A DNA stretch of 33,083 bases, taken from assembly GCA_902801415.1 (NCBI GenBank), contig CADCIK010000017.1, positions 1-33,083 on the forward strand. The letters are read 5' to 3'. The position numbers and the translations under genes are program-made. Position 1 is the stretch's first letter; every line of letters begins with the position of its first letter. The notes below the pieces were generated by a model, which did no database searches, was not told the DNA's origin, and saw nothing but the letters and a program-made list of their open reading frames with translations. This DNA comes from an uncultured Lachnospiraceae bacterium (GTDB taxonomy: Bacteria; Bacillota; Clostridia; Lachnospirales; Lachnospiraceae). Below are positions 1 to 33,083 of the stretch, one piece after another.

Positions 1-314
1 TGCATGGAAGGATGTCCCTGGAGGTCGGAATGGAGCTTTCTGAGTGTCAGCAGCTTTTCCACAGGGAAATATCCTCTCTGTGCAAGAACGGCATAGAGAG
101 CCGGCGCCGCGTGGCCCTTGGAGAGCACGAAGCGGTCTCTCTGCGGATCTTTGGGATTTTCAGGATCCACGTTCATTTCCTCAAAATAGAGATAGGTCAG
201 GATATCCGTGCAGGAAAGAGATCCGCCGGGATGACCTGAGCCCGCCTCATTCGTTGACGTAATGACTCCTTTTCTTACTTCATTCGCGTATTTCTGTAGT
301 TGCAGGTTGTTCAA
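1..314 (-). CDS. Transketolase, N-terminal (thiamine-binding) subunit, partial
   Basis: The first 104 codons of a gene that runs off the left edge. The translation has the transketolase N-terminal signatures GHPGGSLSCTDIL (about residues 24-36) and SKGHAAPALYAVLA (about 64-77), which in this family form the thiamine-diphosphate and substrate pocket. The start is TTG at 312-314: the only nearby ATG (316-318) meets a stop after two codons, while GGAGG at 321-325 sits 6 nt before the TTG. Many Clostridia encode transketolase as two half-size subunits, N-terminal first; the homology begins right at this start, but the C-terminal partner would lie outside the window. The enzyme transfers two-carbon ketol units in the non-oxidative pentose phosphate pathway. 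It is separated from the phosphatase gene upstream by 49 nt with no obvious terminator, so read-through from the cpsB operon is possible. Confidence 0.9.
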   Translation of the reverse strand, partial: MNNLQLQKYANEVRKGVITSTNEAGSGHPGGSLSCTDILTYLYFEEMNVDPENPKDPQRDRFVLSKGHAAPALYAVLAQRGYFPVEKLLTLRKLHSDLQGHPSM

Positions 315-363
315 ATCATACCTCCTTCTGGTATATGTGATGGCATATAATTCTTCTGCCGGT

Positions 364-1176
364 CTACCTTATATAGAATTCCTGCGCGTCCTCAAGACGA
401 AGACAGGCGAGCTGTGCCCGTTCTGCCGACGCCCGGATGGCGGGATCCGAGTCGGCACTGCAAGATAACAGCTTTGCGCCGCAATCAAGATCGATGAATT
501 TTTCTCCGTAAAAGATCCTGTTCCTCTTCGTCTGCCGCGGTTTTCGAAACGGCCAGCCTTTCTCCGCTTTCATCCTGGTGAAATAATAGTCCGTGATCGT
601 GTGTCCGCAGATCAGGCAGTGATATTTCTGCGTCCCTTTATATTCGGCAAAAGGATCCTCCCTCAGAAGAAGCCTTCTCCATACCGCATCTTTCCGGCGC
701 AGCCGGGCTTCCAAAGGGCTGTATTCCGTATCATTATAATACGGATATGCGTGCGCGAGCATATAGTGCTTATCGCCGTCCCTGACGTCAAAGCTGAGCG
801 GCAGATCTGTGATCCATTTGCGGATCTCCCACTGCTTAAGCCTGTCCAGCCTTAAAAACTCCTCCCATGTTCCCGCTCCGCGGTTATTGATCAGCCAGTT
901 GCGGGCGATCGGATCATCACCGGCTGTTTTCCCGCTGATCTCCATCATAGCCTGAAACATCTCTTCATGATTGCCCTTCAGGCAATGTACCCTGCTGCTG
1001 GATCTGTCCAGGTGCATGACGAACAGCAGCGTCTCCAGAGGATAGGCTCCCCAATCAATATAATCGCCGAGCAGATACAGTTCATCCCCTTTTTCCGGGG
1101 CAAACCTGATCTTTGTGAGCATCTTCTGAAATTGCGGCAGTGCGCCGTGCAGATCGCCGATCACATAGGTTGACAA
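364..1176 (-). CDS. PPP-family metallophosphatase (Ser/Thr phosphatase or Ap4A hydrolase-like)
   Basis: A 270-residue protein with the calcineurin-like metallophosphatase motifs in order: GDLHG at residues 7-11, GDYIDWG near 37-43, GNHEE near 68-72 and an ICGHT histidine motif in the C-terminal half. These coordinate the dinuclear metal centre of PPP phosphatases; family members hydrolyse phosphoserine/threonine, phosphotyrosine or diadenosine tetraphosphate, and the substrate cannot be read from the sequence. The start is TTG at 1174-1176, because the first motif begins only six residues later and no ATG lies upstream of it in frame. The gene overlaps the end of cpsB by 16 nt, which implies co-translation with that tyrosine phosphatase. 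Its placement after the CpsBCD genes suggests a role in reversing phosphorylation in polysaccharide control, but this is inference. Confidence 0.85.
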   Translation of the reverse strand: MSTYVIGDLHGALPQFQKMLTKIRFAPEKGDELYLLGDYIDWGAYPLETLLFVMHLDRSSSRVHCLKGNHEEMFQAMMEISGKTAGDDPIARNWLINNRGAGTWEEFLRLDRLKQWEIRKWITDLPLSFDVRDGDKHYMLAHAYPYYNDTEYSPLEARLRRKDAVWRRLLLREDPFAEYKGTQKYHCLICGHTITDYYFTRMKAEKGWPFRKPRQTKRNRIFYGEKFIDLDCGAKLLSCSADSDPAIRASAERAQLACLRLEDAQEFYIR

Positions 1177-1874
1177 AACAGTCTCTTCTCCGTTTCTTCT
1201 ATCTTGCGGACTATATCATCGCCTTCCTTTTCCCGGATAAAATCCATTGCCTGCGCGAGGTTGGGCGGACGGCTCGTGAGATTGTGGCAGTCGCTGCCGA
1301 TGATCACTCTTCCCGCCTCCTGTCTGAGGAGATTTCTGCAGAAATGCCGCTTCATGCCAAACTTCAGAAAGCTTCCCGCGTTCATCTGGATCGTCACCGG
1401 AAGATCCATCACACGGTCCCATACATCTCTGTCTTTCTGGAAACCTGTATAGCGCTCTACATGGGCAAGAACGACCCGCAGCCCGCGCTTAAGGATCAGT
1501 TCTTTCGTATCTCTGTACACCTCTTCTGTCCACTGCTCGAAGGGCATTTCGAGAAGAAGTATATCGGTACCCTCCACACACAGACCGGGCGAGTGCTCTG
1601 CCCTTCCCATGCCGCGGAAGTAGTAGACCTCCGCGCCGACCCTCAGTGAAGGCAGGTCTTCTCTTGTTTCAAGGAGTTCTCTCACTTTCCTGTAACTGGC
1701 ATCTCTCTTTGCCAAAAACCCGCTGACTCCGGTCCTGTGCGCATAAAAATGCGGGGTGGCATAAACAATTGTCACTCCCGAGGCGGCTTCCTTTTCGAGC
1801 ATCTGCTCTGTCATCTGTATATCCCTGCTGCCGTCGTCGATCCCCGGCAGTATATGTGTGTGAAAGTCGATCAT
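1161..1874 (-). CDS. cpsB: CpsB/CapC-family tyrosine-protein phosphatase (PHP fold)
   Basis: A 237-residue protein starting MIDFHTHILPGIDDGS, the diagnostic metal-binding start of the PHP-type tyrosine phosphatases that dephosphorylate CpsD-type kinases in Gram-positive capsule systems. Later metal-ligand motifs are visible: ATPHFYAH in the first third, LAHVERY past the middle and GSDCHN near the C-terminus. I set the start at ATG 1872-1874, which has AAGGAGA 6 nt upstream; the open frame extends 16 codons further but the extra residues are unlike the family. A terminator lies between this gene and the FN3 gene before it, and a candidate promoter lies within 50 nt of the start, so the cpsB-phosphatase pair is probably expressed separately from cpsCD. 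It overlaps the following phosphatase gene by 16 nt. Confidence 0.93.
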   Translation of the reverse strand: MIDFHTHILPGIDDGSRDIQMTEQMLEKEAASGVTIVYATPHFYAHRTGVSGFLAKRDASYRKVRELLETREDLPSLRVGAEVYYFRGMGRAEHSPGLCVEGTDILLLEMPFEQWTEEVYRDTKELILKRGLRVVLAHVERYTGFQKDRDVWDRVMDLPVTIQMNAGSFLKFGMKRHFCRNLLRQEAGRVIIGSDCHNLTSRPPNLAQAMDFIREKEGDDIVRKIEETEKRLFCQPM

Positions 1875-1893
1875 AGCCAGTCTCCTTGCTTCT

Positions 1894-1922
1894 ATCTTAC
1901 ACGCACGGCCGATTCTAATCAA
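1894..1922 (-). promoter_or_regulatory. Candidate promoter of cpsB
   Basis: On the minus strand TTGATT (1917-1922) and TAAGAT (1894-1899) are separated by 17 nt. Transcription would start about 10 nt before the ribosome binding site, giving a very short leader. It sits just past the terminator of the preceding gene, which is why a separate promoter is needed. Confidence 0.45.
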
Positions 1923-1958
1923 TAAGAAAGGCGGTACGGAATCCGATTCCGTACCGCC
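1921..1958 (-). terminator. Rho-independent terminator after the FN3 gene
   Basis: A perfect 13-bp inverted repeat (GGCGGTACGGAAT at 1930-1942 and its complement at 1946-1958) with a 3-nt loop. On the minus strand it is followed by TTTCTTATT. It separates the FN3 protein gene from cpsB. Confidence 0.85.
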
Positions 1959-2001
1959 GGTTCTATTCAGCTGTACAACTGCATAGTGTTAATTTCTGGA
2001 A

Positions 2002-2658
2002 TTACTTAGCCTTTACTGCTGTGACAGCAGAGGATGCGCCCCAGTAAGTCTTGCCGTTCTGCTGTACAAAAGGAACGACCTTGATGTAATAGGTCTTGCC
2101 CTTAACGACAGAAATAGGCTTATTCGTGTAGTTCTTCTTGACGACGATCTTCTTGGCGTTGGACATATTCTTATTCGTGGAATAATAGATCGCATAACCC
2201 GTAACACCTGACGTCTTAGGTGTCTTGACTCTGATCGTCTTAGTCGTAGCAGTCGAATAAGTAGGTTTGACAGCTTTCACATAACGATAATTCATCGTTG
2301 ACCATGCGCTCTTCTTACCGTTCTTACCGATCGCTCTGACACGAATGTCGTACAGACCGTTGTGCTTAAGGTTGAGTACTATAGATGAATCTGTTGTATA
2401 CTTGGTAACCCAGCCGCTATTTTTACTAGCCTTATACTGAATCTGGTATTGTACAGCATTCTTACCTGTGTACTTAACGGTAGTCTTGCCATTCCATCCA
2501 TTCACGGCACTGCTGCGGCTAACAATAACCGGATCCGGATCAACATCACCGCCGCCCGGGGATTTGTTATCCGCCGCCATAACAGCCATGGAGGATGCAA
2601 TGATCATAACCACTGCCAAACACAACGCCAGAAGTCTTCTGATGTTCTTCATCTCCAT
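2002..2658 (-). CDS. Small secreted fibronectin type III-like protein
   Basis: A 218-residue protein with a clear signal peptide: basic start (MEMKNIRR), hydrophobic core to about residue 25, and probable cleavage after AVMA near residue 28. A short Gly/Asp linker follows, then two tandem beta-rich repeats of fibronectin type III character (about 45-130 and 131-216). Visible hallmarks are YQIQYKASKNSGW, LYDIRVRAIGKNGKKSAWS, GYAIYYSTNKNMSNAKKI and TYYIKVVPFVQQNGKTYWG. The mature part is very rich in lysine, so it should be strongly basic. It lacks an LPxTG sorting signal, a membrane anchor and any catalytic motif. The gene lies between cpsD and cpsB and ends at a strong terminator. The ribosome binding site GGAGG is rather far (13 nt) from the first ATG; a second ATG two codons on is also possible. 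Function unknown; binding of the anionic polysaccharide is a guess from charge and context. Confidence 0.8.
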   Translation of the reverse strand: MEMKNIRRLLALCLAVVMIIASSMAVMAADNKSPGGGDVDPDPVIVSRSSAVNGWNGKTTVKYTGKNAVQYQIQYKASKNSGWVTKYTTDSSIVLNLKHNGLYDIRVRAIGKNGKKSAWSTMNYRYVKAVKPTYSTATTKTIRVKTPKTSGVTGYAIYYSTNKNMSNAKKIVVKKNYTNKPISVVKGKTYYIKVVPFVQQNGKTYWGASSAVTAVKAK

Positions 2659-2729
2659 TGGTTTCCGTTCACCTCCTTTCCCGATTATTCTATAGCAGCA
2701 GCCCGCTTACAGGCTGTAACTATCATTTC

Positions 2730-3458
2730 TTATTCTCCGCCATAGTGTTTGCCGGAGTAATACCTGCCGTATCCGCGCGTGTAATACTTGTTGTAATACC
2801 CGCCCTTGGAATCACTCACACGGTTGAGGACGATGCCCAGCAGCGGGCATCCGGCTCTTTCGAGCTGGTGCACTGCTTCCTTAACAAGCGCGCGGGGCGT
2901 AGAGCCTCCGCGTACACAGAGGATGGCGCCGTCACACAGGTTTCCGATCCGCTCCGCGTCAGATACCATTCCCAGCGGAGGCGCGTCCACGAACACATAG
3001 CGGTACTGCTCTCCCATGGTCTTTAGCAGCTCCTTAAACTTCTTGTTGTCAAGAAGCATGGAGGGATTGATGATATTCTCCGCATTGGGCAAAAGATCGC
3101 CGTTTTCAAGTTCTGTATGGAACAGGACTTCATCCAGTTCCTCGTCTCCGGACAGGTAGTGGGACAGACCCTTTACCTCCTGCCCGTCTGATCTCTTAAC
3201 ACCATATTTCTCTACAAGCGCAGAGTTTCTCATGTCGCCGTCGATCAGGACTGTCTTCACGCCGGCGGCAGCCATCTGTTTCCAAAGACTGAAGGTGATA
3301 AAGGATTTACCTTCATTGGGTTCGGAACTCACGATCATGATCTTTCTGACGTCTTTTCCAAGGAAATTGACGTTGATCCTAAGCCGGTTGATCGCTTCCT
3401 CGATCGCGTAAGGGAGCTCCGGATTGACACTCATTATGATCTTCTTATCTTCCTGCAT
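2730..3458 (-). CDS. cpsD: CpsD/CapB-type bacterial tyrosine kinase (polysaccharide co-polymerase ATPase)
   Basis: A 242-residue BY-kinase that autophosphorylates on a C-terminal tyrosine cluster and, with CpsC, controls polymerisation and export. Motifs seen: Walker A SSEPNEGKS (about residues 44-52, Lys51), Walker A' LIDGDMRNS (Asp74, Asp76), Walker B YVFVDAPPLG (Asp158), and eight tyrosines in the last 25 residues (YY, YY, Y, YY, Y). I chose ATG at 3456-3458, which has GAGGTG 6-7 nt upstream and lies 10 nt after cpsC. The open frame continues 62 codons further upstream, but that part overlaps cpsC and is not kinase-like. The kinase and its membrane partner CpsC are separate polypeptides, as is usual in Firmicutes. 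Confidence 0.95.
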   Translation of the reverse strand: MQEDKKIIMSVNPELPYAIEEAINRLRINVNFLGKDVRKIMIVSSEPNEGKSFITFSLWKQMAAAGVKTVLIDGDMRNSALVEKYGVKRSDGQEVKGLSHYLSGDEELDEVLFHTELENGDLLPNAENIINPSMLLDNKKFKELLKTMGEQYRYVFVDAPPLGMVSDAERIGNLCDGAILCVRGGSTPRALVKEAVHQLERAGCPLLGIVLNRVSDSKGGYYNKYYTRGYGRYYSGKHYGGE

Positions 3459-3468
3459 CCCGTACACC

Positions 3469-4236
3469 TCACTTCGATCCCTTTTTCCTGCGTCCCCGTT
3501 TGGTCTTCTCAGCCGAATCAAATCCGGCGATCTTTCCTTCGGGGATGACAGTAAGCGGAATGACGCCGAATTCTCTCTCGATGTCGTCCGCGGACTTAAA
3601 CGTATCGTCAAGCAGGAACTGCACTGTATACAGGCCCAGGACAAGGATCATGCCGATCAGGGCGCCCATCATGACATTCCGGCTCATGCTGGGGGCACTG
3701 GGATTGACCGGGATGATCGCGTATTCGGCAATATGGGGCTCAGGTGTCTCCATGAGTTTGGGGAGCTCCTTGACGCCTTTGTCGGCCAGCGCGTTCGCGA
3801 TGATCATGGCCTCTTCCGGGTCATGGCTCGTCACCTTGATTGCGATGATACGCGTATCCGAGACCACCGAGAGCTGCAGCTTTGAGATCAGTTCGTTGTA
3901 ATTATAGGGAAGGGACTGCTCCTCGATGACCGCTTCGATGATCGGTCTGGTCTTGAGCAGTTCCACATAGTCCTTGGACAGGGACTGTCCGATATTGAGG
4001 TCTGTCAGGTCCACGACCGACTGTGTGGACGAGGAGACCATATACATCTTGGATGTTGCCGTGTAGCTTGGTTTGATCGCGTAAAAAGTGATCAGCCCCG
4101 CGATCAGGGCGCCGGCCAGAAAGCCTAAAATGATCACGATCACATGTTCTCTGAAAAAGTCCAGCAATTCGAGGAGATCGATCTCCATCTCCTCGTTCTG
4201 CCGTCCCTTGACGTCTATTTCCGTTTGCTGATTCAT
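3469..4236 (-). CDS. cpsC: CpsC/Wzz-type chain-length regulator and kinase adaptor
   Basis: A 255-residue membrane protein of the polysaccharide co-polymerase family. It has an N-terminal cytoplasmic segment with an acidic EIDLLELLDFF motif, a first membrane helix near residues 32-54, an extracellular domain with the family's SSTQSV...QSLSKDY pattern, a proline-rich stretch (PVNPSAPSMSRN) just before a second helix near 190-210, and a short basic C-terminal tail expected to activate CpsD. It starts four bases inside the preceding LCP gene (ATGA overlap) and is followed 10 nt later by cpsD, so the three are translationally linked. Confidence 0.93.
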   Translation of the reverse strand: MNQQTEIDVKGRQNEEMEIDLLELLDFFREHVIVIILGFLAGALIAGLITFYAIKPSYTATSKMYMVSSSTQSVVDLTDLNIGQSLSKDYVELLKTRPIIEAVIEEQSLPYNYNELISKLQLSVVSDTRIIAIKVTSHDPEEAMIIANALADKGVKELPKLMETPEPHIAEYAIIPVNPSAPSMSRNVMMGALIGMILVLGLYTVQFLLDDTFKSADDIEREFGVIPLTVIPEGKIAGFDSAEKTKRGRRKKGSK

Positions 4237-5360
4237 TCCGAAACAATCTCCTCGTCGTCTGTGAATTCTTCCTCTATGATCATCTGCTCATCTTCCGTGA
4301 TCACTTCTTCCGTGACGTCCCTGAGGTCTATGATCTTTCCCAGATTCTCCGCGATCGATGCCTCATCGACGTAGAATTCACTATGTATCTCACCGTCATC
4401 CAGCTGGTTTCCCTTCGTCGACTCCCCGTCTAGCGTCAGGAATCCCACATTTTCGCTGTCGTGTATCCCGGCAGCGATCTCCGATATGGTCTTATCCGGC
4501 TGGTCAGTCTGCAGTACGCTTTTCAGTTCTTTGTACAGGTCATTGATATATCCCGCGTTTTCCGAAAACCGCTCATGGACCTGTCTGTACATGTTCTCCA
4601 TGTACTGTCTCTGGCGTCTTAACCTGGATATATTGGTTCCGTCCCCGACCGACATGCGGGCCCGCACGAACTTCTCCGCCTGTTCATCTGTCAGGAGGAT
4701 CTGCGCGCCTTTGGTCATTGCGGGATCCACACTCTCAAGATCGTCCTCGATCGTGACGCTGACACCGCCGACCGCGTGATTGAGTGACGGTATATCTTTC
4801 ATATTCATACAGTAGTATCCGTCGATCGGAAGGCCTCCGAAAAGCTCTGAGACCGTATATACTGTATTGATGTTTCTTTCCTCTTCGTTCTGCCCGTACC
4901 AGTGCGCGGTACAGATCTGTTCCAGCGCGGTGCCGATCTCTTCTCCGTTCTCATCCAGGATGGGAACGTCCGTGATCGTATCGCGGTCGATCTGTACAAA
5001 CCCGTATCTGCCGGTATCGGGATCTGCCAGGAAAAGAACAAGAAAGTCCGCCAGGTCTCCGTTGAATCCCTGTTCCGCTTCCGGATTCGCACTGCTGTTG
5101 TCAGTGCCGATCAGCAGATAAGTCTCCAACCGGTCCGTATAGGCATAAACTCTGTCGTTCAGTGTAAGCTGTATCTCCTGCTCATCTGCCTCGCCGGTCT
5201 CTTCGCCCCAGCTTCCGCTGTCACCAAGGCCTTCCCTTCTGCGGGATGACCTCTCATAAAGCATGAGCGCCGCACCAAACAGCGCGATCACAATGACCGC
5301 GATCAGGAGCTCTGCCAGGAGACGTCTCTTTGAACCTCTCCTGTCTCGTGAATCTTTCAT
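4233..5360 (-). CDS. LytR-CpsA-Psr (LCP) family glycopolymer ligase
   Basis: A 375-residue protein with a short basic cytoplasmic tail, one membrane helix (about residues 13-33) and an extracellular LCP domain. LCP enzymes attach teichoic acids or capsule to peptidoglycan from undecaprenyl-linked precursors. Family features seen: TYLLIGTDNS, an FVQIDRDT block (the conserved Asp/Arg of the pyrophosphate site), GGVSVTIEDDL, and a FVRARMSVGDGTNISRLRRQRQYM block with the conserved arginines. The C-terminal tail after about residue 330 is highly acidic (runs of Glu/Asp), unlike typical members. GTGGAG lies 7 nt before the ATG. A gap of about 107 nt after licD may hold a weak promoter (TTGTTA, 17 nt, TAAATT), so this gene could begin a separate LCP-cpsC-cpsD unit. 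Confidence 0.93.
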   Translation of the reverse strand: MKDSRDRRGSKRRLLAELLIAVIVIALFGAALMLYERSSRRREGLGDSGSWGEETGEADEQEIQLTLNDRVYAYTDRLETYLLIGTDNSSANPEAEQGFNGDLADFLVLFLADPDTGRYGFVQIDRDTITDVPILDENGEEIGTALEQICTAHWYGQNEEERNINTVYTVSELFGGLPIDGYYCMNMKDIPSLNHAVGGVSVTIEDDLESVDPAMTKGAQILLTDEQAEKFVRARMSVGDGTNISRLRRQRQYMENMYRQVHERFSENAGYINDLYKELKSVLQTDQPDKTISEIAAGIHDSENVGFLTLDGESTKGNQLDDGEIHSEFYVDEASIAENLGKIIDLRDVTEEVITEDEQMIIEEEFTDDEEIVSE

Positions 5361-5428
5361 GATATGGCTCCACAGTTTAGAATTTACAATTCTGTTTGCT
5401 ATTTAACAAGTCAATTCTCGCTTTTAAT

Positions 5429-5451
5429 GGCGCTTTGGTCCAAAAAGCGCC
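5429..5451. repeat. Perfect hairpin between licD and the LCP gene
   Basis: An 8-bp perfect inverted repeat, GGCGCTTT with complement AAAGCGCC and a 7-nt loop. Neither strand has a convincing T-run after it, so it is not a standard terminator; it could be an RNA-processing or mRNA-stabilising stem between the biosynthetic and attachment genes. Confidence 0.5.
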
Positions 5452-5467
5452 TAATCTTATACATTAT

Positions 5468-6304
5468 TCAGTTCCAAACAGGCACAAAATGGTGATGCGT
5501 GATCCTCTGCTCCTTGGGCGGAAGCTGCATATAGTCCCCATATATTCTTGTCAGGATCTTATCATAGGCCACAGGAATGTAAACTTTGATGTCTTCAAAG
5601 TCGGTCAGCACAAGGTCTTCGATCTCATCCTTGTAATAATAGCTTTTCTCCCAGTTTGCAATATAGGTAGCTTTGTAAAGTCCGGAATCACTTCCGCGGT
5701 ATCTCTGCATGATCTCATCGCGTTCCCGCCGGACCTTTTTAAAACCGCCAAGAAGCCCCGCACTCATCCTCATGGGAAGATTGAACAGCATTTTCATCCT
5801 GCGCTTTGGGGGAAGCGTCCGGTAATAACGCGCGGGAAGCATGTACGTGATCGTACGATTCAGTGCCCTGACTTCTTTATTCTGGGCAGCCCGCTCTGCC
5901 GGATCCTCCGACGTCTTGTCCAGAATAAAAATGTCAACAAAGGGGCCCAGATTGTCGACATCGGGAATGCCTTTCAGTTTGAGCGCCGCGGTCCGTGAAC
6001 ACACTCTGGAAAAATAAAAATAGTAATACGGAGAAGTATCGCCCGACAAAATGTAATACTCGTTCGTCTCTCCGGGCATGATCTCACAGAATTTCTCATA
6101 TGCGTCCCTTGGCATGATAATATCGATATCATCGTCCCACGGGATAAATCCCTTGTGCCTTACTGCGCCGAGCAAGGTGCCGAATGCGACGAAATATGGA
6201 ATATTGTGGCGGCTGCAGATGTCATGGATCGCTGCCAGCACTTTTTTGACCTCTTGCTTGTATTCGTCTGGTGTGAGCGGAACGCCGGTTTGTTTGGAAG
6301 CCAT
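5468..6304 (-). CDS. licD: LicD-family phosphotransferase
   Basis: A 278-residue cytoplasmic enzyme of the LicD family, which moves phosphocholine (or in some members glycerol or ribitol phosphate) from a CDP-activated donor onto a sugar. The LicD signature is complete: FVAFGTLLGAVRHKGFIPW followed by DDDID (Asp57-59 and Asp61), the metal-binding cluster. The start ATG is 2 nt after the flippase stop, with GGAGA inside the end of that gene. Its position in the polysaccharide operon implies that the substrate is the lipid-linked repeat unit or polymer. The CDP-choline donor could come from the licC/licA-type operon at 24.3-28.5 kb; a CDP-glycerol donor from TagD is the main alternative. Confidence 0.92.
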   Translation of the reverse strand: MASKQTGVPLTPDEYKQEVKKVLAAIHDICSRHNIPYFVAFGTLLGAVRHKGFIPWDDDIDIIMPRDAYEKFCEIMPGETNEYYILSGDTSPYYYFYFSRVCSRTAALKLKGIPDVDNLGPFVDIFILDKTSEDPAERAAQNKEVRALNRTITYMLPARYYRTLPPKRRMKMLFNLPMRMSAGLLGGFKKVRRERDEIMQRYRGSDSGLYKATYIANWEKSYYYKDEIEDLVLTDFEDIKVYIPVAYDKILTRIYGDYMQLPPKEQRITHHHFVPVWN

Positions 6305-6305
6305 C

Positions 6306-7739
6306 TTACTTTCTCCTTATAAAACGGTTGTACATTTTGCGCGTAAATGCTGTTCCTTTGACAAAAAATCCCTTGACCAGCTCTTTGTTGAGGACCAGGA
6401 AGATGATCGTTCCCAGGACGACATTGACGCAGTTAGTATAGAAAGAATTGATATAGCAGAGCGCCGATTCCACGATGAGAAAACTCATTGTGAAGATCAT
6501 CTGCCATACGTTATAGCGGATCGCTACGAGTTTTCTGACGTCGGCCATGCGGTAGGCGAACAGAAACGCGTAACTGATCAGTGTAGAACCGGACGCCGCG
6601 TACAGGCCGATGTAGCGGATCAGCGCCAGATCTACCACAAAGTTGCACAGTGCGGCCAGCATTGTAGAGATACCGACGCTCTTGGTCGCCTTGAAAGCGA
6701 TGTAAATACCTCCAAGGAAAGTGGACATGCAGGAAAAGAACATGCCCAGAAACAGGACCGGCATCTGCTGATAGGCCTCTTCATAGCTGCCTCTGATAAG
6801 GAGCGCGAACAGGATCGGCGTGCATGCGATCAAAAGTCCCAGAAATCCCGCGTAAAGATTCAGCATAACTGAAAACATCTTGGAGTAATACTCCGCCGCG
6901 TCTTTATCCTTGGACACGATACTCGCGTTCTCCTGCCAGGCCAGCGTAAATGTGCTCTGCGCCAGAGACAACAGCGAAGGGATCTTATTGGCGACCGCGT
7001 ACACAGCGTTCGCAGCGACGCCCATGAACAGCGTGACCACGAAACGGTCAGACACTCTCATGACCCACATGGACATGTTGTTGGGCACCATGGGCCAGGA
7101 ATACGCCAGCATTTCCTTGAGGACCTGGGGGTCAAAAAGGCTGAAGTCTATCAGCTCGTACATGCGTACCCTTACGAACAGATAGGCAAGTGAGAGCACC
7201 GGTGAGATCGCGAGCGCTACTACCGCGCCGGTCAATTCGTAATGCAGCGCCTTGACAAGCAGGACTATGAATACCATCCTGACCATCGCGCTTACAATAG
7301 AACTTATGGAATAATCCAGGTTCCTGGACAGACCTCTGGTGATCTGTCTCGCCTCCGCGACCAGGATATCAAACAGGAAATAAATGCAGATCCAGATCTT
7401 AAGGGCTGGCGACTCTATGGGAAGCACCCAGTAGGTGATCAGCAGGATCACCAGGCTCACCGGCACGACAAAGGCCAGTATGTTGGAAAAATACAGCTTT
7501 GCCTTTTCTCTGTCATGCTTATGGTCGATCAGAAACCTAAAAGCTGCTGTATGGATCTGCAAAGTTGCAACCGGGAGCAGGAGTGAAACAAGGAGTGAAA
7601 CCAGATCCAGGGTACCGTACTGTTCCTTTGTCAGATAACCGGTCAGGATCGGAAGCGTCACATAGCCCGCAAGTCTCGGCAGAAATGTGCCGATCGACAG
7701 GATAAATGTATTCTTGATCAGTTTGTTCTCACGGTTCAT
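6306..7739 (-). CDS. wzx: Wzx-type flippase (MOP superfamily)
   Basis: A 477-residue polytopic membrane protein with about 12-14 predicted helices and the N-terminal pattern LIKNTFILSIGTFLPRLAGY typical of polysaccharide flippases of the MOP/MATE superfamily. It moves undecaprenyl-pyrophosphate-linked repeat units to the outer face of the membrane. Mid-protein blocks SWPMVPNNMSMWVM and SDRFVVTLFMG match the usual Wzx layout. The ATG has GGAG 7 nt upstream. The gene lies between the pyruvyltransferase fusion (31 nt gap) and licD. Substrate specificity cannot be predicted. Confidence 0.92.
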   Translation of the reverse strand: MNRENKLIKNTFILSIGTFLPRLAGYVTLPILTGYLTKEQYGTLDLVSLLVSLLLPVATLQIHTAAFRFLIDHKHDREKAKLYFSNILAFVVPVSLVILLITYWVLPIESPALKIWICIYFLFDILVAEARQITRGLSRNLDYSISSIVSAMVRMVFIVLLVKALHYELTGAVVALAISPVLSLAYLFVRVRMYELIDFSLFDPQVLKEMLAYSWPMVPNNMSMWVMRVSDRFVVTLFMGVAANAVYAVANKIPSLLSLAQSTFTLAWQENASIVSKDKDAAEYYSKMFSVMLNLYAGFLGLLIACTPILFALLIRGSYEEAYQQMPVLFLGMFFSCMSTFLGGIYIAFKATKSVGISTMLAALCNFVVDLALIRYIGLYAASGSTLISYAFLFAYRMADVRKLVAIRYNVWQMIFTMSFLIVESALCYINSFYTNCVNVVLGTIIFLVLNKELVKGFFVKGTAFTRKMYNRFIRRK

Positions 7740-7770
7740 TAAAAATCTCCATTATTTACATAGCCGGCTC

Positions 7771-10077
7771 TCATGGTCTCTTGCTAAGAGACCGAAGCGC
7801 CTTCATCGTCTTTCTCTTGACGATCCGGGGCAGGGGGTCCTTGCCGTATCTTCTTACTATATACCCAATACCGCGCTTTTCATAGTCTCGCCAGAATAAC
7901 TGCCGCTTGTCCGATACAGGCGTAGGCCTTACAAGGTTGGGCTGCAGACAGTCCTCCCTATTGCTCTCAGCTGTGATCATCGCCTCTTTGGCTCTCTCAA
8001 ACAGCAACTGTCCCTTTTCAGTATGGATCAGGAACAGAGATACACCTTCTTCACTGTAAAACGAAGGAAGCGCTTTTTCAATCCCCCAAAAGTCCCCGAT
8101 CGTCAGATCACTGCCGCGGTCCACCGCAGCCCATGGGCATTTGTGGCAGGAAGGACGAAGGGCCATTCTGCTGTAGAATATATGTACATAATCCTTAAGG
8201 GACACTTCCCGGCCGCCCGCCGTCGCTGCTGCCACAGGCGCTTTCCACCCGTTTCGCTTATCTTTGAAAGTAATAAAGTCCGCTTTCCCGTGTTTAGACT
8301 CCAGCAGGTCCATATAGTCTTTCCAGAGTCCGGGGCTCATGGCGCCGTGGCAGATAATATCCACTGCAGTCACGCGGTCTCTGAATCCTTTGGCCTTCGC
8401 ATAGCTGATCATTCCCGCCGTCTGACAGCCCACGCCGACAAACAATAGCGGCTTATCCGCATTCTCAATAAGCCACATCTCCGCCTGCTTGAACACGGCG
8501 GCGGGACTGCTCTGCACATATTTGGATCCCCGCGCACGGTCTCTGTCCGCCGGATCTGTCATGAGGGCAAAAAATACCCTGTGCTCCTCATAGTCATAGG
8601 TGCTGCAGATGACAGCGCCGCCCTCTTTTAAAAAGAGATCGGAAAGCGCCGTAAACGCTCCGCCGGAGGAACTGCGCAGCAGCTGTTCCTGATCCCTCAG
8701 CCTTCCGGCATAGACACGAACCGTAGAAAGAGCATCTTCAGCTCTGTTGTTCTCTCCAAACCGGTCCTCTTTAAAAGGACATACTCTGACACATCTGCGG
8801 CAGTGCACGCACTTGTCAGCGTCGATCACCGGATAGAGAAAGCCTTCCCGGTCCGGCTCCATTGAGATTGCATTTACGGGGCAGATATTCATGCAGGCCG
8901 TACATCCGCTGCAGTCTTCCCGATCACAAAACAGCTGCGGAACGCCTTTTTCCGCCTTTTTTAAAAGCGCCTCGTCCTCTTTCCGATGTGCGGGTTCCGG
9001 GATCTCTCTCTTCGATACGCCTTCACAGGCTTCTAAAAGAAGCGCCTCGGAATATTCTCTTTCTTCACGCAGTCTCTCCCGCGCCTTCTTATGATCGACC
9101 GGCGCATCGCTCCAGCTCTCCGTTAGGATCCTGTCCGATAATCCCGCAAGATCCAGAAGAGACGACAGCCTGGAATTTCTGTTTCCGATCATGGCTTTCG
9201 TGCACAAAAACTGCCGTTCAAACAGAAGAGAGAAAGAAAGCGTGTGGAAGGAACCCGTGATCACATAGTCTGCGTGGCGGACAAGATTGAGATACTCGAA
9301 AGGATCCGCCGAATAGATACAATGACAGCCCCTTCTCATCTTGATCTGGTTGGTCAGAAAAACGACTTCTAGTCCTTTCTTCTTCGCGATCTCCCGGATC
9401 ATCTCCCATGTGCCCGCATCCTCCGCAGGAAAATGCACGAGCATATATTTCTTTTTGCGGATGGGCTTTTCGCCTGCAAGCTTTTTCCACTCATCCGCAT
9501 CGATCAGCTGTGTGGGATCCAGCACAAGGCCTATATTATGGTCCGGCAGCTTTTTCTCCAGGTATTCCTTGAGATTCTTCTCCCTGACATTGATAAAAGG
9601 GATCTCATCAATGAGGGACAGACACTTTTCTTCGGTATCCGCAGTAAAGGCATCTGTACCGAGACTTGCTGCGTACGTCGCCTTCTTTTCAGAATCGATT
9701 CCCTCCAAAAAGTACTTGTAATCGCCGCCCGTTATCTCCAGATTCCAGATTTGATCACTTCCCGCTATTATACGGTCATATTCTGAAAAGTCAACTGCGG
9801 GCGTAAGCTTTTCTACTCCCAGATACCGGTTTTCGAAGGCCGCGAACTTGCGGTATCTGTCCCGGATCACCGGATAACGTGCGATTGTGCCGGCTCGTTT
9901 TTTAAGGCTCCCCCCGGCTGTGGGGAGCCTTTTGTCCATCTCCTTCTTCAGTTCCCTGCACTGATAAGGAATGATCCGGGCATCAAATCCCAGCTCTCTT
10001 ATCTTTCTTTGGAGCGCGTATGCCTGCAGACAGGCCCCGTGACTCTGCGTTCCTACAAATGTCATTATCCCTATCAT
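7771..10077 (-). CDS. Fusion: polysaccharide pyruvyl transferase + 4Fe-4S/FrhB-like domain
   Basis: A 768-residue two-part protein. Residues 1 to about 345 match the polysaccharide pyruvyl transferase family (CsaB/WcaK type): the start MIGIMTFVGTQSHGACLQAY, the AGSDQIWN block near 105-112 and GSFHTLSFSLLFERQF near 275-290; such enzymes make pyruvate ketals on sugars. Residues 384-434 hold two complete [4Fe-4S] motifs, Cys389/392/395/399 and Cys423/426/429/433. The rest resembles the beta-subunit family of coenzyme F420 hydrogenase/dehydrogenase (FrhB), including GVGCQTAGM, a CHKCPWAAV cysteine pair and the family's IGDFWG motif. These two families are often neighbouring genes in polysaccharide clusters; here they are one chain with no frameshift. 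The start overlaps the polymerase gene by 4 nt (ATGA). The redox role of the FrhB part in polysaccharide synthesis is not established. Confidence 0.9.
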   Translation of the reverse strand: MIGIMTFVGTQSHGACLQAYALQRKIRELGFDARIIPYQCRELKKEMDKRLPTAGGSLKKRAGTIARYPVIRDRYRKFAAFENRYLGVEKLTPAVDFSEYDRIIAGSDQIWNLEITGGDYKYFLEGIDSEKKATYAASLGTDAFTADTEEKCLSLIDEIPFINVREKNLKEYLEKKLPDHNIGLVLDPTQLIDADEWKKLAGEKPIRKKKYMLVHFPAEDAGTWEMIREIAKKKGLEVVFLTNQIKMRRGCHCIYSADPFEYLNLVRHADYVITGSFHTLSFSLLFERQFLCTKAMIGNRNSRLSSLLDLAGLSDRILTESWSDAPVDHKKARERLREEREYSEALLLEACEGVSKREIPEPAHRKEDEALLKKAEKGVPQLFCDREDCSGCTACMNICPVNAISMEPDREGFLYPVIDADKCVHCRRCVRVCPFKEDRFGENNRAEDALSTVRVYAGRLRDQEQLLRSSSGGAFTALSDLFLKEGGAVICSTYDYEEHRVFFALMTDPADRDRARGSKYVQSSPAAVFKQAEMWLIENADKPLLFVGVGCQTAGMISYAKAKGFRDRVTAVDIICHGAMSPGLWKDYMDLLESKHGKADFITFKDKRNGWKAPVAAATAGGREVSLKDYVHIFYSRMALRPSCHKCPWAAVDRGSDLTIGDFWGIEKALPSFYSEEGVSLFLIHTEKGQLLFERAKEAMITAESNREDCLQPNLVRPTPVSDKRQLFWRDYEKRGIGYIVRRYGKDPLPRIVKRKTMKALRSLSKRP

Positions 10078-11432
10078 ACTTTTGACTCCGCCATCACAAC
10101 ATCCGGATATCCCTCTCCGGTATGAACCGGACAGGCTGCTTCCCGAGACAATGCTTCACCTGCGCATGGACCTCGCAGTACAGCAAGACCGGTCATGGCC
10201 GTAAAGCTGTACATAAAGATCGTATAATCGTAGAGCGTATTGCCGGTTAAATTATATAGCATTACAAATACCTGGCTTACAACGGATACATAGAGCGCCT
10301 TTCTCCTCCAGGTTTCCAAAGACCGCCTGTACCTGAGTGCATTGCAAGTCGTAAACAGGGTTCCCAGCGCCGCCCATAAGTAAATAAGAAAACCAACTAT
10401 ACCTGTTTCGCATAGGAGCTGCAGATATGTGTTGTGGGAATTGAGGTATTTTGCACCGGCAGACTGCCAATCCTGATACAGTTCCACAGCGTAGACCTGC
10501 TTATAGCCGCCCCAGCCGATTCCCATGACTGGATTTTTTCTGAACAGGTCCAGTGCAAGCGCCCACATCTTAAACCTGGTTCGGGTCTGGCTGTCATTAC
10601 CGACTGTCGTAAAGCGCATGAGAAGCGTCCGAAGAGCCGATACATGGAAGCTCATGAAATACAGCGCCATGGCTCCCAGAAGCACAGCCGCGAACAATAT
10701 GAACCCTCTGCGCAGGGTCTGGCGAGGATTCGCCACAAAGTAAACCACACAGAAGGCAATTATTGTAAACAGGAAATGGGCACGCTTAGAGGTAAGTATG
10801 ATCGCCACGAAACTAAGGGCTGTCATGATCAATGTCGGATAGTGCATTTTCCGGGCTTCTGTCACATAGTAAAGAAGACAGCCTCCAAAAATAAGGAGCA
10901 CAAATGCGATCATTGTTCCGTTCTGTGAATAGTGATTCTGCAGGCCTGCGCGATACCCGGCTGCGCCGCCGCTGGTACCAACAGGAATCTGACCGTACAG
11001 AGCGATCATGATCTTATAAAGTCCCGGCATGACCAGGAACACATATGTTGCGATCACATTGGGCATACCGATGCAGGCCATTCCCGTCAGCGCATGTTTT
11101 TGCCACCGGAATCCGAACTGCGACATAAAAATGATCGATACACCCGCTAACGCTCTGACAAAAAACTGCATATAGCCGTGTGCCAGATCCTGGTTTCGGT
11201 TGAAGAGGATCTCACATATGAGCAGCGCCCAGGGGATCAGCACTGCGATCTGCTTCTTACTGAGCTTTCGATCCCTGAAAAAGAGAGGCGCCAAACCCAG
11301 CACAACCAAAAAAGCCAGATAGAGATCCTTGATCATACCTGGCATAAATAGATTCATGATTGAGAAATAATTTGCGTAGGCAAGTAGAAAACCTGTTGCT
11401 ACGATAATACAGAAGTCGCTCTTAAACTTCAT
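10074..11432 (-). CDS. O-antigen ligase/Wzy-type polymerase
   Basis: A 452-residue polytopic membrane protein with about 11-12 helices. It has the Wzy_C (O-antigen ligase/polymerase) signature: NHYSQNGTMIAF near residues 166-177 in the middle, GIGWGGYKQVY near 304-314, and the hallmark HNTYLQLLCETGIVGF around 333-348. Such proteins link lipid-carried repeat units into long chains on the outer face of the membrane. GGAGG lies 6 nt before the ATG. Being the only candidate polymerase in a cluster with Wzx and CpsC, it is the likely Wzy; a ligase role cannot be excluded from sequence alone. Confidence 0.88.
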   Translation of the reverse strand: MKFKSDFCIIVATGFLLAYANYFSIMNLFMPGMIKDLYLAFLVVLGLAPLFFRDRKLSKKQIAVLIPWALLICEILFNRNQDLAHGYMQFFVRALAGVSIIFMSQFGFRWQKHALTGMACIGMPNVIATYVFLVMPGLYKIMIALYGQIPVGTSGGAAGYRAGLQNHYSQNGTMIAFVLLIFGGCLLYYVTEARKMHYPTLIMTALSFVAIILTSKRAHFLFTIIAFCVVYFVANPRQTLRRGFILFAAVLLGAMALYFMSFHVSALRTLLMRFTTVGNDSQTRTRFKMWALALDLFRKNPVMGIGWGGYKQVYAVELYQDWQSAGAKYLNSHNTYLQLLCETGIVGFLIYLWAALGTLFTTCNALRYRRSLETWRRKALYVSVVSQVFVMLYNLTGNTLYDYTIFMYSFTAMTGLAVLRGPCAGEALSREAACPVHTGEGYPDVVMAESKV

Positions 11433-11453
11433 TGCTGTCCTCCGTCAGAAAGG

Positions 11454-12392
11454 TCAGTAGGAAAAAGCCTTGACCTTAACTCTGGCATTCAGATATGGAT
11501 TTAGAATCGCCCGAATCCTGTTCTTTTTTATATATTCCTTCATTCGATCGCATTCCGGTACCTGCCCCCTGCATTTGGCAGCCTTAGTAAGGATCTTATT
11601 GGCAATCAGCATCTTCTTATAAATAAACACATCGCGGATCATTCGGCTGGCCTTCGGAAAATGGTCCTCTGCTCTGCATATCGATTCCCATTCGCTGAGC
11701 CATTTGGGTTCAAATTCCGTCTGCTCCACGATTATCTTCATGGCACCGCATGGATTGATCAGATAATTGTATAGAGGTGCTTCGACCAGATAAAACGCGT
11801 CGCATCTTTGGACATACTCGATGAGAAACAGCAGGTCCTCCCCAATTGTGATTGACTCATCAAAAGTCATGCCCGTGATAAGCTCCGACCGAAACATCTT
11901 ATTCCAAAGGCAGGATGCAACGGATTCATGCAGCATGATCCCTGCGACAATTTCTTCTCTTGAAAGATATCCGTCACCCGAGAGGTGAAGCGCTTCTCTT
12001 TTATTGGGGAATCCGCCGATTTCCCGTTCTTCCACATCTATATACCTGTATCCGCACACGACAAGGTCACAGCTGTGCCTGTCCATAGCGTCCGCCATCT
12101 TCTCCACATAATCCGGCTCCGGATAATCGTCCGCGTCTATAAAGACAACGCTTGTTCCGGAAACCCGCCGCAGCCCGTCGTTGCGCGCTGCGGAGACGCC
12201 TCCGTTCTTCTTTTCAATTACAACCATTCTATCATCATCAAAGGAGCGGATGATATCTCCCGATCTGTCCGAAGAGCCGTCGTTGATCAAAATGATCTCC
12301 AGGTCCTTGTGGGTCTGCCCCAGAATGGCTCTAAGGCATCTCTCCAAATACTTTTCCGCGTTATAAACAGGGATGATCACAGAAACTTTCAA
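11454..12392 (-). CDS. Family 2 glycosyltransferase
   Basis: A 312-residue cytoplasmic GT-A enzyme. The start KVSVIIPVYNAEKYLERCL, the INDGSSDRS nucleotide-binding loop, NGGVSAARNDGL and the FIDADDYPEPDYVEKM block (DxD-type metal site) are classic GT2 features. The C-terminal third has the helical, basic region common to capsule GT2 enzymes. The start codon is TTG (12390-12392), about 9 nt after GAGG. A 75-nt gap with no clear signal separates it from the acetyltransferase gene. Donor and acceptor sugars cannot be predicted. Confidence 0.92.
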   Translation of the reverse strand: MKVSVIIPVYNAEKYLERCLRAILGQTHKDLEIILINDGSSDRSGDIIRSFDDDRMVVIEKKNGGVSAARNDGLRRVSGTSVVFIDADDYPEPDYVEKMADAMDRHSCDLVVCGYRYIDVEEREIGGFPNKREALHLSGDGYLSREEIVAGIMLHESVASCLWNKMFRSELITGMTFDESITIGEDLLFLIEYVQRCDAFYLVEAPLYNYLINPCGAMKIIVEQTEFEPKWLSEWESICRAEDHFPKASRMIRDVFIYKKMLIANKILTKAAKCRGQVPECDRMKEYIKKNRIRAILNPYLNARVKVKAFSY

Positions 12393-12467
12393 ATTTTTCG
12401 TCCTCAGTCTGCAGATGTCTGCCGTCTTGTCAAAATACTGAACGCCGGTGCCGGCTGCCGTGTCTTC

Positions 12468-13001
12468 CTAAAACTCCTTAATCTTAGCGGCAAGGGAAGG
12501 CCCCCACACTGTGCGTGCCGGAATACTGCCCTTCACGACGCTCCCGGCAGCGATCACACAGTTGCGGCCTATATGTGTGTCCTTCAAGATCACACAATTT
12601 GCGCCAATCCAGACGTCGTCTTCGATCACTACGGAGCCTGTCTTGTATCCAATATTGTTGTTTTTATAATCATGGTCATGATCCACGATCACGACATTAT
12701 TAGCAATCTTAACCCGGTTTCCAATTGTTATCCGGTTCATAGAAGTAACGCTCACATTATAGCTCATAAAAGCGTACTCTCCGATCCGGATCACGCCGCC
12801 TGGCGTATGCAGGCGCACGCCTGACCGGAAATGACTGTTCTTTCCAATGTGGATCTCTCCGTCTTCGGGCTTTAAGCGGACATTTGACTCCCACCTGGGG
12901 AACCCTGCCGCTTTGATGCGGCCCGCCCCAAGGATCCCGCTCAGAATCCAGTGCGGTACCGTAACCAGTTTTTCAATGGAACGTGTGATCTTTTTATTCA
13001 A
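12468..13001 (-). CDS. Left-handed beta-helix (hexapeptide) acetyltransferase
   Basis: A 177-residue protein built from hexapeptide repeats from about residue 45 to the end (IHIGKN, IRIGEY, ITIGNR, VKIANN, VWIGAN, THIGRN, CVIAAG). The VDHDHDY segment contributes the histidine expected at the acetyl-CoA site, and VWIGANCVILKDTHIG is the typical closing coil. It probably O-acetylates a sugar of the repeat unit (NodL/WcaF type). The start overlaps the preceding GT4 gene by 4 nt, so the two are co-translated. Confidence 0.9.
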   Translation of the reverse strand: MNKKITRSIEKLVTVPHWILSGILGAGRIKAAGFPRWESNVRLKPEDGEIHIGKNSHFRSGVRLHTPGGVIRIGEYAFMSYNVSVTSMNRITIGNRVKIANNVVIVDHDHDYKNNNIGYKTGSVVIEDDVWIGANCVILKDTHIGRNCVIAAGSVVKGSIPARTVWGPSLAAKIKEF

Positions 13002-14158
13002 AGCGCCAGACTCCCTTGATACATCTCTTTATACATCTTGAGCATCCCGTCCGCGACGTCCCGGATCGCATATCCGGAACGGATCACGTTTTCATAACCG
13101 TTAAGGTCCCGATGGCCTTTCATGGAAAGGGCCGCCTTTGCCCATATCTCAGGACTGTCCGAAAGGCTGAGGAACTGCAGACTGTCCGCGATCTTGATCT
13201 CCTCCGTGATTGCATCGGATAGCACACAAGGAACGCCGGCTGCCTGAATCTCGACACAAGATACCGGCAAGCCTTCATGAAAACTCGGCATCACAAAGAC
13301 ATCCATCGCCTGATACATTCTTTCAATATCCGGCACTTCTCCCATAAAGCGAACGTAAGGCGCCATCCCCAGTTCATTCACGAGGCCCCGGACCTCCGTT
13401 TCCAGATCCCCCTTTCCAAACAGGAGGAGAACGCTCTCCGGTTCCTTCTCATGAATCTTTTCAAATATTCTGATCAAAAAGACATGATTCTTTTGCTTGT
13501 AAAATCGTCCCACATGCCCCACGACAAACTTATCTTGCAGACCCAATTCCTGCCTGACCGTTTTTCGAATCTCAGGATCAAAACGAAAACGCTCTGCATT
13601 GATCCCGTTTTTGACAATCTGTACCCTGCCTTCTCTTACAGTCTGATCTGTAAACATATACGAGGCCGCTTTGCGGGAACAGGCAAGGAGCAGGGTCGCG
13701 TTCTTCTCCAGCTGCGGTTTGAGCGCTTCAAAGGCAGCCTTCTTGATCCTGGAGCGGTTGGTGTCTCCGGCGTTATGCGAATGGACAATCCTGCAAGGCA
13801 CACCGGCTTTTCGGACTGCCATAACGGCGAACAGATTAAAGAAGAAATTACCGGAATTGATATGAACGACGGAATACGCATGCTGCGTAAGGAACTCATA
13901 AAGCCGCTTATACAGGCCGGTCTTTCTCGTCAGAATATTGCCCTTGATCCCCAGCTCATAGATACGGCCGCCCATCTCTTCGATCTCCTCCCTGTGGATC
14001 CCGTATGTGGTCACGTTGGGAGACAAAAAATCGAACTGCACCTGTTCTCTGTCAATATTTGTATAAACATTATAAAGAAACGACGAAACGCCGCCAAAAG
14101 ATCTGCTGCCCGAATTGATCTGCAGGACCCGGATGGGTTCTTTTCTGTTTTGATCCAT
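12998..14158 (-). CDS. GT4-family glycosyltransferase (GT-B fold)
   Basis: A 386-residue retaining-type glycosyltransferase. The N-terminal domain opens with VLQINSGSRSFGGVSSFLYN, which includes the glycine-rich loop, and contains HSHNAGDTNRSR near residue 130. The C-terminal donor domain has GHVGRFYKQKNHVFLI and the E-x7-E type motif PSFHEGLPVSCVEIQAAGVP. This matches the EpsF/CapM group of capsule enzymes. GAGG is about 9 nt before the ATG. Specificity unknown. Confidence 0.93.
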   Translation of the reverse strand: MDQNRKEPIRVLQINSGSRSFGGVSSFLYNVYTNIDREQVQFDFLSPNVTTYGIHREEIEEMGGRIYELGIKGNILTRKTGLYKRLYEFLTQHAYSVVHINSGNFFFNLFAVMAVRKAGVPCRIVHSHNAGDTNRSRIKKAAFEALKPQLEKNATLLLACSRKAASYMFTDQTVREGRVQIVKNGINAERFRFDPEIRKTVRQELGLQDKFVVGHVGRFYKQKNHVFLIRIFEKIHEKEPESVLLLFGKGDLETEVRGLVNELGMAPYVRFMGEVPDIERMYQAMDVFVMPSFHEGLPVSCVEIQAAGVPCVLSDAITEEIKIADSLQFLSLSDSPEIWAKAALSMKGHRDLNGYENVIRSGYAIRDVADGMLKMYKEMYQGSLAL

Positions 14159-14172
14159 GCGCCAGTTCCTCT

Positions 14173-14604
14173 TCAGTCGCCCTTAATTGCCTCGTTCTCT
14201 ACAGTACGGAGGCCGGTGGAGCTGACCCCTGCCGTGTGGGGCAGGAAAACAACATCCACGCCTTTGCGGCCAAGGTCCACTTTGGTCTTTTCCCATCGGG
14301 GATTTCCCTTCCAGTCGTCTCCGATGAATATCGCGTCAAAATGATATTTCTCGAGCGCCTCTTCTTTGTCCAGTGTATCCGCGATGACACATTCATCAAC
14401 CGCTTTGATATTGGCGACGATGATCTGCCTCTCCTTTTCATGGACGACAGGCGTCTTATGCTTATAGGACTCCACAAGCGCGTCGGAATTGACGCCTACG
14501 ATCAGATATTCACAATATGCTTTTGCGTTATTGATCAGATTCAAATGGCCTATATGAAACATATCATATACACCTTGTGTATAGCCGACTTTGTACTTTT
14601 TCAT
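14173..14604 (-). CDS. tagD: Glycerol-3-phosphate cytidylyltransferase (TagD-like)
   Basis: A 143-residue cytidylyltransferase with the nucleotidyl-transfer motif HIGH (in YDMFHIGHLNLI, residues 17-20) and a C-terminal SSTGLR that corresponds to the family's STT-x-LR signature. Length and layout match TagD/GCT enzymes, which make CDP-glycerol from CTP and glycerol 3-phosphate; IFIGDDWKGNPRW is a typical block. It directly precedes the CDP-glycerol-type glycerophosphotransferase gene on the map, 13 nt from its end, which supports a CDP-glycerol product for that enzyme. The close relatives that act on other polyol phosphates are a less likely alternative. Confidence 0.9.
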   Translation of the reverse strand: MKKYKVGYTQGVYDMFHIGHLNLINNAKAYCEYLIVGVNSDALVESYKHKTPVVHEKERQIIVANIKAVDECVIADTLDKEEALEKYHFDAIFIGDDWKGNPRWEKTKVDLGRKGVDVVFLPHTAGVSSTGLRTVENEAIKGD

Positions 14605-14617
14605 TTCCTTAATTCTC

Positions 14618-15766
14618 TTAACTGCTGCTAATCTTGCTTTTGATCAGTTGTACGACTCGTTCTGTCGCATTTCCGTCCTCCAGTGATCCCATATCCTGAT
14701 GATGAAGTTCCATCTGCTTTTGAAATACTTCCGGCGCATAACTGTCAATTTCGTCTAAAAGCGCATCCATTGTCTCCGCGATCGGGAATCTCCACTTTTC
14801 GATGGGAAGGTCAAAACTCTTCTCCTGATAATACTCCTTTAAATCATAACAATACAGAAAGCAGGGACGACATGTAAATGAATAATCCCAGATGCAGGAG
14901 GAATAGTCAGAGATCAGAATATCTGCCGTATAGAGAAGGTCCTGCATTTCAGGATAATCCGTCGCATCCTTAACATATTCGAGCGGAGTATGAATCCTGT
15001 CTCTTACGTTGGGATGAAGCCGCACTGCAATGATCCACCTTCCGCCGAACTTCTCCACCAGCTTATCATGCAGCCTCTTGTAATCCAGCGGGTATTCCCC
15101 CTCGCTCTTTCTACTTGTTCTCCAAGTAGGTGCATAGAGAAGAAGTCTTGCCCCATCCTCATAGCCGAGCCCCTCGCGGACACGGGCCGGGATCCTGTCG
15201 TCATCTTGTCGGATCAAAACATCCATCCGAGGCGTACCGGGAATAACCTCACCTGTAAACCCCATGGATCCTCGGACTCTGCGCTCTGTCATACTTGCAG
15301 CACCGCTGCATACATAGGAATAGTCCCTGTGCATCTGCTGATTCACTTTACTGGCGATACCTGTAGAGCTTCCGATTTTTTTATAACCATTACTTGCGTG
15401 CCAAGTCTGGATAAAGGTCTGCTCCTTTCGTCTGGCAAGTTCTCCATACCCCTGCACGTTGAAGACCATGACTCTTGATGTTTTGGCAAGATAATAATAC
15501 TTGAGAGATCTATATCGTACTCTCCTGATCCCGGGTTTTGTAAGATCTGCAAACTTTTCCGGTTTTTTAAAAGCCCATATGATCTCCACTCCACTTTCCT
15601 TACTGAGCTGGTCTGAGACGCACCTTGGATTGCAGGAGTACTGCTTGCCGTTAAAGCTGTAAAACATGACTCTGTTCGAACGGATCGGACAGAGGTTGAA
15701 TATATTGAGAATATGCCGTAATAGGAGGATGCCCCAGTATTGAGCGTAGAGTTTCAATGTTTTCAT
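14618..15766 (-). CDS. CDP-glycerol:polyglycerophosphate glycerophosphotransferase-like (TagB/TagF family)
   Basis: A 382-residue membrane-associated enzyme. It starts with a hydrophobic, basic anchor (MKTLKLYAQYWGILLLRHIL), followed by SNRVMFYSFNGKQYSCNPRC, which is typical of the family. Catalytic-type blocks are TWHASNGYKKIG (usually WHG in TagF) and DILISDYSSCIWDYSF, and the GT-B C-terminal region is complete. It likely adds a glycerol phosphate unit, using CDP-glycerol from TagD. The start is set at ATG 15764-15766, which overlaps the stop of a decayed upstream frame (ATGA). An in-frame TTG 22 codons earlier (15830-15832) has AAGGA at good spacing, but the extra residues are not family-like. 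Confidence 0.9.
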   Translation of the reverse strand: MKTLKLYAQYWGILLLRHILNIFNLCPIRSNRVMFYSFNGKQYSCNPRCVSDQLSKESGVEIIWAFKKPEKFADLTKPGIRRVRYRSLKYYYLAKTSRVMVFNVQGYGELARRKEQTFIQTWHASNGYKKIGSSTGIASKVNQQMHRDYSYVCSGAASMTERRVRGSMGFTGEVIPGTPRMDVLIRQDDDRIPARVREGLGYEDGARLLLYAPTWRTSRKSEGEYPLDYKRLHDKLVEKFGGRWIIAVRLHPNVRDRIHTPLEYVKDATDYPEMQDLLYTADILISDYSSCIWDYSFTCRPCFLYCYDLKEYYQEKSFDLPIEKWRFPIAETMDALLDEIDSYAPEVFQKQMELHHQDMGSLEDGNATERVVQLIKSKISSS

Positions 15767-16012
15767 TCTGCCTCGCCGTCCGTTCGAATTATTCCGGGCA
15801 CAACTAAATACCTCATCCAAACCGATCTCCAACTTATTTCCTTGGGATTATAATTCATGAGATCGGAAATTCCGAGGTAACGATAATAATTCGCCGCGTA
15901 ATTCTTTTTTAACTGATAAATCGTTTCTTCTCCATAAAAAGAGTTATTAAAAGAAGCGCCTCAGCAGCCATACGTTTCAGGCTTGTTGCACCGTACTCCG
16001 GTATCAGCCGCT
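15763..16012 (-). pseudogene. Frameshifted C-terminal remnant of an unidentified gene
   Basis: Two overlapping open frames read like one protein broken by a frameshift. The first (15909-16031, 40 codons, ending in TAA) contains RLIPEYGATSLKRMAAEALL. The second (15763-15960, 65 codons after a TGA) contains YQLKKNYAANYYRYLGISDL and then NYNPKEISWRSVWMRYL, rich in aromatic and basic residues. Neither has a usable start codon with a ribosome binding site. The second frame ends at a TGA that overlaps the ATG of the TagF-like gene (ATGA), the same coupling seen at several genuine joints in this operon. The pattern suggests the tail of a lost, possibly glycosyltransferase, gene between pssE and the TagF-like gene. 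The family is not recognised; the pseudogene reading rests on composition and the overlap. Confidence 0.45.
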
Positions 16013-16516
16013 CTACTTCTCCTTCATCAATTCATCCACGATCCTGCCGAAATTCTCACAGAACTTCGCGTTATTGCTGTTGAGAACACTGGGCATCTTC
16101 GCCGCTATATTTTCATAATCCTTAATGATCCCGCCAAGTTCGTTAATATCTTCCACTACAATGATATTGCCCTGTGCCTGGGAAACTCTTTCACAGAATT
16201 CAAGCTGATGATTGTTGACATGTTCATCAAACTTCTTCTGCCTGGGAACGACCACAGGGATCTTCCCGATCTGTAAAGGCATAATAAAAGAACTGGGGCC
16301 GCCGTGCGTGATCACGATCCGCGCTTCATCCACATACTTAATCATATCCGGGTACGAAAAGAGCTTGCTCCATTTACAATACCTCGGTTTGTATGTGCTG
16401 AAACCGGTCTGGATGACCACATCTTCGGTGATCTCACCATTTCCTTTCAGCTTATCCATATACTCAACCAGCCTGTTGAACGGCTGTTCATGAGTTCCAA
16501 CAGTCACAAATATCAT
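16013..16516 (-). CDS. pssE: PssE/Alg13-like glycosyltransferase catalytic subunit
   Basis: A 167-residue protein equal to the C-terminal half of a GT28/MurG-type enzyme. It begins MIFVTVGTHEQPFNRLVEYM, the diagnostic start of PssE, EpsF and Cps14G proteins, and has ITHGGPSSFIMPLQIGKIPVVVPR, the nucleotide-sugar binding block. It works as a heterodimer with a membrane-bound Alg14-like partner, here PssD immediately upstream (27 nt gap). In studied systems such pairs add the second sugar of the repeat unit. GGAG lies 5 nt before the ATG. Confidence 0.94.
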   Translation of the reverse strand: MIFVTVGTHEQPFNRLVEYMDKLKGNGEITEDVVIQTGFSTYKPRYCKWSKLFSYPDMIKYVDEARIVITHGGPSSFIMPLQIGKIPVVVPRQKKFDEHVNNHQLEFCERVSQAQGNIIVVEDINELGGIIKDYENIAAKMPSVLNSNNAKFCENFGRIVDELMKEK

Positions 16517-16543
16517 TGTTTCTCCAACCCTTGATGCAGACAG

Positions 16544-16993
16544 TCAGAAAATGCTGCCCAGATTTATCGCTTTCGGATATACTTTCTTCATTTCCTCCCA
16601 CTCGACAATGAACCGGTCTGTCACCGGATACACGATCTTGCCTGTCATTGTAGGCTTGTCAATGCGGTCGAAAACCTCAATATAAATCGTCTTGGCACCC
16701 ATCATCTTTCCCAGATAGAAAAAAGGAACCGCAACAGCTGCGCCAGCCGAGATGATCAGATCCGGCTTTTCTTTCTTGAGAATCCTGAGCGCTGTCTTTG
16801 TATTGAAAAGCAGTGCCTTTGCACTTCGATTCGAAGGAAAATAGCATGGATACACTTTTTCGCCTTCTAAAAGACTTCTGGCGTCCTCCTTATCGAAGGT
16901 AACCCAGAAACGCTCTTTGTCCTGCCAAAAAGGCTTCAGCATATATAGATGGGTCAGGTGTCCGCCAGAGGACCCTACAAAGCAAATCTTCAT
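16544..16993 (-). CDS. pssD: PssD/Alg14-like glycosyltransferase membrane subunit
   Basis: A 149-residue Alg14-type protein: KICFVGSSGGHLTHLYMLKP at the N-terminus (glycine-rich loop), LIISAGAAVAVPFFYLGKMMGAKTIY in the middle, and EVFDRIDKPTMTGKIVYPV followed by FIVEWEEMKKVYPKA at the end. It anchors and activates PssE. It is the first gene of the polysaccharide operon, with the promoter and a hairpin leader directly upstream. The ribosome binding site (AAGGA) is 12 nt from the ATG, longer than usual. Confidence 0.94.
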   Translation of the reverse strand: MKICFVGSSGGHLTHLYMLKPFWQDKERFWVTFDKEDARSLLEGEKVYPCYFPSNRSAKALLFNTKTALRILKKEKPDLIISAGAAVAVPFFYLGKMMGAKTIYIEVFDRIDKPTMTGKIVYPVTDRFIVEWEEMKKVYPKAINLGSIF

Positions 16994-17027
16994 AAATCGC
17001 GTCTATCCTTCCGGAGATACTAATCGC

Positions 17028-17090
17028 GTCTGAGGGCAATCCTCAGACACATTATATTATATTATACTCCTTATATGTCTTTTCCCGCAA
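17028..17090 (-). promoter_or_regulatory. Promoter and hairpin leader of the polysaccharide operon
   Basis: On the minus strand TTGCGG (17085-17090), an 18-nt spacer and TATAAT (17061-17066), followed by overlapping TATAAT repeats. A perfect 8-bp hairpin (GTCTGAGG/CCTCAGAC with a 5-nt loop, 17028-17048) would begin within a few nucleotides of the transcription start, a position where stems commonly protect mRNA 5' ends. There is no T-run, so it is not an attenuator terminator by itself. Confidence 0.6.
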
Positions 17091-17263
17091 CCATACATTA
17101 AAAACACAGAATATTTAAAAGCGCATTACCGCTCTTATACAGCTTACAGTTTATAGGATTTTAAGCAAATAAGCAAACCTTAATTATGAATCTCGTCCAA
17201 CTCATGCAAGTTTTGTCATCTTTTTGTTCCAAAATCAGTCATATGCCTCCGGCTTATCGCACC

Positions 17264-17293
17264 AAAAAGCTGCTGCCGTGCAGGCAGCAGCTT
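17264..17293 (-). terminator. Terminator of rfbA
   Basis: An 11-bp perfect stem (AAGCTGCTGCC and its complement, 17267-17277 with 17283-17293) and a 5-nt loop, ending in a run of T on the minus strand, 46 nt after the rfbA stop. Confidence 0.85.
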
Positions 17294-17339
17294 GATTCCG
17301 GGCATATGAATTCCCCGTATACCCCGATCCGCAGACACT

Positions 17340-18236
17340 TTACCGCAGTTCGTCGATATATTTGCCGTCCAGGACGTCCTTGAGATACTGTCCGTACTGG
17401 TTCTTCTTCATGATCTCATATGTCTGCAGGACTTCATCTCTGGTGATCCACTTGTTCAGGTAAGCGATCTCCTCAAGGCAGCCGATCTTGCGGTGCTGAT
17501 GCTGCTCCATTGTCTTGACAAAATTGGTCGCATCCACAAGGCTCTCATGGGTTCCTGTATCGAGCCATGTAAAGCCCTGACCGAGCAGTTCCACATGCAG
17601 TCTCCCCTCTTCCAGGTAGATCCTGTTCAGATCTGTGATCTCGTATTCGCCGCGCGCCGAAGGCTTCAATGCTTTGGCATATTCCACGACCTTTTCGTCG
17701 TAAAAGTACAGGCCGGTCACGCAGTAATTGCTCTTGGGATGGGCGGGTTTCTCCTCGATACTTACAGCTTTCCCATGCTGATCAAATTCCACGATACCGA
17801 ACCGCTCCGGATCATCCACGTAGTAACCGAAGATCGTCGCGCCGTTTCCGTCCTGCGCGTTCTGCGCAGCAGCTCTCAGTCTCTTCTTGAGTCCGTGTCC
17901 GGCAAAAATATTGTCGCCGAGCACCATAGCCACGGAATCTCCGTCAATAAATTTCTCTCCGATCACAAATGCCTGGGCAAGTCCGTCCGGGCTGGGCTGT
18001 GCTTTATAGGAAAGATGAATGCCGAACTGGTGCCCGTTTCCTAAGAGAAGCTCAAAACGGGGAAGGTCCTGCGGCGTGGAGATGATCAGAATATCCCGGA
18101 TCCCTGCGTTCATCAAAACAGAGAGCGGATAATAGATCATCGGTTTGTCATAGATCGGTAGAAGCTGCTTGGATGTCACCATCGTGAGCGGATATAATCT
18201 TGTGCCGGAGCCGCCGGCGAGTACGATTCCTTTCAT
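17340..18236 (-). CDS. rfbA: Glucose-1-phosphate thymidylyltransferase
   Basis: A 298-residue enzyme making dTDP-glucose from dTTP and glucose 1-phosphate. It starts [18 protein letters not shown] (pyrophosphorylase signature), then [29 protein letters not shown]-type metal block ([13 protein letters not shown]), [10 protein letters not shown] and [13 protein letters not shown], all diagnostic of RfbA/RmlA, at normal length. GGAGG lies 7 nt before the ATG. It stands alone with its own promoter and terminator; rfbB, rfbC and rfbD are not in the window, so dTDP-rhamnose or another dTDP sugar would need genes elsewhere. Confidence 0.97.
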
Positions 18237-18273
18237 ATCACCCTCCTGTCATGAATCTGGGTCCTTACTGATA

Positions 18274-18302
18274 ATTATAGAAAATCCTTAACCGTAAGGC
18301 AA
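18274..18302 (-). promoter_or_regulatory. Promoter of rfbA
   Basis: TTGCCT (18297-18302), 17-nt spacer, TATAAT (18274-18279) on the minus strand, about 38 nt before the start codon. Confidence 0.65.
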
Positions 18303-18352
18303 GCCGGAGCGGACTGATCGGGTGTGAAAGCACTCATTATATTACACGCTGT

Positions 18353-19984
18353 TCATCCGAATATCAGGTAGACCGCGAGGACCAATACCACATAGATCGC
18401 GCAGGGCAGAATGTTCATGGAGATGATCTTTCCCTCATTGCCGACCGCTTCCGTCGTAGAGGAAACGGCCACGACATTGTGGATGCAGATCATATTTCCG
18501 ATCGCGCCGCCTGCCATCTGCAGAGCGATCATGGAAGCTGCCGGGAATCCAAGGATCATAGCAGTCTGGAATTCCAGAGGTCCGAACATGACGCCGGATA
18601 CTGTACAGGATCCCGATACAAACGCGCCGAATACGCCGAGCGGAGGCACGATGAAGGGGAATGCCCTGCCAATGCTGGCTACGATCGTTGTACTGATCTG
18701 CGTGATCATTCCCTCAAGGCCGGAGTGGTTGAGACCGGAGCCGAGCATGATCTGCACCATCGCGATACCGCTGACCAATGCCATGGCGATCGTAAGTACC
18801 TGCTTTCCGGTTGCGCCAAAAACGTGCTCGACATCCTCTTTGCTCAGATTCCTGCGGTTCAGCAGCATAGTACCGATCGCCACGATGATAAAAGGCGTGA
18901 GACCCGGATTGTAGATCAGCGCGAAGTCGTAATTCAGTCCCTCTACGCCGAGAATGTTCTCCACATGGATCGCCATCGAATTGAGCCATGCGCGAAGTCC
19001 GAAGGCCGGAATTCTCGTCAGAAGGAGCGCTGCCGCGATGACCAGATAAGGAAGCCATGCTTTGAGAAGCTTCCTGCGGCTGACAGATCCGAAGATCTCC
19101 TTGGGCATGATCACTTCGTCGTGCTCGATATCATAGAAATACCACACATGCTTGGGCACGAAGATCTTCTTGCGGGCTGCCATCACGGTCACTACCATTC
19201 CGATGCAGGCGCTGATGATGGACGCGAACTCAGGACCAAGGTATGTGCCCAGGAAATAATAAGGGATCACAAAGCTGCAGGATGCAAGCAGGCAGAAGGG
19301 GATCATTTCAACGACACTCTTCACTCTTCTGCCGGTGGAATAAAACATGACCAGCGTCACGACCAGAAGGATCGGAACGATGAAACCTGCAAGTCCCAGG
19401 TAAAGAACCGTCTTATGTGTAACTTCCGCGGTAAACTGGTCCAGCGGGATTCCGAGCTGATCCGCGACTGCGCTGGAGAGGTTGGTCATATTGGTCAGGG
19501 TCGGAGTACCTACTGCCGCGAAAGGAACCGGCGTACTGTTGGAGATCAGTGCCACAGAGCAAGCCGCAACGGGCGGGAATCCAAGTCCTACAAGCAGGGG
19601 CGCCGCGAGTGCCGCCGGTGTGCCGTATCCCGCAGCGCCTTCGATGAAAGCGCCGAACATATAAGCGATGATGATCGCCTGAATACGCGGATCAGGCGTG
19701 ATCTTTCTGAAGCCCTCATTGATGACCTGCATGATGCCGGTCTGCTTAAGAGTATTCAGAAGAAGGATCGCTCCGCTGATGATCAGCAGAAGATCCAGCG
19801 ATTTGAGCGCGCCGTAGATAAAGTATGCAAACACTGTGTGAAGGTCCATTTTCCACACGGTCAGAACAAGCAGAACCGTGATGCAAAGGGAGATGATCAG
19901 CGATTTGCCCGAGGAGAACTTAAATCCTACCATCAGGACAAGCGCTGTCAGAAACGGAATTGCTGCAAGTAACGCGTAAAGCAT
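18353..19984 (-). CDS. lldP: L-lactate permease (LldP/LctP family)
   Basis: A 543-residue membrane protein with about 12-13 helices. Family signatures are [20 protein letters not shown] (about residues 112-131), [14 protein letters not shown] (about 149-162), and near the C-terminus [20 protein letters not shown] followed by a [18 protein letters not shown] block. Members import lactate (or glycolate) with protons. GGAGG is 9 nt before the ATG. It has its own promoter with palindromic sites nearby and no lactate dehydrogenase gene beside it. No clear terminator follows, so read-through into rfbA is possible. Confidence 0.95.
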
Positions 19985-20030
19985 AGATTATATCCTCCAA
20001 TTTTACTGATTGCCGGCAGATCGATCATAT

Positions 20031-20043
20031 ACTGTTTACCAGT
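20031..20043. repeat. Short inverted repeat in the lldP leader
   Basis: ACTG and CAGT arms around a 5-nt centre, between the transcription start and the ribosome binding site of lldP. It may be a second regulator site; short enough to be chance. Confidence 0.3.
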
Positions 20044-20054
20044 TAATGATTAAT

Positions 20055-20096
20055 CCACACATGTGGTATTATGTTCCATCTGAAATGCGAACTCAA
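20055..20096 (-). promoter_or_regulatory. Promoter of lldP with palindrome at the transcription start
   Basis: Minus strand TTGAGT (20091-20096), 17-nt spacer, CATAAT (20068-20073). Directly downstream, covering the expected start point, is the inverted repeat CCACA-TG-TGTGG (20055-20066). A repressor bound there would block initiation. Confidence 0.5.
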
Positions 20097-20195
20097 TTGC
20101 CAGTTTCACTGCCATTGGGGATAATTCCACAGATCATATCGATTTGGGGAGCTTTTCTTAAGTCGGACGTGCTCTTTTTTGTCTTTGCAGCGCGC

Positions 20196-20225
20196 AAAAA
20201 GACCGCCGCACTGTCTGTGCGGCGG
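20196..20225 (-). terminator. Terminator of the GH3 gene
   Basis: A 9-bp perfect GC-rich stem (CCGCCGCAC and complement, 20203-20211 with 20217-20225) and 5-nt loop, followed on the minus strand by TCTTTTTG. Confidence 0.85.
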
Positions 20226-20297
20226 CCTTTGGTCTTATGCAGGATCGCCCTGCTCGCGTATCATTGCGAAAAGGATACGTTGATCATCCATATAGGA

Positions 20298-23222
20298 TCA
20301 GTCCATGGTACCTGCCATTCTCTTCTTATAGTTGCTGAAGAACTTGGCAAGGAGAGCCAGGCAGATCAGAGCGACAACTGCGTCCGCAGCATACAGCATG
20401 ACTTTCCACTTCGCCATACCTTCATTGAGGTTTGCGGGATCATACTGACGGCTGTTGGCAACAACGTAGAGGATGTTCTTAGCTGCATCACGCATTGCCT
20501 TCTGCGCGCCGTTGGTATTGCGGAATTGCACATCATTGGTCGCTGTAGGATAGTTGACCAGCATCAGGTCTGTGCCGTTGCGGATCGCCTGATCAGAGCT
20601 CATATAGCCGTATACGCCGAAGTAGTCGGTCTCAACAAAGCCTCTGAAGCCCCACTCATCGCGAAGTACCGTCTTGCACAGGGATGCGCTGCCGCCTGCC
20701 CAGCGGTTGCCGATGTAGTTGAAGGAGGACATAACTGCGAGGCAGTCAGCGTCCTTGACGCACTTCTCGAAAGGCTTGAGATAGATCTCGCGGATCGCCT
20801 GCTCATTGGACCATGTGCAGACCATGTCGCAGCGGTTGCCTTCCTGATCGTTCAGAGCGAAGTGTTTCATGTACGCATATACACCGTTGTCCTGGGAACC
20901 TTTGACCGCGTTTGCGGCAATGTAGCCGGACAGAACCGGATCTTCAGAGTAATACTCGAAGTTGCGGCCTGCGAAAGCTGTTCTGTGATTGTTCATAGCC
21001 GGAGCGTACCAGCCGGATACATCCATTTCATTAGCCATCTTGCCGATGCTGTCACCGAACTTATAGGCAAGATCCTTGTTCCAGGTAGCTGCGATCACAA
21101 CGCCGACAGGGAAACCGATGGAGCCGACGCCGGTAAAGTTGTTGTTGATGGAAGCAGGTCCGTCGCAGTCATTGGTGCGGACTTTGCCGATGCTGTCGAC
21201 AGAGTTGGTCTGATATCCGCCGAGGGAGATCACAGCGTTCATGTCGTCCAGAGTCATCTCATCCATGAGCTGGTCCCACTTGGGATCATCTTTGTCAAGG
21301 CCGCGCATGTCAACCAGCTTGAGACCGTTGGAAGCGCCTGTCGTAATAGCTTCCGCATTGGGATCCTCATCCGCTGCAGTTGCCTCTGCTGTCAGGTAAT
21401 TGCTGATGTTGTAGAAGGATGCCTTCGCTTCGTCAGACATTTCATAGCTTGCGGGAGCCGCTGCGGCTGCTGCGTAGTTTGCGAAATGATCCGCACGGGA
21501 CAGATACTCGACATCGCCTGCCGCGTAATCAAACTGGTTGGTAGCTGTGATCTGATCACTTCCGCGCTTGTTGTCGCCGTTGTAGGTCTCTGTCGCAGCT
21601 ACAGTGAAGGTCTTGGACTCGATCTTGTTGTGGGAATCCGTGTTGATCGAGATCTCATAGTCGCCCGCTTCAAGGACATATCCCTTGGCATCCTTGTAGT
21701 CATAGGACATCAGCTCTTCCTTGCTGATCACAATGTTCACAGTCTCGGAAGCGCCGGGCTCAAGCATGCCGGTCTTCTCGAACTGAACGAGGTTAGCGGA
21801 GGCCTTCTCAATGCCGCCGTTGGTGTAAGGCGGGTTGGAATATACTTCCACGACATCCTTACCCGCAACGCTGCCGGTATTGGTTACTTCTACTGTAAAG
21901 GAGATGTTATCGCCGTTGTCGGTGATATCACTCATCTTCTGTGTGAAGGTCGTATAGGACAGGCCGTATCCGAATGGATACTGTACAAAGCTGTCGTAAT
22001 CGAGGAAACCTTCAGCCGCTGCTGTCTCATAGAAACGATAGCCGACATAGATGCCTTCCACATAGTTTACGAAAGAAGGAACTGCAGTAGCTTCCTGGCC
22101 TGTGAAGCCGACAGAAGTGTACTCAAACTCCTTCATGTTGGTGTAGTTGAAGTCACCGAAGTTGCTCCACCAGGGAGTCTCTTTGAGGTTGTAGACAAGT
22201 GTATCAACTGTCTTAGCGGAAGGATTGACCTTGCCTGCCACGATCTCGCCGAGTGCTGTCATACCGATGTGTCCGCCGGGTGCTGCCCAGATGAGGCCCT
22301 TGATCTGCGGATAGTCTCTGACAAAGCCAAACTCAAATGCGTTGGAGCCGTTGTAAACTACGATAACATTCTCGAAGCTGCCGCAGACAAGCTCAACCAG
22401 CTCTCTCTCGCGGTTGTCAAGCTGCAGATAGTGGTCGCCTTCATTCCAGTCATTGCCCTCGTTGAGGGTATCGTCATAGGTTGCTGCTCTGTAGGTTGTG
22501 CCGTCCTGATAGGTGCCGTCGATGATGGACTGTACGTCCGTGGGAAGATCCGCACCTTCTCCGCCGGGACGGGAGATCACGATCATAGCGGTGTCGGAGA
22601 ATGCCTTCGCGTTCGCCATCATGTCATCCGTATAAGCGCTGACATTGGGCTCGGGAAGTGTCCAGTCCTGTGCCCACATTCCGCATACAGGGCGGTCTGC
22701 CTTGTAAGTGATGTAGAAATTACTCAGTTCGGAGTTGGTCTCAATGCCTGCGTCGTTCAGACTCTGCAGAAGATCGACCGACTCATAAGCCTCGTTCAGA
22801 GCACCGGATCCTCCGCCGCCCAGCATAGGATTGGTGGAAGCCCAGCCGAATACGTTGAGCTTGGAACCCTCAGCCATGGGAAGCACGCCTTCGTTCTCGA
22901 GAAGCATTGTGCCTTCCTCATCGAGCGCGATCGCGAGTTCTGAGGCTTCTCTGGATGTTTCATCATCGATCGTGCCGCTGCCGCTGACAAGATCGAGCAT
23001 CGTGCTCATAGGACCTGTACAGATCAGGTTCACGCAGATGCAGATACCTGCGATCGCCGCTATGAACGCGGATCCTCTGATGAGTCTTTTCGCCGGCTTA
23101 GCCACTTTGCTGACAGCGATCTGGATCACGATTGCTGCGGCAAGAATGACGCCTATGGCGATCAAGTAAGTCTTGATCGAAGTGATGACGTTCATAACGT
23201 CGCTCATGTTAATGGATAGCAT
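20298..23222 (-). CDS. Membrane-anchored, domain-inverted GH3 beta-glucosidase
   Basis: A 974-residue glycoside hydrolase family 3 protein in the unusual order: GH3 C-terminal domain (from about residue 80), FN3-like domain (about 440-550), then the catalytic TIM-barrel domain (about 640-900). Catalytic-domain blocks include KVRTNDCDGPASINNNF, YMKHFALNDQEGNRCD and GFRGFVETDYFGVYG, where Asp866 is the expected nucleophile. The inverted order is known from Ruminococcus albus and Butyrivibrio beta-glucosidases. Two hydrophobic helices (about 17-36 and 48-65) precede the enzyme and one (about 943-962) follows it, so it is held in the membrane; no cleavable signal peptide is obvious. GGAGG is 6-8 nt before the ATG. 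It likely releases glucose from oligosaccharides at the cell surface; a LacX-like epimerase gene precedes it. Confidence 0.93.
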   Translation of the reverse strand: MLSINMSDVMNVITSIKTYLIAIGVILAAAIVIQIAVSKVAKPAKRLIRGSAFIAAIAGICICVNLICTGPMSTMLDLVSGSGTIDDETSREASELAIALDEEGTMLLENEGVLPMAEGSKLNVFGWASTNPMLGGGGSGALNEAYESVDLLQSLNDAGIETNSELSNFYITYKADRPVCGMWAQDWTLPEPNVSAYTDDMMANAKAFSDTAMIVISRPGGEGADLPTDVQSIIDGTYQDGTTYRAATYDDTLNEGNDWNEGDHYLQLDNRERELVELVCGSFENVIVVYNGSNAFEFGFVRDYPQIKGLIWAAPGGHIGMTALGEIVAGKVNPSAKTVDTLVYNLKETPWWSNFGDFNYTNMKEFEYTSVGFTGQEATAVPSFVNYVEGIYVGYRFYETAAAEGFLDYDSFVQYPFGYGLSYTTFTQKMSDITDNGDNISFTVEVTNTGSVAGKDVVEVYSNPPYTNGGIEKASANLVQFEKTGMLEPGASETVNIVISKEELMSYDYKDAKGYVLEAGDYEISINTDSHNKIESKTFTVAATETYNGDNKRGSDQITATNQFDYAAGDVEYLSRADHFANYAAAAAAPASYEMSDEAKASFYNISNYLTAEATAADEDPNAEAITTGASNGLKLVDMRGLDKDDPKWDQLMDEMTLDDMNAVISLGGYQTNSVDSIGKVRTNDCDGPASINNNFTGVGSIGFPVGVVIAATWNKDLAYKFGDSIGKMANEMDVSGWYAPAMNNHRTAFAGRNFEYYSEDPVLSGYIAANAVKGSQDNGVYAYMKHFALNDQEGNRCDMVCTWSNEQAIREIYLKPFEKCVKDADCLAVMSSFNYIGNRWAGGSASLCKTVLRDEWGFRGFVETDYFGVYGYMSSDQAIRNGTDLMLVNYPTATNDVQFRNTNGAQKAMRDAAKNILYVVANSRQYDPANLNEGMAKWKVMLYAADAVVALICLALLAKFFSNYKKRMAGTMD

Positions 23223-23261
23223 ACTTTTCCCTCCCTTAAAGATAAGTATAGTTACGATAAA

Positions 23262-23270
23262 ATTATAGCA
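23262..23270 (-). promoter_or_regulatory. Extended -10 promoter element of the GH3 gene
   Basis: TGC followed by TATAAT on the minus strand, about 40 nt before the start codon. No good -35 box is seen, which fits an extended -10 promoter. Confidence 0.45.
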
Positions 23271-23330
23271 AAACTGTCCATTATCATACGTTTATGTCAC
23301 AAACTGTTATGCAAACGGCATAAATCGAAA

Positions 23331-24215
23331 TCAGTCCACAGCAATACTGTATACGGCTTTAAAGAACTCTCCGGGCATCGCGCACTGCTCTTCAAACTTC
23401 TCCGGAAGTTCTCCCGTAAATCCCATGTTATCGACTCTTCCGATCCAGGGTTCCAGGCAGATGTAAGGTGCGTCTGTCTTCGGCTTGGACCACACGCCGA
23501 CAGACGGGAATCCCTTGCATTCGATCGTCACATAGGGAGTCTTGTCGGGATAGTGGATCGCCACTTTTTCCACCTGACCGCCGTCGAAAATGAAGGCGTC
23601 ATTGTCGAACAGGTCCATGGTGACGGGCATAAATCCATCGTCCAGTTCCAGAGTATGGGGATGCTCCGCGTCCGCAGCTTCCGCAACAGGATCCAGATAT
23701 ACATATTGCAGTGTGTCCTTGCCCTCAAATACTACGTAATAATCATCCTTCTTCGTACCTTCAAGGACCGGCACATTGAAGGCGGGATGCGCGCCGATCG
23801 AGAAGTACAGCGGCTCATCCTTGGAGGGATTCGTGACTTTCCACTCGACATACACCTTATTGCCCTCGATGCGGTGCGTGATCTCCAGTTCAAATTCGAA
23901 GGGATATTTCTTCAAGGTCTCCTCGTCAGAACGAAGGACATAGGTGATAGAGTCGTCTGTCACACCCACAAGCGTAAAGTCCATATCTCTGGCAAAACCA
24001 TGCTGTCCCATCGGATAGCTCACCCCTTTGTAGCGGTACTGGCCGCCGCATACCTTTCCGACAAAAGGAAAGAGTACAGGCGCATGACGGTTCCAGTATT
24101 TGGGGTCTGCCTGCCACACCACTTCATGTCCGCGCTTCTTGTCATAGATCCCGCACAGCTCGGCGCCATGTGCCGCGACCGCGATGCGGATCCTGTCATT
24201 TTCCAGATAATGCAT
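23331..24215 (-). CDS. Aldose 1-epimerase family protein (LacX-like)
   Basis: A 294-residue beta-sandwich protein of the galactose mutarotase superfamily. LacX-type features: APVLFPFVGKVCGGQYRYKG, MGQHGFARDMDF (first histidine), SIGAHPAFNVPV (second histidine) and ICLEPWIGR near the C-terminus (glutamate). It interconverts sugar anomers or acts on phosphorylated or amino sugars; LacX substrates are not well defined. It lies 108 nt before the GH3 glucosidase on the same strand, which fits handling of the beta-glucose that enzyme releases. The long G-rich ribosome binding site (AAGGGGG) precedes the ATG by 8 nt. Confidence 0.92.
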   Translation of the reverse strand: MHYLENDRIRIAVAAHGAELCGIYDKKRGHEVVWQADPKYWNRHAPVLFPFVGKVCGGQYRYKGVSYPMGQHGFARDMDFTLVGVTDDSITYVLRSDEETLKKYPFEFELEITHRIEGNKVYVEWKVTNPSKDEPLYFSIGAHPAFNVPVLEGTKKDDYYVVFEGKDTLQYVYLDPVAEAADAEHPHTLELDDGFMPVTMDLFDNDAFIFDGGQVEKVAIHYPDKTPYVTIECKGFPSVGVWSKPKTDAPYICLEPWIGRVDNMGFTGELPEKFEEQCAMPGEFFKAVYSIAVD

Positions 24216-24259
24216 AATAACTGCCCCCTTTCAACAAAGTATTTTGCTGTACCGGTTCT

Positions 24260-24268
24260 ATTGTATCA
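24260..24268 (-). promoter_or_regulatory. Possible extended -10 promoter of the epimerase gene
   Basis: TGA followed by TACAAT on the minus strand, about 45 nt before the start codon, with no clear -35 box. Weak evidence. Confidence 0.35.
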
Positions 24269-24280
24269 CAGAATCCGCAC

Positions 24281-25882
24281 TCATTTTTTACCGATCTCTT
24301 CCAGATAATCTTCCGCGTCACGGATAAAGCTTGCGATGATCAGAATGATGACCAGTCCGATCGGAAAGGCCGCAATGATCGAAACTGTCTGCAGATTGTT
24401 CATAGATCCCTCACTGAAGATCAGCGCAATAGGAAGCATGATCAGAAGGATCGCCCAGAAGAGTTTCATGCGGGTTCCGGCCTCCTGTCCCTCTTTCAGT
24501 TCGCGATAGCTGTATTGGGAGGCAACAAGTGTTATGCCGTCAAAGCTCGTCGCGTAGAACGCGATCATGGACGTGATCAGGACCACCAGCACGATCCGCC
24601 ACATAGGCAGCGTCTGGATCACTGCGATCACAGTCGCGTAAAGATCACCTCCGCACTGTTCAAAAAACCCCAATACATCAAAAGTTCCGTGCATCTGAAG
24701 GCCAAGGCCGTAATTGCCGAGAATGATAAAAGAGATCAGCGTGCTCGCCACACCGAATATATAGGTGCCGAGGATCACCTGCTTCACCGTTCTTCCGCGG
24801 CTGATGCTTCCCATAAAGAAGGGGGACGCCACTGCCCAGACCATCCAGTAAGCCCAGAAGAATATGGTCCAGTTCTGCGGGAAATTGGTCTCCCGCAAAG
24901 GGTCGGTCCAGGTACTGAGCGCGATAAAATTCTGCATCATATTGCCGAGGGCTGAAAATCCGGTCTCAATGATGTACACCGGCTGGCCTCCGAACAGAAG
25001 GATATAGCCCAGCAGTGCGCCGAAAAGCGCCATACAGGCGTTGGCAAGCCAGGATACTCCCTTGATCCCCTTCAGGACTGCGATCGTATAAACCAGGCAG
25101 ATCACGATCAGGATGGCAATTGTCATAAACTTGGATCCGGGAATGCCGAACAAGGTCGTGAGCGCCAGGGATAAGAGAGGCGTCGCAACTGAGAAAGTTG
25201 TAGCTGTGCCTGCGATCAGCGCGATCACAGCCAGAATATCGATCAGCTTTCCCTGCCACTTGTCTGTTTTGGCGCCTAATATTGGCCGGCATGCCTCGCT
25301 GTACTTTTGTTTGGTGCGCTTTCTTACGTGCAGCATAAAGCCGAAGCAGGCTGCGAGCATGGCGTAAAAGCTCCACGGGATATATCCCCAGTGAAAGAGC
25401 GGATAGGTACTGGCCCAGTCCTGGATGGATCCCATCTTCGCGATGTGTTCTTCCTGCGCGTAGGAGATCCACTCGCAAAAGGAATAAAAAAGGATATCCG
25501 CAGCCAGTCCGCATGTAAATACCATGGCGCCCCAGGTAAAGAACTTGTACTGAGGCTTCTCGCCGGGCTTGCCCAGCGTGATCTGTCCGATCGGCGAAAA
25601 GCTCACCCACAGCGAGACGATCAGGACGCCGAGTCCCACGACCAGATAATACGTGCCCATCTCATTGCCCAGAAATCCCCGGATCGCACTGAGCGCACTG
25701 GTGGACTGCTCCGGCTTTATAATAAAGAAAAGACACAGCGCAAAAATTGCCGCAAAGGGATAAATGGTCGTGGCCGGATCGATGAGGCGGCCGGGAGACG
25801 GTTCTTTTCCGCTTTGTCCGTTTCCTGCGCTCTTCTGTAAAGCACGTACCGTATTGCTTCCTGCATTGGATCGTTTACTCAT
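24281..25882 (-). CDS. BCCT-family transporter (choline/betaine/carnitine type)
   Basis: A 533-residue, 12-helix transporter. The signature of the betaine/carnitine/choline family is present: FFWAYWMVWAVASPFFMG followed by SRGRTVKQVILG, and earlier FFTWGAMVFTCGLAADILFY and FHWGYIPWSFYAML blocks with the aromatic residues of the substrate path. It is the last gene of the operon with two LicC-type cytidylyltransferase domains and a choline-kinase-type domain, 26 nt after licC, so choline (or ethanolamine-like or betaine) uptake to feed CDP-choline synthesis is the likely role. In classical lic1 loci the permease is LicB, from a different family, so this is a non-orthologous replacement. GGAG lies 7 nt before the ATG. 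A polar N-terminal tail of about 40 residues precedes the first helix. Confidence 0.9.
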   Translation of the reverse strand: MSKRSNAGSNTVRALQKSAGNGQSGKEPSPGRLIDPATTIYPFAAIFALCLFFIIKPEQSTSALSAIRGFLGNEMGTYYLVVGLGVLIVSLWVSFSPIGQITLGKPGEKPQYKFFTWGAMVFTCGLAADILFYSFCEWISYAQEEHIAKMGSIQDWASTYPLFHWGYIPWSFYAMLAACFGFMLHVRKRTKQKYSEACRPILGAKTDKWQGKLIDILAVIALIAGTATTFSVATPLLSLALTTLFGIPGSKFMTIAILIVICLVYTIAVLKGIKGVSWLANACMALFGALLGYILLFGGQPVYIIETGFSALGNMMQNFIALSTWTDPLRETNFPQNWTIFFWAYWMVWAVASPFFMGSISRGRTVKQVILGTYIFGVASTLISFIILGNYGLGLQMHGTFDVLGFFEQCGGDLYATVIAVIQTLPMWRIVLVVLITSMIAFYATSFDGITLVASQYSYRELKEGQEAGTRMKLFWAILLIMLPIALIFSEGSMNNLQTVSIIAAFPIGLVIILIIASFIRDAEDYLEEIGKK

Positions 25883-25908
25883 ATGTTTTCTCCAGACTTT
25901 CTTCTTAA

Positions 25909-26616
25909 TTAAATATCGGCATAGGTCGGGTCCGCAGCGATCAGTTCTTCAAGACTGTCGATCTCTATGATGTCCTCTGCCCGCATAGGGCGGATGCCAA
26001 GTGTATATTCCTCCGGATGACAGAACATAGCTACGTCGTCCCAGTAGATCTGCCGGTTCTTTTTAACATCAAATTCCAGTTCCAGATGCTTTTTCAATTT
26101 CGCGCCGTCTTCCGCTGACCACCGGCTGATGCTGTAGAGCTGCCAGCCGCGGCTTCCTCCCGTCCTGGAGCAACCCGTCACGATCCCGTTCTCCACGGTC
26201 ATGAGCCATTCCGTCGTCTCTTCGTCAGTCCACACCGCATTGTAACCGGACCGCTCAAATTCCGGCGCCAGGATAGAGGGATCATAGATGATCTGGTCTC
26301 CGTCCAGGATCATGCAGTCTTCCAGATGGTCTCTGACCGCATACAGTGAGGAAATGTTATTGCAGGTCTCATAGTATGGATTTTCGATCAGCTCTACCCC
26401 CGGATAAAGGATCTTCAATTCCTCAAACTGTTCCTTGAGATGACCGACTACAATATAGATCTCCAAGATCCCGTTGGCTCGCAGCCCTTCTATAACAGAA
26501 TCGATCATACGCCTTCCATTTACACGGATCAGCGGTTTGGGAACCTTCTCCGTGAGCGGATGCATCCGCTCTCCTTTTCCGGCCGCCATGATGATCGCTC
26601 TCACTGCCTTATGCAT
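25909..26616 (-). CDS. licC: LicC-like phosphocholine cytidylyltransferase
   Basis: A 235-residue nucleotidyltransferase. The NTP-binding signature AIIMAAGKGERMHPLTEKVP is followed by KPLIRVNGRRMIDSVIE, and LicC-like blocks include NPYYETCNNISSLYAV, ILDGDQIIYDPSIL (metal aspartates) and IYWDDVAMF, ending in IEIDSLEELIAAD. It resembles pneumococcal LicC in length and block order; that enzyme makes CDP-choline from CTP and phosphocholine. Its start overlaps the end of the upstream fusion gene by 8 nt, so the two are co-translated. It is the second cytidylyltransferase of the operon, because the fusion protein already has one. Confidence 0.88.
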   Translation of the reverse strand: MHKAVRAIIMAAGKGERMHPLTEKVPKPLIRVNGRRMIDSVIEGLRANGILEIYIVVGHLKEQFEELKILYPGVELIENPYYETCNNISSLYAVRDHLEDCMILDGDQIIYDPSILAPEFERSGYNAVWTDEETTEWLMTVENGIVTGCSRTGGSRGWQLYSISRWSAEDGAKLKKHLELEFDVKKNRQIYWDDVAMFCHPEEYTLGIRPMRAEDIIEIDSLEELIAADPTYADI

Positions 26617-28456
26617 TCCTGTCTTCCTCCATTTCGCGTATCATTTCTGCCGCATAGCGGTAATAGTCCTTAGCATAGCGGTACTGCCGCAATGAGTATT
26701 CACCGAATTCCACGCCGAGGAGCAGCTTGTACTCACACCAGTTGCTCCACAGAAGACCGCAGGCCGCGATATAGGCGTAGATCTTAGCCACTGTTATCGC
26801 CGGCACACCGGCGGGCGCGTCAGGAACATCCGGATTCCCATTACCCCTCATCTCTTTGTTACATTCATCCAGCTCGGCTCTATCTGTGTCAAAATACAGC
26901 CCGATCAGCCGGTCCACTCTGCTCTTGTCATAAAGGCTGTAGATACAGAACATGGCGATATCCACATGCGGATCCTGCATGCCCGCGTATTCCCAGTCCG
27001 TCAGCTGCAGCTGCTCTTTTCCGTCCGCGCCTTTATAAAACAGGAAATTGTCCGGTACAGCGTCGATGTGCGTCAATACTTTGGCACCCGCATATCTGTC
27101 GATAAAAGGTTTCAGGGAGAGCACTCTCTCTTTGGTCCTCCTGTAATCTCTGTAAACCGAAGGCTGGCCGTTCCGCAGTCCCTCGTAGAACTCGATCTGA
27201 CCGAATATGTCAAAATCATGCCCGACCTCGATCTTCATCCCGTGGAAGCTGCGGAGCCTTTTCATACACCGCTTCAGGTCATCCACGGATTCCGCGTCGC
27301 AGACGCGCACGCCTTCCAGATAGCGCGTGATCTTATAGCCTGTCACCGGATCTATGTAGACGGGATCATCACAGAGCCCTTTACCGGAGATCGCGCGGTA
27401 TACGTCTGCCTCTTTTGCGCGGTCGATCAGCTTGTCCGTCCCCTCTCCGGGCACGCGCATGATGTACTTGCCGCCGCGGCAGGTAAACAGGAAAGAGCGG
27501 TTGGTCATGCCCTTCTTGAGCACTTCGATCTCCCTGATCTCCTCGACGCCGCAGGAAAAAACCCGCGCGATCACATCCATCACTTCGGAGCGGAGCTGGC
27601 TGGATCCTCTGTCCAGTTCACGAAGCTGCTCATAGGTATTGATCTCTACTGCCTCTCCTGCCGGCACTGTTTTGGCCGGGACGATCATCTTCCCTCTCTC
27701 GTAGAGAGCCTCTTCCCAGAAAGCGCCGTCCTTTCCGAAAGTTCCGCAGAGCGCGCGGATCCGCTCGCGCACGACTGCAGCGTCTTCCCCCTGCAGATAG
27801 GCGATGCCGATCATAGCGTTTCCGGATGTACCGGCCGCTACCAGCTCCCGCTTCCGGTTTACACGGACGTCGCTGTCCGGATCCTCTCTGTCACTGACCA
27901 TATACCAGGAGTAGAGCTCGCGGCTGCTGAAAGGATTGGCCGCGCACCAGATATCACAGGGGACAATATAGGCGTTGTCGATATGGTCCAGTACCAGTTT
28001 CATGGAGTAGAGATTGTTCCTGGACGCGTAATCCCGGTTGATGACCAGCTGCACGCCGTACTCATCGATCAGGTAGTCGAACTTCTCTTTCATGAAGCCG
28101 GCGACCACATAGATCTCATAAATGCCCGCCTCGTGGAGCTGGCAGATCTGCCGCTCGATCAGGGTCTGCCCGTTTACCTCCAGGAGCGCCTTGGGCGACT
28201 CCAGGTTGATGGGCACCATCCGCATGCCGAATCCCGCTGCCAGAATGACCGCCCTGCGCGGTCTTCTCTTCTCTCCCAGCTCTATGGCCTTGTCAGTCAG
28301 CTGCATCGCGTCATTCAGATATCCCGCTTTGGCAAGATTTCTCAGCGACCTGTTGACAACGCCCAGTGAATGCCCCGACTCCTCTGCGAGGATCCGCTGG
28401 CTCACAAAGGGCTTGTCCATTAATACTTTCATAATATCTAATTCTTGAATGTTCAC
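26609..28456 (-). CDS. Fusion: winged HTH + LicC-like cytidylyltransferase + LicA-like choline kinase
   Basis: A 615-residue three-domain protein. Residues 1-60 form a winged-helix domain (LDIMKVLMDKPFVSQRILAE, then VVNRSLRNLAKAGYL as the recognition helix region). Residues about 68-285 form a nucleotidyltransferase with AVILAAGFGMRM, SPKALLEVNG, NRDYASRNNLYSM and CDIW in the place of the metal aspartate. Residues about 295-610 form a choline/ethanolamine kinase-type phosphotransferase with VLTHIDAVPDNF (His463, Asp465, Asn470) and LTDWEYAG (Asp487, Glu489). The start is GTG at 28454-28456, 5 nt after GGAGG; an in-frame TTG four codons earlier overlaps that site. Together it could convert choline to CDP-choline and sense the pathway. 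The order HTH, nucleotidyltransferase, kinase parallels NadR. Substrate is inferred from family and neighbours. Confidence 0.9.
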   Translation of the reverse strand: MNIQELDIMKVLMDKPFVSQRILAEESGHSLGVVNRSLRNLAKAGYLNDAMQLTDKAIELGEKRRPRRAVILAAGFGMRMVPINLESPKALLEVNGQTLIERQICQLHEAGIYEIYVVAGFMKEKFDYLIDEYGVQLVINRDYASRNNLYSMKLVLDHIDNAYIVPCDIWCAANPFSSRELYSWYMVSDREDPDSDVRVNRKRELVAAGTSGNAMIGIAYLQGEDAAVVRERIRALCGTFGKDGAFWEEALYERGKMIVPAKTVPAGEAVEINTYEQLRELDRGSSQLRSEVMDVIARVFSCGVEEIREIEVLKKGMTNRSFLFTCRGGKYIMRVPGEGTDKLIDRAKEADVYRAISGKGLCDDPVYIDPVTGYKITRYLEGVRVCDAESVDDLKRCMKRLRSFHGMKIEVGHDFDIFGQIEFYEGLRNGQPSVYRDYRRTKERVLSLKPFIDRYAGAKVLTHIDAVPDNFLFYKGADGKEQLQLTDWEYAGMQDPHVDIAMFCIYSLYDKSRVDRLIGLYFDTDRAELDECNKEMRGNGNPDVPDAPAGVPAITVAKIYAYIAACGLLWSNWCEYKLLLGVEFGEYSLRQYRYAKDYYRYAAEMIREMEEDRNA

Positions 28457-28493
28457 GAACACCTCCAATTCGCATTTTGGTGAACTTTATACA

Positions 28494-28522
28494 ATAATAA
28501 GACAGAGCTTCAGCTCTGTCAA
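28494..28522 (-). promoter_or_regulatory. Strong promoter of the lic operon with a 20-nt palindromic operator
   Basis: Minus strand TTGACA (28517-28522, consensus), 17-nt spacer, TATTAT (28494-28499). A perfect inverted repeat, GACAGAGCT-TC-AGCTCTGTC (28501-28520), fills the spacer and part of the -35 box. The layout is that of a repressor operator. Candidate binders are the HTH domain of the operon's own first protein or an unlinked regulator. Confidence 0.75.
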
Positions 28523-28534
28523 GTTTACTATGTG

Positions 28535-28597
28535 TTGACAACGCCCTTCCGTCGTGCTATTGTAATATTGTATTAAGTATCTAATACAGTATTACAA
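28535..28597 (+). promoter_or_regulatory. Promoter and long inverted-repeat operator of the GntR-ABC operon
   Basis: Plus strand TTGACA (28535-28540), 17-nt spacer, TATTGT (28558-28563) with a TG one base upstream (extended -10). A 16-bp inverted repeat with one mismatch (28560-28575 and 28582-28597, 6-nt centre) overlaps the -10 and the start point. Its inner part reads TGTATTA...TAATACA. This is the expected position for autorepression by the YtrA-type GntR protein encoded just downstream. Confidence 0.7.
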
Positions 28598-28633
28598 TAA
28601 TACAAAATCAGAACAGTTGAAACGGAGGATGAC

Positions 28634-29014
28634 ATGGGATGGAATTTTAATGACAATACTCCCATTTATCTGCAGATCATAAACGGTCTGCAGAGAGAGA
28701 TCGCAAGCGGTGCGTATCCGCCGGGTTCGCGGCTTGCGTCCGTCCGCGAACTTGCATTGGAAGCGGGCGTCAACCCCAACACGATGCAGCGGGCACTGGC
28801 AGAGCTTGAACGACAGGGACTTGTCAACAGCCAGCGCACTGCCGGACGATTTGTAACAGAAGATACAGCCGCGCTTTCAGCGCTGCGCAGATCTATGAGC
28901 GATGAGATCATCGCAGATTTTTTCCGCAGCATGCAAAGCCTCGGCCTTAGTAATGAAGAGATCCTTTCCCTTGTACAGGACTGGGTCCTTGAACACAGTA
29001 AGGAGGAACACTGA
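28634..29014 (+). CDS. GntR-family repressor, YtrA subfamily
   Basis: A 126-residue regulator with the winged-helix domain of GntR proteins (residues about 10-76): PIYLQIINGLQREIASGAYP, PGSRLASVRELALEAGVNPN and TMQRALAELERQGLV. Only a short helical C-terminal part follows (about 50 residues), as in the YtrA subfamily, which has no separate ligand domain and usually controls a linked ABC transporter. GGAGG lies 6 nt before the ATG. It is the first gene of a three-gene operon, ending one base before the ATPase start, and an inverted repeat covers its promoter. In Bacillus subtilis the YtrA operon responds to lipid II-targeting antibiotics; the trigger here is unknown. Confidence 0.94.
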   Translation: MGWNFNDNTPIYLQIINGLQREIASGAYPPGSRLASVRELALEAGVNPNTMQRALAELERQGLVNSQRTAGRFVTEDTAALSALRRSMSDEIIADFFRSMQSLGLSNEEILSLVQDWVLEHSKEEH

Positions 29015-29015
29015 T

Positions 29016-29720
29016 ATGAGTATGCTGGAATGCACCGCTCTTTCCAAGAATTACGGAAGCGTAGAGGCTCTTCGTTCGATCGACCTCACGCTGGAAAGCG
29101 GAAGGATCGTCGGACTTGTAGGGCCCAACGGGAGCGGGAAGACAACGCTGATCAAGCTGGCGCAGCACCTGCTCACCCCCACATCCGGCATGATCACGAT
29201 CGACGGCATGATCCCCGGACCTCAGACGAAAGCGATCGTCTCCTATCTTCCGGACCGCGATTTTCTCCCGCAGTGGATGAATCTGGACGAACTGATGACC
29301 TTCTACCACGATTTCTTTCCGGACTTTAACCCTGCGAAAGCGGCAGACATGCTCGACACGCTCGGCGTATCAGGGAGACAGCCTTTGGGAAAGATGTCCA
29401 AGGGCACACGGGAAAAGGTCCAGCTTATCTTCACTATGAGCCGGGAGGCCAAGGTGTATCTTCTGGATGAGCCGATCGCAGGCGTGGATCCGGCGACGAG
29501 AGACTATATACTGCGGACGATCCTCTCCAATTATTCGGAGAACGCGCTGGTCCTGATCTCCACACACCTGATCACGGATGTGGAGCCCATCCTCGACGAA
29601 GTCGTCTTTTTGCAGAAGGGAACGATTGAACTGCACGAAAATGCCGATGCCCTGCGCGAGAGAACAGGCAAGAGCATCGACGGATATTTCCGGGAGGTAT
29701 ACAGATGCTGGGGAAATTGA
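29016..29720 (+). CDS. ABC transporter ATP-binding protein
   Basis: A 234-residue ATPase of the EcsA/BcrA type. Walker A GPNGSGKTT (residues 36-44), a degenerate signature KMSKGTREK (126-134, in place of LSGGQ), Walker B VYLLDEP (147-153), D-loop GVDPATRD and the H-loop histidine in ISTHLITD (His184). The start is ATG 29016-29018, directly after the gntR stop, with AGGAGG 9 nt upstream; a longer reading frame upstream only overlaps gntR. The last 16 nt overlap the permease gene. With the YtrA-type repressor it probably forms a small export or resistance system. Confidence 0.95.
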   Translation: MSMLECTALSKNYGSVEALRSIDLTLESGRIVGLVGPNGSGKTTLIKLAQHLLTPTSGMITIDGMIPGPQTKAIVSYLPDRDFLPQWMNLDELMTFYHDFFPDFNPAKAADMLDTLGVSGRQPLGKMSKGTREKVQLIFTMSREAKVYLLDEPIAGVDPATRDYILRTILSNYSENALVLISTHLITDVEPILDEVVFLQKGTIELHENADALRERTGKSIDGYFREVYRCWGN

Positions 29721-30508
29721 TCGGATATGAAACTAAGGCTTTCGGGCGCATTATGGTGCCCCTCTATATTGCTATGCTTGCCTTCGCCCTCTTCACGGGC
29801 CTGAGCATCCGCTTTGTTCCGGAGGATATCATGCAGGGACTTCCGGGCGTTCTGATCGGTATGCTCTACGGCGTCCTGATGATGGCGATCATCATCATGA
29901 CCTGCGTGCTCTCTGTCACGCGCTTCTACAAGAATCTTCTCGGGCAGGAAGGTTATCTGATGTTCTCCCTGCCCACAGACACTGCGACACTGATCGTCTC
30001 CAAGGTCATCAGTGTTTTGATCTGGACCGGCTTCAGCACGATCGTCGCATTTATGGCCATAGCGCTCTCAGCGCTCGGCGCGGGCGGCATCGAGGCCTTC
30101 AGGGAACTGCTGCACTTTTTCAGGCATCCTGAGATCCTGCAGCACCTGAGTCAGATCTCCGGTGTGCTCATACTCACCGTTTTGATGATCATCGCGGGAA
30201 CAGCCGCTTCCATAGTCCGCATCTACGCCGGCATCGCGATCGGCCATCAGTTCAATGATCACCGGATCCTGTTCAGTATCGTCGCGCTGATCGCTTTCAA
30301 TATCATCGGGACGATCTGGTCCACGCTGCTCAGCACCTTTGGCTTTTATACCGGTGTGTTTGAATCCTTATCCCGCATTTTCGAAGCGGATACCGTGCAG
30401 GGCATCTGCATCGCTCAGACGGGCATGATCGGAGTTCTCCTCTTCCAGGTGGCCCTGTTCGGCATCCTTACATGGGTACTGCTGGACCGCAGGCTGAATC
30501 TTGAATGA
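29705..30508 (+). CDS. ABC transporter permease subunit
   Basis: A 267-residue membrane protein with about six helices (near residues 18-38, 50-72, 100-125, 155-178, 195-215 and 240-260). It starts inside the ATPase gene (16-nt overlap) with GGAGG 7 nt before the ATG and is the last gene of the operon. The sequence has no motif that reveals a substrate; the block RFYKNLLGQEGYLMFSLP, between helices two and three, recurs in permeases paired with YtrA-type GntR regulators. Function as an antimicrobial or lipid exporter is inference. Confidence 0.9.
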   Translation: MLGKLIGYETKAFGRIMVPLYIAMLAFALFTGLSIRFVPEDIMQGLPGVLIGMLYGVLMMAIIIMTCVLSVTRFYKNLLGQEGYLMFSLPTDTATLIVSKVISVLIWTGFSTIVAFMAIALSALGAGGIEAFRELLHFFRHPEILQHLSQISGVLILTVLMIIAGTAASIVRIYAGIAIGHQFNDHRILFSIVALIAFNIIGTIWSTLLSTFGFYTGVFESLSRIFEADTVQGICIAQTGMIGVLLFQVALFGILTWVLLDRRLNLE

Positions 30509-30527
30509 CCTTAACGATTTTAAATAA

Positions 30528-30585
30528 AGCCATATCCGGTCAGGATGCAAGCACATTACACTCCGGGCCGGATATGGCTTTTTAT
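30528..30585. terminator. Bidirectional terminator between convergent operons
   Basis: A 12-bp perfect stem (AGCCATATCCGG at 30528-30539 and its complement at 30568-30579) with a 28-nt loop. It is followed by TTTTATTATT on the plus strand and by TTATTT on the minus strand. It lies between the permease stop (30508) and the stop of the membrane protein on the other strand. Confidence 0.75.
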
Positions 30586-31973
30586 TATTTACCTGTCATC
30601 ATCGATCCCGCCATAAACGGGAAAGCCATGATCAGAAGCAGTATATATCGTGTTGATGCAACCGGTGCTATAAACAGGAACAGGATCTGTACAATATATG
30701 GAAGCAGGAACAAGATCCTCTCCTTTTTCGGAAGAACCGCAGCGAGCAGAACACATAGGATCGCAGCCCATACATAAAAGCTTTTCTGGAACAGAAGTCC
30801 TATGACCGGTGTATCCGCCATTCCGGTGATCAACCGGTTCATCATATCCCTCAACTCTTTTGATCCGGCGCAGTGCAGGTCAAAAGCTTCGTTCTCCTTT
30901 AACAGCTTGACATTGCCGGCCAGTCTCGGCATATACTCGTGCCCGCCCGGTACCGGAATGAAATAACTCCCCGTTATTCTCATTGTGGCATTCCAATATG
31001 CGCGTGGATGTTTAAAAAACATGAAGAACCAGGTTTTGATATAGCGCTTTACAGACTCCGATGAAGCATTCTGATCAAAGCGGAATTTCACGCCATCCTG
31101 TGAAATCGGATCATACAGATCACTAAGTTCCTCATATGGAAGGACTTCACTGATCGCTTCAATTTCCTCTGCGGTTATTTCCTGCGGATACTCCTTCACA
31201 CAGCAGGCCGTTTGCTGCAGCATAAATCCCAGCATCTCCTGCTTTCCTGACGGCGCTACATGAAAAGCAGGCAGTACGATCCCGGATATAACAGTCAGAT
31301 ACAGGATCGCCGGCAGAGCAAACGATGCCGCGGCACAGTACCACGCGCGTCTGTAATACAAGATCAGAAACAGCGCGCAAAAGAGCAGTATATAGGCGCC
31401 GACATTCTTTGTGAAGGTTAACAATACGTTCACAGCGAAAAGGCGCACCATAAACATCCCGTTTTTTAATAATTTACCTCCGCTCATGACAATCCGGAAC
31501 AGCATTACACAAAGAATCGTCCCTATGATCGCAAAGAGCGAGTCTTTGCTCATTGTGATCGTCCATATGGAAATAAGCGGTATAAAAGCAAAAGCAGCGC
31601 CCGCTGTTAGCAGCACTGCTTTATGAACATACCCGGAAAGGACGATCATACTATATGCTGCGACAGCCGATCCCAATACCGTCTGCAGGAGTATATAGAT
31701 AAAAAATCCGGTATTTTGGCTTCCCAGCAGCTCGCCCAATCTCACCGCGCCGCCCATAAGTAATGTGTACAGCACTCCGTGATGGTTAGTGAGGATGGCC
31801 CCCGGAACATTGCTGAGGGATGCTGCAAAAGTCGGATACCCGTAAAACTGCAGGATCGAACTGGCCGTATCATAGATCATTAAACCGGGATAATACGCGA
31901 TCAGATACGGGATCCGGCAGATTATGAATATTACAGTAAGAAGAACGACTGATAACTTGTTGTTATTCTTCAT
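30585..31973 (-). CDS. Polytopic membrane protein, DUF6020/GT-C glycosyltransferase-like
   Basis: A 462-residue protein with about ten membrane helices. After the first helix comes YYPGLMIYDTASSILQFYGY and then TNHHGVLYTLLMGGAVRLGE, a pattern seen in GT-C-like proteins of the DUF6020 group, where an acidic residue after the first helix acts in transfer from a lipid-linked sugar. A large loop (about residues 255-360) precedes the last helices. I chose ATG 31971-31973, which overlaps the preceding GT2 gene by 11 nt; the frame extends 33 codons further upstream into that gene, with Arg/Cys-rich sequence that is not convincing. The neighbour is a polyprenyl-phosphate-type GT2, so the pair may add a sugar side group outside the cell. 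The family call is tentative. Confidence 0.75.
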   Translation of the reverse strand: MKNNNKLSVVLLTVIFIICRIPYLIAYYPGLMIYDTASSILQFYGYPTFAASLSNVPGAILTNHHGVLYTLLMGGAVRLGELLGSQNTGFFIYILLQTVLGSAVAAYSMIVLSGYVHKAVLLTAGAAFAFIPLISIWTITMSKDSLFAIIGTILCVMLFRIVMSGGKLLKNGMFMVRLFAVNVLLTFTKNVGAYILLFCALFLILYYRRAWYCAAASFALPAILYLTVISGIVLPAFHVAPSGKQEMLGFMLQQTACCVKEYPQEITAEEIEAISEVLPYEELSDLYDPISQDGVKFRFDQNASSESVKRYIKTWFFMFFKHPRAYWNATMRITGSYFIPVPGGHEYMPRLAGNVKLLKENEAFDLHCAGSKELRDMMNRLITGMADTPVIGLLFQKSFYVWAAILCVLLAAVLPKKERILFLLPYIVQILFLFIAPVASTRYILLLIMAFPFMAGSMMTGK

Positions 31974-32910
31974 CGCCCAATTGCGCTTTCTTTTGTTCCG
32001 CCACTCTGTGCAGCTGCATCTCAAAGTCCTGTCTCCCCTTCTGCACGCTTGTCTGAAGCTGCATGCCGGCAAACAGCGACTGAATTGCCGCGATCATAGT
32101 AAAACCGCATACGATCAGAGTAGGGAACCGCTCCACCAGCCCGGTGAAGAAATAATCCATGATCACCGGCAGACAGAACAGGATCGAGATCAATGCCAGA
32201 AATCCGGAGATCATGCCAAAAAATCCCATTGGATTATAGCTCCAGTAGAGACGCACGATCATCTTGAGTACCTTGATCCCGTCCGAGAACGTGTTCAGCT
32301 TGGATTCGCTTCCCTCCGGCCTGTCGCGGTAGGTTATGATCACGTTCTCCACGCTCATGTTCTTGTCCACTGCGTGAATACTCATCTCCGTCTCGATTTC
32401 GAACCCCTTGGACAGGATCGGGATGGTCTTTACAAATTCATAGCTGAACGCCCTGTAACCCGTCATGATATCCTTGATATCACTTCTGAAAAGCACATTG
32501 ATGCTCTTTCTGACCAGGGAATTGCCAAAATTATGGAAAGGCCGCTTGTTCTCTTCAAAATACGTGGAAGACAATCGGTCTCCGATCACCATATCCACAT
32601 GTTTGTGAAGAACCAGATCTGCCATCTCCGGCGCGTTCTCCGCAGGATAGGTGTCATCGCCGTCCGTCATGATATAGCACTCCGCGTCAATTTCCCGGAA
32701 CATTCGCCGTATCACGTTTCCCTTTCCCTGCATATACTCGTGTCTGACAATAGCACCGGCATTCCGTGCAAGCTCGGCAGTACGGTCCGTTGAGTTATTA
32801 TCATATACATAAATGACTGCCTCGGGAAGCACCTCGCGAAAATCGCGGACCACCTTCTCTACCGTCTTCTCCTCGTTATAGCATGGTATTAATACTGCAA
32901 TTTTATCCAT
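31963..32910 (-). CDS. GT2 glycosyltransferase, polyprenyl-phosphate type, membrane-anchored
   Basis: A 315-residue enzyme with a DPM1/GtrB-like catalytic domain: VLIPCYNEEKTVEKVVRDF, VYDNNSTDRTAELA, MQGKGNVIRRMF and MTDGDDTYPAE (metal site), then GDRLSS and FHNFGNSLVRKSIN, the acceptor-binding features of enzymes that load sugar on polyprenyl phosphate. Two membrane helices follow (about residues 230-255 and 268-290). The start is ATG 32908-32910 with AGGTGG 5 nt upstream; a GTG three codons earlier overlaps that site. A promoter lies 45 nt upstream and the DUF6020-like gene follows with an 11-nt overlap. Confidence 0.93.
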   Translation of the reverse strand: MDKIAVLIPCYNEEKTVEKVVRDFREVLPEAVIYVYDNNSTDRTAELARNAGAIVRHEYMQGKGNVIRRMFREIDAECYIMTDGDDTYPAENAPEMADLVLHKHVDMVIGDRLSSTYFEENKRPFHNFGNSLVRKSINVLFRSDIKDIMTGYRAFSYEFVKTIPILSKGFEIETEMSIHAVDKNMSVENVIITYRDRPEGSESKLNTFSDGIKVLKMIVRLYWSYNPMGFFGMISGFLALISILFCLPVIMDYFFTGLVERFPTLIVCGFTMIAAIQSLFAGMQLQTSVQKGRQDFEMQLHRVAEQKKAQLGDEE

Positions 32911-32955
32911 TCCATCCACCTTTCATTGGGTCCGTTTGAAGCTGTCTAATTTTAT

Positions 32956-32985
32956 ATTATATATTATTCTTCCGGCAATAGACAA
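32956..32985 (-). promoter_or_regulatory. Promoter of the GT2/DUF6020 operon
   Basis: Minus strand TTGTCT (32980-32985), 18-nt spacer, TATAAT (32956-32961), about 45 nt before the start codon, in an AT-rich stretch. Confidence 0.6.
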
Positions 32986-33005
32986 CCTTATACGGAACTG
33001 CCGCA

Positions 33006-33083
33006 TCAGTTCATTTGCAGATATCTGCATGCAGCCAGCGCCGCGCTTGCACCATCCGCCACTGCCGTTGTCAGCTGACGGAC
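33006..33083 (-). CDS. Thioredoxin-disulfide reductase-like protein, C-terminal end
   Basis: The last 25 codons of a gene that enters from the right edge: VRQLTTAVADGASAALAACR and then YLQMN, stop at 33006-33008. The R-Q-x-x-T-A-x-x-D-G-A-x-A-A pattern is the conserved FAD-binding end of thioredoxin reductases (TrxB and close flavoprotein relatives). Only the tail is visible, so the exact member of the family cannot be fixed. No terminator with a T-run follows. Confidence 0.75.
   Translation of the reverse strand, partial: VRQLTTAVADGASAALAACRYLQMN

Follow-up and report, generated by a model that had tools for sequence, protein, structure and literature searches.

A 615-residue protein of an uncultured Lachnospiraceae bacterium, in which a winged helix is joined to a LicC-like nucleotidyltransferase and a LicA-like kinase, is probably both a choline kinase and an autorepressor of its own operon, with the middle domain as the most likely reader of the ligand. 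The gene was analyzed within a stretch of 33,083 nucleotides (contig CADCIK010000017.1), referred to below as the window. The domains, the predicted fold, the conservation of a site at the promoter and its link to the type of helix-turn-helix (HTH), the gene order, the pocket changes and the pathway partners were obtained by computation.

Architecture of the fused protein and its operon

The genes and domains under study were located in the window as follows.

26609..28456, minus strand: fused gene, HTH / LicC-like nucleotidyltransferase / LicA-like choline kinase, 615 aa, GTG start
28259..28456, minus strand: MarR-type winged-helix DNA-binding domain, residues 1-66; Q20, R21 and G32 invariant in the alignments made
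27590..28255, minus strand: LicC-like nucleotidyltransferase, residues ~68-289; metal residues D168 and E271 kept, substrate pocket changed
26612..27535, minus strand: choline kinase domain, residues ~308-615; LicA catalytic residues and four-aromatic choline cage kept
25909..26616, minus strand: second LicC (LicC2), 235 aa; LicC pocket residues present, 8-bp overlap with the end of the fused gene
24281..25882, minus strand: BCCT (betaine/carnitine/choline) transporter, third gene of the operon (E 1.1e-123)
5468..6304, minus strand: LicD-family phosphotransferase, part of a capsule-type cluster (E 5.2e-42)

An earlier note on this DNA had described a single 615-residue chain with a winged helix, a LicC-like nucleotidyltransferase and a LicA-like kinase, and this was confirmed by the domain matches and the predicted fold. 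HTH_24 of Pfam scored above its cut-off on the N-terminus, and the structure prediction suggested by the note yielded a winged helix, both in the model and in its matches. MarR_EPS TIGR04176 of NCBIfam matched weakly, with 22.7 bits under a curated cut-off of 88 bits. The protein further matched families of the NTP_transf_3 type and of the choline kinase/APH type (all 13 Pfam families and the best 25 of 40 NCBIfam families), and these same matches contained no NadR-type family and neither an NMN adenylyltransferase nor a P-loop ribosylnicotinamide kinase domain. The NadR-like plan put forward in the note therefore stood for the domain layout, including a predicted N-terminal DNA-binding domain (HTH_24 and the winged-helix model), but not for the families that compose it. 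Winged helices are also present in kinases such as Rio2, so the fold by itself is no proof of regulation.

The fused gene is followed by LicC2 and then by the BCCT gene, the latter two separated by 26 bp. A divergent gene for a GntR-type regulator lies near the fused gene in the window. By homology, and with activities that are predicted, the Lic-1 set (choline-type transporter, kinase, cytidylyltransferase and LicD) was complete in the own genome. Besides 4 LicD matches, this genome gave 25 matches to Choline_bind_1 repeats, spread over about 11 frames; none of 14 control genomes had such a repeat match. The LicD genes and the choline-binding repeats make phosphocholine decoration of the surface the likely purpose of the pathway, and the choline pathway named in the note was thus backed by gene context (BCCT, LicC2, LicD and choline-binding repeats).

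Distribution of the family

Relatives of the fused gene were found in 449 contig stretches of a genome contig scan, and the best 80 were kept. The record titles among these best 80 were mostly of Firmicutes, with a few Coriobacteria and one labelled gamma proteobacterium, and included Lachnospiraceae, Faecalibacterium, Ruminococcus, Lactobacillus delbrueckii and Streptococcus porci. Some match, in many cases partial, was present in 120 of 200 genomes of the same taxonomic family. The genus listing comprised 61 genomes, 17 of which, counting the own genome, gave a match at E 1e-60. A total of 109 near-full-length fused genes were extracted, and 106 had non-redundant upstream DNA, comprising 94 promoters of a close group (~50-100% identity, window included) and 12 of a distant group (~35-37%).

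Among 97 close loci, 33 ended less than 3.5 kb downstream, leaving 64 for downstream gene counts. The codirectional transporter downstream was a BCCT relative in 56 of the 64, EamA-type in 7 and neither in 1 (clusters were assigned by BLAST comparison with two proteins covered by the Pfam check, the BCCT of the window and one EamA protein), and besides the transporter LicC2 adjoined the fused gene in 52/64. The neighbours of the distant type were choline-binding proteins; of 10 loci taken with wide flanks, 8 had at least one that Pfam confirmed (L170, L171, L172 and L174-L178); in L179 the single neighbour protein tested by Pfam was no choline-binding protein. LicD was present in 31 of the 35 family genomes, own included, that carry the fused gene in full length and in 98/165 others (Fisher p 0.0008), or in 34/38 and 95/162 when three split-match genomes were taken as carriers (p 0.0003); carriers were read by eye from match lists and one weak LicD match was scored as present.

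A conserved site at the promoter

The promoter and the predicted operator elements are listed below.

28494..28522, minus strand: sigma-70-like promoter, -35 TTGACA (28522-28517), 17-bp spacer, -10 TATTAT (28499-28494); consensus by eye
28451..28485, minus strand: spaced operator (predicted), GTTCA-N25-TGAAC, running from near the inferred transcription start as far as the start codon
28450..28461, minus strand: compact palindromic operator (predicted), TGTTCGTGAACA, a perfect palindrome that contains the GTG start codon (28456-28454)
28475..28486, minus strand: upstream operator copy (predicted), AGTTCACCAAAA, 2 mismatches to TGTTCRYGAAMA
28501..28520, unstranded: palindrome of the earlier note, GACAGAGCTGAAGCTCTGTC, 9-bp arms, partly kept in the nearest relative only

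Since the -10 box ends at 28494, the spaced site starts near the inferred transcription start. A promoter was counted as carrying the site when it held GTTC[AG]-N24/25-[CT]GAAC or matched TGTTCRYGAAMA at 11 or more of its 12 positions. This rule was satisfied by 86/94 close and 11/12 distant promoters (97/106), against 0.82 and 0.14 in mononucleotide shuffles; the remaining 8 close and 1 distant promoters failed, several of these misses having near copies by eye. A dinucleotide-preserving control agreed: a score of at least 11 was reached within the 150 bp upstream of 53 of the 94 close genes, compared with 0.55 in the control. The best match to TGTTCRYGAAMA in close promoters stood at -30/-29 in 68/94, and a second copy was often found around the start codon (GTTC-ATG-AAC, from column counts). 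The gap between the half-sites was 24 in 35 close promoters, 25 in 21 and 0 in 24 of the 94, and the distant group had the same gaps of 24-25, with GTTCA-N24-TGAAC (N25 once) in 11 of 12.

Around the 109 genes (a few of them redundant), 1.277 Mb of DNA contained the strict spaced motif 49 times in fused-gene promoters and twice elsewhere, one of the two being 56 bp upstream of a BCCT gene in L040, and the compact site occurred once outside fused-gene promoters (0 for the reversed-pattern control). The spaced motif was without excess in the own genome, where it occurred at 8 places, one of them in the window, and the reversed control at 10; since the pattern shows no genome-wide enrichment, any regulon should be small. 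A wider regulon, suggested by a third LicC-like gene on contig C9 that has a perfect TGTTCATGAACA upstream, was rejected. Among 11 orthologues fetched, 8 were readable upstream and all 8 lacked the perfect site, one being siteless at 93% identity and one having a TGTTCA half, and the compact site at C9 is probably due to chance. The other perfect sites of the own genome, on contigs C6 and C28, both lay inside unrelated frames, and a site on C30 that lacks one base of the complete palindrome was also within a frame. No site was found close upstream of choline-binding-repeat frames in the 4 regions examined. A LexA box was considered and set aside, as LexA half-sites point the other way than those of the GTTC/GAAC site. 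Several homologues had palindromes around -60 to -70 that varied and shared no sequence by eye; some of these palindromes may be terminators of upstream genes.

Two other readings of the promoter region were weighed against a DNA operator at 28451-28485. The earlier note had placed the operator at the palindrome 28501-28520, with arms of 9 bp exactly between -35 and -10, and 15 of its 20 bases are kept in the nearest relative. However, among 105 other non-redundant promoters it rose above the shuffle level in this relative alone and was at shuffle level in the other 104, whereas the conserved site is that at 28451-28485; the palindrome was dropped as the main operator, and that it is the operator of the fused protein is very improbable. 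In the close group the conserved site mostly spans the ribosome-binding region and the start codon, as would an RNA or translation-start element with a hairpin over the ribosome site. In distant promoters, by contrast, the whole site preceded the coding start (range -199 to -26), and its left half was directly 3' of a -10-like hexamer by eye, so that it would be at most partly transcribed and should act as DNA. On this placement the RNA hairpin was dropped, and we give it hardly any credence.

The site goes with the type of HTH

Given a conserved site, the protein that binds it was considered with a control set of 20 further regions with homologues. The spaced site was found in 7/10 homologues with an HTH of this kind (QR in the second helix and SLGxxN in the third), in 0/6 without an HTH and in 0/4 with a different HTH (7/10 versus 0/10, Fisher p 0.003; the HTH classes were assigned by eye, and several of the seven site carriers are of the distant type, so not fully independent). 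The other 3 of the 10 had a similar HTH but no site. The pairing of site and HTH spans ~31-100% protein identity. This pairing provides the strongest evidence for the prediction that the fused protein itself binds the site. These results gave strong comparative support to the self-regulation proposed in the note, with the operator elsewhere than the note had named.

Active sites of the kinase and the transferase

For LicA, the literature describes catalytic D176 and T29, a choline cage of Y197, W251, W254 and Y268, and a charge contact of E213 with choline (PMC4364537). When these residues were placed on the fused kinase by hand from the alignment, the catalytic and cage residues corresponded to D465, T318, Y490, W570, W573 and Y587, all invariant in 64 sequences. 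The position of E213 was occupied by Y506, likewise invariant in the 64 sequences, and the charge contact was not retained.

In the fused transferase, D107 of LicC, which we take to be a metal-binding residue, had its equivalent in 94/94 close and 12/12 distant proteins, and A74, G75, G77, R79, K89 and D168 of the fused protein were invariant in 64 sequences. LicC E216 is described as metal-binding and D105 and D192 as substrate-end residues in PMC6697681, and we assigned W136 and Y190 to the aromatic box described there. The E216 equivalent was found in 92/94 close and 11/12 distant proteins. Because the metal residues of LicC are kept, the CDIW segment, which the note had marked for checking as a sign of altered specificity, holds the metal aspartate. 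Four pocket positions nevertheless differed from LicC: in 94/94 close transferases D105 was replaced by P, W136 was deleted, Y190 was F and D192 was E. By comparison, LicC2 proteins kept D105 in 51/73, W136 in 72/73 and D192 in 54/73, and LicC2 of the window has D105, D107, W136, Y190, W191, D192 and E216. With four pocket positions changed and an intact LicC encoded next door, the synthesis of CDP-choline by the fused chain, as proposed in the note, is doubtful for the middle domain.

Among 17 close-type genomes tested, 11 without a separate LicC2 found next door and 6 with one, a further LicC-like match at E 1e-24 or better was present in all 17; it lay in a frame of ~600 aa in 3 of the 17 and in the same frame as the fused protein in one (L038), a natural in-frame fusion that carries the HTH, both transferases and the kinase in one frame of 834 aa. 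In all 12 distant-type genomes no second LicC was found at E 1e-14 and the fused gene was the best match. Distant fused transferases had W136 and Y190 in 12/12, with D105 and D192 not kept. The lack of a comparable second LicC and the retention of W136 and Y190 suggested that the fused transferase of the distant branch is probably a working cytidylyltransferase.

Discussion

From these observations we infer DNA binding itself, the sign of regulation, the enzyme activities and the ligand. In the model that we regard as probable, the N-terminal winged helix would bind GTTCA-N24/25-TGAAC (28451-28485 in the window) and block transcription of the fused gene, licC2 and the BCCT gene; repression is implied because the site covers the stretch between the approximate transcription start and the start codon. 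With its half-sites 29-30 bp apart, the site would call for a long dimer whose winged helices stand far from each other. The BCCT transporter would import choline, the C-terminal LicA-type domain would phosphorylate it, and the separate LicC2 would supply most of the CDP-choline. Phosphocholine would then be transferred by a LicD enzyme to surface glycans, where choline-binding proteins would attach. The middle transferase, with its CTP and metal residues kept and four LicC pocket residues lost, may read CTP, phosphocholine or CDP-choline and thereby set the affinity for DNA. Judged from its residues, it is most likely the ligand reader in the close branch, and the evidence for this sensor role consists of the residue changes and the second LicC. 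As for the signal, product feedback by CDP-choline is preferred, with low confidence and by analogy with NAD for NadR.

The middle domain might instead also make CDP-choline or another CDP-alcohol, so that the protein would be a trifunctional enzyme-regulator and LicC2 a paralogue with a different substrate or role. The conserved CTP and metal residues (64 sequences; the E216 equivalent in 92/94) and the distant type, with W136 and Y190 and no comparable second LicC in 12/12 genomes, speak for this possibility, but D105, W136, Y190 and D192 are changed in all 94 close proteins and all four are present in LicC2 of the window. We consider it rather unlikely. The conserved site could also be bound by another regulator, with the fused winged helix serving a merely structural role as it might in a non-regulatory enzyme such as Rio2 kinase, and the divergent GntR-type gene of the window would be at hand as a candidate. 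This gene is a clustered neighbour in only 5/109 loci, however, and the site follows the HTH type of the fused protein itself (7/10 against 0/10, over ~31-100% identity), which makes binding by another regulator improbable.

NadR carries its HTH at the N-terminus. In Salmonella and E. coli it is a trifunctional NAD regulator, a salvage enzyme with nucleotidyltransferase and kinase that represses genes of its own pathway (PMC7221760), and the fused protein has in common with it the domain order DNA-binding, nucleotidyltransferase, kinase and the logic of a salvage-enzyme repressor, repression being predicted here. All three families differ, as the fused protein consists of an HTH_24 winged helix, a MobA/LicC-type transferase and a choline-kinase/APH domain, its predicted pathway is that of choline rather than NAD, and its predicted site lies mainly at its own operon. 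Enzyme-repressors are thus already known, and NadR is the nearest in layout, with different domain families. The kinase and cytidylyltransferase domains are homologous to those of the Lic-1 system of pneumococcus and Haemophilus (LicA, LicC, LicB and LicD), and the pathway here likewise includes LicD, a transporter and choline-binding repeats, which make it complete. Different from Lic-1 are the HTH fusion, the two LicC-type domains, the predicted site for self-regulation and, in most loci, a BCCT instead of an EamA-type (LicB-like) transporter. LicCA of Treponema combines LicC and LicA in one chain like the fused protein, but to our knowledge has no N-terminal HTH. The fold of the middle domain is also that of the aminoethylphosphonate cytidylyltransferase PntC (6pd1/6pd2), and Tde-PntC has Glu at the LicC D192 position (PMC6697681), as the fused domain does; the fused domain differs in having Pro, not Glu, at D105 and in a context of choline instead of phosphonate genes. 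The winged-helix fold of the N-terminus is common to MarR-type regulators including MarR_EPS TIGR04176, from which the fused protein is set apart by its score below the cut-off and its two enzyme domains. Among the titles and abstract openings listed in a search confined to open-licence PMC papers, none described the fusion or its site.

Tentatively, the family may be one of enzyme-repressors for surface choline decoration with two branches. In the distant branch the fused transferase was the sole LicC-type enzyme found, whereas in the other a second LicC would have taken over catalysis and the fused pocket would have been rebuilt into a dedicated sensor controlling the winged helix. The contrast between one and two LicC-type domains could then show an enzyme domain turning into a sensor. 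Choline use by gut bacteria competes with the host and with trimethylamine producers, and its control is therefore of practical interest. If the model is true, many gut and rumen bacteria would govern choline uptake and phosphocholine decoration of the surface through one enzyme-repressor, which would be to choline what NadR is to NAD and for which a predicted operator is available in 97 of the 106 promoters examined.

Promoter elements of the fused gene and a further copy of the spaced site

Upstream of the fused gene (HTH, LicC-like nucleotidyltransferase and LicA-like choline kinase), the following palindrome and divergent gene set were located.
Window 28501-28520: perfect palindrome with 9-bp arms, between -35 and -10
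Window 28634-30508, + strand: three frames divergent from the fused gene, among them those for a GntR-type regulator and an ABC ATPase

The palindrome, on which the earlier note had partly based a regulatory role, was without conservation when the homologue promoters were compared. Other palindromes, unrelated to it, were seen near -65 in several homologues. The intergenic region common to the fused gene and the divergent set also contained an inverted repeat, TGTATTAGATACTTAATACA (window 28569-28588), and a nearly identical repeat was found in the nearest relative, L004.

In the Lactobacillus delbrueckii locus (L040), the spaced site GTTCA-N24/25-TGAAC, the candidate operator, occurred a second time, 56 bp before the BCCT transporter gene and about 2.7 kb after the start of the fused gene; this copy is likely to mark a second regulated promoter. 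A third LicC-like gene was present in the window's own genome.
L113:4003-4766 (contig C9): LicC-like gene preceded by a perfect TGTTCATGAACA
This TGTTCATGAACA was absent from all eight orthologues with readable upstream DNA.

Additional fusions, related proteins and neighbouring genes

One locus carried a longer frame, in which HTH, transferase, choline kinase and a second LicC were joined in a single chain.
L038:7995-10496, + strand: four-domain frame, 834 aa
Unless produced by an assembly error, this frame is a natural four-domain fusion. The adjoining second LicC-like protein of L014, L040 and L062 had a C-terminal extension which, by eye, resembled the first choline kinase strands, as if it were a remnant of an older LicC-LicA fusion. 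In L158, L159, L164, L165 and L167 (two in tandem in L167), the related proteins carried another type of HTH, or HTH and transferase without kinase; they represent a broader group of HTH-nucleotidyltransferase proteins.

Three neighbour clusters, each represented close to the fused gene in a small number of loci, were assigned from one checked protein apiece.
L031:6709-8163: MTTB (trimethylamine-methyltransferase)
L076:11318-11986: corrinoid protein
L056:6420-7940: RACo
These neighbours hinted at a connection with quaternary amine breakdown.
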